From contig CAJTEY010000001.1 in the NCBI GenBank assembly GCA_910575775.1, positions 124,001 to 188,000 of the forward strand: a DNA stretch of 64,000 bases, given 5' to 3'. Every line of letters begins with the position of its first letter. Position 1 is the stretch's first letter. Of the stretch, positions 1-64,000 are shown in pieces. Below the pieces are notes generated by a model. It searched no databases and was not told where the DNA came from. It saw only the letters and a list, made by a program, of their open reading frames with translations. The translations under genes and the position numbers were made by a program. The DNA is from Lachnospiraceae bacterium (lineage in GTDB: Bacteria; Bacillota; Clostridia; Lachnospirales; Lachnospiraceae).

Positions 1-3000
1 AGATCACAGAGGAAAAGCTCCCTGCAGCGCTCTTGACACAGACTCCTGACTGGGTTGCTGACACTGTCTCCCAGCAGTGCGGTGATATCTCGGCCGTATT
101 TGCACCCAGGTATTATGCAATGGGTGATACCAGACCGTTTCTTGCCAAAGTGTCCGGTCTGAAAAAGGATTCCGGCAGAAAATATACCCTGACGCTCTCC
201 ATCGGTGAAAAAGCCGTGTCCAGCAACGAAATTGCTTCCGACAGCAATTATTATGATATGTACTATATCAGGAACATCCTGACGGATTCGTCCGGTGCGG
301 CCACAGACATCGCCATTACGGAAGATGCACCCTGCGAAGCCCAGGTCACCCTGACAGACCAGTACGGAAACATCTGGCTGAAACAGGACGCTCAGTTTAC
401 ATTTACCGCAGACATAGCCGGCTCACCCGTGGCTGAGACAAGATACATCAAGCCAAACGCCAAATCTGTGTACATCCAGATCGCCAATCTTCCCGCGTCC
501 TGTACCGAGGAGCAGATTTCCAGCGTGACTCTGGTTGATGCTGATGGAAAGAAGGCTGGAAAGGCCACCTCTCTCTCTCTTTATTCGAATAGCTACGATC
601 CGTATGAAGACTGTTTTGGTTACTACTATATCTCCGGCCTGACAACCAGCCTGCAGAGCCAGACGCTTTCCTGCACCATGTATTTTTCCAAATATCTGAC
701 GATGGGCATGTACAAGGCGGTCATTACCTGTACTGACCAGACCTCCTATACGGTAGAAAATACAGTATCGGTCGATAACACGGCCGTTTTGACTTATTTG
801 CATCCGGCAACCGATCCATACTACGACAATTACGGAGACTATCTGTATGTTACGCTTTCAGGTATCAACATCGATCCGACAAAAGTCCGCCCGGTTTTCT
901 ATCATGGCAACACCGTGATCTCGGAGTTTGTCAATGCCGTACCTGAAAATAACGAGGAAACATATCTCTACAAATTAAAGAAACTTCAAAAAAATGTGTA
1001 TTGGAATGCGGCCGGTTCCACAGATTATACCTATCGATTCGAGGCAGACCCCAGCTATGCTTTCATAGACATGATAAAAGACAAGCAGATCTCTCTGTCC
1101 GCATCATCAGAGGATTTTGTCTCCTTTGAACACTATAATTATAAGAAGGGCCTTTACGAAGTCAAAACTGACTCCACTGTCGACGAAGGCACGAAGGTTT
1201 CCGTATCTGTCTACAGCGACAGCAAATACGAAACCTGCATGGGCACTGCCGAAGATACCATCACTGAGGAAATGCTGTCCCTCGCATTTGCGGACAGCTC
1301 CGGGAACAGCTACGCGCCCCCGCAGAACAAGGCAGCATATTTCATATATGCCTACACGGACAAGAACGGAAAGGCGAAAACTTTTAACCATACCAACAGC
1401 ACTGTCAGATGGTATAACTACTCCACGGGCAGCAGCGGCGATGGCGCAAAATCAATATACTCCGACACCATCCGCTACCATGCGCAGCCATTAAAGAAAC
1501 TGTCCATGCACTTAGCAATTCCCGAGAAATACATATTTGCAAATGAGACAGTCACTGCGCAGATTTACAAAGGTCAGAATAGCATCGGCAGCAGTGTGAC
1601 ATTCACCAAAGGGAAAACCGCTGACGGCTATGTCAATCACACTGGCACATGGAGCGATTCCTCCGGCCTTTCCGAAGGTGTATATCGGGTGCAGTATATG
1701 GCAGGGGCGTCCGGCGCGCTCTCGCACGACCTCTATGTGTATGATGACAGCAAGTTTTACATGAATAACCAGTGGGCAGGCTCCTGGTCCAGCAGCAATA
1801 AAAGCGGAACTTATGTAGAATTTTCTTCCGAACAGCTTGCCGGCCATTATATTCACAAATATAACGGCAAAGTAACCAACGAGGCAGCGATGAGCTATTG
1901 GAACGACGGGGGCTTCCGGCTCGAGCTCTTTGACCTGCTGGGAGACCCGGTCACTGACTGGAAACTAGACCACGTCAGCTGGTCAGGTTCCAATTTCACC
2001 TTGTATCTGACAGGCCTTTCCCAGGAATACATCGGCGTGTATGCAAAGATCAGCAAAGCAGAAAAGCTGGGAATCAGACTGTCTTCCGGAACGGTACATT
2101 ACTCGGATACATACAACGCAAACGAAACATATGGCGTGTGGCATTCCCTGGGCAGCAGCGGCGTCTGGTTCAGCAGCGACGACACCAACACGAACGCTTA
2201 TTATGGTTTCAGTTCCTACGCATATCCTGTAACCGTAACGATCACCAGACCATATGACACAACTGTCATAGATACCTTTACAGTAAAAGAAGCGACGAAC
2301 AACAATTATTACTACTTTACCGCAGGCGATCTGCAAAAAACGGATCCCAAAGAAGCCTACCGCATGACAGCAGTAAATGCGGACGGCAGCCACGATTCCG
2401 AGATCGGCTATCTCGCTGTGAAAGGTGACACCACTGTCGTAAATGCGACAGGCGTAACACTGGACAAGACCACGCTGAATATGCAGCTTGCCCAGACGGA
2501 AACATTGACGGCTACGGTAAAACCCGACAATGCAACCAACAAAAATGTCACCTGGTCAAGCGACAATACCGCCGTTGCCACGGTTAATACAGCCGGCGTC
2601 GTGACGGCAGCCGGGACAGGTACCGCTAAAATCACAGCCACTACCCACAACGGTAAGACGGCGTCCTGTACCGTCCAGGTATATAACTATACGATAAACC
2701 ATACCTCTCTGCATTTCGACCTGTCCGCTGAGCCGGACCGGACAGAGGTTCTGAAGGTAAACGACGGTACTGCGGATATCAGCGATATCACCTGGAGCAG
2801 CAATGACGAGAGCGTTGTCACCGTATCCAGAGCCGGACTCGTAACCCCTGTCGGCGCAGGTACTGCCAAAATTCTGGCCGCAGTTAAGAACGGCCCTACG
2901 CTGACCTGCGACGTAACCGTAAGCAGAAATCAGCTGAACGGAGTCACCTTAAATATGAGCAGCTGTACCCTGTATCTGGATGCGCAGAATGCGCCGGTTT

Positions 3001-5903
3001 CCCAGATGCCGGATACCCAGCAGTTAAAGTTATTTGTGACACCAAGTGATGTCTCCATCGAGTCAGTCACCTGGGCATCCGACAAGCCGGCTGTCGCTTC
3101 GGTCGCAGAGAACGGAATCAATCCTCTGACCGCCGTTGTGACCGCACGCAGCAGAGGCGCCGCTAAAATAAGCGCCACTGTTACCACAAAATCAGGCTCG
3201 GAGACGGCTGTGTGCGAAGTTGTGGTAAAGACCGCCACAACTGTGGACGATGCCAGCCTTCCTACGGGACTGACGGCACTGACAAACGAACAGCTCACAC
3301 TGGCAGATGTAAAGCTTCCACAAGGCTGGACATGGCACGAGCCGTCCCGCAGCGTTTCTTTGAAACAGTTTGCCGGCGTGCAAAGCAAAAGCTTTCTGGC
3401 ACAGTACAATGACCCGCAGGACGCTGACGCAAAACCGTTTGAAAAAGATTTATCCGTGGCGTTCACCACTGTGACCGGCATTGCCATAGGCGCAGACAGC
3501 AGCTCTCTGCAGAAAGGCAAATCTTCACCACTGTCCGTGCTCTGGGACATCAACGGTGCACCGCTCGATCTCTCCGCATACGGCAGCCGGGTAGAATGGA
3601 CCATAGATAAACCGGCAGTTGCGAAGCTCAGCGCCGCCAGCGGATCAGAAGTAACCCTGGACGCTGTCGAAGCCGGAAATGCGACTGTAAAGGCACAGAT
3701 CAAATTTGCGGATAATAAACTGCTTAAAACACAGTTTAAAATCACAGTTACCGAAGGGGCACCCGCAGCAATACAGGTGACCGCCGTGGACGGTTTCTCC
3801 GCTGATGCACAGCAGAAACATGTGTACTACGGTACGATAAACACCACTGACGCCTCCAATACGGGCACGATCCATGTGACCGTCACAGGCGCAGATAAGC
3901 TGACGCTTAAAAACAACAACGCCAAGGTAATCAAAACCGACAAGCCGACGGCTGTCGAGGGCGGCTACAACATACCGCTCACCATGAAAGCCGCTGGCAT
4001 GGCAAAAATTACCCTGATCGCAAACGACGCCGCCAAGACACAGACCGAGATCCGTCTGCACGTGTCCGATGCGATGCCAAACGTCAGTGACACACCTGTC
4101 ACAATAAACCTGCAGCAGACCACAGGCACTGCATTTGCACTCTATCCGTGCACAGGATACCAGGTGACAAATGTCAGCCTTGCGGGAAGCGATGCCGGTA
4201 AGTTCACACTGAATACCGACGCCTCGCCGGAACAGTATGTGATCAAGGCAGCCGACGGCACGGCCACGGGAACATACAAACTTACTCTGCAGGGCACGGT
4301 AAAGGACGGAGCAAAAGAGTACAACTATGACAATGTGCCTCTTACCGTCAAGGTTGTCGATCAAAAACCGAAATTTAAGATCAAACAGACAGCAAAGGTA
4401 AATCTCTTCTATAAGAACTGGGAAAACAGCCGTTTAACGGTGACATCCGAGGAGACTCTGGATCGGGTGGAGCTGGCTGACTGTGATTTCACCGTCGAAA
4501 ATGTCAACGGTTCCCATGTCCTGAAAGCCAAAGGAGGCGGACTTGCCGCAGACTGCGATAAGAAGGGTACGCTGACCTTACATTTCAGCGGCTATAAAGA
4601 CATTACGGCAGACTTTACTGTTGGCGTGGAAAAGAAAGCGCCCGCATGTAAGTTCTCCAGCAAGACTGTAACGCTCTATCCCGATGCGGGGTTAAACAGC
4701 GCAATTTTGAATCCGACTGTCTATCAGCCAGACGGAAACCCCTACGCTGATGTAACGTATGAACTTGACAGCGCATCCAGCAAAGCCGGTTTCGCCCTGA
4801 TGAATGACGAGAAGGGGAACCTGCTGATCCAGTACACTGGAAAGGGCGGACAGAATGCATCCTATGGTACCACGTTCACACTGTCACACAGTACGTGGAC
4901 AAACGAGCTTGACGTACCGTTTACCGTTAAAGTGAGCAAAAACAAACCGGCTGCCAAGCTGGCCAAAACTACGCTGCAGCTCAACACAAACTCTGCATCC
5001 ATGGCTTATGACGCTGCGGCGACAGCAGTGATGTGGAAGGACGGCGCCGCATTTACACCCGCCGGGGTGAGCGTAAGCGCAGCAGACGGAAAGTCGCAGG
5101 CAGTCATCCAGACAGGCATTGTCTTCCAATATGACGGGGAGAGCCAACAGGTAATTGCCAGGCTGAACAACACGGCTGTGGCACCCGGCAGCTACAAATT
5201 CAAGGTAAATATCCGGGCAACCGATACGCTGACAGTAAGCACACCGCTCACCGTCAAAGTCACGGACACAGCTATGGATAAGGCAGTCAAGATATCCGCC
5301 AAAGGAAACATTGACGTATTAAACCGTGAAGGAACCTATGTGACGGTGACACCCTCACTGAAGTCTCTGAACGGAACCATAACCGGCGTGCGCCTTTCCG
5401 GCAGAGCAGCCCACCTGTTCCTTGCAGAGTGCGAAGACGGCAAAGTATTCATTTATGCCAAGCCAAATGCAGCGCTGATTACCAAGTACAACTATAAGGT
5501 AAAACTCGATCTCAACATTGAAAACGCAGCCGGAGATTCGATCCGCTACATGACGCCGGAGATCAATCTCAAATTAAAGCAGGGCAAGCCCAAGGCAGCA
5601 GTCTCTCCCAAGAGCCTCACCATATACAGCGGCACATCTCCTGCCATCACGCGCCGTATCACTGCCACACTGAAAGGACGCGAAACGGAACTGCCGATTG
5701 AGAACGTAGAACTGCTGAATGAAACTGACGCATTCCAATGCGATTATACAGATGCAGGAAACAACGGCCCTGTCATCACGTTGAGAAATACCGCTGAGAC
5801 AATTAAGGGCAAAACCTATAAGCTGCAGTTGAAAGTAACATTCCGCAGTCAGGCAGATAACGAAAAAGCTACTGTCATCCGCTATTCTGTCAAAGTAAAA
5901 TAG
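1..5903 (+). CDS. Giant secreted/surface protein with Big_2 Ig-like domains (5' partial)
   Basis: The reading frame is open from the first bases of the window, so the true start and any signal peptide lie upstream; at least 1966 residues are encoded here. Counting from the first in-frame TTG at 33, residues 1-800 are Tyr/Ser/Thr-rich beta-sandwich-like sequence without a family I can name. Three Big_2-type bacterial Ig domains follow (about 803-975 and 980-1070), with the typical pattern VTLDKTTLNM...TVKPDNATNKNVTWSSDN and G-T-A-K-I-T-A. The remaining ~880 residues are further repeats of about 90 residues ending in PLTVKV/PFTVKV. Big_2 domains are common in adhesins and secreted enzymes of Firmicutes. 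There is no LPXTG motif or C-terminal membrane anchor; the protein ends RYSVKVK. No catalytic module is visible, so a structural or adhesive role is an inference. It is convergent with nadE and followed by a terminator. Confidence 0.8.
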   Translation, partial: ITEEKLPAALLTQTPDWVADTVSQQCGDISAVFAPRYYAMGDTRPFLAKVSGLKKDSGRKYTLTLSIGEKAVSSNEIASDSNYYDMYYIRNILTDSSGAATDIAITEDAPCEAQVTLTDQYGNIWLKQDAQFTFTADIAGSPVAETRYIKPNAKSVYIQIANLPASCTEEQISSVTLVDADGKKAGKATSLSLYSNSYDPYEDCFGYYYISGLTTSLQSQTLSCTMYFSKYLTMGMYKAVITCTDQTSYTVENTVSVDNTAVLTYLHPATDPYYDNYGDYLYVTLSGINIDPTKVRPVFYHGNTVISEFVNAVPENNEETYLYKLKKLQKNVYWNAAGSTDYTYRFEADPSYAFIDMIKDKQISLSASSEDFVSFEHYNYKKGLYEVKTDSTVDEGTKVSVSVYSDSKYETCMGTAEDTITEEMLSLAFADSSGNSYAPPQNKAAYFIYAYTDKNGKAKTFNHTNSTVRWYNYSTGSSGDGAKSIYSDTIRYHAQPLKKLSMHLAIPEKYIFANETVTAQIYKGQNSIGSSVTFTKGKTADGYVNHTGTWSDSSGLSEGVYRVQYMAGASGALSHDLYVYDDSKFYMNNQWAGSWSSSNKSGTYVEFSSEQLAGHYIHKYNGKVTNEAAMSYWNDGGFRLELFDLLGDPVTDWKLDHVSWSGSNFTLYLTGLSQEYIGVYAKISKAEKLGIRLSSGTVHYSDTYNANETYGVWHSLGSSGVWFSSDDTNTNAYYGFSSYAYPVTVTITRPYDTTVIDTFTVKEATNNNYYYFTAGDLQKTDPKEAYRMTAVNADGSHDSEIGYLAVKGDTTVVNATGVTLDKTTLNMQLAQTETLTATVKPDNATNKNVTWSSDNTAVATVNTAGVVTAAGTGTAKITATTHNGKTASCTVQVYNYTINHTSLHFDLSAEPDRTEVLKVNDGTADISDITWSSNDESVVTVSRAGLVTPVGAGTAKILAAVKNGPTLTCDVTVSRNQLNGVTLNMSSCTLYLDAQNAPVSQMPDTQQLKLFVTPSDVSIESVTWASDKPAVASVAENGINPLTAVVTARSRGAAKISATVTTKSGSETAVCEVVVKTATTVDDASLPTGLTALTNEQLTLADVKLPQGWTWHEPSRSVSLKQFAGVQSKSFLAQYNDPQDADAKPFEKDLSVAFTTVTGIAIGADSSSLQKGKSSPLSVLWDINGAPLDLSAYGSRVEWTIDKPAVAKLSAASGSEVTLDAVEAGNATVKAQIKFADNKLLKTQFKITVTEGAPAAIQVTAVDGFSADAQQKHVYYGTINTTDASNTGTIHVTVTGADKLTLKNNNAKVIKTDKPTAVEGGYNIPLTMKAAGMAKITLIANDAAKTQTEIRLHVSDAMPNVSDTPVTINLQQTTGTAFALYPCTGYQVTNVSLAGSDAGKFTLNTDASPEQYVIKAADGTATGTYKLTLQGTVKDGAKEYNYDNVPLTVKVVDQKPKFKIKQTAKVNLFYKNWENSRLTVTSEETLDRVELADCDFTVENVNGSHVLKAKGGGLAADCDKKGTLTLHFSGYKDITADFTVGVEKKAPACKFSSKTVTLYPDAGLNSAILNPTVYQPDGNPYADVTYELDSASSKAGFALMNDEKGNLLIQYTGKGGQNASYGTTFTLSHSTWTNELDVPFTVKVSKNKPAAKLAKTTLQLNTNSASMAYDAAATAVMWKDGAAFTPAGVSVSAADGKSQAVIQTGIVFQYDGESQQVIARLNNTAVAPGSYKFKVNIRATDTLTVSTPLTVKVTDTAMDKAVKISAKGNIDVLNREGTYVTVTPSLKSLNGTITGVRLSGRAAHLFLAECEDGKVFIYAKPNAALITKYNYKVKLDLNIENAAGDSIRYMTPEINLKLKQGKPKAAVSPKSLTIYSGTSPAITRRITATLKGRETELPIENVELLNETDAFQCDYTDAGNNGPVITLRNTAETIKGKTYKLQLKVTFRSQADNEKATVIRYSVKVK

Positions 5904-5940
5904 AGCAATACCTGTGACAACTAAAAGCAGGAAACACGCA

Positions 5941-5984
5941 AGCAGGCAGTTGATCCATCCCGGATTGACTGCCTGCTTTCCTTG
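5941..5984 (+). terminator. Intrinsic terminator after the Ig-like protein
   Basis: A perfect 10-bp stem, AGCAGGCAGT (5941-5950) with ACTGCCTGCT (5968-5977), is followed by TTCCTTG. A second small hairpin, CCGATG-atc-CATCGG, then leads into TTCTTTTTC near 6000-6025. Together they separate this gene from the convergent nadE. Confidence 0.65.
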
Positions 5985-6026
5985 AAAAATCTATCTTTCC
6001 TCCGATGATCCATCGGTTCTTTTTCT

Positions 6027-7937
6027 CTACAACTCCTTAAGCTGCGCAAGCCACACCGCCGCGCTGGCGTCCGAAGGCATCCGCAGATCCCCTCTTGGTG
6101 AGAGCGCCACGCTTCCCACCTTCGGGCCGTCCGGCAGACAGGAGCGCTTAAACTGCTGGGCAAAAAACCGCTGATAAAAGATCTTTAACCACTTCAGTAT
6201 GACATCCTCGTCATAAATCCCGGCAAATGCCATGCGCGCCACCCGGTAAACCTTCGCCGGCTCAAAGCCGCAGCGGAGCATATAGTACAAAAAGAAATCG
6301 TGCAGCTCGTAAGGACCCACCAGGTCTTCCGTCTTCTGGGAAATCACCCCGTCCACAGGCGGCAGAAGCTCAGGACTCACGGGTGTGTCCAAAATATCCA
6401 GCAAAAGCTTCTTGAGCGTCTCATCATCACAGGTGTCCGCATAGTAGCGCACCAGATGCCGCACCAGTGTCTTAGGCACGCCCGCATTCACACCGTACAT
6501 GGACATATGATCTCCATTGTAAGTGGCCCAGCCAAGAGCAAGCTCAGACATATCCCCCGTGCCAATCACCAGACCTCCTGTCTGGTTGGCGATATCCATC
6601 AGCACCTGGGTCCGCTCTCTGGCCTGTCCGTTCTCGTAGGTAACGTCGTGGCAGCCGCTGTTCTGTCCGATATCCCCAAAGTGCACATTCACTGCCTCCC
6701 TGATGTCCACCTCCCGCAGACTCGTCCCCAGAAGCTGCGCCAGTCTGCAGGCATTGTCGTATGTTCTGTCGGTGGTGCCAAAGCAGGGCATGGTAACTGA
6801 TGTTATTTTATTCCGCTCCATACCGAGCAGATCAAAAGCCCGCACCGTCACCAAAAGCGCAAGTGTGGAATCGAGACCGCCGGAAATGCCCAGCACCGCC
6901 GACTGGCAGCCGGTATGCTCATACCTCTTTTTCAGACCGTGGGACTGGATGGACAAAATCTCATCGCAGCGCGCTTCCCGCTCCTTCGCCTGATCCGGCA
7001 CAAAAGGTCTCGCCGAAAACCGTCTTTCCAGAAAAGTCTCTTCCTCCTCCATGTGCACGGGCAGTATTGTATGTTCTCTCGTATTTTCTCCCTGATAGGT
7101 GCTCATCCTCCGGCGCTCATGGGAAAGCCTGTGAATATCCAGATCCGCATAAATTGCACCCGTTTCAAACCGTTTTGCCTGCGCCAGCACCGTTCCATTC
7201 TCCGCAATGATATTGTGGCCGCCGAAAACCAGATCCTGTGTGGATTCCCCCTCCCCGGCTGAACTGTAAACATAAGCGGCAATCTGTCTCGCGCTCGCAG
7301 ACTTCACAAGCATCTCGCGATAAACATCCTTCCCCACCGTCTCATTGGACGCGGAAAGATTGACAATCACCGTTGCCCCGGCCAGCGCATGGGCTGTCGC
7401 GGGAGATTCCGGCGCCCAGATGTCCTCACAGATCTCACAGCCCACGGTGAGTCCCCGCACCGCATCTACCTGGAAAAGAATATCGGTTCCAAAAGGAATT
7501 TCCTTTCCCTCGTTCAAGAACGGCTCCGGCCGGAAATTTCCCGGCTCAAAGTGTCTTGTCTCATAAAACTCCGCGTAAGAAGGGATAGTCCGCTTCGGAA
7601 TGAAGGCCAGAATCTCTCCGTCCTGCAGGACAGCCGCCACATTGTACAGCTTATGATTCCTTACCAGGGGCAGCCCCACAAAGACAAGGGCATCGCTGTC
7701 CTCTGTAGCCGCCGCCACCTCCGACAGCGCATCCATAGTCTGCGTCAGCAGAAGTTCCTGCAAAAACAGATCTCCACAGGTGTAGCCGGTAAGGCACAAT
7801 TCCGGGAAGACAATCAGCCTGGCGCCACGTCCCACTGCCTCCTCGATCCCCTTACCGATTTCCCTGGCGTTGTAATGAGGGTCTGCCACCTTAATTTTCG
7901 GCGTTACCGCCGCTGCTTTTATAAATCCCTGTTTCAT
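6027..7937 (-). CDS. nadE: Glutamine-dependent NAD+ synthetase
   Basis: Cytosolic enzyme for the last step of NAD+ synthesis: ATP-dependent amidation of nicotinic acid adenine dinucleotide, using ammonia released from glutamine. The 636-residue protein has the two-domain layout of the long NadE form. The N-terminal nitrilase-fold glutaminase (about 1-280) carries a Glu-Lys-Cys triad: E46 in FPELCLTGY, K115 in IPKRTIPSY and C170 in GCEICEDIW. The C-terminal ATP-pyrophosphatase synthetase domain has the P-loop ISGGLDST, followed by the conserved GTGDMSELALGWATYNGDHM. Length and domain order are normal. It appears monocistronic, with about 200 bp of T-rich non-coding sequence upstream (hslO lies on the same strand beyond it). 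The start ATG at 7937 begins the conserved N terminus (GFIKAAAVTP). Confidence 0.97.
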   Translation of the reverse strand: MKQGFIKAAAVTPKIKVADPHYNAREIGKGIEEAVGRGARLIVFPELCLTGYTCGDLFLQELLLTQTMDALSEVAAATEDSDALVFVGLPLVRNHKLYNVAAVLQDGEILAFIPKRTIPSYAEFYETRHFEPGNFRPEPFLNEGKEIPFGTDILFQVDAVRGLTVGCEICEDIWAPESPATAHALAGATVIVNLSASNETVGKDVYREMLVKSASARQIAAYVYSSAGEGESTQDLVFGGHNIIAENGTVLAQAKRFETGAIYADLDIHRLSHERRRMSTYQGENTREHTILPVHMEEEETFLERRFSARPFVPDQAKEREARCDEILSIQSHGLKKRYEHTGCQSAVLGISGGLDSTLALLVTVRAFDLLGMERNKITSVTMPCFGTTDRTYDNACRLAQLLGTSLREVDIREAVNVHFGDIGQNSGCHDVTYENGQARERTQVLMDIANQTGGLVIGTGDMSELALGWATYNGDHMSMYGVNAGVPKTLVRHLVRYYADTCDDETLKKLLLDILDTPVSPELLPPVDGVISQKTEDLVGPYELHDFFLYYMLRCGFEPAKVYRVARMAFAGIYDEDVILKWLKIFYQRFFAQQFKRSCLPDGPKVGSVALSPRGDLRMPSDASAAVWLAQLKEL

Positions 7938-8143
7938 ATCCTGTCAGCCCTTTCTCCTTCCCCTTTTTTCGTCTTCACGCTTATATTAAGTCTTGATTTA
8001 TCTTTCTATGCTTCCTGCGTTTTACTTTCTCTTTTTACGCCATTCCTTTTTTAGATACACTCATTTTCCCCGTTTTCTCTGTTTTCTATCCGCTTTCCTG
8101 CAATCACGGCGCTATATATCAAATCTTGTTTTAATTTTTTGGA

Positions 8144-9028
8144 TTATTGGGCCTTTCCTGCCTTCATCAGTCGTTCCACTTCCTGCACTGAGAACACGTA
8201 GTTCTTGTTGCAGAAATGGCAGTGCAGCTCCACCTCTTTCCCCTCGCTGATCATTTCCTGTAAATCTTTTTCTCCGAGGCTTAAGAGTACCTTCTCCACC
8301 CGTTCCCTGCTGCAGTCACACCGAAAACTCACCGGCATCCTGTCCGTAATCTCCAGACCAAACTCTCCCAGCACACTCTCCAGAATCTCCTCTGGCGTCT
8401 TTCCCGCCTCCAGTAATTCTGTAACAGACGTTATTTTTGTCAGTTTTTCTTCCAGACGGCTGATTACCTCCTCCGAGGTAAAGGGCATCAGTTGTACGAC
8501 AAAACCGCCCGCCTGCCGCACAGTATTATCCCGGTTCATCAGAACGCCCAGCGCCACCACAGACGGTATCTGCTCGGAAGCCGCAAAATAATAGGTCAGA
8601 TCATCGGCGATCTCCCCTGTCTGCAAGGTAACCGTGGAAGCGTAAGGCTCCTTTAATCCCATATCCTTCATCACATGCAGGACGCCCGCGCCGATCACAC
8701 CGCCCACATCCAGCTTTCCCGCGCTGTTCGGCGGCATCATCGCCTGCGGATTGTCCGCGTAGCCTTTCACGTGGCCTGCGGCATCCGCCGTCGCTGTAAG
8801 ACCGTGTACCGGTCCGGTTCCCCGGATCTGCAGGGTGAGAATGTCCTTCTCTCCCTTGAGCATACTGCCCATCATGAGCGCGCCCGTCATCAGCCTTCCA
8901 AGCGCCGCCGTCACCACAGGGCTTGCGTTGTGGGCCGCCCGCGCTTCTTCCGTCAATTCTTTTGTATTCACCGCAAAAGCGCGTATCTGCGCGCCCGCCG
9001 CCGTGGCACGTACCATATAATCTCCCAT
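8144..9028 (-). CDS. hslO: Hsp33 redox-regulated holdase chaperone
   Basis: Cytosolic chaperone that binds unfolding proteins during oxidative stress when its zinc site is oxidised. The 294-residue length is normal. The N-terminal core begins GDYMVRATAAGAQIRAFA, close to the family consensus. The C-terminal redox switch has the diagnostic CXC and CXXC pair: C237/C239 in FRCDCS and C270/C273 in LHCHFCNKNY, the four zinc ligands. The start at 9028 is preceded by AAAGGTG at suitable spacing and matches the family N terminus; a second ATG four codons on also has a GGGAG but would clip conserved residues. It follows the glycosyltransferase at 9131 on the same strand with a ~100-bp gap, so it may be co-transcribed. 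Confidence 0.96.
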   Translation of the reverse strand: MGDYMVRATAAGAQIRAFAVNTKELTEEARAAHNASPVVTAALGRLMTGALMMGSMLKGEKDILTLQIRGTGPVHGLTATADAAGHVKGYADNPQAMMPPNSAGKLDVGGVIGAGVLHVMKDMGLKEPYASTVTLQTGEIADDLTYYFAASEQIPSVVALGVLMNRDNTVRQAGGFVVQLMPFTSEEVISRLEEKLTKITSVTELLEAGKTPEEILESVLGEFGLEITDRMPVSFRCDCSRERVEKVLLSLGEKDLQEMISEGKEVELHCHFCNKNYVFSVQEVERLMKAGKAQ

Positions 9029-9130
9029 ATTGTCTGCACCTTTCCCATCTATGTTATATCATCAGCTCTATTTCGATATACTTCCTCGTCTTGCCGTACG
9101 TCCGGCAAGACCGCTTATGGATGTCCCCGA

Positions 9131-10657
9131 CTATTTCCCCGCCGTTTTCTTCTCCCAGATTTCCACTCCTGTTTCGTCCTTGGTCTGTACCATCATATAA
9201 TTTTCCTCAAGCAGATGTTCCAATGCCTCGTCCATGCCCATGTGAATCCGCAGACAATAAATTCGGTCATAGGAGAGCAGTTCTTCCACAGACACCTGCG
9301 CGTAATTGGGGTAAAGCCTTGTCTCCTGCTCACTGTGCACCATGCTGTCCACAATATGCGCCGGCGCGCCGTACCCTCTTTTTTCAAAATAATACTCGAT
9401 AAATCCATCCAACGCACAAAACTCGTTGGAGCCCACAAACAGTGCATTTTCTTCCCATATGCCACCTTCATTGGCAAGATAGTCCGCCGCCTCACGGTAT
9501 GGTTCCATGGGCTTTCTGATGGATCGGTACGCATCGCGGTAGCTGACGGCAAAAGATACCAGCAAAAGTGAAATGACTGCAGTCCGCACCGTCCATACAA
9601 CTGGTTTTTTCGGAAATTTTTCCGCCAGATCAAGTATATAGTCGATTCCCAATGCCGTGATCAGCAGAATCTGGGGCTGTACAACCGTAAAATATCGTTC
9701 CACAAACAGACCGCCCTCCGGATAAATGTACTTGCTGAACACGAAAACAAATCCGATCATCCAGCCCGTAACCGCCACGCAAAGCGCTGAAAGCAGCGCC
9801 CCTGTCCTTTCCCCGGCATACGATTTTCGCATCACGTACAACGCCCTGCCGGCAAGAAATGCCCAGGTAAGCAGACATATATACCAGAGAACGCGATTGC
9901 CGCTCAAGTAAAATAAAACCGTCCAGAGCATGTCTTTCCACTCCGGCGCCTCGCTCCAATAATTATCTAATCCCCAGCTTTTATAGTAAAAAGATGCAAC
10001 AAGCCACGGAAAATAGATGAGACAGCCCGGAACATAACATAAAAGGTGTTTCCATGATACCTTTCGCAGCATCACAAGCGTCAGATCAATCACCCCGTAA
10101 AAGAAAAGCAGGATGCAGGCAAACCAGTGCGTCCAGAAGCAAAACGCCACAGCCACGCCATATAAAACCATCCGCTTCGCATCCGGCTTCTGCATCTTGC
10201 CGATAAAAGCATAAAGCACCAGGGCGGACAGGAAGAATGCCATGGCATAGCATCTGATCTCCCAAGCCGCCTGCCAGAGCAGGACATTTGACGAAGCCCC
10301 CAGACACAGGGCGATAAATCCTGCCCTTTTTCCTTTCAGCCGTCCTGCAGATAAGGCCAGAAATACAATTCCAGCCAGACAAAACAAAATAGAGGGAATC
10401 AGCAGATATTTCTCACCGTATGGCATAATCCGATAAGTCACATACAGCAGCATTGGATATAGCGGCAAGTTATTTTCCCGATACAGATACGTATTTAATA
10501 CCTGCGGTATACTTAACCCGTCCTTAATGAATCCTATGGACGCCATTTCGTCCGCCCAAAAAGACTGGCAGTTCCCGTTTGCAAAGGCAAAAACACCCAT
10601 CCAAAGCAAAAGCAGAACACCCGGAATCCAATATTTTCTCTCTATTATATTTTTCAT
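9131..10657 (-). CDS. Polytopic membrane glycosyltransferase (GT39/ArnT-like)
   Basis: A 508-residue membrane protein with about ten predicted hydrophobic segments, starting with a signal-anchor-like helix (residues 9-27). Just after it comes SFWADEMAS; an Asp-Glu pair in the first extracytoplasmic loop is the catalytic signature of GT-C enzymes of the PMT/ArnT type, which take sugars from polyprenyl-phosphate donors. The last ~110 residues are soluble and include a WEENALFVGSNEF segment, as expected for an external C-terminal domain. The acceptor cannot be told from sequence; cell-wall polymers or surface proteins are plausible. It is preceded by the SAM methyltransferase and followed by hslO, with no clear functional link. 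The ribosome site is weak. Confidence 0.75.
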   Translation of the reverse strand: MKNIIERKYWIPGVLLLLWMGVFAFANGNCQSFWADEMASIGFIKDGLSIPQVLNTYLYRENNLPLYPMLLYVTYRIMPYGEKYLLIPSILFCLAGIVFLALSAGRLKGKRAGFIALCLGASSNVLLWQAAWEIRCYAMAFFLSALVLYAFIGKMQKPDAKRMVLYGVAVAFCFWTHWFACILLFFYGVIDLTLVMLRKVSWKHLLCYVPGCLIYFPWLVASFYYKSWGLDNYWSEAPEWKDMLWTVLFYLSGNRVLWYICLLTWAFLAGRALYVMRKSYAGERTGALLSALCVAVTGWMIGFVFVFSKYIYPEGGLFVERYFTVVQPQILLITALGIDYILDLAEKFPKKPVVWTVRTAVISLLLVSFAVSYRDAYRSIRKPMEPYREAADYLANEGGIWEENALFVGSNEFCALDGFIEYYFEKRGYGAPAHIVDSMVHSEQETRLYPNYAQVSVEELLSYDRIYCLRIHMGMDEALEHLLEENYMMVQTKDETGVEIWEKKTAGK

Positions 10658-10702
10658 AGCCTGTCAATCCCCTGTCGTCTGTCATTTCAGTAACATATGT
10701 TT

Positions 10703-11677
10703 TTATATTTCTTTATCCGAAACAGCTGTCTGATTCGCCATCGTTCCCGCGCCCTTTCTCGCCACCACGTAGATTCGCTCACTCTCCTCCGTCACCTCTC
10801 CGTGGGTGTCTGCATCCAGCGCTTCCAAAAAATCCAGTCCCGCCTGCAAAAGAAGTGCCTTCACCTGCTCCAGCCGGTAGCCTCGCTGGTAGTGCACCTC
10901 CTGAAAACGCCGGAATCGCTGTGCCTGCACATTCTCACATAACCGGGTCTGACAAAATTCCTGCCCTGTTTCTCCCTGCACTCTCTCCCGGCAGGCTGTC
11001 TGCCCCTCCGGGTTTCCCCCTGCCACGGACACATTTTTCTCCTCCGCCACAAAGACAGTCAGATCGTACTCGTTGATTTCCTCCTCCTCGTGATAATAGT
11101 TTTCCCAGATAAAGCTGCAATTTTCCCGGTTTTCCGCTATGGTCGCCTCCCCGATCATGACAGCGTATTTGTAGACGGTATTAAAATCAAAGATAAACAG
11201 TCCCTGCGGGTACAGATAATTGTTAACCCGCTCAAAGGTCTGCACGATATCCTCCTCCGTGAGCAGATAATTGACGCTGTCACAGACGCTGACAACCGCC
11301 CCCACCGTGCCGTAAAGTTCAAACTCCCGCATATCCTGCAAAAGATACAGGATGTCTAATCCCGACCGTTCCCGTTTATCCATGGCGATGCGCAGCATCC
11401 CTTCCGCGTTGTCCACGCCAATCATGTCATATCCTCTACGCGCCAGAAGTTCTGTAAGCGTACCTGTCCCACAGCCAAGATCGAGGATGGTGTTGCGCTC
11501 CTGCCGGAGGTTTTGATCCATCGGCTCTGCGGCCGTCTCCCCGCTGTCCGCCGTTTTCGACACATCGTCCACGCCGTACCGCTGAAAAACGCCCATCAGA
11601 AATTCACACCACGCCTCATAGGGCGTGTCGTCCATCAGTTCATCATAAACTTCCGCAAAATCAGAATATGCTTCCAT
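10703..11677 (-). CDS. Class I SAM-dependent methyltransferase
   Basis: A 324-residue cytosolic methyltransferase. The N terminus YSDFAEVYDELMDDTPYEAW is typical of clostridial small-molecule methyltransferases. Motif I is ILDLGCGTGTLTELLARRGY, followed by the acidic loop GVDNAEGML and motif IV region VVSVCDSVNYLL. Two low-complexity stretches lengthen it beyond the usual ~250 residues: one at about 45-62 between the N-terminal helix and motif I, and one at about 215-245 (GGNPEGQTACRERVQGE). These look like insertions in surface loops. The substrate is unknown. The start ATG at 11677 follows AGGAAG. The reading frame overlaps the tail of a DUF3990-like remnant immediately upstream. Confidence 0.85.
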   Translation of the reverse strand: MEAYSDFAEVYDELMDDTPYEAWCEFLMGVFQRYGVDDVSKTADSGETAAEPMDQNLRQERNTILDLGCGTGTLTELLARRGYDMIGVDNAEGMLRIAMDKRERSGLDILYLLQDMREFELYGTVGAVVSVCDSVNYLLTEEDIVQTFERVNNYLYPQGLFIFDFNTVYKYAVMIGEATIAENRENCSFIWENYYHEEEEINEYDLTVFVAEEKNVSVAGGNPEGQTACRERVQGETGQEFCQTRLCENVQAQRFRRFQEVHYQRGYRLEQVKALLLQAGLDFLEALDADTHGEVTEESERIYVVARKGAGTMANQTAVSDKEI

Positions 11678-11695
11678 CTTCCTGTCCGTCCTGTT

Positions 11696-11835
11696 ATCCC
11701 TTTTCCAATCTCTTCATGCCACTTTGTCATTTCCCTGTATTCCAATATTTTCAGAGAGGTATCCATTCGCACCGTATAGACGTTCACCACAGGCGTACTA
11801 TACCGTTTCGCCCATCGCTGTGCCTGCCAGTAAAA
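11696..11835 (-). pseudogene. DUF3990-like gene remnant
   Basis: Just upstream of the methyltransferase, a different minus-strand frame translates as FYWQAQRWAKRYSTPVVNVY and continues TVRMDTSLKILEYREMT. This matches the DUF3990 pattern as I know it (FY-T-...QA..WA-R, VVN-Y, LK-L-F). The internal spacing of the FY...QA part is shortened, the upstream sequence is unrecognisable, and there is no ribosome site. I infer a decayed fragment. The family assignment is by eye. Confidence 0.5.
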
Positions 11836-11979
11836 CCACTTTTCTCTACTGTATAACTGTATAACAACGCAAAAGCTTTCGCAACCAAAAATTCCGGCCG
11901 CTCAATCCGTATTTCTTAAGATTTCCTATATCATAAACAAACACCTTAGACAGCCGCCCGAAAATATGCCATATTATAA

Positions 11980-12252
11980 ATGCATAAAAAACTGAGTGCC
12001 CACGGCGTCACGGCAGTCGACGGCGAAAACCAGACAGACATGGTAAACCCACAGCGGATGTGCGCCTTTGCAGACGCTCTGAAAAGTGGAGAAACGGCGG
12101 AGCTTACCGTTCTTGTCGTCTCGGCTTACGGCAGGTTCACCGAATATCATCTGCGCGCAGAAGAGGACGCCCTTTCCGTCATCAAAACCTGCTATCAGTA
12201 CATTGAGGGAACTTTTGAGCCGAAAAGCCGCGTGTCCTTCCCCGCTGATTCA
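11980..12252 (+). pseudogene. 3'-truncated coding remnant, possibly DUF4362/DUF4830-like
   Basis: The frame opening at ATG 11980 has coding-like composition for ~90 codons: HGVTAVDGENQTDMVNPQRM, then AFADALKSGETAELTVLVVS, TEYHLRAEEDALSVIKTCYQ and FEPKSRVSFPADSW. The layout (NxxRM..F...KSGETAELTVL, then a TEYHL strand) resembles clostridial lipoproteins of the DUF4362/DUF4830 type, but I am not certain. There is no ribosome site, no signal peptide, and a TAA lies just before the ATG, so the 5' part is missing. The 3' end overlaps the last ~19 codons of the convergent GH20 gene, after which the frame is only an antisense shadow. This suggests a deletion junction near 12250. Confidence 0.45.
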
Positions 12253-15197
12253 TGGCAGAATAGATCAGCGTGCAGCGCTCCGCCTCCGTTTCCTCCCACG
12301 TACAGCTCCAGCTCTCCGTCAAAGCTCCCCGTCTCTTCCCCCACTCTCTGCAAGGGAAACACAAAGGTTGCGTGCTCCTCAAAGGGCTCGCTGCTTCCCA
12401 GACTGTCCACTTCTTTCTCCTCGCCAAGGAAAAAGGATTCGCCGCCCGCATAGAGCTTCGTCACACCCGCTTCGCCTTCTACTTTTAAATTCACCCACTC
12501 GCCCTTTGGCAGCGTATAGTCAAAGGTGTAAGTCCTGCCTTCTCTGGTAAAGCCCACCTTTCCTGTTTCCGGCTCCACCGCATAGAAAGCCCACTTGCCG
12601 TAAGCGCAGTCGCCCTCCGCTATGATCTGGGCTTTATTGCTCTTTGCCGGGTTCTCCTCCAGCCGCACCTTCATCTTAACCGTGTAACGCGGCTCCGCTG
12701 CCGGCTCCTCAACCCCCAGAGGCTCCAGTCTCCCGGTCTCCTTCTCCAAATCAGCCGCGATCCGGTCCGCCCCCCACAGCCTGGCAGACAACACACCCAG
12801 AGGCTCCAAAAACCGCACATACAGATCATATTCGCTGATGCCGATATCCAGACTGCCGCACATGTCGTTCCAGATCATGTAGGCCGCCCCCAGCATCTGC
12901 GGCGAATAGGCGGGGATGGTCTCCGTCCTGTTATAGTCATAAAACCGGTTAGGCGCCCAATTTTCGTACAATTCCCTGCAATCCAGATAGTCGTAGCCGC
13001 CGCCCGGTATGATGTAAAGATGGTTATTCTGCATGTTGATCAGAGAATAGCCCGCCTCGTACATTTCCTGCGGATCGGCCCAATCCGTACTCCAAATATT
13101 CATCTGCAGGTTTTCAGGGGAAGGCACTGTCGTGCCGCCCATATTGCTAAGACTTCCCCAGAGGCGCACCGTCTTTCCCGCTTCCTGCACCTGCTTGTTA
13201 ATTCTTGTCAGATACTGCCTGTACTGCTCCCCGTCTCCGTAATACTCGTCCATACCGATATTGACGATCTCAGCTTCCCGGAATGCGCCGCTTTCCTCAT
13301 CCAGCGCTTCCCGCCAGATCTCCTCTGCCAAGGCCACGGCCTTTCCGTTCCCAAGATCAATCTGATCCACCGATTCGCCGGAAGTGCGCAGAGCATAATC
13401 CGGGTAGCGTTTCGTAATGGAAAGCGAGTGGGCCGGGGTATCAATCTCCGGCACTACCGTCACGCCGTAAGTCTTCGCCGTGGCAATGAACTGCGCAAGC
13501 TCCTCTTTCGTGTAGGCATACTCCTGCGGCATCGGATAATTCCCTTCGGCCTGCACTCCCAGAACGCCGGATTCCAGCCGGAACGCACTTTCCGCCGTCA
13601 TGGCCTGCTCCACCGAGCCGGTGAGTCCGCTGGTGGCAAGGATCTCATTGTCATTCAGATGAATCGCCAGATCATTCATCTTATACCATGACATCGTCTC
13701 CATCATTGTATAAAGTACATCAAGCGACACGGCCTTTCTGGCCACGTCGATCCCAAAGCCCCGCACCTCGTAGAGCGGATAGTCACGGATATATCCCTGC
13801 GGGGCAGTTTCCCCTTCCTTCCAACCGGCAAACAGCATCTGCATCAAGGTGACCGTACCCCAGCGGATTCCTGTCGCTGTCTCCGCCTTTATGACACATT
13901 TGTCAGTTATCTCACAGGTATATCCTTCCCTGCCAAGGCCATTCTCCTCCTGCGCATAGCCAAGATAAATATCACCCGGCCTGACATCCTCCTCCGTCCC
14001 CTCGAGAACAGGCAGGCGCTTCTGGAAATCCCTGTCCTTACCGCAGCGCTCGCTCAAAAGTTCCGCCACATCCCAGACTGTCTGCGCATCCGCCTCTGCA
14101 CTCTCACCCGTTTTCACGTTATGCCCCCCGGCCGGATCCGTCTTCTCTTCTTTTCCATACGGACGGCTGTCCATATCCACAATAATCCGCGCGCCTTCCT
14201 CCAGATAAAAGCTGCCACGGCCTCCTTTCCACTCCGCAATCGAGGGAATCACCCAGCCGGGACAGGCATTGACCGCCCCCTGCCCGTCTTCCGCCAAAGC
14301 CACGTCCACATCGGCCTGTTCATTCTCCAACGCATCATCCGCCTCGCCCGCATCTGACTGCACTTCCTCCGGCACGGCGTCCGCCGCAGGCACATGCACC
14401 ACAAAGGAAACCTCCCTTGTCTCCTCCCGGCCCCTCGTGTCCTCCACCAGATAACCCACCGTCACGTCCTTCCCCTGAATCGTGTCATAGACGGTGCCGT
14501 CCGCCCCGATCACCTGCTCTAAGTCCGCGCCGATCAGCGTTACCCGAAAACCGTCCGGCGTTTCCGGGAGAACCAGCTTTCTGCCGCCCTCCGCTGTTTT
14601 TTCAATAACAGGCGTTTCTAATTTGTAGGCCGTTGGCTTGTCCCCGTAGACCTCAAACTCATAGAGGGAAACGTTCTGATACAGATCAGAGTAATCCGCC
14701 GACTCCTTCGACACCTCATAGGTGGACAGGCGAAGGAAACGTGTCTGTACAGGCTTCTTCAAAACGATTTCCTGGCTGAGCAGCTCCGGCGCCGTCTCAA
14801 AAGCCGCAAGCGTCTCGTAAGCCGTACCGTCCACGGAGCTTTCCAGCGCATAGGAGACAGCGTTTGCCCGCTCCCATTTCAGCACAACAAAAGAAACTGA
14901 AATTTCTTCGGGAAATTCCAGTTGTATAAAATGAGAGGCATCCTCCCTGTTATTCTCGCTGGACCAGCGGGAAGCGCGATCCGCATCGTTCCCGTCAATG
15001 GCCATAGCCGCAGACAAGGCCTCCTGCTCCACGCTGTCACAGGTAGCCTTCACACCCTTCCCCAGAGCCAGATTCGGGTTATCCTCCCCGGAAAGCGATC
15101 CTCCAAGCAAGACACCGATCAGCCCGGCCGCTGCCAGAACCACCATAAGCGCAGCGCCGGCCAGCATATATTTTTTCCTGTCTTTTTTCACCTTCAT
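12195..15197 (-). CDS. GH20 family beta-N-acetylhexosaminidase, membrane-anchored, multidomain
   Basis: A 1000-residue predicted exo-hexosaminidase that would release terminal GlcNAc/GalNAc from host or dietary glycans outside the cell. An N-terminal signal-anchor (about 10-32) is followed by a discoidin/F5-8C-like domain (about 45-185, ending YQNVSLYEFEVYG). A GH20 beta-domain and TIM barrel occupy about 320-820: VRGFGIDVARKAVSLDVLY, MNDLAIHLNDNE, VVPEIDTPAHS, and NIGMDEYYG, which holds the catalytic Asp-Glu pair. A LamG-like domain occupies about 845-975. The final ~20 residues are antisense to the remnant at 11980-12252, and an alternative frame there reads EETEAERCTLIYSAMN, closer to a normal LamG end; a frameshift or junction may have altered the C terminus. 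Its ATG lies 8 nt after the upstream gene's stop, so the two form an operon. Confidence 0.85.
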   Translation of the reverse strand: MKVKKDRKKYMLAGAALMVVLAAAGLIGVLLGGSLSGEDNPNLALGKGVKATCDSVEQEALSAAMAIDGNDADRASRWSSENNREDASHFIQLEFPEEISVSFVVLKWERANAVSYALESSVDGTAYETLAAFETAPELLSQEIVLKKPVQTRFLRLSTYEVSKESADYSDLYQNVSLYEFEVYGDKPTAYKLETPVIEKTAEGGRKLVLPETPDGFRVTLIGADLEQVIGADGTVYDTIQGKDVTVGYLVEDTRGREETREVSFVVHVPAADAVPEEVQSDAGEADDALENEQADVDVALAEDGQGAVNACPGWVIPSIAEWKGGRGSFYLEEGARIIVDMDSRPYGKEEKTDPAGGHNVKTGESAEADAQTVWDVAELLSERCGKDRDFQKRLPVLEGTEEDVRPGDIYLGYAQEENGLGREGYTCEITDKCVIKAETATGIRWGTVTLMQMLFAGWKEGETAPQGYIRDYPLYEVRGFGIDVARKAVSLDVLYTMMETMSWYKMNDLAIHLNDNEILATSGLTGSVEQAMTAESAFRLESGVLGVQAEGNYPMPQEYAYTKEELAQFIATAKTYGVTVVPEIDTPAHSLSITKRYPDYALRTSGESVDQIDLGNGKAVALAEEIWREALDEESGAFREAEIVNIGMDEYYGDGEQYRQYLTRINKQVQEAGKTVRLWGSLSNMGGTTVPSPENLQMNIWSTDWADPQEMYEAGYSLINMQNNHLYIIPGGGYDYLDCRELYENWAPNRFYDYNRTETIPAYSPQMLGAAYMIWNDMCGSLDIGISEYDLYVRFLEPLGVLSARLWGADRIAADLEKETGRLEPLGVEEPAAEPRYTVKMKVRLEENPAKSNKAQIIAEGDCAYGKWAFYAVEPETGKVGFTREGRTYTFDYTLPKGEWVNLKVEGEAGVTKLYAGGESFFLGEEKEVDSLGSSEPFEEHATFVFPLQRVGEETGSFDGELELYVGGNGGGALHADLFCHESAGKDTRLFGSKVPSMY

Positions 15198-15205
15198 CCG
15201 TGATC

Positions 15206-15706
15206 TTACCCCACAAGTGCACCCAGCAGCCCGTAAGAGAGGAAAGACATGATCACCGTTGCGATGGCAATGCCTAAAAGCTCCGCCAAAACCGCCTTCT
15301 TAAAGTCCACATCCAAAAGAGCAGCAATCAGAGAACCCGTCCAGGCTCCCGTGCCCGGCAGGGGAATCCCCACAAAGAGCACCAGTCCCCAAAATTCATA
15401 ACGCTTGATATTGTCACTCTTGCTCATGGCGCGGTTTTCCAGTTTCTCAATAATACCGCGGAAAATTTTTATTTTCTTAAGCAGCTTAAACACCTGCTTG
15501 ATAAACAGTAAAATAAAGGGAATCGGAATAATATTGCCAATGATGCAGATCGGAATCGCCGTGGTAATTGGCACCTGCAAAAGCTTGGAGACAATCAGAC
15601 CGCCGCGCAGCTCCAAAATCGGTATCATGGAAATCACAAAAACCACAATCTCCTTACTCACATATCTTCCCAATGTATTGGCAAATGCCACCGCTAAACT
15701 TTCCAT
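15206..15706 (-). CDS. Small multi-drug export-type membrane protein (COG2426)
   Basis: A 166-residue integral membrane protein of the COG2426/PF06695 'putative small multi-drug export' family. Hallmarks are the early SMIPILELRGGLIVS segment (an R-G-G after a helix), the GNIIPIPFILLF helix, a basic cytoplasmic loop, and FVGIPLPGTGAWTGSLIA. Four to five hydrophobic helices are visible. Transport activity has little direct support in this family; it may be a DedA-like or structural membrane protein. A perfect 25-bp inverted repeat lies about 100 bp upstream and may control it. The GH20 gene follows after 8 nt. Confidence 0.85.
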   Translation of the reverse strand: MESLAVAFANTLGRYVSKEIVVFVISMIPILELRGGLIVSKLLQVPITTAIPICIIGNIIPIPFILLFIKQVFKLLKKIKIFRGIIEKLENRAMSKSDNIKRYEFWGLVLFVGIPLPGTGAWTGSLIAALLDVDFKKAVLAELLGIAIATVIMSFLSYGLLGALVG

Positions 15707-15809
15707 ATTTTCTTACACTCCTCCACTGTTTTCATTATTAAATCCTATTTTAACTAACTCAATCCACTGCATTTTCTCTGGCCTTCCGCCCGCTCTGCCT
15801 TCTACTGTT

Positions 15810-15834
15810 ATAAGTATATGTCTTATATACTTAT
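15810..15834. promoter_or_regulatory. Perfect 10-bp inverted repeat, probable operator
   Basis: ATAAGTATAT-gtctt-ATATACTTAT is a perfect dyad with a 5-nt centre, placed 104 bp upstream of the COG2426 start in a hisC-COG2426 intergenic region without other features. A TATAAC overlaps its promoter-proximal half. The geometry suits a dimeric repressor or activator (GntR/YtrA, TetR or MarR type). No matching regulator gene is in the window. It has no downstream T-run, so a terminator is unlikely. Confidence 0.5.
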
Positions 15835-15885
15835 GAAAAACACCTTATTCCGATAAATCTTCCCTTAACATCCGCCGACGGTTTT

Positions 15886-16941
15886 CTACCCGCAGATTTC
15901 ATAAAGCGCCCGGTAAAGCGCCTCCATCTGCCCATCTGTCCCTATGGTAATGCGAAGATAATTGTCGATCCTGTCCTTGTTCCACCACCTGACATAAATG
16001 TCATTTTCTTTCAACCGCTCGAAAATTTCACGGGCAGGAACCGTTTTGTGGGAGGCAAAGATAAAATTGGCATAGGACTTCGGAAAAGCAAATCCCCGCT
16101 TTGTCAACTCCTCCTCCGCCTTTTCTCTCGTCTGTATGATCCTCCGACAGCAATCCCTAAAGTACGCCTCATCCCGCACCGCCTCCACGCCAAGCGCAAG
16201 GGCCGCCGTGTTCAGGGTATAGGAGTTGACCGAATACTTTACGTCATTCAGATACCGGATCAGCGCAGGCTGCCCCATACAAAAGCCGATCCGCATACCC
16301 GCCATGGACCGGGACTTGGAAAAGGTCTGCACCACCAGCAGATTGTCATACTTATCAATCAGCGGCAGCGCGCTCGTCCCGCCGAAATCAATGTACGCCT
16401 CGTCCACAATCACCACCACATCCCGGTTGGCCGCCACAATCTCCTCCACCTTTTCAAGGGGCATCAGCACTCCCGTAGGGGCGTTGGGATTCGGGAAAAT
16501 CACGCCGCCGTTAGGCTTGCAGTAATCCGCCGGACAGATCTGAAAGTCCGCGTCCAGCGCCTTCCTCTCATAGGGTATTCCGTACACATCCGCCCACACG
16601 TCATAGAAAGAATAGGTGATATCCGGGAAAAAAACCGGTTTGTCCGACTGAAAAAAGGTCATAAAAGCGATAGAAAGCACATCGTCCGAGCCGACGCCGA
16701 TAAAAATCTGATCCGTCCCGATCTGATAATGCCCCGCCAGCGCCTCCGCCAGCTCTGTCTGTTCCGGGAACTCTGGATAGAGCCTGAATTTTTCCACATC
16801 CAGAGCGGCCAGAGCCTTCCCAACCCCCGGCGCAGGCGGATACGGATTTTCATTGGTATTCAGTTTGATAACACCCGATTTCTTCGGTTGTTCGCCGGGC
16901 GTATACGGCACCACCCTGCGTACATTTTCTTCCCATTTCAT
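15886..16941 (-). CDS. hisC: Histidinol-phosphate aminotransferase
   Basis: PLP-dependent class I/II aminotransferase that converts imidazole-acetol phosphate and glutamate to histidinol phosphate in histidine biosynthesis. The 351 residues are normal length. Visible signatures are LNTNENPYPPAPGV near the N terminus, GVGSDDVL for cofactor phosphate binding, FPNPNAPTG, VIVDEAYIDFGG, and the PLP lysine region VVQTFSKSRSMAGMRIGF (Lys in SKS). AAGGAG lies 9 nt before the ATG. It sits 19 bp after the GT2 gene, away from other his genes, so it is probably cotranscribed with a cell-envelope gene. Family members also act on tyrosine or phenylalanine, so a broader transaminase role is possible. Confidence 0.93.
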   Translation of the reverse strand: MKWEENVRRVVPYTPGEQPKKSGVIKLNTNENPYPPAPGVGKALAALDVEKFRLYPEFPEQTELAEALAGHYQIGTDQIFIGVGSDDVLSIAFMTFFQSDKPVFFPDITYSFYDVWADVYGIPYERKALDADFQICPADYCKPNGGVIFPNPNAPTGVLMPLEKVEEIVAANRDVVVIVDEAYIDFGGTSALPLIDKYDNLLVVQTFSKSRSMAGMRIGFCMGQPALIRYLNDVKYSVNSYTLNTAALALGVEAVRDEAYFRDCCRRIIQTREKAEEELTKRGFAFPKSYANFIFASHKTVPAREIFERLKENDIYVRWWNKDRIDNYLRITIGTDGQMEALYRALYEICG

Positions 16942-16960
16942 GCGGTTTATCTCCTTCTTC

Positions 16961-17977
16961 TCACGTTATTGACCACGCAGCCGCGAGTCCGCTATATTCT
17001 GCCGCCTGCTCTTCATTGCCAAGCTCCTGATAGCACTTGGCAAGTCCCCGCAGGGGAAGATCGCCGCCGCTGTGGATGTCTAAAATGCTCTCCGTCTCGT
17101 AAGCCGCATTATACAGCCACACAATAGCCTCATCATAATCTTCCCTTTCCATATAGAAAGCTCCCAGCTCGCAGCAGATTTCCGCACAGCCTTCGGACGC
17201 AACAGCCTTCATCGCGTACTTAAAAAAGTCCGCCACATCTCCGGCAAGCCGCGCCGCCTTTGCCGCCACGCAGGCCGCCTCCATCAGCTCCTCTTCTCCC
17301 CGGCTCCCATCCTTGCAGGAATCCTGGAAAAACGCCCTGGCCGCCAGAAAATCTTTCTCCTCCCCGGAGATAAAAAGCTCTTTCGCGTAAATGTTGTGCA
17401 GTCTCTTATCGAGAGGCTCCCCCGCCTCCACAATCCGCGCAAAAGCCGCCAGATCCCTGTCCTTGTGGTTTTCTTCCGGCAGATGCTGAATGCAGATCTC
17501 GCTATCGTAAATAACAGGCGTAATTCCCACCTGCTCATGGATCGCCCCCTGCCATCGGAACGTGCGGTTTCTCCTAAAAAGCTTAGGCCGAAGCTCCTTG
17601 TCGTAGTTGTAGATCGTTCCGTTTGCCAATTGATTTGCATAATACATCTGTACAATTTCGATCTCCGGCAGCAGAACCTCCTTCATCCGCAAGAAAGCGG
17701 CTCTGTTTTCCTCATCCAGCACTTCGTCCGCATCTGCCGAATAGATATACTCCATCTTTGCCTTGGAAAAAGCAAAATTTCTCGCCTCCGAAAAGTTCCC
17801 CGTCCACACAAAGTCATAGACCTGCTCCGTATACCCCGCCGCAATCCGCTTCGTTTCATCGGCAGAGCCCGTGTCCACAATGATAATCTCATCCACAAGC
17901 CCTTGCAGGCTGTCCAGACATCTGGCTAAAATCCGCTCTTCATTTTTCACGATCATGCACAGGCTGATTGTGACCAT
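16961..17977 (-). CDS. Family 2 glycosyltransferase with C-terminal helical repeats
   Basis: A 338-residue cytosolic glycosyltransferase. The GT-A domain opens ISLCMIVKNEERILARCLDS, with the nucleotide-binding strand EIIIVDTGSADETKRIA and a D-A-D metal motif in YIYSADADEVLD. After residue ~210 it becomes Ala/Glu-rich and helical (YAMKAVASEG...YMEREDYDEAIVWLYNAAYE), resembling TPR repeats found in clostridial 'SPBc2-type' glycosyltransferases. The internal ATG at 17977 is taken as start because AAGGAAGG lies 7 nt upstream and it begins the domain; an upstream in-frame start at 18004 would add nine unrelated residues. The acceptor is unknown. It lies between a small hypothetical gene and hisC. 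Confidence 0.85.
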   Translation of the reverse strand: MVTISLCMIVKNEERILARCLDSLQGLVDEIIIVDTGSADETKRIAAGYTEQVYDFVWTGNFSEARNFAFSKAKMEYIYSADADEVLDEENRAAFLRMKEVLLPEIEIVQMYYANQLANGTIYNYDKELRPKLFRRNRTFRWQGAIHEQVGITPVIYDSEICIQHLPEENHKDRDLAAFARIVEAGEPLDKRLHNIYAKELFISGEEKDFLAARAFFQDSCKDGSRGEEELMEAACVAAKAARLAGDVADFFKYAMKAVASEGCAEICCELGAFYMEREDYDEAIVWLYNAAYETESILDIHSGGDLPLRGLAKCYQELGNEEQAAEYSGLAAAWSIT

Positions 17978-18070
17978 GGATATCCTTCCTTTCCCTCCCG
18001 GCATTCTGCGCGGCGCTCCCTATCGTCCGCCGACAGACCGGCTCCCGTCTCCTGCATTCGGCTTCTCGCG

Positions 18071-18343
18071 TCACCGATAAGAAAACAGCGCTTCGGTCTG
18101 CATTCTCTCCTCCACGGGCAGCCACGTCTCGCTCTTTCCCGCCCGAAACAGCAGATTCTCATATCGGTGCTTCTTCACAAATCCCGCAGACGCATAAAGC
18201 AGATATCTTGTCGTAAAAGACATGTCTCCCATCCGCTCCCGCATATTTACGACATAGGTGTCATTTATCTTCCGCAGCCGTTCTCTCCCAAGAAACCGGT
18301 ATTTTTCACCGTCCCAGTTATAGATCTTTACTTTTTCTCCCAT
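18071..18343 (-). CDS. Small hypothetical protein
   Basis: A 90-residue protein beginning MGEKVKIYNWDGEKYRFLGR; I do not recognise a family. It is basic and aromatic-rich, with no membrane segment or signal peptide, and may form a small beta-sheet domain. The ATG at 18343 is preceded by GGAGG at about 5 nt, whereas the longer frame from 18376 has no ribosome site. It lies 93 bp upstream of the GT2 gene on the same strand, so it may be the first gene of a GT2-hisC transcript. Confidence 0.6.
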   Translation of the reverse strand: MGEKVKIYNWDGEKYRFLGRERLRKINDTYVVNMRERMGDMSFTTRYLLYASAGFVKKHRYENLLFRAGKSETWLPVEERMQTEALFSYR

Positions 18344-18415
18344 TGTGCCTCCATTCCGGCACATCTCTCCAGACATTCTTTAGATAGAGTAACACACTCC
18401 CCCGCCGATTGCAAT

Positions 18416-19576
18416 TCAAACCGAAGGTGAAAGGACGCGCCTTAGCGCAGACAGCAGCCGGTCCTGCCCTCTCTGCAATAGCAGCGGCAGCCCTACCCCC
18501 GCAGCCAGATAAACCATCTGAAACGCCTCCGATCCTTTTACCAGATAATAATAATCAATATCTGCGTAAAAACGCGCAAAATCAAAATCCGACAGATACC
18601 CCGTATGGGCAGCAATCCCCGCCAGAACCGCCTTCACCAGCATAAAAGCCAAGATATGGTGCATCATCACCGCATAAGTATTGCGGCCCAGATACAGAAA
18701 GTTTGCCCCGCAGAGCGGAGCCAGAATTTTCGAAACGCGCAGCCAGAACGCCACACCTGACACCACTGTCACATACGGAATCACCGGCCCGTTTGCAAAG
18801 CCTGTGCACCACACACTGCTGTAGGCAAGCCCGTTGCAGCACAGATGCAGAAGCACCTGTATACCAAACACCGCAGCAAAGTAGGGACCGTTTCCAAGAG
18901 TGTCCCATGCTTCCAGTTTCTTCTTATAAAATTGGCCCATCTGAAAGCACGGATAGAGGAAGAGAATCCGTCCAAGCGTCTTGTATAACCCCCACACACG
19001 ACCTTCTATGGCAAACTGCACCACAAGCATCCCCACGGCCAGAGTGCCGATCAGAATCAGCCACTCGCTATTTATACGCAGCCATCTGAGCAGAAGCCGC
19101 ATACACAGATTCATCACCTCAACGATAAAGAGCACGGGCACAAACCATGCCGCAAAATGATAGATAAACTGATAACCGTTTAAGAAGGGAGATACAAACA
19201 GAGTCTTAAATGAGATCGCCTCACCCATCGCAAAACCGCCAAAGGCCCTCAGCGCCCATGCGACAATTCCATAAATCACATTCCAGATAAAATAAGGCAG
19301 GAGAAGACGTCCCGCCTTCCTTTTCAGATACGCGAAAGGCCTGCTCTCCTCCTCTTCCCGATAGAAATAGCCAGAAATAAACATAAAGAGCGGCACATGA
19401 AAAGAATAGTAGGGAAACAGACCGCCCACCGATAAAATATCATAGCCTGAATGACCCGCCACGATCATGATAATGGCAAGGGCAGATAGAACCCCGAATG
19501 TAACACTATATTCGCGGGAGAATGCGCCCTCCCGCCTCTCATATGACACACTTGTCACTTTCTTTTTCTTTTTCAT
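18416..19576 (-). CDS. Acyltransferase family 3 (OafA-like) membrane protein
   Basis: A 386-residue membrane protein with about ten hydrophobic helices. The N-terminal region contains IIMVAGHSGYD (the His of the family's catalytic R/H segment) and HVPLFMFISGYFYREEEE, both typical of acyltransferase-3 proteins that O-acetylate surface polysaccharides, peptidoglycan or exopolymers. A very basic N terminus (KKKKK) precedes the first helix. The C terminus lacks an SGNH domain. The ribosome site is weak (AAGG about 14 nt before the ATG). A 7-bp inverted repeat lies in the leader. The lipoprotein at 19776 is divergent. Confidence 0.83.
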   Translation of the reverse strand: MKKKKKVTSVSYERREGAFSREYSVTFGVLSALAIIMIVAGHSGYDILSVGGLFPYYSFHVPLFMFISGYFYREEEESRPFAYLKRKAGRLLLPYFIWNVIYGIVAWALRAFGGFAMGEAISFKTLFVSPFLNGYQFIYHFAAWFVPVLFIVEVMNLCMRLLLRWLRINSEWLILIGTLAVGMLVVQFAIEGRVWGLYKTLGRILFLYPCFQMGQFYKKKLEAWDTLGNGPYFAAVFGIQVLLHLCCNGLAYSSVWCTGFANGPVIPYVTVVSGVAFWLRVSKILAPLCGANFLYLGRNTYAVMMHHILAFMLVKAVLAGIAAHTGYLSDFDFARFYADIDYYYLVKGSEAFQMVYLAAGVGLPLLLQRGQDRLLSALRRVLSPSV

Positions 19577-19610
19577 CTAAATTAACAGCCTTCTACTAGT
19601 CAGATATCCA

Positions 19611-19627
19611 TTCGTCTACCAGACGAA
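19611..19627. promoter_or_regulatory. Inverted repeat TTCGTCT-acc-AGACGAA
   Basis: A perfect 7-bp dyad with a 3-nt centre lies 35 bp upstream of the acyltransferase start, in the divergent region shared with the lipoprotein gene. It could be an operator or a small 5'-UTR hairpin; there is no T-run. Confidence 0.35.
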
Positions 19628-19676
19628 CAACGCTTTTTGCCGTCCTGTCTATTATGATATTGTATCACGCCCCTAT

Positions 19677-19705
19677 TTGAATATCCACAAAAGATATTGT
19701 AAAAT
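19677..19705 (+). promoter_or_regulatory. Sigma-A promoter of the lipoprotein gene
   Basis: TTGAAT (19677-19682), a 17-bp spacer and TAAAAT (19700-19705). The inferred transcript start is about 64 nt before the ATG at 19776. Confidence 0.6.
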
Positions 19706-19775
19706 AATACACGGCCCTCTAAAATGGGCATATACGCTGCTGACAAAATAATCTGACAACGAAACGGACAAAGTT

Positions 19776-20876
19776 ATGAAAACAACACAACCGAAACAAA
19801 AACACTCACTCTTAAACCTACCATACCTTATTTCTCTGCTTCTTTTGACAGGACTCCTCACAGGCTGCACTCCGGGCGACGCTCCCGGCGAATCTCCCGC
19901 CCGCACAGTCACAAAAGAGATAAATGCCCCGTTCCCAAGCGAAGCGCATCTGCGCGCCTTTACGATCGTGCAGGATCTTGCGGGCGAAGATTTCACCCCC
20001 GCCGCCGCGCAGGATATTCCCCGCAATTCCGCCGCCAGCCTAAGCGTCCCCACTTATGTCACGAAAGTGGAGGACACCTATTTTATCGTGGACTGTTACC
20101 ACAACCAGGTGATTTACCACGATAATCTCACGGATCCTCTGACGGACTGGCAGATTTTAACAGATGAAATCGACAAAGGGCACACCATCGCAAGCGACGG
20201 ATTTGTCTATCTGGTGGACGACACGGAGGGAAACCGCATCCTTGTATTTGAAAAAAAGGAGGGCGTTTTCTACCACACCCAGACGCTGGATGGAGTCGGA
20301 AACCGCCCTCACTATATTGTCTATGACGCCCCTACGGACACCTTTTATGTATGGAGCTCCATGAACGGCGAAATGTACCTGTGCCGCCATGATCCCGGAG
20401 ACTCCCACATGTACCTCACCCAAATCCGCACTGTGGACGCCCTAAAGGACACCTATGTGCGCTCCTTCACCATCGAGGGGAACGACATCTTTTTCGTATC
20501 CGGCACACCCGGCACACCCGCTATTTTGCAGGCGGATCTTTCCACCTTCGAGATCAGAAAAACCTACCCCGTACCTGACGAAATGGCCGGCATGATACAG
20601 CTTACCTTCGCCAAAGGCAGCTGCTATATTACTGTTTCCACAGATATCACAGGCAGTCAGGACTATGCCACCATCATCCGCACAAAAAATCTGAAAAACC
20701 TGGCGCGCGGAAAGTACGAGGATATTTATGAAAATTTCATCGGCGGCGGCACGCCCTACTACATTACCCAGATAGATAACAGCTACTATTTAACTGAGCA
20801 CCGCATTCCCGGACACGCAGTCTGGAAATTTGATATCACAAAAGACGGGGTGGAAAATGTGGAAGCCGTCTACTGA
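19776..20876 (+). CDS. Extracytoplasmic lipoprotein, beta-propeller-like, function unknown
   Basis: A 366-residue protein with a lipoprotein signal: basic N terminus, hydrophobic run LLLTGLLTG and a lipobox ending in Cys (TGLLTGC, about C29). The mature part has repeated strand motifs such as YVTKVEDTYFIVDCYHNQV, HTIASDGFVYLVDDTEGNRI and RPHYIVYDAPTDTFYVWS. These resemble blades of an NHL/YncE-type beta-propeller, as in solute- or glycan-binding lipoproteins. No enzyme motif is seen. It is the only plus-strand gene in this stretch, with its own promoter and a 64-nt leader, and it converges on the antiporter gene 12 bp downstream. Confidence 0.7.
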   Translation: MKTTQPKQKHSLLNLPYLISLLLLTGLLTGCTPGDAPGESPARTVTKEINAPFPSEAHLRAFTIVQDLAGEDFTPAAAQDIPRNSAASLSVPTYVTKVEDTYFIVDCYHNQVIYHDNLTDPLTDWQILTDEIDKGHTIASDGFVYLVDDTEGNRILVFEKKEGVFYHTQTLDGVGNRPHYIVYDAPTDTFYVWSSMNGEMYLCRHDPGDSHMYLTQIRTVDALKDTYVRSFTIEGNDIFFVSGTPGTPAILQADLSTFEIRKTYPVPDEMAGMIQLTFAKGSCYITVSTDITGSQDYATIIRTKNLKNLARGKYEDIYENFIGGGTPYYITQIDNSYYLTEHRIPGHAVWKFDITKDGVENVEAVY

Positions 20877-20888
20877 ATTTGCAAAGTT

Positions 20889-22517
20889 CTATTGGTCCGC
20901 CTCCACTACGCCGTTGATACCGCGAAGCGCAAACAGCGTCAACAGCATCAGCACGATTCCAACCGGCAGTGCAATCCACGCGCTCTTTACGAAGCCGGCA
21001 ACAATGTAAGTGATAAAGGACACCACCGCCGCCACTACCGCATAGGGAAGCTGGGTCGTCACATGATTCACATGCTCGCACTGCGCGCCCGCCGAGGCCA
21101 TGATGGTCGTATCGGAAATCGGGGAACAGTGGTCGCCGCAGACCGCACCCGCCATGCAGGCGGAAATGGACATAATCATCATCTGCGGATCGCCGTTCTG
21201 GAACACCGCAACCACTATGGGAATCAGAATACCGAATGTTCCCCAGGAAGTACCTGTTGCAAAGGCAAGGAAACATCCCACCACAAAGATGATCGCCGGC
21301 AGGAAGTTCATAAACGCACCCGCGCTGGACTCCACCAGCCCTGCCACATACACGTCTGCGCCCAGGCTGTCCGTCATCGCCTTCAGCGTCCAGGCAAAGG
21401 TCAGAATCAGAATCGCAGGCACCATCGCCCGGAACCCTTCTGGAATACAGTCCATACACTCCTTAAAGGAAAGCACCCGGCGGATCTGATAGAGAATAAC
21501 CGTGATAACCAGACCGAAAAAGCTGCCGAGCGTCAGACCAAGAGACGCATCGGAGTTCGAAAATGCCTCGACGAATCCTGCCCCCTCAAAGAAACCGCCC
21601 GTGTAAATCATGCCGATCACACAGCAGACAATCAGCGCGGCAATGGGAATCAGCAGATCTACAACGCCGCCTTTTGCGTTTACTTTCTCTTCCTTTGTAT
21701 TTTCATAAGGGCGCCCCGGTGTCGTGAAAAGATCGCCCTTTCTAGCCGCATTTCTCTCATGCTCCTTCATCTTTCCGAATTCTGTCTTCATCAGCACCAT
21801 GCCGACCATCATAACGATCGTCAGAATCGCATAAAAATTATATGGAATTGCGCGGATAAAGATGGAGAAACCGTCCTCCCCCTCCACGAAACCTGTCACA
21901 GCCGCCGCCCAGGATGAGATCGGTGCGATAATACATATTGGCGCCGCCGTTGCGTCAATCAGATAGGCCAGTTTTGATCTTGACACCTTAAACTTGTCCG
22001 TTACGGGACGCATCACGCTTCCCACAGTCAGACAGTTAAAATAGTCGTCAATAAAGATAAGTACCCCTAAAAGAATCGTCGCAAGCTGCGCGCCCACCCG
22101 GTTCTTGATCTTGCCCGCCGCAAACTGCCCGAAAGCCGCCGAGCCGCCCGCCTTGTTCATCAGGCTGACCATCGCACCCAGAATCACAAGGAATACGAGA
22201 ATACCTACATTGTAGCTGTCAGACAAAACGCCGATGATCCCGTCCGAAAAAATATGGGTGATCGTCAGCTCAAACTCAAATCCCGAGTACAGGAGCGCTC
22301 CCATCAGAATACCGACAAACAGGGAACTGTAAACCTCCTTCGTGATCAGCGCAAGGCCGATAGCCACAATGGCCGGAACCAGCGCCCAGAACGTAGCGTG
22401 CAGACCGGGCACATACAAGGTCTCCTCCTCCGCCGCAAATACCGTCGAGGAAAATGCCATCGCCAAAAGAAACACCGTCGGCAAAAGCATTTTCCACCTC
22501 ATTCTCATTTGTTTCAT
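20889..22517 (-). CDS. Na+/H+ antiporter, NhaC family
   Basis: A 542-residue inner-membrane antiporter of the NhaC/ArsB-like superfamily; the exact substrate is unproven (Na+/H+ or malate-Na+/lactate-H+ types). It has about twelve hydrophobic helices and family landmarks: PAIVAIGLALITKEVYSSLF, IFIDDYFNCLTVGSVMRPV, CIIAPISSWAA, ATGTSWGTFGILIPI and GDHCSPISDTTIMASAGA. An N-terminal stretch MLLPTVFLLAMAFSSTVFA looks like a cleavable signal, which is unusual but occurs in the family. The ATG at 22517 is chosen because AAGGAG lies upstream; the longer frame starts with TTG. It has a strong promoter and a ~130-nt leader with a stable hairpin. Confidence 0.9.
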   Translation of the reverse strand: MKQMRMRWKMLLPTVFLLAMAFSSTVFAAEEETLYVPGLHATFWALVPAIVAIGLALITKEVYSSLFVGILMGALLYSGFEFELTITHIFSDGIIGVLSDSYNVGILVFLVILGAMVSLMNKAGGSAAFGQFAAGKIKNRVGAQLATILLGVLIFIDDYFNCLTVGSVMRPVTDKFKVSRSKLAYLIDATAAPICIIAPISSWAAAVTGFVEGEDGFSIFIRAIPYNFYAILTIVMMVGMVLMKTEFGKMKEHERNAARKGDLFTTPGRPYENTKEEKVNAKGGVVDLLIPIAALIVCCVIGMIYTGGFFEGAGFVEAFSNSDASLGLTLGSFFGLVITVILYQIRRVLSFKECMDCIPEGFRAMVPAILILTFAWTLKAMTDSLGADVYVAGLVESSAGAFMNFLPAIIFVVGCFLAFATGTSWGTFGILIPIVVAVFQNGDPQMMIMSISACMAGAVCGDHCSPISDTTIMASAGAQCEHVNHVTTQLPYAVVAAVVSFITYIVAGFVKSAWIALPVGIVLMLLTLFALRGINGVVEADQ

Positions 22518-22550
22518 GACTTTTTCTCTCCTTCTCTTGTTTTTCAAGCG

Positions 22551-22592
22551 AAAACCACAAACACGCCGCCTTGCGCCACGCGTTTGTGGTAT
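22551..22592 (-). promoter_or_regulatory. Stable hairpin in the antiporter 5' leader
   Basis: On the minus strand, ACCACAAACGCG pairs with CGTGTTTGTGG around a GC-rich loop and is followed by TTTTC, about 35 nt before the start codon. It could be an attenuator or mRNA-stability element. I do not recognise a known riboswitch in the ~130-nt leader. Confidence 0.45.
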
Positions 22593-22654
22593 TTCATACT
22601 CTCCGTCTAATCCGGGCTGTGGCTGCCCTCTTTTACAACATAAAATTACATTTT

Positions 22655-22683
22655 ATTTTACTCGACAATACAGCAAGTGTCAA
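22655..22683 (-). promoter_or_regulatory. Sigma-A promoter of the antiporter gene
   Basis: On the minus strand: TTGACA (22678-22683), a 17-bp spacer and TAAAAT (22655-22660). Transcription would start near 22648, in the gap after the ABC permease gene. Confidence 0.7.
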
Positions 22684-22755
22684 ATATTTCTTTAAACCGA
22701 TACCGATATGCCCGTACCGATGTCGGACTGGCTCCCTGTCAATCCGCCGGCCGTT

Positions 22756-23550
22756 TCAAAGCCTTGCCTCCATCAGATTCCCCGAAGCATACCTTTTAAG
22801 CCCTTTGTAAAACACCGCCACAGCCAGAGCGGTCAGCCCGCCGGCATACCCCAGCACCGTAAAGAGCATCCCGGCCTCAAATCTGACCAGCATATGCACC
22901 GGATGCCAGACTGTCATACCCGCAGGAATGACAAAATACAGCAAAAACCGGGTAACGCCATTAAAAATTCCGTCCGGGTAAGTGGCGAAGCTTACTATAT
23001 TCATAACCATCTGGTCCTGCACCATATCCATCCGCACAAACCAGAAGGACAGGCTCCCCAGAAGCAGGGCAAAGGACGTAAAGATCACCGCTCCTGTCAC
23101 CGCAAACAACAGGAACAGGAAAAACCCGCCCACGCCGGGCCTGCAGATGCACACAATCACCACCCCGTAGAGGAAATCGCCGATCGCGGAAATATCAGTG
23201 GAAGAAGTGAGCACGCTGACCAGCACATTCTTTGGCTGCACCAGAAAGGAATCCAGCTTTCCCTTGATAATCAGCTCCGAAAGGGAAAACACCCTTGCAA
23301 ACAGAATATGCGAAAGCCCGAAGGACGTTGCGGTCAGCCCCCAGAGCAGCATAATCTCCCGCATAGTATATCCCCCCACATCCTCCCGCAGCCGGAGCAG
23401 GATAATCCACTGCACCAGAAAAGTGGCGTTGTTCAGCAGCATGAAACAGATATTGGTCAAAAAAGTAACCTTGTTCACCATCTCCCGCATAATATTATAT
23501 TTAACGGAAAGCAGGCATACCCGCATTTGATTTTTAACCGCCGTTAACAT
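22756..23550 (-). CDS. ABC-2 type exporter permease (COG3694-like)
   Basis: A 264-residue permease with six hydrophobic helices; its N terminus reads SVKYNIMREMVNKVTFLTN. A conserved cytoplasmic stretch, ELIIKGKLDSFLVQPKNVLV, is typical of COG3694 permeases; its partner carries SGSIRGGNIAYLMNRP at the same place. It is the third gene of an exporter operon and overlaps the second permease by 17 bp, indicating translational coupling. With the ATPase it should form a heteromeric ABC-2 exporter; the cargo (lipid, peptide or drug) cannot be deduced. Confidence 0.88.
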   Translation of the reverse strand: MLTAVKNQMRVCLLSVKYNIMREMVNKVTFLTNICFMLLNNATFLVQWIILLRLREDVGGYTMREIMLLWGLTATSFGLSHILFARVFSLSELIIKGKLDSFLVQPKNVLVSVLTSSTDISAIGDFLYGVVIVCICRPGVGGFFLFLLFAVTGAVIFTSFALLLGSLSFWFVRMDMVQDQMVMNIVSFATYPDGIFNGVTRFLLYFVIPAGMTVWHPVHMLVRFEAGMLFTVLGYAGGLTALAVAVFYKGLKRYASGNLMEARL

Positions 23551-24400
23551 ACAGCTTTTTCACCCCCTTCTTATAAATCAGCAGCATCAGCGCACCTCCT
23601 GCCGCCAGATAAACTGCCTGCGCCGCCAGTATCTCCACACATTTTTTCGAACTAAAATCCACGATCAGCTTGGCCGGCCCATAGCAGACTGTGTAGATCG
23701 GTGTCAGCTTGAATAGCGGTTGTAATGCTATTGGAAAAATTTCAACCGGAAACATCGTCCCCACAACCAGAAGCAGCTTATCATACAGCCACTGGAAGGG
23801 TGTCGCATCCTCAATCCAGAAGGAAAGCAGACTGATGCATATTTTAAACACCGCATTGATCGTGAGTCCCAGAACCACACAGAGCGCCATCCCCGGAACC
23901 GCCGCCAAGGGAAACCGTGGCAGCGGCCCCACCATCACCGTCCCGATAACCACTGCAAACATCATATACATGGGCAGCCTTACACTCCACTCCCCGGTAT
24001 ATTTCGTCAACACATACAGCGTATAGTGGTATGGTCTGTTCATCAGATAAGCAATATTGCCGCCCCGGATGCTCCCTGACACCTCCCCCGCCACAGAGGC
24101 GGCATTGGAGCCGAACCAGATCATCTCCGTCATCATCACGTACCAGATCATCTGCTCCTTTGTATATCCTGCAATCAGCTCTCCCGGCGTCTGGTAAATA
24201 TATCCCCAGAGTTTGACAAAGATAAAAATAAAGATAAAATATGAAAAAAATCCCATCACCATATTGGCCGCATACTGCAGACTCTCCAACAGCACGGACT
24301 TGTAAATGACCGCATACTTTCGCCATGGCATACATCCTGCTGCCCTGCGGCGCCGGCTCCTGTCGTCCGTCAAAGCGGAACTTTCCATGCGCTTTTCCAT
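23534..24400 (-). CDS. ABC-2 type exporter permease (COG4587-like)
   Basis: A 288-residue permease with six hydrophobic helices after an Arg-rich N terminus. Landmarks are ELIAGYTKEQMIWYVMMTEM and the cytoplasmic SGSIRGGNIAYLMNRPYHY segment. GGAGG lies 11 nt upstream of the ATG at 24400; Met23 (MPWRKYAVIYKS) is an alternative start nearer the fold. The ATPase stop lies 3 nt upstream, and the next permease overlaps its 3' end, so the three genes form one tight operon. In the COG4586-4587-3694 trio the two permeases are thought to pair asymmetrically. Confidence 0.88.
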   Translation of the reverse strand: MEKRMESSALTDDRSRRRRAAGCMPWRKYAVIYKSVLLESLQYAANMVMGFFSYFIFIFIFVKLWGYIYQTPGELIAGYTKEQMIWYVMMTEMIWFGSNAASVAGEVSGSIRGGNIAYLMNRPYHYTLYVLTKYTGEWSVRLPMYMMFAVVIGTVMVGPLPRFPLAAVPGMALCVVLGLTINAVFKICISLLSFWIEDATPFQWLYDKLLLVVGTMFPVEIFPIALQPLFKLTPIYTVCYGPAKLIVDFSSKKCVEILAAQAVYLAAGGALMLLIYKKGVKKLYVNGG

Positions 24401-24403
24401 AGG

Positions 24404-25279
24404 TCAGCTATCCTCCTTCGATTTGTAGATATCCACAATGATCTCCTCCAGCGTCCGGGCCTGAGCCTCCCCATTTCCCGTCTTCACCGCACACGCTCTG
24501 TCTTGCGCCTGCATGTTTGCCGGACTTTTATCCAGATAATGGCTCACCAGATGCTCCACCGAATCATCCTGCACGATCTGTCCGGCATTCACGATAATGA
24601 TACGCCTGCAGAGCTTTTCGATATCCCCCACGTCATGGCTGGTCAGAAAAATCGTAGTGTGTTCCTCTCTGTTCATCTGCCGAATCAATTCCCGGACGTT
24701 TTCTTTCACCACCGGGTCTAAGCCGATCGTCGGCTCATCCAGAAAAAGCACTTTCGGTTTATGGATCAGCGAGGCCACGATTTCACAGCGGATCCTCTGC
24801 CCCAGCGACAAATTTCTGACAGGTGTGTCAATAAATGCCGCCAGCCCGAACCGCTCTGCCAGCTCTCCGATCCGCGCTTCCGTCTCCTCCTCAGAAAGGT
24901 CATAAATCGCACCGAAAAACCGAAAGTTGTCGTAAGGCGTCAGATGTGTCCAGAGCTGTTCCTTCTGCCCGAACACCGTGCCGATCTCATAGGCAAGCTG
25001 CCTGCGCTTTTTCGTGGGATCAATGCCCATCACCTCCACCCTGCCCCCGTCGGGATAGAGAATCCCGGTCAGCATCTTGATGGTCGTGCTCTTGCCCGCG
25101 CCGTTTGGCCCGATAAAGGCAAGCATCTCCCCCTCCTCCACCGAGAAGGAAACCCCGTTCACCGCCTGGATCTCCTCTATCCGGGGATGGATGAACGCTT
25201 TGATGCTGCCGCGCATTCCCTTTTCCTTCCGCTTTACGCGGAATGTTTTCGATAAATTTTCCACTCTGATTGCCTGCAT
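24404..25279 (-). CDS. ABC exporter ATP-binding protein (COG4586-like)
   Basis: A 291-residue ABC ATPase. Walker A is GPNGAGKST, the Q-loop region is FGQKEQLW, the signature is LSLGQRIRCE, Walker B is VLFLDEPTIGLD and the switch His is in LTSHD. The LGQ-RIRC signature and the N-terminal extension (KEKGMRGSIKAFIHPR before the Walker A strand) are typical of the COG4586 subgroup. The C-terminal ~60 residues are accessory and contain a low-complexity segment. GGAGAGGACAGAA precedes the ATG at 25279. Upstream on the same strand lie a TIR-bounded structured element (25308-25480) and a peptide/terminator unit that may act as a leader. Confidence 0.92.
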   Translation of the reverse strand: MQAIRVENLSKTFRVKRKEKGMRGSIKAFIHPRIEEIQAVNGVSFSVEEGEMLAFIGPNGAGKSTTIKMLTGILYPDGGRVEVMGIDPTKKRRQLAYEIGTVFGQKEQLWTHLTPYDNFRFFGAIYDLSEEETEARIGELAERFGLAAFIDTPVRNLSLGQRIRCEIVASLIHKPKVLFLDEPTIGLDPVVKENVRELIRQMNREEHTTIFLTSHDVGDIEKLCRRIIIVNAGQIVQDDSVEHLVSHYLDKSPANMQAQDRACAVKTGNGEAQARTLEEIIVDIYKSKEDS

Positions 25280-25307
25280 TTCTGTCCTCTCCTCTCTTGA
25301 CTCTTTC

Positions 25308-25480
25308 CGAATAAGCAGACTCGAAAGACTTCGTCTTTCTCGTTCGCGGTCTCCGTTCCACTTCGGTCCGCGCAGGACAGACGTCCCCCGGACGTCTTGC
25401 GCCTCGTCATAAATCGTCTCAGCCAGTCTTGCGTGCTAGCACACATCCTGTCTGTGCCGCTTTCTGACTCTGCTTATTCG
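25308..25480. repeat. TIR-bounded palindromic element (MITE/REP-like)
   Basis: A 173-bp non-coding segment bounded by perfect 12-bp inverted repeats, CGAATAAGCAGA (25308-25319) and TCTGCTTATTCG (25469-25480). It contains nested palindromes: GAAAGACTTCGTCTTTC (25324-25340) and GACGTCCCCCGGACGTC (25380-25396). It sits between an intrinsic terminator and the ABC ATPase start. A 70-codon frame runs through it but lacks a ribosome site and reads like structured RNA. I infer a mobile or repetitive extragenic element. Copy number is unknown and no clear target duplication is visible. Confidence 0.5.
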
Positions 25481-25484
25481 CGCA

Positions 25485-25541
25485 AAAAAGGAGAACCGCG
25501 TGTTCTGTACACCTTCGTGTATCTCACATGCGGTTCTCCTA
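25485..25541 (-). terminator. Strong intrinsic terminator of the small-ORF transcript
   Basis: On the minus strand, AGGAGAACCGC pairs with GCGGTTCTCCT across a long imperfect inner helix (TACAC/GTGTA) and is followed by TTTTTT. It ends the ~235-nt transcript that starts near 25719 and lies 206 bp upstream of the ABC ATPase. Confidence 0.8.
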
Positions 25542-25559
25542 TCTGAAATCCTGATTCCC

Positions 25560-25617
25560 GCATGGCCAAATAAGACCTTTCGTCTTACGGCCATGCGCCC
25601 GGCGGCTTTCCGCCGCC
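25560..25617 (-). ncRNA. Two tandem hairpins between the small ORF and its terminator
   Basis: GGCGGCggaaaGCCGCC (25601-25617) is followed by a long stem, CATGGCC...TAAGAC-ctttc-GTCTTA...GGCCATG (about 25560-25597), together about 60 nt of highly structured RNA. They form the 3' part of the small transcript. Confidence 0.55.
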
Positions 25618-25618
25618 T

Positions 25619-25696
25619 TCAGGCTGTGACCATAATCTGAAAAATCTGCATAATACCCATAATGACCATAAACTGGACTCGATTAGTGTGAAACAT
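25619..25696 (-). CDS. 25-codon hydrophobic Met-rich peptide (leader peptide or small toxin candidate)
   Basis: The ORF runs from ATG at 25696 to TGA at 25619 and reads MFHTNRVQFMVIMGIMQIFQ followed by IMVTA. GAGGAG lies 8 nt upstream. A sigma-A promoter (TTGACA-17-TATGCT) places the transcript start about 23 nt before the ATG, so this looks purpose-built rather than accidental. The peptide has a short polar N terminus and a single hydrophobic, Met/Ile-rich stretch that could lie in a membrane. It is followed by two hairpins and a strong terminator, then the ABC exporter operon on the same strand. Possible roles are an attenuator leader peptide sensing translation stress, a type I toxin-like membrane peptide, or a small regulatory protein. 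I do not recognise a family. Confidence 0.55.
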   Translation of the reverse strand: MFHTNRVQFMVIMGIMQIFQIMVTA

Positions 25697-25725
25697 ATTC
25701 TTGTCTCCTCGCTGAATTTTCAGAT

Positions 25726-25754
25726 AGCATATCACAGTCTTTTTTATTTGTCAA
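25726..25754 (-). promoter_or_regulatory. Sigma-A promoter of the 25-codon ORF
   Basis: On the minus strand: TTGACA (25749-25754), a 17-bp spacer and TATGCT (25726-25731). It starts only 19 bp after the BspA-like gene's stop codon. Confidence 0.7.
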
Positions 25755-25772
25755 ATATTTATCACACTGTTT

Positions 25773-28700
25773 TTACCTCCACCACCACAAAAATCCCTTC
25801 GGCTTTATCGTAAATTTCACCGTCTTTTCGCCGCCATAGTTGTCTGCGCCCTTGATTGTCACGCTGGCTGTTCCCTTCTTCACATTATTCTTATAGCTTC
25901 CCGGCACGATCTCCCACTGGCTCCGCTCCTGATTTTCGTCGATCGGTCTTCCTTTGACTTTAACCGTGATATCTTCCTTATCCAGAGTGATCTCCTGCCC
26001 GGTGTATACCTGTTTCGGAACCGAAACTGCCGCCGAAGAGATGGAAGACTTGGAAATGCGGTACTCCCCTGACAGGGTACCCGTGTAGTTTCCGCCGTCT
26101 TTCCCCTTCACGGTCACCCGCAGAACCGTACCTGCCGGAATGATATCTTCGGTATTCACAACAGTGCCTGCGGCACGGACAGCAGACCCGCCTCCAGAAA
26201 TATTCTGCACCGTTGTCTCATCCTGATAAGTATACATGACATTCTTGTCATAATCTGTGCCTGCACGAAGAACTGTACCATCCAGATCCGTAACCGTCAC
26301 CTTTGTCACATAGCCGTTTTTCTTATTCTGGTAAGTCTTATCCTGCGCCGACAGCTTCAGTTTTCCAAGCTCCTGCTTTGTAATTGTATAGGTTAACGCC
26401 TTGCCGTAGGTTCCCTTAAAACATCCTTTTCCTTTTATAGTGACTGCCGGAAGTTTTTCGGTGTCGCTGCCATCGTTTAGGGCCTTATGATTCTTGAAAG
26501 TCAGCGTGTAATCCTTTCCTTCTGTCAATACCTGTGTACTGCCGTCGTCCCGCCTGAAGGTGAGCGACACAGCGGGCTTCGCCCCGCCTTTGGCATAAGG
26601 TACGCTCTCCTGAAGGAGCGCCACCGTCACCCTGCTTTCCTTATCTGCCGTCAAGTCAAAGGGCAGAATCTTAAAGCTCTTCTTCATCGTCCCTGTATAT
26701 GCGCCTTTTCCCGTAAAGATCGCAGAGGCCGTGCCCGCCTCCCGGTTCTTTTGCCAATCGACTGTATAATCCGTTCCCTCCCTAAGGAGTGTGTCCACAG
26801 TCACGCCATCCTTTTTGACTTTGAGAGACAGCGAAACCTTCGGCGTAATAGCAACACCGCCATAGGAAAACTCTTTCTCTGCCAGGCCTGTAACCACCGC
26901 CTTTTTGATAGGTGTGCCCGTAATCTTAAAGCTGATCCGTTTTGCGCCGCAGTACCCGGCCGTCTCAATTCCCGTCACCACAGCGTATGCCGTTCCCACA
27001 GCCGTGTTGCGGCTGTAAGCCACCGTATAATGCGTATTCTCCGTCAGCGTTGTTTTTCCGTCTTTCACCGTAATCTGCGGCATAAGCGCATCTCCCGTGT
27101 AAGGTTGCGCTTTCACTCCGCCCACGCTCAGCTTACTCACCGGTTTCAGTGTGTCTGTCACCAGGAGTCTGAGCCGGCGGCTGCCTTTAAAATTTCCCTT
27201 TCCGGCAATCTCGATCCAATAGACGCCCGGCTCCTTTACGGAATCCAGCTTTCCTCCGTCCGTGCCGCTTACATAGGTATAAGTATAATCTGTCCTGTTT
27301 TTCAGCTTTGTATCGTTCCATATAAGGACCGGTGCCGGTTTCTGCGGCTTGTTACTGTATGCCACAGCCATGTCATCCGCCGCAAAGTTTCCATCCGCCT
27401 CTGTGCCTCCGATATCTAACGGCAGAATCCGAAATGTCTGTGTCTCTTTCCCGGTATAATTCCCTTTGCCTGTCACCGTAACCGTAGGCGCGGTTTTGGC
27501 CACAGATGCCTTGTCTGCCTTCGTATTGTTCTTATAAGCCACGGTGTAATCCACTTTTTCTCTCAGCAGCGTCTTATAATCATAAACTCTCACTTCCGGC
27601 CTGATCGCCTTTCCTGTATAGGCGTACCCTGTGTCGGACAGACCTGCAATCCAGAGTCCCTCCGGAATCACCCCGTCGGAAGGCAGATCCCCCGGCAGGA
27701 CGTCTCCGAAACCTCCCACCAGAAGCACGCCGCTTTTGTAACTCATGTGGTAGTTGTTTCCGGCATCGGCGCCATAGGGTATGATCTGATAGCGACCGGG
27801 CTGTAAGGGTGACGCAAGAGCCGGAATGTAGCGGAACGACGGCTCTCTGTGCCACGTATCGCCTTCCAGAAAGCCTTCCGCCTCCCATTTAATGTCTGCG
27901 TCCTCCGGCGGCTGTGCTCCCGGCTCAAGTGTCAATGAGGAAACGCTTATCTTCACTTCCCGCTGTCTGATCTGAAAACTGTAAATGTTTTTCCGAAGGG
28001 CATACTGCTGCGTTGCGGTTCCCGACAATTCCACAGATAATCTATAGGAGCCCGCCTGTGTGGGCGCCTCCGCAGTTTCCGTATAGACAGTCCCATCCGC
28101 CCTTGTACCAGAGTACCGATAGACAGGTGCAAGATCCGCTATCACATTCCCCTCAGAATCCGTGATCACAGCTGCACCGCTATACGGGCTGGCCTCACCG
28201 TCATACAGTTTGCTGGTCACGCTCACGCCGGACACCGTCACAATTTTTTTAAGCCCGCCTGCTCCATCATCCAGATAGCCGTTTTTATAAATAAGGATGC
28301 TCTCCGCCTTTTTCTGGGGCAGCTCCATATAGATCCGGCCGTCTGCGGATTTCCACTGATCCCCTGTCTGCGACGGCAGCGGCACCTTGGTGACACAGTT
28401 GACTGGCGTATAAAGAATAGATAAGGAAGAACACCCGGCAAAGAGATTCTCCACATAACTGTAAATTCTGTCCATGTTAAAGTTTCTCATATCCAGATCG
28501 ACCAGACTGCTGCAGCCGCTGAACATGCCGGTCATATCCGCATTCCTGTTTATGTTCACTACAGCGGGTCTCTGAAAACTGCTCAAATCCAGACTCGTCA
28601 GGGCTTCACAGTCCGCAAACATACGACTCATATTTTTCAGAAACCCGATATCAAAACTGCTCACATTCACATCGGTAAGATTGCTGCAGCCTTCAAACAT

Positions 28701-31700
28701 ACCACTCATGTCCTCAACCAGATGGGTATCAAAGCCGCCTAACTGCAGCGCAGTCAGACTACTACAACCGGCAAACATACCACTCATATTTTTGGCGCTG
28801 CCCGTATCAAAACCACTCACATCCAAATCCGTAAGGCTATTGCAGCCGAAGAACATACGGCTCATATCTCTGGACTGTGCCGTTCTGAAATGGGACAGAT
28901 CCAGCCTGGTAAGTGAACTGCAGCCGGAAAACATATCCTGCACACGTCTCTCGTCATACGGTCCTTTGATCATGTATTCCCCAAAGCTGCTTATATCCAG
29001 ATCCGTCAGACTGCTGCAGTCCTGGAACATGCCTGCCATGCCTCCCACCTTTTCCGTCGTAAAGCTGCTCAAATCCAGACTGTCGAGACTGCGGCAATTT
29101 TTAAACATGTTTTGCATATTTGTCACACTGCCAGTTTCAAAGTTACTCAGATCAAGGCTGGACAGAGCAATACAGTCTTCAAACATCCCTCCCATATTCC
29201 CTACATTTCCCGTATCAAAACTGCTTACATCCAGATTTGTCAAAGAACGGCAGCCGAAAAACATTTCCTCCATATTCGTTACATTTCCCGTCTTAAAATC
29301 GTTTAGATTCAAGTCAGTCAGAGAACGACAGCCGGAAAACAACTCACTCATATTGGTGATTCTGCTGGTATCAAATTCACTCAGATCCAGGCTCTTAAGA
29401 TTAACACAGTTTTTAAAAATACCTCCTATGTTTTCTGCGCTTCCCCGCAGCTTTAACGACTGCAAAGCGGTACACGAGCTGAACAGATTATGGATATCAT
29501 AAGCCTTGATCTGGCACATGTTCAGTTCCTTAAGTGCCGTACATCCATAAAACATATTTCCCATGCTGTTGGCGGACATCCCAGAATTCATCGCCCCCGT
29601 GTCGAAATTGGATATATCAAGTTTTTCCAAAGAAACACAACCCTTAAACATGCTTTCCATGTAGCCTGTCTTCCCCGTATGAAAGCTGCTCACATCCAGG
29701 TCGGCAAGCTTCTTGCATCCCTCAAACATACTCACCATGTTCTGAACCCTGTCCGTATGAAAAATTCGAAGATCCAGAACCGTAAGGCTGCGGCAATTCT
29801 TAAACATATAGCACATTGACGTCACGTTCGCCGTATTCAGACCATCCAGGTTCAGTTCCTCCAGAGCGTAACAGCCCTCAAACATGCAGGACATATCTGT
29901 TACTTTACCCGCTTTCAGGCCGGACAGATCTATGCTTTTCAGATTTCTGCAGTTATAAAACATGCGCGTCGTGTTGGTAATCCCACTCACCCTAACTTCC
30001 GCCGTAAGAATCCTGTAATCTTCGGCCCACGGAGGAGTCATCTGATCCCAGAACACCGCGTCCTCTTCCGCATAATCCCCGGTTCCCTCTACTGTCAATT
30101 TGCCCTTTTTGTCTATCGACCAGGAAATCTCGTTTATTTTTCCGCTGTCGACCACCTCAGCCGGAGGTTCCGTAGCGTCTCCGATTTGCAGGACACCGTT
30201 CCTATATCTGATACTGTAATTTCCCGCGACTTCATCTGCCACAGCCGCTCCATAGGGTATAATGGCGTATGTTCCCGCCTGATCCAGCGCAATTTTACTT
30301 TCCTCCGTGCCATATTTAAGCGTCGGCCGTATCGCCAGCGTGTCCGTCCCGGCCATTTCACTGACTTCACAGGTCAATGTGCTGAGAACCGGCAGAGAAC
30401 CGCCAAGCGCCACGTTCACCGACGGCGCCGTGACCGTCACTTCTTTACGGGCAATGCGGAATGCATATGTGGTTTTCTTACAGATATATTTCTCCTCATC
30501 CAGCCCCGAAATCTGAAATGTCAGCGTATAACTTCCTGCCTGAACCGGCGCGTTCGCACTTTCCGCATATGCACTGCCATCTGTCAGAGTCCCGGAATAA
30601 ACGCCGGAAAGCACAACCCCCGGGATTGCCGTTCCCGCCGCATCCGTGACAGCGGCAGTCCCTTCATATGTAAACGGATTACCGTCATATTCCTTTCCTG
30701 CCACCGTGATCCCGGTAACAGAAACAAGCTGCTTCGTTTTTCCGTCTCCCGGATAGCCGTTTTTATATAACACAATGCTCTCACTCAGACCAATTGGCAG
30801 CTCACGGTACTCTGTCCCGTCTTCCGTGTACCATTTCCCTGCTTGATCAGGCAGCCTCTCCCTGATCAGGCAGTTGACTGGCGTGCAGATATACTCCATT
30901 TTCTCCAGCTCCCAGATATCCATCGGGTCACCTGTACAATATCCCATGTCAAAGCTGCTCAGATCCAACCGTTTCAGACTATTACAGCCACTAAACATTT
31001 TTCTCATATTTTCTGTATTTCGTGTGTCAAAACCAGTCAGATCCAAATCCTTCAGTCTGCCACAGTAATAAAACATAGAAGACATATTTTCCACTCTGGA
31101 TGTGTCGAAACAGCTTAGATCCAAATCCTCCAGTTTGTCACAGTAAGAAAACATCGAAGACATATTTTCCACCTTGGATGTGTCGAAACAGCTAACGTCC
31201 AGCGTCGTCAGATTCTGGCATTCGGAAAACATGCCGCCCATGTCTGTTACGCTGCTCGTATCAAAGTTTTCAGCATCCATATTCAATATAGATGTTGAAT
31301 AAAACATCATATTCATGTTCGTCACATTGACAGAATTAAAATGACCAAGCTTTATATTTCTTCCGCATCCGGCAAACATCCATGACGTATCTGTCACATT
31401 TTCCATGTTAAAATGACTGATATCCAGATCAGACAGACACCCGTTCCTCCAGATCGGTTTCACCGTTCCGCTATCGTCAACACCACTTTCATAGCCTCCC
31501 ACGCAGAACATCCCACTCATATTTGTAACAAGGCTGGTGTCAAATCCGCTCAAATCCAGCTCTCCCAGGGATCTACAGCCACCAAACATACCTTCCATAT
31601 TTGTGACACAGCTCGTGTCAAATCCGCTCAGATCCAGTCCCCTTAGGGATTTACATCTGCTAAACATACCACTCATATCTGTGACACGGCTCGTGTCAAG

Positions 31701-32582
31701 TCCTGCCAGATCAACATCCGTCAGGCTGCTGCAGCCAGAAAACATATGTTCTGTCGAAGTTATGCCCGTCACTTTTACAATCACGGACGTCACGTCCTCT
31801 CTGTCTGCCCATGGAGGCGCAATATTGCCGTCCCCATAGTCCCCGGTTCCCTCAATCGTGAGGGTTCCTTCCTCAATCTTCCAAATAATGTCATTCACTT
31901 TACCCGAATTAACCGCTTTTCCGACAGACTGCCCCTCTTCTGCCATTACTTCCACGTTCCTATCATTCGCTGAGACGCTGCCCGGCATTTCTTCCATAGG
32001 CTGCTCCTCGGGGGACTCCACTCCCGGCTGAGCCGGATTTTCTCCTTCTGTCTCTTCCGTATCAGTGTCATCCGACGGCTTCTGTGACGCATCGGGTGTC
32101 TCTTCTTTGCCGGAATCCCCGCTATTTCCTGTTTCGTCCTCGTCACTCAGATTCCCAGACGTATCTGGCCCTGTTTCTTCTTCCGGCGTATCCGGCACCG
32201 TTTCTCCTTCTGACGTATCCGGCTCTGTTTCTCCTCCCGGCGTATCCGGCCCGGTTTCTCCTTCTGACGTATCCGGCCCTGTTTCTCCTTCTGGCGTATC
32301 CGGCCCGGTTTCTCCTTCTGAGGTATCCGGCCCTGTTTCTCCCTCCGACGTATCCGGCACTCTTTCTCCTACTGACGTATCTGTCTCTGGCTTTTGCTCC
32401 TGGTACTCCGCTTTCGGATTCCCCTGTGCTTCTTTGCCAATTCCTGACGCAGATGTCAGTATTTCTGTCTCCGCTGCGGACACCGGCATTTTTGTCATTG
32501 TCACTGTCATTGCGCAAGCAAGCAAAATTGCCATCCCTCTTTTCCAGAATACCTTCCCTTTTTTGCCAAGCATAGCTTTCAC
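25773..32582 (-). CDS. BspA-like leucine-rich-repeat giant surface protein
   Basis: A 2269-residue secreted protein. It has a signal peptide (about 1-37, KRGMAILLACAMTVTMT...VSAAE) and a Pro/Asp/Thr/Glu-rich stalk with ~7 copies of a 9-residue unit (G/V-PDT-S/P-EGET, about 76-142). Two BspA/DUF285 blocks follow (about 274-560 and 860-1380), built of ~24-residue units like DLSGFDTSxVTNMSGMF. MBG-like YDG domains (about 640-740, 1460-1560) come next, then ~8 repeats with the YTGKAIRPEVRV...DYTVAYKNN pattern (about 1650-2260). It ends GFLWWWR, with no LPXTG or transmembrane anchor. BspA proteins bind host matrix or microbes in known cases; adhesion here is inferred. The ATG follows AAGGAG. Its promoter contains a G10 tract suggesting phase variation. 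Confidence 0.9.
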   Translation of the reverse strand: MKAMLGKKGKVFWKRGMAILLACAMTVTMTKMPVSAAETEILTSASGIGKEAQGNPKAEYQEQKPETDTSVGERVPDTSEGETGPDTSEGETGPDTPEGETGPDTSEGETGPDTPGGETEPDTSEGETVPDTPEEETGPDTSGNLSDEDETGNSGDSGKEETPDASQKPSDDTDTEETEGENPAQPGVESPEEQPMEEMPGSVSANDRNVEVMAEEGQSVGKAVNSGKVNDIIWKIEEGTLTIEGTGDYGDGNIAPPWADREDVTSVIVKVTGITSTEHMFSGCSSLTDVDLAGLDTSRVTDMSGMFSRCKSLRGLDLSGFDTSCVTNMEGMFGGCRSLGELDLSGFDTSLVTNMSGMFCVGGYESGVDDSGTVKPIWRNGCLSDLDISHFNMENVTDTSWMFAGCGRNIKLGHFNSVNVTNMNMMFYSTSILNMDAENFDTSSVTDMGGMFSECQNLTTLDVSCFDTSKVENMSSMFSYCDKLEDLDLSCFDTSRVENMSSMFYYCGRLKDLDLTGFDTRNTENMRKMFSGCNSLKRLDLSSFDMGYCTGDPMDIWELEKMEYICTPVNCLIRERLPDQAGKWYTEDGTEYRELPIGLSESIVLYKNGYPGDGKTKQLVSVTGITVAGKEYDGNPFTYEGTAAVTDAAGTAIPGVVLSGVYSGTLTDGSAYAESANAPVQAGSYTLTFQISGLDEEKYICKKTTYAFRIARKEVTVTAPSVNVALGGSLPVLSTLTCEVSEMAGTDTLAIRPTLKYGTEESKIALDQAGTYAIIPYGAAVADEVAGNYSIRYRNGVLQIGDATEPPAEVVDSGKINEISWSIDKKGKLTVEGTGDYAEEDAVFWDQMTPPWAEDYRILTAEVRVSGITNTTRMFYNCRNLKSIDLSGLKAGKVTDMSCMFEGCYALEELNLDGLNTANVTSMCYMFKNCRSLTVLDLRIFHTDRVQNMVSMFEGCKKLADLDVSSFHTGKTGYMESMFKGCVSLEKLDISNFDTGAMNSGMSANSMGNMFYGCTALKELNMCQIKAYDIHNLFSSCTALQSLKLRGSAENIGGIFKNCVNLKSLDLSEFDTSRITNMSELFSGCRSLTDLNLNDFKTGNVTNMEEMFFGCRSLTNLDVSSFDTGNVGNMGGMFEDCIALSSLDLSNFETGSVTNMQNMFKNCRSLDSLDLSSFTTEKVGGMAGMFQDCSSLTDLDISSFGEYMIKGPYDERRVQDMFSGCSSLTRLDLSHFRTAQSRDMSRMFFGCNSLTDLDVSGFDTGSAKNMSGMFAGCSSLTALQLGGFDTHLVEDMSGMFEGCSNLTDVNVSSFDIGFLKNMSRMFADCEALTSLDLSSFQRPAVVNINRNADMTGMFSGCSSLVDLDMRNFNMDRIYSYVENLFAGCSSLSILYTPVNCVTKVPLPSQTGDQWKSADGRIYMELPQKKAESILIYKNGYLDDGAGGLKKIVTVSGVSVTSKLYDGEASPYSGAAVITDSEGNVIADLAPVYRYSGTRADGTVYTETAEAPTQAGSYRLSVELSGTATQQYALRKNIYSFQIRQREVKISVSSLTLEPGAQPPEDADIKWEAEGFLEGDTWHREPSFRYIPALASPLQPGRYQIIPYGADAGNNYHMSYKSGVLLVGGFGDVLPGDLPSDGVIPEGLWIAGLSDTGYAYTGKAIRPEVRVYDYKTLLREKVDYTVAYKNNTKADKASVAKTAPTVTVTGKGNYTGKETQTFRILPLDIGGTEADGNFAADDMAVAYSNKPQKPAPVLIWNDTKLKNRTDYTYTYVSGTDGGKLDSVKEPGVYWIEIAGKGNFKGSRRLRLLVTDTLKPVSKLSVGGVKAQPYTGDALMPQITVKDGKTTLTENTHYTVAYSRNTAVGTAYAVVTGIETAGYCGAKRISFKITGTPIKKAVVTGLAEKEFSYGGVAITPKVSLSLKVKKDGVTVDTLLREGTDYTVDWQKNREAGTASAIFTGKGAYTGTMKKSFKILPFDLTADKESRVTVALLQESVPYAKGGAKPAVSLTFRRDDGSTQVLTEGKDYTLTFKNHKALNDGSDTEKLPAVTIKGKGCFKGTYGKALTYTITKQELGKLKLSAQDKTYQNKKNGYVTKVTVTDLDGTVLRAGTDYDKNVMYTYQDETTVQNISGGGSAVRAAGTVVNTEDIIPAGTVLRVTVKGKDGGNYTGTLSGEYRISKSSISSAAVSVPKQVYTGQEITLDKEDITVKVKGRPIDENQERSQWEIVPGSYKNNVKKGTASVTIKGADNYGGEKTVKFTIKPKGFLWWWR
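32157..32357 (-). repeat. 27-bp tandem coding repeat in the BspA-like stalk
   Basis: About seven in-frame 27-bp units encode G/V-P-D-T-S/P-E-G-E-T, with very similar DNA (core TATCCGGCCCTGTTTCTCC on the plus strand). As the unit is a multiple of three, slippage would change stalk length without breaking the frame. Confidence 0.85.
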
Positions 32583-32608
32583 CTTATCTCCTTATCTGAT
32601 TATTTAAA

Positions 32609-32641
32609 AAAAGCAGCCGAGTAACGCTCTCTGCTGCTTTT
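32609..32641 (-). promoter_or_regulatory. 5'-terminal hairpin with U-run in the BspA-like mRNA
   Basis: On the minus strand, AAAAGCAGC pairs with GCTGCTTTT, with an inner GAG/CTC pairing, followed by a T-run. It begins almost at the predicted transcript start (~32636), too early for ordinary termination, so an mRNA-stability or early-attenuation role is more likely. Confidence 0.5.
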
Positions 32642-32642
32642 C

Positions 32643-32673
32643 ATTATACCCCCCCCCCTAAATTTTCTGTCAA
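32643..32673 (-). promoter_or_regulatory. Promoter with G10 homopolymer spacer (probable phase-variable switch)
   Basis: On the minus strand: a perfect -35 TTGACA (32668-32673), then GAAAATTTA plus ten G (tract 32649-32658), then a perfect -10 TATAAT (32643-32648). The spacer is 19 bp; eight G would give the optimal 17. Homopolymer tracts between -35 and -10 switch transcription by slipped-strand mispairing in known cases (Bordetella fim, Neisseria porA/opc). Confidence 0.8.
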
Positions 32674-32799
32674 TATACATGACAGTTCTGAGGATTTTAC
32701 CTATTGCTTCTCCATTCCTGGCATAGCTTCCCGCCCTGTAAAGAATGAGCGCTTTCTCACGTTTCTCTATCTAAGCAATTCCAACCGCCCCATAATAAA

Positions 32800-32833
32800 A
32801 GAGGCTGCGCACAAATCCGATGCCGCAGCCTCT
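32800..32833 (-). terminator. Intrinsic terminator after the PH-like gene
   Basis: On the minus strand, AGAGGCTGCG pairs perfectly with CGCAGCCTCT (10 bp) and is followed by TTTATT. It lies 7 bp after the stop codon. Confidence 0.8.
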
Positions 32834-32839
32834 GTGTCC

Positions 32840-33220
32840 TTACAGTCCAGCCTTATTCCGAAGAAACTCCATCCACTCTTTTCTCTTCATGACAGAACAT
32901 CTATGTTTCACGTTCTTTCCCTTTTCCGGGTCGTAGCAGATCACCATAAGCCCTGTAGGGATTAAAGGAAGCAGCCCTCCCACATTGACAAGCTTCATCT
33001 CCTTGATGTCGCTGTATTTCACGGAAAAGTTGCTTACGCCAAGCAGTCCCCCGGTAAAGATAAACTTCTCCTCCGTGAAGAAGAAATTACCTCTCGTCTG
33101 CGACATCATTTCCCATAAATCGCCCTTCGTATGTTCAATGATGTGATCCTCATCACTCATATACCCGGCCTCTCTCAGAGATTTCTCCCACTTACCTACC
33201 GTTCCTAAATCCAGTTTCAT
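32840..33220 (-). CDS. PH/GRAM-like domain protein
   Basis: A 126-residue cytosolic protein. The N-terminal ~35 residues are helical; the rest reads as alternating strands (NFFFTEEKFIFTGGLLGVSN, FSVKYSDIKEMKLVNVGG, GLMVICYDPEKGK) with a C-terminal helix KRKEWMEFLRNKAG. This is the layout of bacterial PH-like or GRAM domains. The function is unknown; some relatives are membrane-associated stress proteins. GGTGG lies 8 nt before the ATG. It is monocistronic, with its own terminator, between carB and the BspA-like gene. Confidence 0.6.
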   Translation of the reverse strand: MKLDLGTVGKWEKSLREAGYMSDEDHIIEHTKGDLWEMMSQTRGNFFFTEEKFIFTGGLLGVSNFSVKYSDIKEMKLVNVGGLLPLIPTGLMVICYDPEKGKNVKHRCSVMKRKEWMEFLRNKAGL

Positions 33221-33280
33221 TGTTCATCCACCCTTTCATACATTTTTTTCTATCATAACACTGTTCTTTAGAAAAAGCCA

Positions 33281-36200
33281 TTATTCTTTGTCGTGTATCT
33301 CCCCGTGCAGTTCCTGCAAGGACTTCACTTCGCTGCCCTTGTGAGTTTTCAGGTAGTGAATACCCTCCGCCGTCACCTTCGCCGCCGCAACCGTGGTGAT
33401 ATAAGGCGCTTTCGCCTTGATCGCCGCCTTGCGCAGATAGCTGTCATCATGCACGCTGTCCTTGCCCACGGGAGAGTTGATAATCAGATCGAAATCCCCG
33501 TTGGTGATCATGTCGCCCACGTTAGGACGCCCCTCGTAGAGCTTCTTCGCCTTCGTGGCGGGAACCCCTGCTGCCGTAATCAGATTGTAAGTGCCTTCGG
33601 TGGCCACGATTTTAAACCCGTCTTCCGCCAGGTTCTTCGCCACTTCCACCGCCTCATCCTTATCTTTTTTATTCACAGAAATCAAAACCGTTCCCTCAAG
33701 CGGAAGCTTTGACTGCACCGCCTCCTGCGCTTTGAAGAAGGCTTCGCCGTAAGAGCGGGAAAGCCCGAGCACTTCGCCCGTGGAGCGCATTTCGGGTCCC
33801 AGAATCGGGTCCACCTCGGGGAACATGTTGAAGGGGAACACCGCCTCCTTCACACCGTAATTCGGTATCACCTGTTCTTTTAATCCCGGAACCGGCGACG
33901 GACGCCCCGTAAGCTCCGAGGTAATGATATCCGTGGCAAGAGGCACCATGCGTATATTGCAGACCTTGGACACAAGCGGCACGGTGCGGGACGCCCTCGG
34001 ATTCGCCTCCAGCACGAACACCTTGCCGTTCTCGATGGCGTACTGCATGTTCATCAGCCCTTTGACATGCATCTCCTCCGCAATCTTCCTCGTGTACTCC
34101 TTGATCGTCTCCACGCTCTCCGCCGGAATATGCACGGAAGGAATAATACATGCCGAATCGCCGGAGTGAATGCCCGCCAGCTCGATATGTTCCATCACTG
34201 CGGGAACAAAAGCGTGGGAACCGTCGCTGATGGCGTCCGCCTCGCACTCCAGAGCGTGATTTAAGAAACGGTCAATCAAAATCGGCCTGTCGGGCGTCAC
34301 GCCCACCGCCGCATTCATGTATTCCGTCAGACTTGCGTCATCGTAGACCACTTCCATCCCTCTGCCGCCCAGCACATAGGAAGGACGCACCATCACCGGG
34401 TAGCCGATCCGCGCCGCAATGCCGAGCGCTTCCTCCACCGTGGTAGCCATACCCGACTCCGGCATGGGAATGTCCAGTTTCTCCATCATGGCGCGGAACT
34501 GGTCGCGGTCCTCCGCCAGATCAATGACCGAGGGGGACGTGCCCAGAATCCGCACCCCGTTCTGTTCCAGTTCGGATGCAAGATTGAGGGGCGTCTGTCC
34601 GCCAAACTGTGCAATCACGCCCAGTGGCTTTTCCTTGTTATAAATGCTCAGCACGTCCTCCAGCGTCAGCGGCTCAAAATACAGCTTATCGGAAGTGTCG
34701 TAATCCGTGGACACCGTCTCCGGGTTACAGTTCACGATGATCGTCTCGAATCCAAGCTTTTTAAGCGCCATTGCCGCGTGTACACAGCAGTAGTCGAACT
34801 CGATGCCCTGCCCGATCCGGTTGGGGCCGCCGCCCAATATCATAATCTTCTGTTTTTCCTCATTCACCGGGTTCTTATCCGGCGCGTTGTAGGTGGAATA
34901 ATAGTAGGCGCTGTTCTCCGTACCGCTGACATGCACACCCTCCCATGCCTCCTCCACCCCGAGCGAAAGTCGGCGGTTACGGATATCCGCCTCGGGAATC
35001 TCCAGAAGCTGGCTCAGATATTTATCGGAGAAGCCGTCCTTCTTCGCTGTGACAAGCATTTCATCGGGGAGCATCTCTCCCTTATGCAGTAAAATAGCTT
35101 CCTCTTCCTCCACCAGTTCCTTCATCTGCTCGATAAAGTAAGCCTTGACCTTGGTTATCTCAAAAATCTCTTCCACCGTCGCGCCTTTGCGCAGCGCCTC
35201 GTACATGAGGAAGTGACGCTCACTGGAAGGCGTGTTCAGCCTGCGCAGCAGCTCCTCTTTCGGCAGCGTATCAAAATCCTTCGCGTGGCCCAGCCCGTAA
35301 CGCCCCGTCTCAAGGGAACGGATGGCCTTCTGGAACGCTTCCTTATATGTTTTGCCGATGCTCATAACCTCGCCCACGGCGCGCATCTGGGTGCCCAGCT
35401 TGTCCTCCACACCCTTGAACTTTTCAAAGGCCCAGCGGGCAAACTTGATCACCACATAATCGCCGTCCGGCACATATTTATCCAAAGTTCCGTACTTGCC
35501 GCAAGGAATGTCCTTCAAGGTAAGGCCAGCTGCCAGCATGGAAGACACAAGGGCGATCGGGAATCCTGTCGCCTTACTCGCCAGCGCGGAAGAGCGCGAG
35601 GTACGGGGATTGATTTCAATTACAATAATACGGTCCGAAACGGGATCATGGGCAAACTGCACGTTGGTGCCGCCGATCACCTGCACCGATTCCACGATTT
35701 TGTATGCCTGCTCCTGCAAACGCTTCTGGCACTCCTCAGAGATCGTCAGCATGGGCGCGGAGCAGAAAGAATCTCCCGTATGAACCCCCAGAGGATCTAT
35801 GTTTTCAATGAAGCAGACAGTAATGATGTTGTTGTCCGCATCCCGAACCACCTCAAGCTCCAGCTCTTCCCAGCCCAGAATGGACTCCTCCACCAGCACC
35901 TGCCCCACAAGACTTGCCTGTAACCCCCTGGCGCACACCACCTTCAGTTCGTCCTTATTATAGACAAGGCCGCCACCCGCGCCGCCCATTGTGTAGGCAG
36001 GGCGCAGCACCACAGGATAGCCCAGCTTTTCCGCGATGGAAAGCGCCTCTTCCACGGAGTATGCCACCTCGCTGCGGGCCATCTCGATGCCAAGCGCATT
36101 CATGGTCTTTTTAAATTCAATGCGGTCTTCGCCGCGCTCTATGGCATCCACCTGCACGCCGATGACCTGCACGTTATATTTTTCTAAAATACCCGCCTTG

Positions 36201-36508
36201 TTCAGTTCTGCGCAAAGATTGAGCCCGGACTGCCCTCCCAGGTTGGGAAGCAGCGCATCGGGGCGTTCCTTCGCAATGATCTGTTCTAACCGTTCTACAT
36301 TGAGCGGTTCAATATAAGTCACATCCGCTGTCTCCGGATCCGTCATAATCGTTGCCGGGTTGGAATTGACCAGCACAATCTCATATCCCAGCTTTCGGAG
36401 CGCCTTACAGGCCTGTGTCCCCGAATAGTCAAACTCACAGGCCTGTCCAATGATGATCGGGCCCGATCCGATGATTAGTACCTTGTGAATATCTGTTCTG
36501 CGTGGCAT
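33281..36508 (-). CDS. carB: Carbamoyl-phosphate synthase large subunit
   Basis: Makes carbamoyl phosphate from bicarbonate, 2 ATP and ammonia channelled from the CarA glutaminase, feeding pyrimidine and arginine synthesis. The protein has 1075 residues, normal length. It contains two tandem ATP-grasp halves, each opening with a Rossmann-like segment: KVLIIGSGPIIIGQACEFDY, and KIMILGGGPNRIGQGIEFDY near 555. An oligomerisation region separates them, and a C-terminal MGS-like allosteric domain (about 935-1070) ends it. The ATG at 36508 is chosen: GGAGG lies 6 nt before it but directly abuts the ATG at 36514, and MPRRTDIHKV matches the family start. No carA is adjacent, which is unusual. The promoter lies inside the preceding gene's terminator. 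Confidence 0.97.
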   Translation of the reverse strand: MPRRTDIHKVLIIGSGPIIIGQACEFDYSGTQACKALRKLGYEIVLVNSNPATIMTDPETADVTYIEPLNVERLEQIIAKERPDALLPNLGGQSGLNLCAELNKAGILEKYNVQVIGVQVDAIERGEDRIEFKKTMNALGIEMARSEVAYSVEEALSIAEKLGYPVVLRPAYTMGGAGGGLVYNKDELKVVCARGLQASLVGQVLVEESILGWEELELEVVRDADNNIITVCFIENIDPLGVHTGDSFCSAPMLTISEECQKRLQEQAYKIVESVQVIGGTNVQFAHDPVSDRIIVIEINPRTSRSSALASKATGFPIALVSSMLAAGLTLKDIPCGKYGTLDKYVPDGDYVVIKFARWAFEKFKGVEDKLGTQMRAVGEVMSIGKTYKEAFQKAIRSLETGRYGLGHAKDFDTLPKEELLRRLNTPSSERHFLMYEALRKGATVEEIFEITKVKAYFIEQMKELVEEEEAILLHKGEMLPDEMLVTAKKDGFSDKYLSQLLEIPEADIRNRRLSLGVEEAWEGVHVSGTENSAYYYSTYNAPDKNPVNEEKQKIMILGGGPNRIGQGIEFDYCCVHAAMALKKLGFETIIVNCNPETVSTDYDTSDKLYFEPLTLEDVLSIYNKEKPLGVIAQFGGQTPLNLASELEQNGVRILGTSPSVIDLAEDRDQFRAMMEKLDIPMPESGMATTVEEALGIAARIGYPVMVRPSYVLGGRGMEVVYDDASLTEYMNAAVGVTPDRPILIDRFLNHALECEADAISDGSHAFVPAVMEHIELAGIHSGDSACIIPSVHIPAESVETIKEYTRKIAEEMHVKGLMNMQYAIENGKVFVLEANPRASRTVPLVSKVCNIRMVPLATDIITSELTGRPSPVPGLKEQVIPNYGVKEAVFPFNMFPEVDPILGPEMRSTGEVLGLSRSYGEAFFKAQEAVQSKLPLEGTVLISVNKKDKDEAVEVAKNLAEDGFKIVATEGTYNLITAAGVPATKAKKLYEGRPNVGDMITNGDFDLIINSPVGKDSVHDDSYLRKAAIKAKAPYITTVAAAKVTAEGIHYLKTHKGSEVKSLQELHGEIHDKE

Positions 36509-36553
36509 ACTCATCCTCCGTTCTTCTGTCCATCTTTTTCTGTACTAGAAATA

Positions 36554-36582
36554 AGTATACAAAAAAATCCGCATTTTAACAA
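36554..36582 (-). promoter_or_regulatory. carB promoter embedded in the upstream terminator
   Basis: On the minus strand: TTGTTA (36577-36582), a 17-bp spacer and TATACT (36554-36559). The -35 box occupies the loop of the terminator hairpin of the preceding gene, and the T-run forms the spacer. Confidence 0.55.
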
Positions 36583-36593
36583 TGCAGATTTTC
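36561..36593 (-). terminator. Intrinsic terminator after the polysaccharide deacetylase gene
   Basis: On the minus strand, AAATCTGCATT pairs with AATGCGGATTT (one G-U pair) around a short loop and is followed by seven T. It lies 30 bp after the stop codon. Confidence 0.75.
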
Positions 36594-36622
36594 TTGAAAC
36601 ATCTTTATGGCAGAGCCGCTCC

Positions 36623-37624
36623 CTACTCCCCGGACACCTGTGTCCCGTCGGCTTTCATGTGGTACTTATCCTTGTAGATCAGCTGCGAGATGGGCACCAG
36701 CTCATACCCCTTATCCTGCAGGCCTGTAATCACTGCATCCAGCGCGTCCGCCGTGTATTTCGCCCCGTTGTGCATGAGAATGATCGCCCCGTTATTCAGC
36801 TTGTCGGACTCCACCACGCGCTTGACGATATCGTCCACGCCATAATCCTTCCAGTCCAGAGAATCGATCGACCACTGGATCGGATAGTATCCGCACTTCT
36901 GTGCATTTTTTATGACATGATTGTCATAATCTCCGTAGGGCGGCCGGAACAGGCACATCTCATATCCTGTCAGCTCCTGCACCTTGGTATGTACTTTCAT
37001 CAGCTCCTCCTGACACTGCTCGTCGGAAAGCTGGGACATGTTTTTATGGTTCTCGCTGTGGTTGCCCAGATCATGACCGTCCGCCAGGATCGCCCTCACA
37101 TCCTCGGGGTAGGATTCCACCCACCCGCCCGTCATAAAGAACGTCACCTTCACATTGTGTTTTTTGAGCGTCTCCAGAATGCGTGACGTGTCTTCATTCC
37201 CCCAGGCCGCGTCAAAGCTCAGCGCTACCTGCTTCTTATCCGTCTCTACACAGTAGATGGGCAGTTCCCTGCCGCCAACGGAACTGCTCACCGTGATGGA
37301 GTCCGGCAGAAATCTCACAATTCCCTGAATCAGCGCCACCGCCGCCAGAAGAAAAGCCGCCGATTTCGCCGTCTGCACTGCCACATTTTTCAGGAACAGT
37401 TCCCGCTTGTGCTCTTCCTTGGTCTGTGTTCTCTCCGCTGCGCTCACGGAGCCGCAGTATTGCCCACACCCTCTCTGCCGCTGTCTCTCGGCATTCCATG
37501 CCTCCACTTTTTCCGGCTCAGGCCAGGCGCCCGCAGTCCGCCCCCTGTGCTCCCTCTGTATTTTATTTTCCAGTTCTCCCATTGCCAGCTTAAACTTATC
37601 GCTCCACTTCCTCTTCTCCGCCAT
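36623..37624 (-). CDS. Membrane-anchored polysaccharide deacetylase (NodB domain)
   Basis: A 333-residue protein acting outside the membrane on N-acetylated glycans, most likely peptidoglycan. A basic cytoplasmic N terminus (~85 residues) precedes one transmembrane helix (KSAAFLLAAVALIQGIVRF). The NodB domain (about 130-320) shows motif 1 VALSFDAAWGNEDT with the catalytic Asp, motif 2 GHDLGNHSENH (metal His residues), motif 3 FRPPYGDYDN and a late LMHNG. Such proteins resemble PdaB and other sporulation-type deacetylases, but the long N-terminal segment is unusual. GGGAG lies 6 nt before the ATG. It is monocistronic, with a terminator. Confidence 0.9.
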   Translation of the reverse strand: MAEKRKWSDKFKLAMGELENKIQREHRGRTAGAWPEPEKVEAWNAERQRQRGCGQYCGSVSAAERTQTKEEHKRELFLKNVAVQTAKSAAFLLAAVALIQGIVRFLPDSITVSSSVGGRELPIYCVETDKKQVALSFDAAWGNEDTSRILETLKKHNVKVTFFMTGGWVESYPEDVRAILADGHDLGNHSENHKNMSQLSDEQCQEELMKVHTKVQELTGYEMCLFRPPYGDYDNHVIKNAQKCGYYPIQWSIDSLDWKDYGVDDIVKRVVESDKLNNGAIILMHNGAKYTADALDAVITGLQDKGYELVPISQLIYKDKYHMKADGTQVSGE

Positions 37625-37752
37625 AACAGTCTCCCGCTTTTTATTCTATGTTCAAATATATGCGGGAAACACGCAAATTTTGTATTTGTTTTCCCTGTAA
37701 TGCGGGAAATCTGCCAGATGCCGCCAATCTCAGAAAGGAGTCCGGGGCGTAG

Positions 37753-37780
37753 AAAAAGGCAGCCTCACAGAGAAGCCGCC
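37753..37780 (-). terminator. Terminator of the GlcNAc PTS operon
   Basis: On the minus strand, GGCGGCTTC pairs with GAGGCTGCC (one G-U and one mismatch position) and is followed by TTTTT, 33 bp after the nagB stop. Confidence 0.65.
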
Positions 37781-37812
37781 TTCACGTTCTGCATCATTCT
37801 ATTCCCGTTCAA

Positions 37813-38538
37813 TTATATTTCTGACAATGCCGCCTCATCTGCCACTACCGTGACGTCACCGTGAAGCTGCAGTACAGATGCCTGCACATCCGGCGCGATC
37901 TCCCCATAGATCACCTTTTTCAAAATGGGCGCCTTGTCTGCCCCGCTTACCACCACAAGAATCTTTTTCGCCTGCATAATGGTTTTGATGCCCATCGTAT
38001 ATGCCTCCTTGGGCACTTCCTCCTCAGAAGCGAAAAAGCGCCGGTTAGCCTTGATCGTGGACTCTGCCAGTTTTACGCAGTGGGTCTGCGCCTTGAAAAT
38101 GGGGCCGGGCTCATTAAACCCGATATGCCCGTTGTGTCCAAGTCCGAGGAGCTGCAGATCCACACCGCCGGTTTCCCCAATCACTCTGTCGTAGTCCTGG
38201 CAGGCTTTCGCGCTGTCGGGTTCCATGCCGTCCGGCAGAAAAGTCCGCTTCAGGTCGATATTTACCTTGCTAAACAGATTGTCGTGCATAAAATAGTAAT
38301 AACTCTGCTCATTGTCCCGGCTGATACCACGGTACTCGTCCAGATTCACCGTTGTTATGCCCGAGAAATCCAGATCCCCTTCCTGATAATAGGAAACAAG
38401 CTGCCCATAAACACCTATGGGTGTGGAACCTGTAGCCAGACCCAGAACACAGTTCGGTTTCATAATCATCTGCGCCGAGATGATGTTTGCCGCCTTACGG
38501 CTCATGTCGTCATAATCTTTCGCTCTGATGATCTTCAT
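37813..38538 (-). CDS. nagB: Glucosamine-6-phosphate deaminase
   Basis: Cytosolic isomerase/deaminase converting glucosamine-6-P to fructose-6-P and ammonia. The 241-residue protein carries LGLATGSTPIGVYGQL (phosphate binding), TTVNLDEYRGI (catalytic Asp), and LGLGHNGHIGFNEPG (His-containing active-site loop). It is the last gene of the PTS operon, so it completes entry of imported amino sugar into glycolysis; the deacetylase nagA is not in this window. The ATG at 38538 has AGGAGG about 14 nt upstream, a long spacing, but it starts the conserved fold (MKIIRAKDYDDMS); the frame extends further upstream without homology. A GC-rich intercistronic hairpin precedes the gene. Confidence 0.95.
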   Translation of the reverse strand: MKIIRAKDYDDMSRKAANIISAQMIMKPNCVLGLATGSTPIGVYGQLVSYYQEGDLDFSGITTVNLDEYRGISRDNEQSYYYFMHDNLFSKVNIDLKRTFLPDGMEPDSAKACQDYDRVIGETGGVDLQLLGLGHNGHIGFNEPGPIFKAQTHCVKLAESTIKANRRFFASEEEVPKEAYTMGIKTIMQAKKILVVVSGADKAPILKKVIYGEIAPDVQASVLQLHGDVTVVADEAALSEI

Positions 38539-38607
38539 ATTATTTTCCGTTTCCTCCTTTACTATTCCCGCATACAAGAGGCGGAGGCCCTAAGGACCCC
38601 CGCCCTG

Positions 38608-38648
38608 CCGGGCATCATTCATGCAAACCCCTTCATATGCCCGGCCTT
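38608..38648 (-). promoter_or_regulatory. Intercistronic hairpin between nagE and nagB
   Basis: GCCGGGCAT pairs with ATGCCCGGC (9 bp) across a ~22-nt loop in the 129-bp gap. There is no T-run, so RNA processing or stability, with differential expression of nagB, is the likelier role. Confidence 0.45.
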
Positions 38649-38667
38649 AAGCCGATACGGCCAATCA

Positions 38668-40143
38668 TTACAGCATCTTCTTCATTTCATCCGCCACAAA
38701 CTGCACCTTGGTGCCTACAATAACCTGCACCGCAGTCTTGCTCGGTCTCATAACGCCTGCCACACCTGCAGACTTGATCTTCTTTTCATCTACCTGTGTA
38801 TAGTCGTTAATTTCCAGACGGAGTCTTGTAATACAGTTGTCAAGAGACTTCACATTGCCCTTACCGCCGAGGCCTTCCAGAATAATGGAAGCCACCTGCG
38901 TAAAATCGTTGTTGGACAGAACCGCTTTCTTCTCTGCCTCTAAATCGTCGTCCTCTCTGCCGGGTGTCTTCAAATCAAACTTCACGATAGCGAAGCGGAA
39001 CACCACATAGAATACTGCGAATGCCGCAAGGCCCAGAGGAAGAATCAGCCATGTGCTCTGTGCTGCCGGCAGGGATGCCGAGAACAGAAGGTCGGTTGCG
39101 CCTGCCGAGAAGCTGAAGCCTGCACGGAAGCCGAGCAGTACGGTAACCGTTGTGAAAATTCCGTAAAGCAGTGCATAAATCACATACAGCATAGGGGCAA
39201 GGAACATGAACGCAAACTCGAAAGGTTCTGTAACGCCGCAGACAAAGGAACAAACTGCCGCAGATGCAACCAGACCGACCGCCACTTTCTTTTTGTCGCT
39301 CTTCGCGGTGTGGATCATGGCCAGCGCCGCACCCGGAATACCGAACATCATACAAGGGAAGAATCCGGACATGTACATACCAAGGCTCCAATCAACATCC
39401 GCACTTGTCTGACCTGCCCAGAAATGGGTCAGATCGCCGAGACCGATGGTGTCAAACCAGAACACGTTGTTCAGTGCATGGTGCAGACCTGTGGGAATCA
39501 GCAGACGGTTCAGGAAAGCGTAAATACCTGCACCGATTGCACCCATTCCAACAATACCCTGACCTACTGCAATCAGCGCGCCGAACACAACAGGCCATAT
39601 GAAGAGCAGAACTGCCGATACAAGGATGGATACCACACCTGAAATAATAGCTACACAACGCTTGCCGCTGAAGAAGGACATCCAATCCGGCAGCTTTGTG
39701 GACTTAAATCTGTTGTAGCAGGAAGCGCCGATCACGCCTGCAAGAATACCGATAAAAGGATTTCCTATTTTCGCAAAAGCAAGTGACTTATTGGCGTCAT
39801 CTGCGATGGAAGGCATCAGCGTCGTAACTGTGCCTACTGCCAGCAGGTTCGTCATCATCAGCCAGGATGCCAGCGCCGCAAGACCTGCCGTGCCGTCATG
39901 GTCATCTGCCATACCTACACCTACACCGATAACAAAAAGCCACGCCATGTTGTCGATCAGGGCACCGCCGGCCTTCACAAGGAAGAATCCAAGAAGGCTT
40001 AAAAATCCTGTCCCGGCGATGTCACCGCCCTGCATTGTCTCCGGACACAGCGCATATCCGATTCCCATCAAAATACCGCAGATCGGCAGACACGCCACCG
40101 GCAGCATCAGGGATTTTCCCAGTTTCTGTAAATATTTCATCAT
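38668..40143 (-). CDS. nagE: PTS N-acetylglucosamine-specific transporter IICB
   Basis: A 491-residue membrane permease that imports and phosphorylates N-acetylglucosamine. The IIC domain (about 1-370) has ten hydrophobic segments with the glucose-family landmarks LMLPVACLPICGILMGIGY, IPTGLHHALNNVFW and CGVTEPFEFAFMF. A linker leads to the IIB domain (about 405-491) with the phospho-Cys motif LDNCITRLRL. The HALNN and TEPFEF sequences favour the GlcNAc branch over glucose, and the nagB partner supports this. IIA is encoded separately by crr in the same operon. The ATG at 40143 has GGAGG 8 nt upstream; a GTG two codons earlier is too close to that site. ptsH lies 21 bp upstream. Confidence 0.93.
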   Translation of the reverse strand: MMKYLQKLGKSLMLPVACLPICGILMGIGYALCPETMQGGDIAGTGFLSLLGFFLVKAGGALIDNMAWLFVIGVGVGMADDHDGTAGLAALASWLMMTNLLAVGTVTTLMPSIADDANKSLAFAKIGNPFIGILAGVIGASCYNRFKSTKLPDWMSFFSGKRCVAIISGVVSILVSAVLLFIWPVVFGALIAVGQGIVGMGAIGAGIYAFLNRLLIPTGLHHALNNVFWFDTIGLGDLTHFWAGQTSADVDWSLGMYMSGFFPCMMFGIPGAALAMIHTAKSDKKKVAVGLVASAAVCSFVCGVTEPFEFAFMFLAPMLYVIYALLYGIFTTVTVLLGFRAGFSFSAGATDLLFSASLPAAQSTWLILPLGLAAFAVFYVVFRFAIVKFDLKTPGREDDDLEAEKKAVLSNNDFTQVASIILEGLGGKGNVKSLDNCITRLRLEINDYTQVDEKKIKSAGVAGVMRPSKTAVQVIVGTKVQFVADEMKKML

Positions 40144-40164
40144 AAGCACTACCTCCCAATTATT

Positions 40165-40422
40165 TTATAAGTTTTCTTCAAAGAATTTAGCGAGCGCTTC
40201 ATACGCGGCATCTTCATCCTCGCCCTCAATACGGCAGACAACCTCCGCACCCTGCTTGATTCCGAGCCCCATCAGCATAATCAGCTTTTTCGCCTCAGCG
40301 CTTTTCCCTTCGGACTCGATCGTAATCCTGCTGGCAAACCCGCCCGCTTTCTTTACCAGCAGACCTGCAGGTCTGGCATGCAGCCCCACCGGATCCTTGA
40401 TTACATAAGTAAAATCCCTCAT
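40165..40422 (-). CDS. ptsH: HPr phosphocarrier protein, Lys46 variant
   Basis: An 85-residue cytosolic phosphocarrier passing phosphate from Enzyme I to IIA. The active site is intact: GLHARPAG with H15 and R17. The second conserved region reads AEAKKLIMLMGLGI, so position 46, normally the Ser phosphorylated by HPr kinase, is Lys. A Lys there cannot be phosphorylated, so this HPr should escape HPrK/P control and not serve as a CcpA corepressor in the usual way (inference). GGAGG lies 8 nt before the ATG. It sits between ptsI and nagE, suggesting a dedicated carrier for the GlcNAc system, with a canonical HPr probably elsewhere. Confidence 0.94.
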   Translation of the reverse strand: MRDFTYVIKDPVGLHARPAGLLVKKAGGFASRITIESEGKSAEAKKLIMLMGLGIKQGAEVVCRIEGEDEDAAYEALAKFFEENL

Positions 40423-40489
40423 TTCTTTATCCTCCCTCCTTAAATTTTTATATGATCCCCCGGAAGCTCACCTATATCCGGGAGCATAT

Positions 40490-42106
40490 TTACGGCAGCT
40501 CCCTCACCGCTCTGCGTACCTTGAGTACCGCCGAGGCAGCAACGCTCAGCTCATCCACACCGATCTTCAAAAACCACTCCGTAAGTTCTGTGTCCGCACC
40601 AAGCTCCCCGCAGATGCCCACCCAGATACCCGCCTCGTGAGCATTCTTCACGGTCATCTCGATCAGCCGCAAAAGCGCCTCGTGATGCGTATCACAGATC
40701 CCTTCCAGCTTCTGGTTCTGACGGTCTACCGCCAGTGTATACTGTGTGAGATCATTCGTTCCGATACTGAAAAAGTCCACTTCCTTCGCCAGCTTATCGG
40801 AAATCACAGCCGCCGCAGGAGTCTCGATCATAATGCCAAGTTCCGCCTCACCCACCGAAAATCCGTCTTTTGCAAGATCCTCTTTCACCATCTCCACAAT
40901 CTGTTTAATCCGCTGTACCTCATCCACAGATACAATCATGGGGAACATGATGGCCAGCTTTCCATGAACCGCCGCGCGGTATAGCGCTTTTAGCTGGGTG
41001 ATAAAAATCTCCTCCCGGTCCAGACAGATGCGGATTGCCCGGTAACCGAGCGCCGGATTTTCCTCCGGCTCCAGTCCAAAGTAATCCACCTTCTTATCCG
41101 CCCCGATATCCATTGTGCGGATTACCACTTTTTTTCCTTCCATCTTTTCGAGGACAGCCTTATAACTCTTATACTGCTCCTCCTCGGACGGAAACGTCTC
41201 TCTGCCCAGATAGAGGAACTCGCTTCTGAAAAGGCCGATGCCACCGGCGTCCGCCGCGCAGGCCGCATCCGCGTCCTCCACATTTCCGATATTTGCAAAA
41301 ATGTCTATCCGCTTCCCGCTCTTTGTGATGTTATCCTGCCCTTTCAGTTTCTCAAGCGCCTCCAGATCCGCCACCCACTGGTTTTTCCGCACGACCTTCC
41401 GGGACAGGATCTCCTCCTCCGGCTCCACCACAAACTCGCTCTCAAATCCATCCACCACACAAGTCTTCCCGTGCAGCTCATCCGAAAGAGCGATGTCCAC
41501 GTTCACCAATGCCGGCAGATTCATGCTTCTCGCCAGAATCGCCGTGTGGGAATTGGCCGATCCTTTCACCGTCACAAATCCGAGTATTTTCTTTTTGTCA
41601 AGCTTTACCGTCTCACTGGGCGTCAGATCCTCCGCCACAATCACCACCGGCTCTTCGGAATTGATCTCCTCTTCCGGCAGATCCAGAAGAATGCGGATCA
41701 CTCTCTGGGAGATATCCCGGATATCCGCCGCCCGCCCTCTCATATACTCGTCATCCATAGATGCAAACAGCTCCGCAAACTGTGTGCCCGCATGATTTAC
41801 CGCGTACACTGCGTTATATCCGCTCTCAATCTCCCCTGCGGCAGTTTCCAGATAGTCCTCATCCTCCAAAAGCATCTTATGTACGTCAAAGATAGCGGCA
41901 TGATCTTCGCCCACATTTTGCAGGGCCTCGTCATAGAGTCTTGTAAGCTGCGCCTTCGCCCTGTCCACAGCCTCCAGAAACCGTTCCTTCTCGGCCGCCG
42001 CATCTGCCACTTTCTCATCCGTCACCTGAATATCTACCTTTTTATAAAGGTATACCCTTCCTATGGCAATTCCCCTCATCACGCTTTTTCCAACGTATTT
42101 ATCCAT
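40490..42106 (-). CDS. ptsI: PTS Enzyme I (phosphoenolpyruvate-protein phosphotransferase)
   Basis: A 538-residue cytosolic enzyme that autophosphorylates from PEP and donates to HPr. The N-terminal HPr-binding/phospho-His half includes VKGSANSHTAILARSMNLPA with the active His. The C-terminal PEP-binding barrel has GIGLFRSEFLYLGR, RTMDIGADKKVDYFG, MFPMIVSVDE and FSIGTNDLTQYTLAVDR. The length is slightly below the usual ~570 residues. The ATG at 42106 has GGAGG at 5 nt; the GTG at 42112 abuts that site. It follows crr by 25 bp and precedes ptsH by about 67 bp. Co-location with the sugar permease suggests a self-contained PTS. Confidence 0.96.
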   Translation of the reverse strand: MDKYVGKSVMRGIAIGRVYLYKKVDIQVTDEKVADAAAEKERFLEAVDRAKAQLTRLYDEALQNVGEDHAAIFDVHKMLLEDEDYLETAAGEIESGYNAVYAVNHAGTQFAELFASMDDEYMRGRAADIRDISQRVIRILLDLPEEEINSEEPVVIVAEDLTPSETVKLDKKKILGFVTVKGSANSHTAILARSMNLPALVNVDIALSDELHGKTCVVDGFESEFVVEPEEEILSRKVVRKNQWVADLEALEKLKGQDNITKSGKRIDIFANIGNVEDADAACAADAGGIGLFRSEFLYLGRETFPSEEEQYKSYKAVLEKMEGKKVVIRTMDIGADKKVDYFGLEPEENPALGYRAIRICLDREEIFITQLKALYRAAVHGKLAIMFPMIVSVDEVQRIKQIVEMVKEDLAKDGFSVGEAELGIMIETPAAAVISDKLAKEVDFFSIGTNDLTQYTLAVDRQNQKLEGICDTHHEALLRLIEMTVKNAHEAGIWVGICGELGADTELTEWFLKIGVDELSVAASAVLKVRRAVRELP

Positions 42107-42131
42107 CCCCACCTCCGTAATGCCAGAACTT

Positions 42132-42629
42132 CTATTTCTTGAGATTCAATACGACGTCACCGGCCTCCACGGCCTGAACCTCCGCCATCGCGATTTCCGC
42201 AAACTCTTCCGTATTGCAGACAATAACCGGCGTAATGGTATCATATCCGGCCGCCTTGATCTGCTCCAGATCAGCCTCCAGAAGCAGATCCCCCTTCTTG
42301 ATCTGCTGTCCTTCCTCCACATGTATGGTAAAATGTTTCCCGTTCAGTTTCACCGTGTCCAGACCAATGTGTAAAAGCACTTCCACGCCGTCTGACGAAG
42401 TGAGCGCCGCCGCATGCCCCGTGGGGAACACCGTATTGACCGTGCCGTCCACCGGCGAGAAGAACTGATTGCCCGTGGGAATGACCGCCGCTCCCTGCCC
42501 CAGAATCCCCTCCGAAAACGTGGGATCGCTGACCTCACTCAATGGGACAAGCTTTCCGGCCGCCGGTGCAAAGATCTCAATTACTTCCTCTTTCTTTCCG
42601 CCCCCGAAGATATTTTGAAAAAGTCCCAT
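42132..42629 (-). CDS. crr: PTS glucose/GlcNAc-type IIA component
   Basis: A 165-residue cytosolic IIA protein that relays phosphate from HPr-P to the IIB domain of the GlcNAc permease. The fold is recognisable by IFAPAAGKLVPLSEV, FFSPVDGTVNTVFPTGHA and the active-site LLHIGLDTVKLNGKHF (phospho-His in LHIG), ending GDVVLNLKK. It is the first gene of the operon crr-ptsI-ptsH-nagE-nagB. The ATG at 42629 has AAGGAG 7 nt upstream; a GTG two codons earlier is less well placed. A consensus promoter and an attenuator-like leader lie upstream. Confidence 0.94.
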   Translation of the reverse strand: MGLFQNIFGGGKKEEVIEIFAPAAGKLVPLSEVSDPTFSEGILGQGAAVIPTGNQFFSPVDGTVNTVFPTGHAAALTSSDGVEVLLHIGLDTVKLNGKHFTIHVEEGQQIKKGDLLLEADLEQIKAAGYDTITPVIVCNTEEFAEIAMAEVQAVEAGDVVLNLKK

Positions 42630-42645
42630 AAACACTCTCCTTTCA

Positions 42646-42746
42646 TAAAAAAGCCGGGCAGCCGCGCGCCCGATTCTGGTTAAAGCTCCGCGTTCTGAAA
42701 ATCCATAATTATTCGCCTGCCATCTTTACCATATATACAGAACGCG
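42646..42746 (-). promoter_or_regulatory. PTS-operon leader: long-range stem plus terminator (attenuator candidate)
   Basis: The ~165-nt leader has a perfect 9-bp long-range stem, CGCGTTCTG (minus strand; 42738-42746) with CAGAACGCG (42689-42697). A hairpin CGGGC...GCCCG (42655-42672) followed by GCTTTTTT (to 42647) lies just before the crr ribosome site. A terminator directly in front of the first gene implies conditional read-through by a BglG-type antiterminator, a ligand-binding RNA or another factor. A GGCAGGC box within the stem faintly recalls RAT sites, but the 5' half does not match. Confidence 0.55.
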
Positions 42747-42800
42747 AAAGTCCATCCTTTTTTTACATTTTTGCTAATTTTTCCTCTGTTCGTTTCTATC

Positions 42801-42829
42801 ACTATAGCATTTTATACAATTTGTGTCAA
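42801..42829 (-). promoter_or_regulatory. Sigma-A promoter of the GlcNAc PTS operon
   Basis: On the minus strand: TTGACA (42824-42829), a 17-bp spacer and TATAGT (42801-42806). Transcription would start near 42794, giving a ~165-nt leader. The plus-strand side toward 43085 (42830-43080) is very AT-rich and holds only a weak TTTACA/AATAAT pair. Confidence 0.75.
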
Positions 42830-43084
42830 CAATATAAAATATTTGTCGTTGTATTATCTTTATTTCTTTGCATTTTAGGACTTTTTTTGTGCATTATAGA
42901 CACTTTTGGTATTTTGCATATATTTATGAAACAAAGTCAAAAAAAATCTGAAAATTTTTAAAAATTTTTTCTATAAAACCTCTTTACAAATCCGTTGAAA
43001 AGACGAAATAATAGATATAGGAAAATATGGAATAAACATATATATGACACGGATGTCAACCAACATGACAAGGAGGGCGATGAC

Positions 43085-44317
43085 ATGGGAATCAGTTTAA
43101 ACGGTTTAAATTCAGGAATGGCCGACACCTACTCCACGCTGCTTGGGGGAATGAGCGGCTCTGACGGCACAGGGGGAGTGAGTTCTCTTCTGAGCGATTA
43201 CGCCGCCATCAAAAACGGCAGCTACGGCAAGATGATGAAATCTTACTATGCGAAGCTTGAAAAGCAGGAGGCAGAGGAATCCGGCGAAACCGATCAGAAA
43301 AAAGCCGGAAAAATCAAGGACAGCGCGTCCGCTTCTGCAGCGGCATCCCTTTACAAATCCGCCTCTGCACTCGGTTCTTTGAACTATGATGACCGCAGTG
43401 AGGAAAACATCGGCAAAATCACGGATTCGGTTTCCGCTTTTATCAAGGATTATAACAGCCTGATGAAGAGCGCTTCCAAAAGCGACAATACTACGGTACA
43501 AAAACAGGCGGAATCTTTGTATAACTCCTACTACAGCAATTACAAGCTCTTCGCCAAGGTCGGCATTACCTTAAACTCCGACAAGACCCTCTCTTTCGAC
43601 GAGGATTCCATGAAGAAAGCGCTTGCCGACACGGAACATGGAAACGGCGCTACGGTGAAGACACTGTTCGGAGGCATCGGCTCTTTCGCCGACAAAGCGG
43701 TCGATAAAGCAAGCCGGATTTACAGGGCTGCCGGCGACGGCGAGTCCGTTACCTCCTCCAAGGCTAAGTACGCGGGTGTAGGCTCATCGACGAGCACCTC
43801 CTCCACAAAGGATAAAGACAAAAACAAGACCGTGACGGACGCTTCCTCAGCCGACGCTGCCAATACACTCTACAAGTCCATTGAGAAATTGAGTGCCATG
43901 AATATCAGCAACAGCAACAAGGACGAGGTCTACAAAGCGTTCTCCTCCTTCGTGGAAGATTACAATGCGCTGATCAAGAACACCGATAAGAGCACCAATT
44001 CCAACGTAGTCAATCAGGCAGGCTACTTAAAGAATATCGTAAGCGGCAGCAAGAGCGCCTTCTCCAGAATCGGCGTTACCATAAATTCCGACAAGACGCT
44101 GTCTCTCGACGAGAAAAAGTTTAAAGATGCGGATATGAGCGGTGTCAAAAATCTTTTCAAAGGTGTTTACTCCACCGCAGAGAAGATGACCGACAGAGTC
44201 AATCAGATTTACCGCTACGCAACCCAGGGAGATTCTCTTTCGAAGAAAACTTACAACAACGGCGGAGGCGGCGTCAATGTACCGACCATGGGGTCTATGG
44301 TGGACACCATTCTCTGA
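43085..44317 (+). CDS. Duplicated FliD-C-like / coiled-coil protein, function unknown
   Basis: A 410-residue Ser/Lys/Ala-rich protein without signal peptide or membrane helix. Two copies of a ~140-residue unit are evident (about 85-225 and 255-400). Each carries ITDSVSAFIKDYNSLMKSA or FSSFVEDYNALIKNTDKS, then an Ala/Ser helix, then VGITLNSDKTLSFDED or IGVTINSDKTLSLDEK, then VKTLFGG or VKNLFKG. This order (DYN..., GI-L--D--L--D---, VK-LF) recalls the C-terminal part of flagellar cap protein FliD, but no other flagellar gene is near. The N terminus GISLNGLNSGMADTYSTLLG also looks flagellar-type. AAGGAGG 8 nt upstream fixes the ATG at 43085. It may be an intracellular or type III-exported structural protein. 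Confidence 0.65.
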   Translation: MGISLNGLNSGMADTYSTLLGGMSGSDGTGGVSSLLSDYAAIKNGSYGKMMKSYYAKLEKQEAEESGETDQKKAGKIKDSASASAAASLYKSASALGSLNYDDRSEENIGKITDSVSAFIKDYNSLMKSASKSDNTTVQKQAESLYNSYYSNYKLFAKVGITLNSDKTLSFDEDSMKKALADTEHGNGATVKTLFGGIGSFADKAVDKASRIYRAAGDGESVTSSKAKYAGVGSSTSTSSTKDKDKNKTVTDASSADAANTLYKSIEKLSAMNISNSNKDEVYKAFSSFVEDYNALIKNTDKSTNSNVVNQAGYLKNIVSGSKSAFSRIGVTINSDKTLSLDEKKFKDADMSGVKNLFKGVYSTAEKMTDRVNQIYRYATQGDSLSKKTYNNGGGGVNVPTMGSMVDTIL

Positions 44318-44348
44318 CAAACGAAGCGTCAATCCAATGACGCGCAAA

Positions 44349-44383
44349 GGACGGAACCAGTGATTCGGTTCCGTCCCTTTTTT
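44349..44383 (+). terminator. Intrinsic terminator after the FliD-C-like gene
   Basis: GGACGGAACC (44349-44358) pairs perfectly with GGTTCCGTCC (44367-44376) and is followed by CTTTTTT. It could also slow transcripts from the opposite strand. Confidence 0.85.
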
Positions 44384-44454
44384 GTGCATTTTATAAGCAG
44401 CTTCCCATCCAAAAAGGCGCACATCGTTCTTCTCACGTTTTTCCCGCCGCCGTC

Positions 44455-45939
44455 TTACGCGAAAGGATTTTCTGTCGGATACGGTACGCTCTTCGGCTGG
44501 TTGTAGCCGATCTCGCTCACGTCCACACCGATATACTTAAATACCTCGAACAGTGCCTTGCCGAAGTGGCCGAAAGCAACCGCGCCGTGGTGCGGGTAAT
44601 TCTTCTCAATCAGCACATGGCGGTAGAATCTGCCCATCTCCGGGATCGCGAATACACCGATGCCGCCGAAGGACTTGGTTGCCACAGGAAGCACCTCGCC
44701 CTCTGCCACATAAGCGCGGAGGATATTGTCAGCCGTGCTCTGCAGACGGTAGAAGGTGATGTTGCCGGGAACGATGTCGCCCTCGAGCGTACCCTGGGTT
44801 ACTTCCTCAGGCAGGGATCTTGCCATGATCATCTGATATTCCATGCTGCACTTGGACAACTTCTTGGAGCAGGTGTTTCCGCAGTGGAAGCCCATGAAAG
44901 TATCCGTAAACTTGTAATCGAACTTGCCCTCGATGGACTCTTTGTACATGTCCTTCGGAACGGAGTTGTTGATGTCAAGCAGCGTTACAATGTCATCGCT
45001 GACAGCTTCGCCGATAAACTCACTCAGGCAGCCGTAGATATCCACTTCACAGGATACAGGAATGCCTCTGCCGGTCAGACGGCTGTTCACAAAACAGGGA
45101 ACAAAACCGAACTGGGTCTGGAATGCAGGCCAGCACTTTCCGGCGATCGCCACATACTCGCGGTAACCTTTGTGCTCCTCAACCCAGTCGAGCAGGGTCA
45201 GCTCGTACTGTGCAAGCTTAGGCAGAATCTGGGGCTTGTTGTTGCCGTCGCCAAGCTCAGCCTCCATATCCTTCACCACTTCAGGAATACGGGGATCGTC
45301 TGCATGCTTGTTGAACGCTTCAAACAGATCAAGTTCGGAGTTCTCTTCGATCTCCACGCCCAGATTGTAAAGCTGCTTGATCGGCGCATTGCAGGCAAGG
45401 AAGTTGAGCGGTCTGGGGCCGAAAGAGATAATCTTTAAGCTGGAGAGCGCTGCAACCGCGCGTGCAATCGGAACAAACTCGTGGATCATGTCCGCGCAGT
45501 CCTCCGCATCGCCGACGGGATACTCGGGAATATAAGCCTTTACGTTTCTGAGCTTTAAGTTGTAGCTGGCATTGAGCATACCGCAGTACGCATCGCCGCG
45601 GCCCTGAATCAGGTCACCCTGGGACTCCTCGGCTGCAGCCACGAACATCTTCGGACCTTCGAAATGCTTCGCAAGCAGTGTCTCGGAAATCTCCGGGCCA
45701 AAGTTGCCAAGGTATACGCAGAGCGCGTTACAGCCGTTGTCCTTGATATCCTTTAATGCATTCACCATGTCGATCTCGCTCTCGATGATGCAGACAGGAC
45801 ACTCGTAGATGTCCGCCGCGTCATACTTCTTCTCGTAAGCCTCCACCAGGGCCTTTCTTCTGTTGATCGCCAGGGATGACGGGAAACAGTCGCGGCTTAC
45901 TGCCACGATACCAATTTTTACCTTCGGTAAATTGTTCAT
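44455..45939 (-). CDS. L-fucose/L-arabinose isomerase-like sugar isomerase
   Basis: A 494-residue cytosolic protein of the fucose/arabinose isomerase superfamily, expected to interconvert an aldose and a ketose with a divalent metal. It has the N-terminal Rossmann-like region (KVKIGIVAVSRDCFPSSLA...ALCVYLGNFGPEISETLL), a central region with GFVPCFVNSRLTGRGIPVSCEVDIYG (split here as GFVPCFVNSRL and IPVSCEVDIYG), and C-terminal MGFHCGNTC and NYPHHGAVAFGHFG, whose His residues probably bind metal. The substrate is unknown. AGGAGG lies 8 nt before the ATG. It is the last gene after an FGGY kinase and a DUF4867 gene, so the pathway would be isomerise then phosphorylate. Intercistronic hairpins precede it. 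Confidence 0.82.
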   Translation of the reverse strand: MNNLPKVKIGIVAVSRDCFPSSLAINRRKALVEAYEKKYDAADIYECPVCIIESEIDMVNALKDIKDNGCNALCVYLGNFGPEISETLLAKHFEGPKMFVAAAEESQGDLIQGRGDAYCGMLNASYNLKLRNVKAYIPEYPVGDAEDCADMIHEFVPIARAVAALSSLKIISFGPRPLNFLACNAPIKQLYNLGVEIEENSELDLFEAFNKHADDPRIPEVVKDMEAELGDGNNKPQILPKLAQYELTLLDWVEEHKGYREYVAIAGKCWPAFQTQFGFVPCFVNSRLTGRGIPVSCEVDIYGCLSEFIGEAVSDDIVTLLDINNSVPKDMYKESIEGKFDYKFTDTFMGFHCGNTCSKKLSKCSMEYQMIMARSLPEEVTQGTLEGDIVPGNITFYRLQSTADNILRAYVAEGEVLPVATKSFGGIGVFAIPEMGRFYRHVLIEKNYPHHGAVAFGHFGKALFEVFKYIGVDVSEIGYNQPKSVPYPTENPFA

Positions 45940-45963
45940 TTTTATACCCTCCTTTAACCGGTT

Positions 45964-46020
45964 CTGCCGGTGTGTTTATATCGTTATACGGAGAATGCTG
46001 CCTTTGGCAGTCTCCTGAGT
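45964..46020 (-). promoter_or_regulatory. Hairpin between the DUF4867 and isomerase genes
   Basis: GGAGAatgCTGCC...GGCAGtcTCC (about 45991-46017) and a smaller ACCGG/CCGGT hairpin sit in the 159-bp gap. There is no T-run. They resemble the structured gap upstream of the DUF4867 gene and may set relative cistron stability. Confidence 0.4.
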
Positions 46021-46098
46021 GAAAGTGATTAGCAAAGCAAATCCAGAGTTTCTCCGCGAAACAGCCTCTGCTGTGAACGGCCAGAACATCTTTTCACC

Positions 46099-46722
46099 CT
46101 ACTCGCGCACGTCCAGATTCTTTCCCACAAGTCCGATGTGCGCACCCGCATCGAGACCGCCCTCCGCATGGCCGATCAGCCACTTGTTCTGCGCCGTAAT
46201 CAGGGAATCCTCCCAGCCGTCATGGCTCTCTTCCAGCGGATAGTTGGTGCCTGCCGGAAGCACAATGCCTACCTTGAAGCCACCCTCGTCCGCACTGCAG
46301 GGCGCATAGTGCAGGGTCGTCGCGTAAAGCTCTACCGCCGTGCCTGCCTCCACAAGAAAAGCCTCCATCTTAGCCGTCTCATACTTGAAATCCTCGGTGA
46401 TATCCTGCTGCATACCGACGATCAGCACCGCATCCGTAGCCGCCACGTTGATCTCCGAGCTTCTGTGGTACTCAATGGCGTTCAATTTATAATTGTGGCC
46501 GTTGCAGTAACCAACCTCAATGGGAAGTTCGCCGTAGGTTCTCCTCTGTAACGCCTTAGCCGCTGTCGTCTCCTCCAGCGCTTTAATGGAAGGCTCATAA
46601 GCTACTCCATCTGGCAGCGGTGTCTCCTTTTTGATCGCCTCCACCAGATCCGTGAAGTCGATCCCCTCCACGACCCTGCCATACTTACGAAATGACGGAT
46701 CCGTCACTTTTTTAATCTCCAT
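46099..46722 (-). CDS. DUF4867 family protein
   Basis: A 207-residue cytosolic protein matching DUF4867 as I know it, a family found beside sugar isomerase and kinase genes in Lachnospiraceae. The beta-rich middle (GYCNGHNYKLNAIEYHRSSE, INVAATDAVLIVG) and FLVEAGTAVELYATTLHYAP look cupin-like, with several His residues that could hold a metal. By context it may act on the same sugar, for example as an epimerase or mutarotase-like enzyme, but this is inference. GGGAGAGAAG precedes the ATG. It lies between the FGGY kinase and the isomerase. Confidence 0.75.
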   Translation of the reverse strand: MEIKKVTDPSFRKYGRVVEGIDFTDLVEAIKKETPLPDGVAYEPSIKALEETTAAKALQRRTYGELPIEVGYCNGHNYKLNAIEYHRSSEINVAATDAVLIVGMQQDITEDFKYETAKMEAFLVEAGTAVELYATTLHYAPCSADEGGFKVGIVLPAGTNYPLEESHDGWEDSLITAQNKWLIGHAEGGLDAGAHIGLVGKNLDVRE

Positions 46723-46740
46723 ATCTTCTCTCCCTTCGCC

Positions 46741-46860
46741 TTGATTTCACTGTGCGTAAAATGCTTGCATTTCAAGCTCCCATGTGGGACGGAGTTGCAA
46801 AGCTACTCCCAGAGTTTCCTGGCGTCCCGTCCTATGGCAGGACGTCTTTAGAAACTCTTC
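46741..46860 (-). repeat. Structured intercistronic element with nested palindromes
   Basis: The 138-bp gap after the kinase gene folds, on the minus strand, as AGAGTTTC...GAAACTCT (outer stem) enclosing GTCCTGCCATAGGAC. Then come GGAGTAGCTTTGCAACTCC and GCTTGAAATGCAAGC. The plus-strand word GCAAAGCTAC recurs in the LacI leader at 48567-48576. This looks like REP-type DNA rather than a promoter. Confidence 0.45.
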
Positions 46861-48336
46861 TCACACCAGTTTCCCAAACAGCTCCTTGCAGGTCGGATAA
46901 ATCTGCTTAAACTGCTGGTATCTCTTCTCGTATTTCTCAACAAGCGCAGGTTCCGGCTCCACCGTGTCCACAGTCTTCACGATTTTTTCTGCCGCTTCCT
47001 CCACATCCGCATACTCACCGCATGCCACCGCTGCCAGCATCGCGCCGCCCATAGCCGGCCCTTCCTCACTCTCGATCACATCCACTTTCAGGTTCATAAT
47101 GTTAGCGATCATCCGTTTCCAGAGCGGGCTCTTTGCGCCGCCGCCGCAGATCTTCGTGCGCTCAATGTGAATGCCGAGCGACTTTGCCACTTCCAGGGAA
47201 TCCCTCAGTGCAAAAGCCACGCCCTCCAGCACCGCCTGGGTCATGTCCGCTCTGCTCGTATCCATCGTCATACCGATAAACGTACCTCTCGCATCGGGAT
47301 CGTTGTGCGGAGAACGCTCACCCATCAGATAAGGCAGGAAATACACATGATTCTCTCCCAGCTTGTCGTCCGTGACCGCCTTCTGCTCGTCCGCATACTT
47401 CTCGGTGCCGATGATATCATCCATCCACCACTTATTGCAGGAAGCCGCACTGAGCATGCAGCCCATCAGATGGTAATGACCGTCCGCGTGGGCGAAGGCG
47501 TGAAGCGCATTAAACTTATCCACGCCGAACTTGTCGGAGGATATGAAGATGGTGCCGCTTGTGCCCAGTGAGATATTGCACATGCCGTCTCCCACGGTGC
47601 CTGTTCCCACAGCCGCCGCCGCATTGTCGCCGGCGCCGGCCGCCACTTTCACATTTTCGGAAATACCAAGCTCCGCCGCAATCTCGGGAAGCACCGTACC
47701 CACGGTCTCGTAGCTCTCGTAAATCTTCGCAAGCTGTTCTTCCTTTACGCCGCAGATCTCACACATCTCCTTCGACCAGCAGCGGTTTTTCACATCAAAC
47801 AGAAGCATGCCGGAAGCGTCGGAAACGTCCGTGCAGTGCACCCCTGTCAGTTTGTAAGCAATATAGTCCTTGGGGAGCATGATCTTTTTGATCCTTGCAA
47901 AATTCTCGGGCTCCTTATTCTTCACCCAGAGAAGCTTGGGCGCCGTAAACCCGGTAAAAGAAATGTTCGCCGTATACTCAGACAGCTTATCCTTCCCGAT
48001 CTCGTTGTTCAAATAATCGCACTCTTCCGTTGTTCTTCCGTCATTCCAGAGAATTGCGGGACGGATTACCTCGTCCTTGTCATCCAGAATCACAAGCCCG
48101 TGCATCTGTCCGCCAAAACTGATCCCGGCAATCCGGCTCTTGTCCACATCCGAGGTCAGCTCCTTGATGCCCGCGATGCTCTGCTCATACCAGTCTTCCG
48201 GCTTCTGCTCAGACCACCCCGGATGCGGAAAATACAGCGGATACTCCTTCGACACAATATTGACGATTTTGCCGTTTTCCTCCATCAGAAGCAGCTTCAC
48301 TGCGCTGGTTCCCAAATCTACCCCAATATAAAGCAT
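46861..48336 (-). CDS. xylB: FGGY family sugar kinase (xylulokinase-like)
   Basis: A 491-residue cytosolic ATP-dependent ketose kinase. FGGY landmarks are YIGVDLGTSAVKLLLMEENG, ISFGGQMHGLVILDDKDEVI, RPAILWNDGRTTEECDYLN, AAGAGDNAAAAVGTGTVGDG, SLGTSGTIF and ICGGGAKSPLWKRMIANIM. The QMHG segment is typical of xylulokinases. Because the neighbours are a fucose/arabinose-isomerase-like protein and DUF4867 rather than XylA, the true substrate may be another ketose; the symbol reflects family only. GGGAGG lies 6 nt before the ATG. It is the first gene of the operon and faces the divergent LacI-type regulator. Confidence 0.88.
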   Translation of the reverse strand: MLYIGVDLGTSAVKLLLMEENGKIVNIVSKEYPLYFPHPGWSEQKPEDWYEQSIAGIKELTSDVDKSRIAGISFGGQMHGLVILDDKDEVIRPAILWNDGRTTEECDYLNNEIGKDKLSEYTANISFTGFTAPKLLWVKNKEPENFARIKKIMLPKDYIAYKLTGVHCTDVSDASGMLLFDVKNRCWSKEMCEICGVKEEQLAKIYESYETVGTVLPEIAAELGISENVKVAAGAGDNAAAAVGTGTVGDGMCNISLGTSGTIFISSDKFGVDKFNALHAFAHADGHYHLMGCMLSAASCNKWWMDDIIGTEKYADEQKAVTDDKLGENHVYFLPYLMGERSPHNDPDARGTFIGMTMDTSRADMTQAVLEGVAFALRDSLEVAKSLGIHIERTKICGGGAKSPLWKRMIANIMNLKVDVIESEEGPAMGGAMLAAVACGEYADVEEAAEKIVKTVDTVEPEPALVEKYEKRYQQFKQIYPTCKELFGKLV

Positions 48337-48447
48337 GTTAATCCTCCCATTCTTCTGCTTTGGATAAAATTTCCGTGCCCGTGCACGATCCTTCTGTTTC
48401 CATGATAAGCCGTCCGGCCGATAAAAGCAATACCGTATCTGTTTTTC

Positions 48448-48457
48448 GTAATATTAC
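48448..48457. promoter_or_regulatory. GTAATATTAC palindrome, possible operator
   Basis: A perfect 10-bp palindrome lies midway in the 351-bp divergent region between the kinase and the LacI gene, about 20 bp upstream of the LacI -35 box. It is a candidate site for the adjacent regulator, but it is short and AT-rich. Confidence 0.3.
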
Positions 48458-48477
48458 ACAAAATGTGGCGGAACGCA

Positions 48478-48506
48478 TTGTCTATTTCCACTTGATATGC
48501 TAAAGT
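48478..48506 (+). promoter_or_regulatory. Promoter of the LacI-type regulator gene
   Basis: TTGTCT (48478-48483), a 17-bp spacer and TAAAGT (48501-48506). It gives a ~175-nt leader before the ATG at 48688. Confidence 0.5.
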
Positions 48507-48513
48507 GAAGAGC

Positions 48514-48614
48514 GCGAGAAATACTTCTAATTATAATTCAGCAGCAAAGGCTGCATCACAAAGTCAGCAAAGCTACAAAGTCAGCTACGCTGACTTGGAA
48601 GCACTAAATCTCGC
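48514..48614 (+). repeat. Palindromic element in the LacI leader
   Basis: An outer GCGAGA/TCTCGC stem (48514-48519 with 48609-48614) encloses GCAGCaaagGCTGC (48541-48554) and a perfect AAGTCAGC-tac-GCTGACTT hairpin (48578-48596), with AAGTCAGC also repeated directly at 48561. It is a structured leader or REP-like insertion, related in part to 46741-46860. Confidence 0.45.
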
Positions 48615-48687
48615 ACAGGAGAATGCCTGAAAACCAGCATGCTCCGCACTGTTATCAATATTAAATCTAAGAAAAGGAAATCCTGCT

Positions 48688-49704
48688 ATGGCAACCATCA
48701 AGGAAATCGCCGCCCTCGCGGGCGTATCAAGGGGCACGGTGGACCGCGTCTTAAACCACCGCGGCGACGTCAATCCCCAGACAGAAGAAAAAATTATGAA
48801 GATTGTCCGCGCCCTCGACTATAAGCCAAACAAAGCGGGCATCGTTCTCGCCGCCCAGAAAAAGAACCTGAAACTGGGCGTTGTTCTGCTGGGCATCGGC
48901 AATCCTTTCTTTGAGGACGTTCTCTCCGGCGTACATGAAAAGGCGGAAGAACTTGCCGGCTATAACTGCAGTGTCCTCATCCGGCAGACCGAGTACAGCT
49001 TGCAGCAACAGCTCGACGCTATAGAAGAGCTGCTTTCGGAAGGCATCAACGGCCTTGCCATCTCCCCATACAACGACAGCGCCGTGCGCGAAAAGATCAA
49101 CAGCCTCGGCAGCTGCGGGATTCCTGTCGTAACATTAAATACAGATATCGAAAATTCCAGCCGCCTGGCCTATGTAGGCAGCAACTTTTACCGTTCCGGG
49201 GAAGCCGCCGGCGGCCTGATGCGCCTGATGACAAAAGACTGCGTGCATGTCGGCATCGTCTCCGGCTCCCAGAATATTCTCTGCCACACGGAGCGAATCG
49301 CCGGTTTCGCCCATATCGCCGAAGCCCATCCCCATATCCGCATCGTGGAGACGGTCAACAGCAACGACGACGACCAGATCAGCTTCGAACTGACAAGCAG
49401 ACTTCTCTCGGACCACCCCGAAATCAACGCCTTTTATTTCACTGCGGGCGGCGTATACGGCGGCTGCCGTGCCATCGAGTCCTCTGCGAGAAAAGATGAC
49501 ACAGTTGTCATAACAAATGATCTCGTTCCCACCACCCGGGAATATATGGAAAAAGGACTGATCGCAGCCACCATCTGCCAACAGCCCTTTCAACAGGGTT
49601 CTCTCCCCCTCACCATCCTGTTTGCCTATCTGACCACGGGAGAAATGCCCGCCTCGGAGAACAATTATGTGGATGTGGACATACGAATCAGGGAGAATCT
49701 GTAG
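48688..49704 (+). CDS. LacI family transcriptional regulator
   Basis: A 338-residue DNA-binding regulator. The N-terminal LacI helix-turn-helix is ATIKEIAALAGVSRGTVDRV followed by the hinge region RALDYKPNKAG. The rest is a periplasmic-binding-protein-like sensor (KLGVVLLGIGNPFFEDVLSG, YVGSNFYRSGEAAGGLM, VVITNDLVP) of the sugar-binding type close to rhizobial/allose-like sensors. It is divergent from the kinase-DUF4867-isomerase operon, so it most likely controls that operon and itself in response to the sugar or a phosphorylated intermediate. An AAAGGA lies upstream of the ATG. It is convergent with the EAL-domain gene, whose stop lies within its 3' end (17-bp overlap). Confidence 0.92.
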   Translation: MATIKEIAALAGVSRGTVDRVLNHRGDVNPQTEEKIMKIVRALDYKPNKAGIVLAAQKKNLKLGVVLLGIGNPFFEDVLSGVHEKAEELAGYNCSVLIRQTEYSLQQQLDAIEELLSEGINGLAISPYNDSAVREKINSLGSCGIPVVTLNTDIENSSRLAYVGSNFYRSGEAAGGLMRLMTKDCVHVGIVSGSQNILCHTERIAGFAHIAEAHPHIRIVETVNSNDDDQISFELTSRLLSDHPEINAFYFTAGGVYGGCRAIESSARKDDTVVITNDLVPTTREYMEKGLIAATICQQPFQQGSLPLTILFAYLTTGEMPASENNYVDVDIRIRENL

Positions 49705-51376
49705 TCTGCAGAAAGTCTTTCTCAAACTGCCCCGCCGATGTGGGTTTCCCAAAGTAAAATCCCTGTATCATATCCGGCTTGGTAACCATCATTTTGGAGA
49801 GCTCTTCCTTCTCCTCAATTCCCTCCATGCAGACCACCGAACCCAGGCTGTGCACCATATCTATGATATGGCTTATGATATTGAAATCATATTCATTCTT
49901 GAGCGCCTGTACCACAAAACTTCTGTCAATCTTTACCGTCTTGGCATCAATCTCCTTCAGATAACGCATATTGGAATAGCCTGTGCCGAAATCATCCAGC
50001 GCCAGGTCTATCTTTCTCGACTTCAGATCCTTAAACAGCTCCTTGATGCGGTCGTTTGTCTCAATGTAACCGCTCTCCGTCAGCTCCAGAACCAGACTTT
50101 CCGGATCCAGTCCCACTTCCTGTATACAATGCTCCACATCCCGCATCATATCGCTCTTATAGAGCTGCACATAAGATAAATTCACATTGATGTGAAATTC
50201 AGGTATATACTCTTTCCACTTTTTACATGTCCGCGCCGCCTCCCAGAGCACATACTGCCCGATCGGAATAATCAGGCCGCTCTCCTCCAGAATCGGAATG
50301 AAAACCGCCGGAGACACACTGCCGTACTTCTCATTCCTCCAGCGAAGCAGCGCCTCCGCACCGATCAGCCTATAATCCGCAGCAGACACAATGGGCTGAT
50401 AATACACTTCAAATCCCCTGAAATCATGGTTGATATCCTGTCTGAGCGACTTGCGGATATCGAGCCTTTCCAGATATACATCGTAAGCCCTGCGGTCAAA
50501 TACCGTCATCTGGTTTCTGCCGTTTCGTTTCGCTTCATTTAAGGCAAACTCCGTAAATCGCATGAGCTCCTCCACGGTCCTGCCTGAAAAATCTTCCGCC
50601 AGCACCCCTGCGGACACCGTATAAAACCGACTGTATTCCTTATTTTTGACCATATCGGCTATGGTCTTCTGAATCTGTTTGTAAATGTGATCGGGATCCT
50701 GCCCTGTGCCTTCTCCGATGTCCACAATCATAAACTCATCGGCAACCAGGCGATACACGTCCACGCTCTCTGACACATTCTTCAGAATGCACTCTGCCAG
50801 CTCCCGCAAAACCTCATCACCGGCTTCCACACCTTCTTTTTCGTTGATCTCTTTAAAATTGTCAATACCGATGCGCATCAGATAGCGGATGGATTCCGGG
50901 TTATCCCGGAGCGTCGATTCCATGTTGAGCCGGAGTCTCGCTTCACGGCGAAGCCCTGTTATATTGTCGGCTTTCGCCTTCTTCCCCATCTCGCTGACAG
51001 TGCCGATTAAGAGTCTGTGCCCTTCCGCACCCGTCACCACCGTTCCCCGGCAGCTGATCCAGACTACCCGGCCCATACGGTCCAGCCAGCGGTATTCCAG
51101 CGCATGGGTGTCTTTTTCTCCGGAACGGCATTTTTCCAGATCCACCGACAGCATCTCATAATCCGCAGGATATATCACGCTTTTCAACGTCTCCGAACAG
51201 TCTTCGATCACAATAGAGTGGAAGGGAAACCGCTTCGTCGCCTTCTCCGCCACCATATAAGTATCCACAGTCAAATCAAGAATAAACATATAAGTGTCAG
51301 AAGACTGCTGCAAAATTTCAATGACTGACCTAATCTGCTCTAACGACATACCCTGTAATGCACTCAGATAATTCAT
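49688..51376 (-). CDS. PAS-like / degenerate GGDEF / EAL c-di-GMP phosphodiesterase
   Basis: A 562-residue cytosolic signalling protein with no membrane helix. A PAS-like sensor (about 20-130; SDTYMFILDLTVDTYMVAEK) precedes a GGDEF domain (about 135-295) whose motif reads VADEF at 211-215, so cyclase activity is unlikely. The EAL domain (about 315-555) keeps the catalytic set: EALLRW at 341, HINVNLSYVQ, VLELTES, LALDDFGTGYSNM, VKIDRSF, MEGIEEKEE and IQGFYFGKP. I infer an active c-di-GMP phosphodiesterase, with the degenerate GGDEF possibly sensing GTP. A fully consensus promoter drives it. The ribosome site is weak (GGGA close to the ATG). It overlaps the 3' end of the convergent LacI gene. 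Confidence 0.92.
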   Translation of the reverse strand: MNYLSALQGMSLEQIRSVIEILQQSSDTYMFILDLTVDTYMVAEKATKRFPFHSIVIEDCSETLKSVIYPADYEMLSVDLEKCRSGEKDTHALEYRWLDRMGRVVWISCRGTVVTGAEGHRLLIGTVSEMGKKAKADNITGLRREARLRLNMESTLRDNPESIRYLMRIGIDNFKEINEKEGVEAGDEVLRELAECILKNVSESVDVYRLVADEFMIVDIGEGTGQDPDHIYKQIQKTIADMVKNKEYSRFYTVSAGVLAEDFSGRTVEELMRFTEFALNEAKRNGRNQMTVFDRRAYDVYLERLDIRKSLRQDINHDFRGFEVYYQPIVSAADYRLIGAEALLRWRNEKYGSVSPAVFIPILEESGLIIPIGQYVLWEAARTCKKWKEYIPEFHINVNLSYVQLYKSDMMRDVEHCIQEVGLDPESLVLELTESGYIETNDRIKELFKDLKSRKIDLALDDFGTGYSNMRYLKEIDAKTVKIDRSFVVQALKNEYDFNIISHIIDMVHSLGSVVCMEGIEEKEELSKMMVTKPDMIQGFYFGKPTSAGQFEKDFLQTTDSP

Positions 51377-51454
51377 CTATATCCCGACGTTTCCCCCAAC
51401 ATCTGGGACGCCGGTTTCACCTCCTTCCCCTCTTTTTTGTATTTTTATTCTTTC

Positions 51455-51483
51455 ATTATACTGCCCTGCCTTTTTCTTGTCAA
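51455..51483 (-). promoter_or_regulatory. Perfect consensus promoter of the EAL gene
   Basis: On the minus strand: TTGACA (51478-51483), a 17-bp spacer and TATAAT (51455-51460), giving a ~75-nt leader. Confidence 0.8.
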
Positions 51484-51707
51484 ACTCTTTCTTGTGTATG
51501 TTGCATAACTCTACACAATTTACTATTTTCTATTTTGTATAATATATACAACCAATTTACATAATATCCCCTGTACTACCCGCATAAGTTAGAGCATCTA
51601 CGATCCAAAATATCCCATTTACAGTCATTGCACAGTTTTTTCCATGTCCGAAATTAGTTTACATAACTTTATATAAAACCGTTCTATACAAAGACCTGCG
51701 GTTTTGA

Positions 51708-51722
51708 TATACTTGCAGTATA
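51708..51722. promoter_or_regulatory. TATACT-tgc-AGTATA dyad upstream of the carbamate kinase gene
   Basis: A perfect 6-bp inverted repeat with a 3-nt centre, 100 bp before the start. It is followed by a GC-rich segment (51726-51782) in which ATACCG pairs with CGGTAT around GCCTGC/GGCAGG, suggesting a folded 5' UTR. No recognised riboswitch. The rest of 51484-51700 is AT-rich, with nothing else I can identify. Confidence 0.4.
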
Positions 51723-51821
51723 CAGGCCGGATACCGCCCCGCCTGCGGCATTGGGCAGGTCGCAGCGCCGGTATGTGCGGCAGTGGAAATCTGACATTTG
51801 AAAGGATCAGTGTGAAATCAT

Positions 51822-52769
51822 ATGAATATGAATGTGAATAAGAAAAAGGCAGTCGTCTCCCTCGGACATGAGGCGCTTGGTTATACCACTCTGGAGCAGT
51901 GGGATGCAGTCAAAAAGACTGCCAAAGCTCTTGCAGATCTTGTGGAAGCCGATTACCAGCTCACCATCACCCACAGCAACGGCCCCCAGGTCAGCATGAT
52001 CCATAAAGCCATGACGGAGCTGCGGCGGGTTTACACCGACTACACTCCCGCTCCCATGTGCGTCTGTTCTGCCATGAGCCAGGGCTATGTGGGGTACGAT
52101 ATCCAGAACGCGCTGCGTGCCGAACTTCTGGGCCGCGGCATCGTAAAGACTGTCAGCACCATTTTGACTCAGGTGACCGTCGACCCCTATGATGAAGCCT
52201 TCTATGCCCCCACGAAAGTAATCGGCCGCTATATGTCCGCAGAGGATGCGGAAATGGAAACGAAAAAGGGAAATTATGTGAAGGAGGAATCCGGCAAGGG
52301 ATTCCGCCGTGTGGTTGCGGCGCCCCGCCCGATTGCTATCGTGGAGATTGACGCCATCCGCGCACTGACCGAAGCGGACCAGGTGGTGATCGCCTGCGGC
52401 GGCGGCGGTATTCCCGTGATAGAGCAGAACCATGTGCTTAAGGGTGCGTCCGCCGTGATAGAAAAAGACGCCGTGGCAGGAAGACTGGCCGCCAGCCTCC
52501 AGGCTGACGAATTGATGATCCTGACAGGCGTACCCTGCGTATACCTAAATTTCGGAAAACCCGATCAGTCGGAAATCCCCGCCCTCACCATAGCAGAGGC
52601 AAAAGAATTGTGCGCACGAGGCCAGTTTGAAGCCGGAACCATGCTGCCGAAGATTGAAGCAGCCATCGCTTATCTGGAAGAAAACCCTGATGGAAAAGTA
52701 TTAATCACTTCCCTCGGAAATGTCAAGGAAGCCCTGAAAGGCCGAAGCGGCACGGTGATCACCGCATAA
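51822..52769 (+). CDS. arcC: Carbamate kinase-like protein with altered GGN motif
   Basis: A 315-residue cytosolic protein of the carbamate kinase/amino acid kinase family; ArcC interconverts carbamoyl phosphate plus ADP with carbamate plus ATP. Family segments are clear: THSNGPQVSMI, APTKVIGRYM, VIACGGGGIPVIE, LTGVPCVYLNFGKPDQ, AGTMLPKIEAAI and ITSLGN. The N-terminal phosphate-binding motif, normally LGGNAL, reads LGHEAL (G15-H16-E17), and the usual IDKD is IEKD. These changes may weaken or shift activity. No arcA or arcB is adjacent, so an arginine-deiminase role is unsupported. The ATG at 51822 has only a distant AAAGGA; Met3 is an alternative start. Confidence 0.85.
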   Translation: MNMNVNKKKAVVSLGHEALGYTTLEQWDAVKKTAKALADLVEADYQLTITHSNGPQVSMIHKAMTELRRVYTDYTPAPMCVCSAMSQGYVGYDIQNALRAELLGRGIVKTVSTILTQVTVDPYDEAFYAPTKVIGRYMSAEDAEMETKKGNYVKEESGKGFRRVVAAPRPIAIVEIDAIRALTEADQVVIACGGGGIPVIEQNHVLKGASAVIEKDAVAGRLAASLQADELMILTGVPCVYLNFGKPDQSEIPALTIAEAKELCARGQFEAGTMLPKIEAAIAYLEENPDGKVLITSLGNVKEALKGRSGTVITA

Positions 52770-52804
52770 CATGCGGGCCGTTCGCCTTTTCACTTCCCAC
52801 TTTC

Positions 52805-53269
52805 TCACTTCCGCTTCGCTTCCCCGAGCGCCAGCAGAAGCGCCCCGATTATAATGCAGAAGTCGGATATGTTGAACACAATCCCGCGAAGCCGCCTGTT
52901 TTTCACGGGAAAGCTGACATAATCCACCACATATTTCCTTGCCAGGCGGTCGTAAGTGTTGCTGTAAGCGCCGCCTAGCAGAAGGGCCAACCCTGCCTTG
53001 AGGGCAGAGTTTCCCCGAAAGCTGAATGTGGAGAGGAAAATCACCGTCATAAACAGTGTCAGTCCGAGTGAAAGCATGGCCACGACCCTCTGTTTCCCTT
53101 CTCCGATATCCAGAAAAGCGCCTTTGTTATGGTATCTCTTGATCAAAAGTCTTCCCTCACAGAAGGGTTTCTCCTCCCCCTCCTCCATGTTCTTTTCGAT
53201 ATGATTTTTTACAAGCAGATCCAGCATAAAAATCCCAAATGCCAGAGCTGCAAAGCCGATGACTGCCAT
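52805..53269 (-). CDS. lspA: Signal peptidase II-like lipoprotein peptidase
   Basis: A 154-residue membrane aspartyl peptidase that would remove signal peptides from prolipoproteins such as those at 19776, 54155 and 55927. There are four hydrophobic helices. Conserved segments are YHNKGAFLDIG, GGAYSNTYDRLARKYVVDYV with the first catalytic Asp in VVDYV, and VFNISDFCIIIG with the second. The GGAYSNTYDR stretch departs from the usual GGALGNLIDR, so this may be a divergent or second copy. GGGAGGGG precedes the ATG. It is convergent with the arcC-like gene (36-bp gap). Confidence 0.85.
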   Translation of the reverse strand: MAVIGFAALAFGIFMLDLLVKNHIEKNMEEGEEKPFCEGRLLIKRYHNKGAFLDIGEGKQRVVAMLSLGLTLFMTVIFLSTFSFRGNSALKAGLALLLGGAYSNTYDRLARKYVVDYVSFPVKNRRLRGIVFNISDFCIIIGALLLALGEAKRK

Positions 53270-53355
53270 AACACCCCTCCCGCCTTTTTCTGTCTATCAA
53301 TCGTTTACGCCGTCGCCGCCGCTAAGGCGCGGAGGCAGATTCAGATTCTTCCTTC

Positions 53356-54099
53356 TCAAAACTGCCGGATCACCCGCAGGCTCCTTTGCAGCGTAATCCA
53401 GAGCGGATGCGGAACCTTGTTGGTCCGAAGCGCCAGATACCCCTCCCTGAAGGATATCAGGTAATTCTTAAGCCCCGCATTGCTGGTGCCTCCGTAGAAC
53501 ATGGCCACCAGAACCTCCGGCACATAAGCCAGCTTGTTTTCCGGCTCCTTCAGGAAACGCACCATAAACTCGTAGTCCGCCGCGCAGCGGTAAGAGGTAT
53601 CATACATCCCGTATTTCTCATACACACTCCGCCGGAGAAAAAGGGTCGGATGCCCCGGCATCCAGCCCTCCGAAATCCGTCCCTGTCCCATACGCCACTC
53701 CCTGATCACCCGCTCGCCTTCCACATAAACAAGATCCGCGTGAGCGCCCACACATTCCAAGCCTCCCTGTTCCAGCGCGGCAATCATTTTGCTGACCGCA
53801 TCAGATTTGCATAATTTATCGTTGCAGACCGCAACCACTTCACCGGTACTCATGCGCAATGCCTTGTTCATCGCATCATAAAGACCGCCGTCAGGTTCCG
53901 AAACCCACCGCACCGAATGCGTCTGACGCACTTCCATCCGCGCCGAAAACACTTTGATCAATTCCACTGTGCCATCCGTGGAACCACCATCCACAATCAC
54001 CACTTCCACATCGTGGTAATCCTGTTTCTCAATGCTTTCCAATGTGAACGGCAAGTTTTCTTTTGCATTATAAACCGTAACCAGTAAGGAAACCTTCAT
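53356..54099 (-). CDS. Family 2 glycosyltransferase
   Basis: A 247-residue cytosolic GT-A enzyme. It opens MKVSLLVTVYNAKENLPFTL, then VEVVIVDGGSTDGTVELI (nucleotide binding), WVSEPDGGLYDAMNKALRMS (the S-D/G metal region of the WcaA type) and AADYEFMVRF near the acceptor site. Such enzymes add sugars to exopolysaccharide or wall polymers. ATG 54099 is preferred over 54141 because it starts the fold and has GGAG 10 nt upstream. It follows the DUF5722 gene by about 55 bp and may be its operon partner. Confidence 0.85.
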   Translation of the reverse strand: MKVSLLVTVYNAKENLPFTLESIEKQDYHDVEVVIVDGGSTDGTVELIKVFSARMEVRQTHSVRWVSEPDGGLYDAMNKALRMSTGEVVAVCNDKLCKSDAVSKMIAALEQGGLECVGAHADLVYVEGERVIREWRMGQGRISEGWMPGHPTLFLRRSVYEKYGMYDTSYRCAADYEFMVRFLKEPENKLAYVPEVLVAMFYGGTSNAGLKNYLISFREGYLALRTNKVPHPLWITLQRSLRVIRQF

Positions 54100-54154
54100 C
54101 CCGATTTTTCTCCATGCCATGCCTCTTTCCCATGACGTCATGCTCTAATGCACC

Positions 54155-55930
54155 TTAATTCCCGTCTGTCTCCGCCTCTGCCCACGACAGCGCCTCCTCC
54201 AGGCTTGCCGCTCCCAGAATATTAAGCATAAATCCCGTGTACTCCCCGGCTCTGTCCGTATCGATATAGCGGAAAACATCCTTTATATACTTCCCGGAAT
54301 GGTCGTACTCATACACGCCAAAGGCCAGCCCTGCCATCACCTCCTCCGGCGCATCCGTCTGCCGGTTCATCAAAAAGGCGTCCACATAAGGATTATTCTC
54401 CACAATATAATAGCAGTAGGCGAAAGCCGCCGCCTGCAGCCGCTCCCCGGAGCCGGACGAAAAACCAAGCTCCGTGATCGTGACACTGCGTACCTCTCCC
54501 GCCCTGTCCAGATATTCCTCCTCGGACAGCAGATCCGTCAGCACGTTCAGATTCATAATGGACAGATGAGGGGCGTCAATCGTCTTGTCATACTCCTGCG
54601 ACCAGTAGTTCACGCGCGTAAGCGGTTCCGGGTAAGGGTGGATCGCAATGCCCCAGTCATAATTCCCGTGCGCCAGCGCCGCCTCGTTAAAGCTTTCCAT
54701 AATATCCCTGCCGTTAAAAAAGGCGGAATTGTCCCCTTCGTTGCTGTTCCAGGCGTGGTCAATGCTGAAATACACCCTCCCCTGCGCATAATGGCTCTTC
54801 ACCGCCTGATAAAAGATGCGGAAAGATTTTTCAAACTCCTTGGTGTAATGGTACACATCCCGGGTGTTCATATAATTCCACACCCGGTTCTGGTTGATCT
54901 CGTTGGCTATCACCCAGCTGTGTATCAAACCGTGTTTTCCATCCGAATACCGCTCCGCCAGAAATCCTGCCACAGCCTCCAGGGTCCGGGTTCCCTCCTC
55001 ATCGGCCGCGTTAAACATATAATAGTATGCGCCGCTCTCCTGGTTTCTCGCATCCGGGTGGATCAGCTCCGGGAATGCCTCGTTCCAGTCATTTAGCACA
55101 ACCGCCGTGGCGGTCATTCCCATATTCGACAGATAAGTAAAAAGCCCGTCATAACCGTTGATCGCCGCCCCGTTAAAAGCATAATTTCTGCCCTTGTATG
55201 TATAGGTGATCGTCGGAAACGTCTGATCCGTAGTCTCCCCCATAATATGTGAAAGCGGTATATTGTAGATCGCATGCTTCACACCCAGATCCGTCAGTTC
55301 CGGCGTCCCAAGCATTGTGGGGTCTAAAAGAATCCCCTTTTTGGAACCCGGATCCGGGTAAGGATCTTGATTTTCCGCAAGCGCCTCCGGGTTCGATATA
55401 TATACACTCCTGCCCACCTGCACGTAGTTCCCGTCCATCTTCACCGCCGGGATAAACCGTGCGTACAGATAGGCGTCCCGATAGGAAAAAACAGTCTCCC
55501 ATTCCCTGTCTTTGCGACCTCTCGTAACCGGCTCCTTCTCTAGGGCATCCGCATCCTGCTCCCAGGTATCCGCCCGGAACAGATACAGATACGCATCGTC
55601 ACTGGACGGGATCAGCGGCATGGTGAGTTTATACTGCAATTTTTTCAGCTCCGCATCATAGGTCAGCGCCACATCCATCGCATAATCCGAAAGCTCATCC
55701 ACCGACAGGCTTGTCTCCCCTGCCGTCAGCTCCGTCAGCTCTTTTTCCCGCTGCCCGGCTGCATTTTCCTCGTCCGTCTTCTCCTGTCCGGCAGGCGCGC
55801 TTGCGGGCGCCGCCTCCTCTCCGCATCCGCAGAGCAACGCAATCGCCATACAGATGCCTGTAAGCAGGGGATGCCCGGATCGGATCATACTTTTCTTTTC
55901 CTTATACACTCCCAAACCTCCCGCGCTCAT
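54155..55930 (-). CDS. DUF5722 lipoprotein (glycoside-hydrolase-like barrel)
   Basis: A 591-residue exported lipoprotein. A hydrophobic stretch ends in the lipobox AIALLCGC (Cys ~35), followed by a Glu/Ala-rich linker. The rest matches DUF5722: GVKHAIYNIPLSHIMGE, NGYDGLFTYLSNMGMTATAV, HSWVIANEINQNRVWNYMN (W-x-x-x-N-E, like a clan A acid/base), VYFSIDHAWNSNEGDN, and ITELGFSSGSG with a possible nucleophile Glu. I infer a TIM-barrel glycosidase-like fold; activity is unproven. ATG 55930 overlaps the stop of the BMP gene (ATGA), indicating translational coupling; Met15 (55888) is an alternative start nearer the signal peptide. Confidence 0.8.
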   Translation of the reverse strand: MSAGGLGVYKEKKSMIRSGHPLLTGICMAIALLCGCGEEAAPASAPAGQEKTDEENAAGQREKELTELTAGETSLSVDELSDYAMDVALTYDAELKKLQYKLTMPLIPSSDDAYLYLFRADTWEQDADALEKEPVTRGRKDREWETVFSYRDAYLYARFIPAVKMDGNYVQVGRSVYISNPEALAENQDPYPDPGSKKGILLDPTMLGTPELTDLGVKHAIYNIPLSHIMGETTDQTFPTITYTYKGRNYAFNGAAINGYDGLFTYLSNMGMTATAVVLNDWNEAFPELIHPDARNQESGAYYYMFNAADEEGTRTLEAVAGFLAERYSDGKHGLIHSWVIANEINQNRVWNYMNTRDVYHYTKEFEKSFRIFYQAVKSHYAQGRVYFSIDHAWNSNEGDNSAFFNGRDIMESFNEAALAHGNYDWGIAIHPYPEPLTRVNYWSQEYDKTIDAPHLSIMNLNVLTDLLSEEEYLDRAGEVRSVTITELGFSSGSGERLQAAAFAYCYYIVENNPYVDAFLMNRQTDAPEEVMAGLAFGVYEYDHSGKYIKDVFRYIDTDRAGEYTGFMLNILGAASLEEALSWAEAETDGN

Positions 55931-57141
55931 TCAAAATTCACCGCAACAGCCACCTGGGGCGGCGCTTCGATCGCGTCCGACACCCCTCTGTCGCCTCTCT
56001 TCATCTGCTTATAAATCTCAAAAAAATGGGTTGTGGGGATTTCCTTAAACCGCCACTCCGTATCCACTACCGGGATCGCCGCACAGCCGTCCTGCACACC
56101 GTAACGCCTCACCTGCCCGGCATCCTCCTCAGACCATCCCCCCGCCGCATAGTATTCATCGAGAGCGTCCGTCACAGCCGGTCCGATGTTTTTGACCGCA
56201 CTGGTCAGCACCCGGTCCGAAATCCTGCACTGATCTACGTCCGCGCCAATCATAAGGCCGTCCCGGTTTTCCGCCGCCTCCAGCACGGATTCGTACAATC
56301 CGCCTCCACAGGCAAAGATAATCTGCGTGCCATTTTCGTACCAGCCGTCTGCCCGCTCCCGCACGGCAATATCCGCCGCATAGGTGTCTGCATACCAGTA
56401 ATTGACTGTCACATCATCCAGCGATAAATCCTTGGCCGCCGCGTCGATTCCCTGCAGATAACCGTAGCCGTAACGCAGGACGGCAGGTTCCTCTCTGCCG
56501 CCTATAAAGCCAAGATTGCGGTAGCCTTCCCACACTGCCATATACCCCGCCAGATACCCGGCCTGCTCCTCGTGAAACAAAATACAGTGCACATTCTGCG
56601 CCAGAGAAAGTTCCTCCCCCTCCTCATCATGCGGCACGGTGTCCACAAGCAGAAAGGAAGTCTGCGGATAGGTTTCCTGCAAAGCCCCAACGGCTTTGCC
56701 AAACAGATCCCCTGCACAGACAACCAGTCCGGCATTGTCCGCCACAGCCCTCTGAATCATTTCACCATAGCTTTCCGGCACGTTCGGATCCGCATGATAA
56801 TAGGAAAAGGAAGTCCCCGCTCCCAGCGCATACATCCGCACACCGTTAAAAACCGCTTCATTGTAACCGCCATCCTCCACGGAACCATCCGTGAGGAAGG
56901 CAATCTCACCGCCTGTCTCACTGTAATCCCCGTAGGGATCCTCAAACATTTTCTGGACCGCCTCCCGCCAGGTAGTCGTCTCCACGCCCGATCCGTTCTC
57001 CTCTTCCCCTTCGCTCTCCTGCTTCGTCTCCTCCGGCTCATCATTCTCCGCAGATGACACTGTCTCCTGTGCAGGATTCCCGCAGCCCGTCAGAATCAAA
57101 AGTACAATCAGCCCGGCCAGTCCAAGCTTACGTTTCCTCAT
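55927..57141 (-). CDS. BMP family substrate-binding lipoprotein
   Basis: A 404-residue lipoprotein with signal RKRKLGLAGLIVLLILTGCG (lipobox Cys ~19) and an acidic linker. The mature part is the Bmp/Med type of periplasmic-binding fold: IAFLTDGSVEDGGYNEAVF, VPESYGEMIQRAV, FHEEQAGYLAGYMAVWEG, LGFIGGREEPAVLRYGYGY, IIFACGGGLYESVLEAAE and MIGADVDQC. BMP proteins bind nucleosides or related ligands for ABC importers, but no permease or ATPase lies nearby, so it may serve as a sensor or partner of the coupled DUF5722 protein. ATG 57141 follows AAGGCGG; longer upstream frames lack homology. Confidence 0.85.
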   Translation of the reverse strand: MRKRKLGLAGLIVLLILTGCGNPAQETVSSAENDEPEETKQESEGEEENGSGVETTTWREAVQKMFEDPYGDYSETGGEIAFLTDGSVEDGGYNEAVFNGVRMYALGAGTSFSYYHADPNVPESYGEMIQRAVADNAGLVVCAGDLFGKAVGALQETYPQTSFLLVDTVPHDEEGEELSLAQNVHCILFHEEQAGYLAGYMAVWEGYRNLGFIGGREEPAVLRYGYGYLQGIDAAAKDLSLDDVTVNYWYADTYAADIAVRERADGWYENGTQIIFACGGGLYESVLEAAENRDGLMIGADVDQCRISDRVLTSAVKNIGPAVTDALDEYYAAGGWSEEDAGQVRRYGVQDGCAAIPVVDTEWRFKEIPTTHFFEIYKQMKRGDRGVSDAIEAPPQVAVAVNFE

Positions 57142-57290
57142 TCTACTATATCCGCCTTCCATGAACATTCCATTCCACTGTGTGAGCATAACATTCCAAA
57201 ATAAACACTCACTATTACACCTTACCACAAGTGGGAGGAATCAGCAAGGTTTGACGAAATCCCCTTCCCTTTTCCTGTCATTTCCAAAGC

Positions 57291-57337
57291 AAAAAGGCAG
57301 CGTTTCCATCCTCTGTCCTCGGAATGAAAAACGCTGC
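57291..57337 (-). terminator. Terminator of the ATPase-TPR operon
   Basis: On the minus strand, GCAGCGTTT pairs with AAACGCTGC and is followed by CTTTTT, 34 bp after the TPR stop codon. Confidence 0.75.
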
Positions 57338-57370
57338 TTCTATGTCTTAATGCCGTGTACACCAAACCCG

Positions 57371-58903
57371 TTACTTCTCCATTTCTTCTTCCCCTAAAAT
57401 CTGCGCCAGAACCGGCCGTGCCTTTCCATATAGCGCTTCCGCCTGCGTGTTCTTGTTCTGTTTCCCGTACAGTTCAGCCAGCGTCAAATAAACAAATGCT
57501 GTTTTTGGATGTTTCTCTCCGAAGAGATTCTCATAAATTGACAACGCCTCACAATAAAACCTCTCCGCTTCCTCATATCTTCCCTGTTTCTCATATAAGT
57601 AAGCCAAATTATAGCAGGTCGCTGCTGCCTTCCAACTTCCTCCCCCACACACCACTTTATATATTGTAATTGCTTTTCGATACATCTCTTCCGCTTCTGC
57701 CTCTTTATTTTGATGCGCACGCAAAAACGCCAGATTATTATAAGTATCAGCTATGTTCGGATGATATTCCGGCAAAACTTCTTTTAGAATTGCCAGTGTT
57801 TTCTCTAACAGCTCTTCTGCTTGTCCGTACTTTTTTTGTCTCAAATATATAATTGCCAAGCTATTATAGGTTGCCGCCACATCCGAATTTTGTTTTCCTA
57901 ATACCTTTTCCGTTACTGCCAATACTTGTCGATATAATCGCTCCGCCTCCTCATATTTCCCCTGTTTCTCATATTTTACTGCTAAATTATGGCAAAATGA
58001 GACCGTCTTCGGATGTTCTGCACCTAACAGTTCCACACACATAGAGACCGCTCTGCGGCTCAGTTCCTCCGCCTCCCTGTATCTTCCCTGCCTTTCGTAA
58101 ATCAATGCCTGCAAGTCATAGCATGCCGCTATCATCGGATGGTTTTCTCCCAGAACCTTTTTGCATATATCCAGTGCCCTTCCACACTGCTCCGATGCCT
58201 GCCCATACTGATCCATGTTCACATATCCCTCTGCCATTTCATAATACACAGAGGCAGTTTCCAGATGCTCCGATCCCAGAATCTCTTCGTAAATCTTTGC
58301 CGCCTTCCACAACAGTCTTAAGCTCTCCTGATATTTTGCGGTGTCGCTCTCTTTCTTCGCTTGCTGCACAAGTGCATAGGCTTTCGTCAACTGTTGCCTG
58401 GGTTCTCCTTGAAGCCCCGTTTGCATCCGCCATTCCTCCTCTATATCTAAAGTCTGTATTTCTTCACGCCATTTTTCTTCCACTGCATGCTCTTCAAAGA
58501 TCACTCTGATTTTTATAAAAGAATAAAAGTCATAGGCGCCGGTTGCCAGACTGTCGTCCCCATACGCGGTTGTAAAAAAAATCAAATTTTTCTCAAGCCC
58601 TGCCAGCATATCCCGGCTGAAATTCAAACGTCTTATATCCTCTTCATTCTGTATCGCAAGATGAAAATTGATAACAAAAAAAGTATCGATGCCACTCTGG
58701 GCATCTATCCACTGTTTCAATGTTTGAAAAGAGTATCCCCCAGGGTTTTGTCTGCAGTCATAGATGCCTATTCTGCCATGACGGTACACTTCTACGATTT
58801 CCATCTGGATCAGCTCATCGGCTACCGCCAGAAACAGCCCGCTTTCCGACCGATTGATGATCCATCCCAGTGCCTGATAACCATCCAGATTTTTTTCTGA
58901 CAT
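57371..58903 (-). CDS. TPR-repeat protein paired with a P-loop ATPase
   Basis: A 510-residue soluble protein. Residues 1-165 form an alpha/beta domain I cannot name: NLDGYQALGWIINRSESGLF, IGIYDCRQNPGGYSFQTL, FFVINFHLAIQNEEDIRRLN and LIFFTTAYGDDSLATGAYDF. It contains no catalytic signature. From about 185 to the end there are ~8 TPR repeats of 42 residues with the kinesin-light-chain-like pattern (YxxLAxxYxxQGKYEEAExLYxxAL...LGxxHPxTA). ATG 58903 overlaps the upstream ATPase stop region by one base of separation (TAGgATG), so the two are translationally coupled; longer upstream frames only run into the ATPase gene. The pair resembles a split NLR/STAND module, with ATPase plus repeat sensor, but no effector is recognisable. 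Confidence 0.75.
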   Translation of the reverse strand: MSEKNLDGYQALGWIINRSESGLFLAVADELIQMEIVEVYRHGRIGIYDCRQNPGGYSFQTLKQWIDAQSGIDTFFVINFHLAIQNEEDIRRLNFSRDMLAGLEKNLIFFTTAYGDDSLATGAYDFYSFIKIRVIFEEHAVEEKWREEIQTLDIEEEWRMQTGLQGEPRQQLTKAYALVQQAKKESDTAKYQESLRLLWKAAKIYEEILGSEHLETASVYYEMAEGYVNMDQYGQASEQCGRALDICKKVLGENHPMIAACYDLQALIYERQGRYREAEELSRRAVSMCVELLGAEHPKTVSFCHNLAVKYEKQGKYEEAERLYRQVLAVTEKVLGKQNSDVAATYNSLAIIYLRQKKYGQAEELLEKTLAILKEVLPEYHPNIADTYNNLAFLRAHQNKEAEAEEMYRKAITIYKVVCGGGSWKAAATCYNLAYLYEKQGRYEEAERFYCEALSIYENLFGEKHPKTAFVYLTLAELYGKQNKNTQAEALYGKARPVLAQILGEEEMEK

Positions 58904-58904
58904 C

Positions 58905-60200
58905 CTAAACCAACCCCTGTTCTGCAAAAAAACGGGCAACCAACGGGTGAATGTTGTGCCAGCGTTTTCCATTATACTCAAGAACCACCAATGCCTGAAG
59001 CATTTTTAGAAGCATCTGCTTATCCTCAATCAATTCTTTATTTCCCTGATAAATATGGACAAGAAAATCATAATCTTTTTTCTCAATCCTTCTGGTCAGG
59101 GATGTTTTCACTTCTTCCAATGCCCTTTCCGCATCCTCCATGAAAATTCTTTCACTGCCCCTGCGTTCCGCCCGCTTGGCAGACGAATTGATCATTTGAA
59201 ACAAATCCCGCAGGGATCCACCTGAATATCTGATCAGACTTTCTAACACCCCTTCTTTAAATAATTGTAAATCCGCTCGTTTTTCTACAATTCCGCGTAT
59301 TACATGAATGCCTTCTTCATATGGATTCCCTTCTATCGTCTCTATTTTAATCATTGGCAATGTCTTAGTAATGAAATATGCCTCCATTGCCGAAAATCTG
59401 GTGTCGTAGGAGAGCGCGATCGGAAATGTGTAGATAACGGAAAACGGCATCCCCGAAAGAACCGATGCATAATTGTAAAATACATTCCACGCATCCTCTG
59501 GATTCAATTTGTCCAGATCTTCAAATATAATAACCGGCGCTTTTCCCCCTGTTTTCCCGACAATCTCCTTTGAGACGCTGCGCAGCACCTCAATCCATTC
59601 ACTCGAGCGCACACTGATCTTCTTTCTGTACTCTTTTCGCACTTCCTCGTTGTACTTGAGATCTGCCTTGATTTTAGCAAAAATGTGCAGAACACGAAGA
59701 ATCCCCGGCGTTTCCGCCGCAGCGCCTGCTTCTACCAGAAGCGCTTCCTCCCCTTTTGATACAAAAGTTTCTTCTCCTGCATCCCAGAAATGCATGATTC
59801 TATCCAGAACAGCTTCCTCTATTCTGCATCCACACTCCTCTGCAATTTCCAACAGGGCCTCTCCCATCAAAATAAACAGATCAGAATATACAATGTTAAA
59901 CATATCCAGATCCATACTGCACACAATCGTCTTTACCTGATATCCTTTTACATGCAAGTCATTGGAAAGGCGGTTTAGCTCTGTGCTCTTCCCGCACCCT
60001 TTATGTCCAAGCAGCAAAAATGCGCTGTGCGAATTTTCTTCCTGACAGATTTCAAAAATGTCTTCGATCGGAGAACTGTATTTATCGCTCATACGGTATT
60101 CCATCGTGTCATCACAATAAAATTCTGCCATTTGATCCACTTTTAACGGTTCAGGGGAAAATGCATTTATGATCTCTGAAATTCTGTTGGCACGCTTCAT
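58905..60200 (-). CDS. P-loop (AAA/STAND-like) ATPase
   Basis: A 431-residue soluble ATPase. Walker A is GHKGCGKST (65-73), Walker B is VIIFEDLDK (223-231), and a later SGGSLRDLFQMINSSAKRA (about 325-345) resembles the sensor-2/GGxxRD segment of Cdc6/Orc- and STAND-type ATPases. The C terminus (LQALVVLEYNGKRWHNIHPL) looks like a winged helix. There is no effector or nuclease domain. AAGGAG precedes the ATG and a TTGCTA-17-TATAAT promoter lies ~57-85 bp upstream, so with the TPR gene it forms an independent two-gene operon with its own terminator. A regulatory or defence role is possible but unproven. Confidence 0.82.
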   Translation of the reverse strand: MKRANRISEIINAFSPEPLKVDQMAEFYCDDTMEYRMSDKYSSPIEDIFEICQEENSHSAFLLLGHKGCGKSTELNRLSNDLHVKGYQVKTIVCSMDLDMFNIVYSDLFILMGEALLEIAEECGCRIEEAVLDRIMHFWDAGEETFVSKGEEALLVEAGAAAETPGILRVLHIFAKIKADLKYNEEVRKEYRKKISVRSSEWIEVLRSVSKEIVGKTGGKAPVIIFEDLDKLNPEDAWNVFYNYASVLSGMPFSVIYTFPIALSYDTRFSAMEAYFITKTLPMIKIETIEGNPYEEGIHVIRGIVEKRADLQLFKEGVLESLIRYSGGSLRDLFQMINSSAKRAERRGSERIFMEDAERALEEVKTSLTRRIEKKDYDFLVHIYQGNKELIEDKQMLLKMLQALVVLEYNGKRWHNIHPLVARFFAEQGLV

Positions 60201-60256
60201 GCAGGAAACACTCCTTTCGCTTACACTCCTTTAGGAAAACAACCAAATGTACATTT

Positions 60257-60285
60257 ATTATATACGATACCCCATATATTAGCAA
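60257..60285 (-). promoter_or_regulatory. Promoter of the ATPase-TPR operon
   Basis: On the minus strand: TTGCTA (60280-60285), a 17-bp spacer and TATAAT (60257-60262). It lies directly after the subtilase stop codon. Confidence 0.7.
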
Positions 60286-60293
60286 AATCTTTT

Positions 60294-61973
60294 CTACAAC
60301 CTCGCCAGCGTCTCAAAGGTTCCGTTAATATTGATCCGCCCGTATCCCCAGCGTTTATCGGGATATCGGATGTCTCCCGGCCGTTCCGCCCCCTGGATCA
60401 GAAAACTCTTGGTTCCCCGGCTGTCCACGGCGAAGGCGTTTCCGTCAACGATCGCCCATTCCAGAAACTGCGCCACACAGCCTGCCGCCAGCGCCGCCGC
60501 CATGCAGGAACCGTCCGTCTCCCCGAGTGCGGTGTGCACACCCACCCCGGGTGCGGCAAGATCCGGCTTAATGCCGCCGCTTCTGCTGAATCCCCTGCCG
60601 GAAGACGCATACCAGCTGTCCGTATAACTGTCGTAGGCAGAAATGGTAATCACCTGCGAGGCGTTGGCAGGCTCTGTCAGCGTCACATCCGGACTTGGCT
60701 GCAGAAAAGTAACGCTCTGTTCCAAAAATTCTTCGATCGGAAGCCACATATGATATATGCCATCGCCATTCGGCCCCCTCGCGGAAGCCGTCAGCGTCAC
60801 GGTCCAGATGCCCGGCGTCGGATCTACAAAGCGCAGAAAAATGAGCGGATCTCCCGCGTCCTTCTCCACAAGAACAATCCCCACCTGTATGCGGGTTCTC
60901 TCAAAAATAAAGGAGACGTTCCTGTCCATGCCGTTTCGAAAATCAATCACCGGCGATACTTCCCCTCCCGGAGAGCGTATCGAAACGGCATAGACATCCG
61001 GCAGGCTCCCCCAGATTTCTGCGCAAAAACCCTTCATCTGGCCGGCAACGCGGATCTCCACATTGCTCGGCATAAAATTTTCATAGTGGTGTTCCCTGTC
61101 GCCTTCATTGCCGCCGCCTACCACAACGGCCCTGCTTCTCCGGCCCGCCACGATGTTTAAATACGAATCCAGCGCGGAGGTACCGTCATGGCTGCCCATA
61201 TTTGTGCCAAGTCCGATTACAATGACTACGGGCCTGCTGAACGCCACCGCCATCTGCTGCAGATACTTCACAGCCTCCATGATATCGTTTTCTGCGAAAG
61301 CCTCCGCCCGGTCATCGATCAGGTAATAATCGCGCAGATACGCCTTTGCACTTTTTAGTTTCACCACCGCTATGTCCGCGAGGGGCGCAGCTCCCCGAAA
61401 CGTGAGTCCCTGATCCAGAAGGCTCCCCGCCGCCGCAGAGGCCATCTTTGTGCCGTGTCCGTTGGTATCGGTACTGGGAACCACCGTCTCCGGCTCCGCC
61501 GCAGCGAGCGCCCTGTCGATATCCGCCCTGCGGTATTCTGTTCCGTATGCAAAACCCTCGGGCGGCTCCCCTGTCTGTATGGTCTGATCCCAGATGGAAA
61601 GAATGCGGCTGCTCCCGTCCTCTCTGCGGAACACATCCTCCCGATAATCAATTCCCGTATCGACAAACCCAACAATAACGCCGCTTCCCTGTAAGGCAAG
61701 CGGCGGATTCTGTACACGGATATTGCCCATCGCCGCCAGCGGGGAAGCGTCGAACCCACGCTCTCCCGCCTGCATCAGCCCGTACAGTTTAGGGATCGTC
61801 GAATATCCATAGTTACCTATGGATACCGGCTGCACCTGACTGCGCCTCACATGTGCAATACCGTAGCCGGCATCAATTTCACGATAACAGAACTCTACAT
61901 CCGCTCCCTCAAGAATCTCCACGATCACATCATAATCGACAATGATATCCAAAAAGTCTTCCGACAAAATCAT
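60294..61973 (-). CDS. Csp-type S8 subtilase with Cys at the nucleophile position
   Basis: A 559-residue subtilisin-like protein of the clostridial CspB/CspC type, without a signal peptide. The N-terminal ~55 residues are prodomain-like. The catalytic Asp lies in VGFVDTGID (D105), the His in NGHGTKMAS (H173) and the oxyanion region near VVVGGGNEGD. A beta-rich insertion (about 320-450) is typical of Csp proteins. The nucleophile motif, normally GTS-M-A, reads DGSCMAAALAAG, placing Cys (codon 60504-60506, C490) where Ser should be. Csp proteins process spore-germination factors or act as pseudoprotease sensors. This one may be a thiol protease or a pseudoenzyme. ATG 61973 is preferred to the upstream TTG (61988), though both have weak ribosome sites. 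Confidence 0.87.
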   Translation of the reverse strand: MILSEDFLDIIVDYDVIVEILEGADVEFCYREIDAGYGIAHVRRSQVQPVSIGNYGYSTIPKLYGLMQAGERGFDASPLAAMGNIRVQNPPLALQGSGVIVGFVDTGIDYREDVFRREDGSSRILSIWDQTIQTGEPPEGFAYGTEYRRADIDRALAAAEPETVVPSTDTNGHGTKMASAAAGSLLDQGLTFRGAAPLADIAVVKLKSAKAYLRDYYLIDDRAEAFAENDIMEAVKYLQQMAVAFSRPVVIVIGLGTNMGSHDGTSALDSYLNIVAGRRSRAVVVGGGNEGDREHHYENFMPSNVEIRVAGQMKGFCAEIWGSLPDVYAVSIRSPGGEVSPVIDFRNGMDRNVSFIFERTRIQVGIVLVEKDAGDPLIFLRFVDPTPGIWTVTLTASARGPNGDGIYHMWLPIEEFLEQSVTFLQPSPDVTLTEPANASQVITISAYDSYTDSWYASSGRGFSRSGGIKPDLAAPGVGVHTALGETDGSCMAAALAAGCVAQFLEWAIVDGNAFAVDSRGTKSFLIQGAERPGDIRYPDKRWGYGRININGTFETLARL

Positions 61974-62136
61974 TTCCCGACAGGTCAAGATTTTTCATGC
62001 ACATAAATAAGACAAGCTTATCTACATACCCTTTCCGCCCAACGCTCCTTGCTGTATCCTATGCGCGGACGGAATGTCCTGACACCGGCGGCCAAGGGTG
62101 CCGGCCGCGCCCTGGCCGTAAGTCTGACGGCAGACG

Positions 62137-63630
62137 CTATGACTCATCAGCCGGATTCTGTATCACATTCAGGCGATCCGGGTGCTCTGCGCTCCTGCTT
62201 CGGATATCAATAATCGGCCCGCCGTTTCCTTCAATATATTCCCTGGTGATCGTCACCCGTCCAATATTGTCATCCTTTGGCACCTCGTACATAATATCCA
62301 GCATAAATTCCTCGATAATAGCCCGCAGTGCCCTGGCCCCGGTCTCCTTCTCCATCGCCTTATCCGCGATCGCCTCAAGCGCCCCTTCGTTAAACAGCAG
62401 CTCCACTTCATCAAGCTCCAGGAGCTTCTGGTACTGTTTCAGAATCGCGTTTCTCGGCTCTTTTAAAATCTGCACCATCATATCGCGGCTTAAGCCCTCC
62501 AGCGTGAAGATCACCGGCAGGCGCCCAATGAACTCCGGGATCATACCGAATTTTCTGATGTCCTCCACCGTCACCCTGCTTAAGATATTCTTTTCTTTAT
62601 CATACTTGTCCTTCAGCTCCGCATTGTAGCCGATGGAAGTCTTCTTATTCAGTCTCTGCTTGATGATCTCATCCAGATCGGGGAACGCGCCGCCGCAGAT
62701 AAAGAGGATGTTTCTCGTGTTTACCGTGGCAAGCGGCACCATAGCGTTTTTGGAGTTAGCGCCCACAGGCACCTCCACCTCCGCACCTTCTAGAAGCTTT
62801 AGCATTCCCTGCTGTACGGATTCCCCGCTCACATCGCGGGAATTGGTATTCTTTTTCTTGGCAATCTTATCAATCTCATCAATAAAGATAATGCCCCGCT
62901 CTGCACGTTCCACGTCGTTTTCCGCCGCCGCGAGAAGTTTTGACACCACGCTCTCAATATCGTCACCGATATAGCCCGCCTCCGTCAGCGAGGTGGCATC
63001 CGCGATCGCCAGCGGTACATCAAGCAGTTTCGCCAGAGTCTTCACCAGGTAAGTCTTGCCGCAGCCCGTAGGACCTATCATCAGCATGTTTGACTTTTCT
63101 ATCTCAATCTCGTCCATCGTGCCGGTGGCAACCCTTTTATAGTGGTTATAAACTGCCACGGACATCACCTTCTTTGCGTGCTCCTGCCCGACCACATACT
63201 CGTCCAGCTTCTGTTTGATCTTATGGGGCGGCATAATATCCCTGATATCGATCTCCGCCGCCTTTTTCTTCTTTTTCTTCGGTTTCTGTTTGTTGGGAAT
63301 GCCGCCGTCCCCTTTTAAGTCCGCCAGATTCACAAAGCTGATATTGGGAAAACCTTTTCCATTCAGATCCCCCGTATTCGGATTGTTCAAAAGCCCCTGA
63401 TAATCAAACTGGCTGACCGTGTCCATCGTCTTATGCATACAGTCGTCGCAGACGCATATATGGTTGGGCAGGCGGAACATCTTTCCCGTCTTGCTCTCCG
63501 GCCTGCGGCAGATAAAACAGACGTCCTCGTAATCGCTGCTGGAATCATCGTTTCTCTTCTCTTCCGTCACGGAACCATCGCTCTTTTCCAACTCTGTGTC
63601 CTCGTATTTATCGTCTCTATGATCATCCAT
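62137..63630 (-). CDS. clpX: ClpX, ATP-dependent Clp protease ATPase subunit
   Basis: Cytosolic AAA+ unfoldase that feeds substrates to ClpP. A C4 zinc-binding domain lies near the N terminus (CFICRR...ICVCDDCM). The AAA+ module has Walker A GPTGCGKT, Walker B IIFIDEIDK, pore loop GYIGDD (usual form GYVGED), and RLPVIFTLEGLS with Arg sensors. IGF loop equivalents cannot be confirmed by eye. At ~497 residues it is longer than typical (~420): an acidic ~37-residue N-terminal extension and a Lys-rich linker (KQKPKKKKKKAAE) account for the difference. The start is uncertain: ATG 63630 has GGAGG ~13 nt upstream; ATG 63654 lacks a convincing site. clpP is not adjacent. Confidence 0.93.
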   Translation of the reverse strand: MDDHRDDKYEDTELEKSDGSVTEEKRNDDSSSDYEDVCFICRRPESKTGKMFRLPNHICVCDDCMHKTMDTVSQFDYQGLLNNPNTGDLNGKGFPNISFVNLADLKGDGGIPNKQKPKKKKKKAAEIDIRDIMPPHKIKQKLDEYVVGQEHAKKVMSVAVYNHYKRVATGTMDEIEIEKSNMLMIGPTGCGKTYLVKTLAKLLDVPLAIADATSLTEAGYIGDDIESVVSKLLAAAENDVERAERGIIFIDEIDKIAKKKNTNSRDVSGESVQQGMLKLLEGAEVEVPVGANSKNAMVPLATVNTRNILFICGGAFPDLDEIIKQRLNKKTSIGYNAELKDKYDKEKNILSRVTVEDIRKFGMIPEFIGRLPVIFTLEGLSRDMMVQILKEPRNAILKQYQKLLELDEVELLFNEGALEAIADKAMEKETGARALRAIIEEFMLDIMYEVPKDDNIGRVTITREYIEGNGGPIIDIRSRSAEHPDRLNVIQNPADES

Positions 63631-63676
63631 ACTTCTTATCTTCCCTCCATTCACCCACGGGCATTGGTCTGCCCAT

Positions 63677-63682
63677 AGTATA
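63677..63682 (-). promoter_or_regulatory. Extended -10 promoter of clpX
   Basis: TATACT preceded by TG (TGC-TATACT on the minus strand), with no good -35 box at 17 bp. It lies ~47 bp before the ATG at 63630. Confidence 0.35.
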
Positions 63683-63727
63683 GCATACGAATAGTGGATT
63701 ATCTATACTTGAATTTCCATTCCATAG

Positions 63728-63775
63728 AAAATCCCCGGCAGCCGCATCTTCACGATACCGTCCTGCCGGGGATTT
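63728..63775 (-). terminator. Intrinsic terminator after the HtrA-like gene
   Basis: AAATCCCCGGCAG pairs with CTGCCGGGGATTT (13 bp) and is followed on the minus strand by TCTATGG; the weak T-run is offset by a very stable stem. It lies 25 bp after the stop codon. Confidence 0.7.
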
Positions 63776-63799
63776 CGTCTCCACTATATGCCTTCTATA

Positions 63800-64000
63800 T
63801 TATTCGCTCACTTTATTACCCAGCATCAGCTGCTTCGTCACTTCCTCATAACCGGCCACAGTCATGGTCATCACCTTGACCTCCACCTGGTCGCCCTTCG
63901 CGTAAAATTCCAGCTCCTTCTGCAGTTCATCCATAGATCTGATCTTATTGCCGCCAAACTCCGTGATGATATCGCCCTGCCTAAGGCCCGCTGCCGCCGA
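63800..64000 (-). CDS. HtrA/DegP-like serine protease, C-terminal PDZ end (partial)
   Basis: Only the last 67 codons are in the window; the gene continues past 64000. They encode the second half of a PDZ domain: AAGLRQGDIITEFGGNKIRS, MDELQKELEFYAKGDQVEVK and a final strand VMTMTVAGYEEVTKQLML. The GLRQGDII and F-GG pattern is typical of the C-terminal PDZ of trypsin-like S1C (HtrA/DegP) proteases, which degrade misfolded proteins at the cell surface. The protease domain itself is not visible, so another PDZ protein such as a C-terminal processing protease is possible. It ends GNKVSE. Confidence 0.75.
   Translation of the reverse strand, partial: SAAAGLRQGDIITEFGGNKIRSMDELQKELEFYAKGDQVEVKVMTMTVAGYEEVTKQLMLGNKVSE

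Follow-up and report, generated by a model that had tools for sequence, protein, structure and literature searches.

Does a run of ten guanines between the two boxes of a promoter vary how strongly a gut bacterium expresses a giant surface protein? The locus lies in a 64,000-nucleotide stretch of Lachnospiraceae DNA (the window), part of a genome of 4.88 Mb, and a sequence-only reading had proposed a phase-variable promoter for the BspA-like gene encoded there. Direct reading of the minus strand from 32673 to 32643 yielded TTGACA, GAAAATTTA, GGGGGGGGGG and TATAAT, an exact match to the described order of TTGACA, nine bases, ten G and TATAAT. Nine non-G nucleotides and the G10 tract add up to the 19-bp spacer that had been stated, and eight G would indeed leave 17 bp (9 non-G + 8). 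Promoters of the porA/tp0126 type are characterized by a homopolymeric tract of G that separates identifiable -35 and -10 boxes, and this arrangement was found here.

The promoter and the gene downstream

The promoter is located about 60 bp upstream of the GTG start of ORF 32582-25773 (-), which encodes 2269 amino acids as announced (Table 1). No other consensus promoters with a spacing of 16-18 bp were detected in 32400-33300. Perfect pairs of boxes are rare: dinucleotide shuffles of the window presented an expectation of 0.01 for TTGACA-N15-20-TATAAT, and two were found. Besides the poly-G promoter this was only the pair at 51455-51483 (-), with an ordinary 17-bp spacer. The G-runs of the window comprised 57 of length 5, four of length 6, none of 7-9 and one of length 10. 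G8 by itself is not rare in the window under dinucleotide shuffling, thus it is the combination of tract and boxes, and its recurrence, that carries the significance.

Table 1 Features around the poly-G promoter in window coordinates
Feature	Position	Strand	Remarks
-35 box TTGACA	32668..32673	(-)	perfect consensus, from sequence
Spacer outside the G-tract, GAAAATTTA, 9 nt	32659..32667	(-)	from sequence
G10 tract GGGGGGGGGG, putative slippage site	32649..32658	(-)	directly adjoins the -10 box; from sequence
-10 box TATAAT	32643..32648	(-)	perfect consensus, from sequence
Leader hairpin GCAGC...GCTGC, then T7	32606..32637	(-)	terminator-shaped; from sequence
Ribosome-binding site AAGGAG	32588..32593	(-)	5 nt before GTG; from sequence
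Gene of the 2269-aa BspA-like protein	25773..32582	(-)	GTG start; DUF285 and LRR_5 repeats
126-aa gene, family not recognised	32840..33220	(-)	upstream of the poly-G promoter; sequence, Pfam

In Pfam, the 2269-aa protein matched DUF285 (PF03382) in nine stretches with 434 bits (cut-off 25) and the BspA-type LRR_5 family (PF13306) with 114 bits (cut-off 27.7). Its N-terminus is signal-peptide-like. From this N-terminus and the BspA-type repeats we infer, by analogy within the family, that the protein is surface-exposed. The BspA protein of Tannerella is known to function as an adhesin, and membership in the BspA-like family suggests a putative adhesin role here as well. The protein ends with KGFLWWWR (about 25773-25800 (-)); KGFLWWWRK was present in a further DUF285 protein that is also a target of a poly-G promoter (L237), and KGFRWFYR in L209. 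The motif KGFLWWWR(K) is a possible candidate for a retention signal.

In the leader, the hairpin begins at the predicted transcription start (about +1) or immediately downstream of it. Its folding energy (MFE) was no better than that of shuffled sequences (z 0.11) and it was consequently rejected as an exceptional structure; a riboswitch or known RNA was discarded for want of an Rfam family match in the leader. A function as attenuator or 5' stabiliser is possible. Upstream, a hairpin and its T-rich tail (about 32830-32790 (-)) come after the 126-aa gene and would separate this gene from the poly-G promoter.

Poly-G promoters in the genome and its relatives

Within the 4.88-Mb genome, TTGACN10G8 occurred at five sites and the reversed pattern at none; a near-consensus -10 box was present at all five. 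The genes downstream encode proteins of 2269 (window), 2178, 2305, 2091 and 678 aa, all with signal-peptide-like starts. DUF285 proteins are encoded behind three of the five promoters (window, C40, C43), and the genome contains five DUF285 loci, hence poly-G promoters at three out of five. Of the other two, the locus on C6 has no listed G8 tract nearby, and the one on C25 begins at a contig end.

The search of related genomes that had been suggested was carried out. TTGACN{6,12}G8N{0,5}TANNAT was present in 31 of 77 congeneric genomes, compared with a single match of the reversed pattern. The poly-C equivalent had three matches in the genus against 67 poly-G sites; poly-C was therefore rejected as an equivalent spacer element. 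A family-wide sample contained the pattern in 43 of its 397 genomes and yielded no control match. A stricter pattern, TTGACA-8..10-G9+-TANNAT, revealed among the matches listed numerous named gut Clostridia and Bacilli, besides treponemes, streptococci and other bacteria. The matches listed as L086-L165 spread over many phyla (Bacilli, Treponema, Streptococcus, Streptobacillus, Lentisphaerae, Alphaproteobacteria and others), with mostly signal-peptide-like downstream proteins. Two cultured strains, Schaedlerella arabinosiphila DSM 106076 and Mediterraneibacter agrestimuris DSM 111629, have this promoter form in their genomes. Spacer counts from this pattern were left out because its gap limits favour 17-19 bp. 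The locus L083 (G016:C47, around 5559-5588) carries a tandem pair of G10 tracts, the second within TTGACA-9-G10-TATAAA; it was missed by the strict pattern, thus the class of poly-G-spacer promoters is undercounted.

The targets in the genus are predominantly large or secreted proteins. A simple and crude signal-peptide rule, which some cytoplasmic and membrane proteins of the window also pass, held for 51 of 64 targets against 12 of 39 window genes. A length of at least 1000 aa was reached by 28 of 64 targets, several of which were truncated at the edge of the retrieved sequence, compared with 4 of 39 window genes. The same signal rule held for 57 of the 76 targets from named genomes among the matches listed. 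Of 65 targets, 11 had LRR_5 domains and nine had DUF285, with giant proteins scanned over the first 800 aa; several giant targets without LRRs had no Pfam match in these N-terminal 800 aa. Further targets were methyl-accepting chemotaxis proteins, solute-binding lipoproteins, members of the DUF6709 family and Tad/type II secretion-like parts. The promoter class includes the three DUF285 genes of this genome and the 11 BspA-like targets in the genus but is not BspA-specific: the majority of targets are other proteins that are large or secreted.

Tract and spacer lengths

The genome contains 42 tracts of G8 or longer: four G8, six G9, 20 G10, five G11, four G12, two G13 and one G21. The lengths peak at ten, while chance runs would drop steeply, as from 57 G5 to four G6 in the window. 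Many of these tracts are situated inside ORFs, some in frame, others joining two long frames only after a change of one base, the usual sign of contingency loci. The coding tracts of G8-G21 include G000:C28:11300-18900 (L039), L012, L022, L025-L027, L032 and L038; contig C28 has four tracts within about 5 kb and another at C28:10518. Polytopic membrane proteins and flagellin, assigned by eye, are among the products. At L034 (G000:C20:48035) a G10 tract closely precedes the ATG of a flagellin-like ORF, GGGGGGGGGGTAAAATG; it could serve as a Shine-Dalgarno or -10-proximal sequence. Several tracts were located at a contig end or no further than about 50 bp from one (L043 at the end of G000:C82, L234, L105), which suggests that assemblers break at G-tracts.

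In the clear coding cases the G's are on the sense strand of the tract-bearing ORF. The strand bias is therefore not specific for promoters, and a promoter-specific cause for G on the non-template strand is not needed. Many tracts of a preferred length, in ORFs as well as in promoters, were found, as expected of a poly-G contingency-locus genome, and judged from its sequence the tract set is the pattern of such a genome. Campylobacter is not known to carry the mismatch repair gene mutS1. The present genome encodes MutS1 (1055 bits, cut-off 642), so that an absence of mismatch repair was rejected as cause of the tract abundance and a repair-deficient genome of the Campylobacter type is not claimed. 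With mutS1 present, slippage is not necessarily rapid. Loss of repair is no general requirement either: meningococci with intact mismatch repair still switch at mononucleotide tracts, and do so more often in mutS mutants (PMC3639595).

Spacers were compared for 67 sites of the genus, each counted in a single reading after removal of one overlapping alternative; the match on G070:C16 was left out, and the window site was represented by its own sequence. The tract directly adjoins the -10 box in 57 of the 67. G9 was the most common tract (35 sites), followed by G10 (16), G11 (10), G8 (5) and G13 (1). Spacers of 19 bp dominated with 37 sites, besides nine of 16 bp, eight of 18 bp, five of 17 bp and four of 20 bp. 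Permutation of the non-G lengths among the sites placed on average 18.5 at 19 bp, and 37 was reached in 0 of 20,000 trials, thus the non-G and G parts complement each other in length. The sites of the genus are phylogenetically non-independent and orthologues were counted separately; by protein cluster the modal spacer was 19 bp in 21 of 40. Outside the genus the effect was weaker (18 of 53 at 19 bp, expected 13, p 0.06). Among ordinary TTGACA/TANNAT pairs in the same DNA, spacers of 16 bp (6 cases) and 17 bp (10 cases) formed the peak, and 19 bp occurred twice.

Orthologues differed in spacer length in 8 of 13 sets, among which the pair of window and G075 is counted. Examples are G000:C14 with G13 and 22 bp against G075:C7 with G11 and 19 bp, and the set of L215 with spacers of 19, 19, 20, 18 and 16 bp. 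Two sets from four species each were constant at G9/19 bp. For the window locus, the only orthologue found, in G075, has an identical 31-mer with the same G10 tract, and the upstream 150 bp are 97% identical. The G10 tract in G075 and the two invariant sets suggest that a 19-bp spacer may be preferred or may be an active form. The prevalence of 19 bp and its constancy in the two sets would likewise be compatible with G-rich spacers having their optimum at this length.

Mechanism, alternatives and known systems

We consider it quite likely that a slipped-strand promoter switch of the porA/tp0126 type controls the BspA-like gene, with slippage and its effect on expression assumed by analogy to these systems. 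Comparison sustained the phase-variable interpretation through a recurrent promoter class before surface or secreted proteins, tracts in ORFs, length differences among orthologues and the poly-G architecture shared by three DUF285 genes of the genome. Dozens of relatives have the same arrangement before large secreted proteins, hence these bacteria probably alter adhesin expression via copying slips at G-runs. The promoter would be recognised by sigma-A, its -35/-10 spacing set by the slippage-prone G-tract. Replication slippage would gain or lose single G's and change the spacer by one base per step, and transcription of the giant BspA-like surface protein would rise or fall in a heritable and reversible manner. 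Because of the analogy to tp0126, with its best spacing of 17 bp, and to the graded steps of porA, the expected output is high for G8 (17 bp), intermediate to high for G9 (18 bp), low for G10 (19 bp) and off for G11 and longer tracts. The deposited G10/19-bp allele would represent a low state, one or two contractions away from high expression. The benefit may be a variable display of adhesins or antigens in the gut.

A wider proposal, to which we give somewhat less than an even chance, is a genome-wide poly-G phase-variation programme of the genus with several promoters per genome. The architecture would be a -35 box, about 9-10 nt, G9-G11 and a -10 box, with a resting spacer of 19 bp, two bases past the ordinary optimum. 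The giant adhesins, costly to make, would be low by default, and contractions by a single base would switch on each one independently in a small number of cells, creating combinatorial surface coats.

Alternatively, the poly-G block may be a fixed promoter element, with an optimal 19-bp geometry of its own or a role in regulator binding, changes in length being incidental. The spacing of 19 bp in unrelated sites with varying non-G bases and the two four-species orthologue sets invariant at G9/19 bp agree with a fixed element, as do the tract adjoining the -10 box in 57 of 67 sites and the G's on the non-template strand (67 poly-G against 3 poly-C sites). However, sense-strand G is also the rule for the tracts in ORFs, spacers range from 16 to 22 bp even among orthologues, and the best spacing for tp0126 is 17 bp in the account of PMC7864442; we regard a fixed element as unlikely. 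A slightly lower probability is assigned to a real promoter whose BspA-like output depends chiefly on a step after initiation, with the leader hairpin and T7 acting as attenuator. The GCAGC/GCTGC hairpin with its T7 begins at about +1 and the G075 orthologue retains the hairpin arms, but the folding energy at shuffle level (z 0.11), the lack of an Rfam match and the other poly-G leaders, which have no obvious equivalent of the hairpin, argue against it.

An error of sequencing or assembly would render the true tract shorter or longer and the 19-bp spacing unreal. G-homopolymers are error-prone on Illumina, deposited lengths can deviate from the population (PMC9187656), and some tracts are at contig ends, L043 ending in G12. 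Such an artefact is nevertheless very improbable: the arrangement recurs in many independently assembled genomes, and errors would neither set tracts between -35 and -10 boxes nor leave the reversed and poly-C patterns nearly empty. We attach practically no weight to a chance co-occurrence of a G-run with promoter-like hexamers; G8 runs alone are nothing unusual under dinucleotide shuffling of the window, but the boxes alone are expected only 0.01 times per window, and dozens of sites stand against one match of the reversed control in the genus and none in the family.

The slipped-strand switch proposed here has its closest parallels in spirochaetes and Neisseria. According to PMC7864442, citing Giacani 2015, the promoter of T. 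pallidum tp0126, an OmpW homologue, has poly-G between the -35 and -10 boxes and is transcribed best at 17 bp. Both promoters share poly-G between the boxes, a spacing set by tract length and a surface protein downstream. They differ in that tp0126 encodes an outer-membrane protein of a spirochaete and its length effect has been measured, whereas here the host is a Gram-positive gut commensal, the protein is a giant BspA-like one and the deposited allele has 19 bp. In T. pallidum tprE/G/J, transcription from promoters with poly-G takes place only at 8 G or fewer (PMC7864442), which accords with the prediction of a low state for G10; these genes, unlike the one studied here, encode a porin family, and a CRP homologue was reported to act together with the tract (PMC7864442). 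The poly-G of N. meningitidis porA is likewise between -35 and -10, and there surface expression is graded: high with 11G, 2-fold lower with 10G and 13-fold lower with 9G (PMC3639595). Whereas porA is one porin of a pathogen, here several promoters per genome precede giant secreted proteins.

In Bordetella fim, a C-tract is located upstream of the -10 box of a promoter that is not known to have a good -35 and needs an activator. In N. meningitidis opc, the poly-C tract encompasses the -35 box (PMC7864442). Both are likewise cases of homopolymer slippage in promoters of surface proteins, but with poly-C and in another position than here. The sequence-only reading had listed fim, porA and opc as precedents for the exact position; this is correct for porA, and tp0126 may be added, but not for opc and fim. 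The adhesin gene sabA of Helicobacter pylori shares with the BspA-like locus a promoter-proximal homopolymer, a T-tract with multiphasic output (PMC4081817); this tract, unlike the G10, adjoins the -35 box and works via the alignment of the UP-element, not via the -35/-10 spacer. Slippage in G-tracts controls pili of Bifidobacterium breve UCC2003, and the authors mention G-tracts in promoter spacers in passing (PMC9187656). This gut commensal also has G-tracts tied to surface adhesins, but it belongs to the Actinobacteria and the tracts studied are in coding sequence, acting by frameshift.

Phase variation in gut Clostridia has been studied mostly on invertible promoters, homopolymer slippage being mainly a topic of pathogens. 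Full-text searches, mostly of openly accessible literature, retrieved no prior report on homopolymeric phase variation in Lachnospiraceae, on BspA phase variation in Lachnospiraceae or on slipped-strand promoters in Clostridiales; the sequence-only reading, which was aware of no description for BspA-like proteins of Lachnospiraceae, agrees with the literature searched. The mechanism is already known, while the lineage, the gene family and the deployment at several promoters appear unreported. If the proposal is true, the poly-G promoter class would represent a heritable stochastic layer on the adhesin display of common gut anaerobes, and tract length would be a simple read-level marker, countable in existing isolate and metagenome data. 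In the BspA-like gene, tandem repeats of the PDTSEGETG type in the N-terminal region (about 32100-32400 (-), DNA self-match 85%) are a possible second source of length variation.
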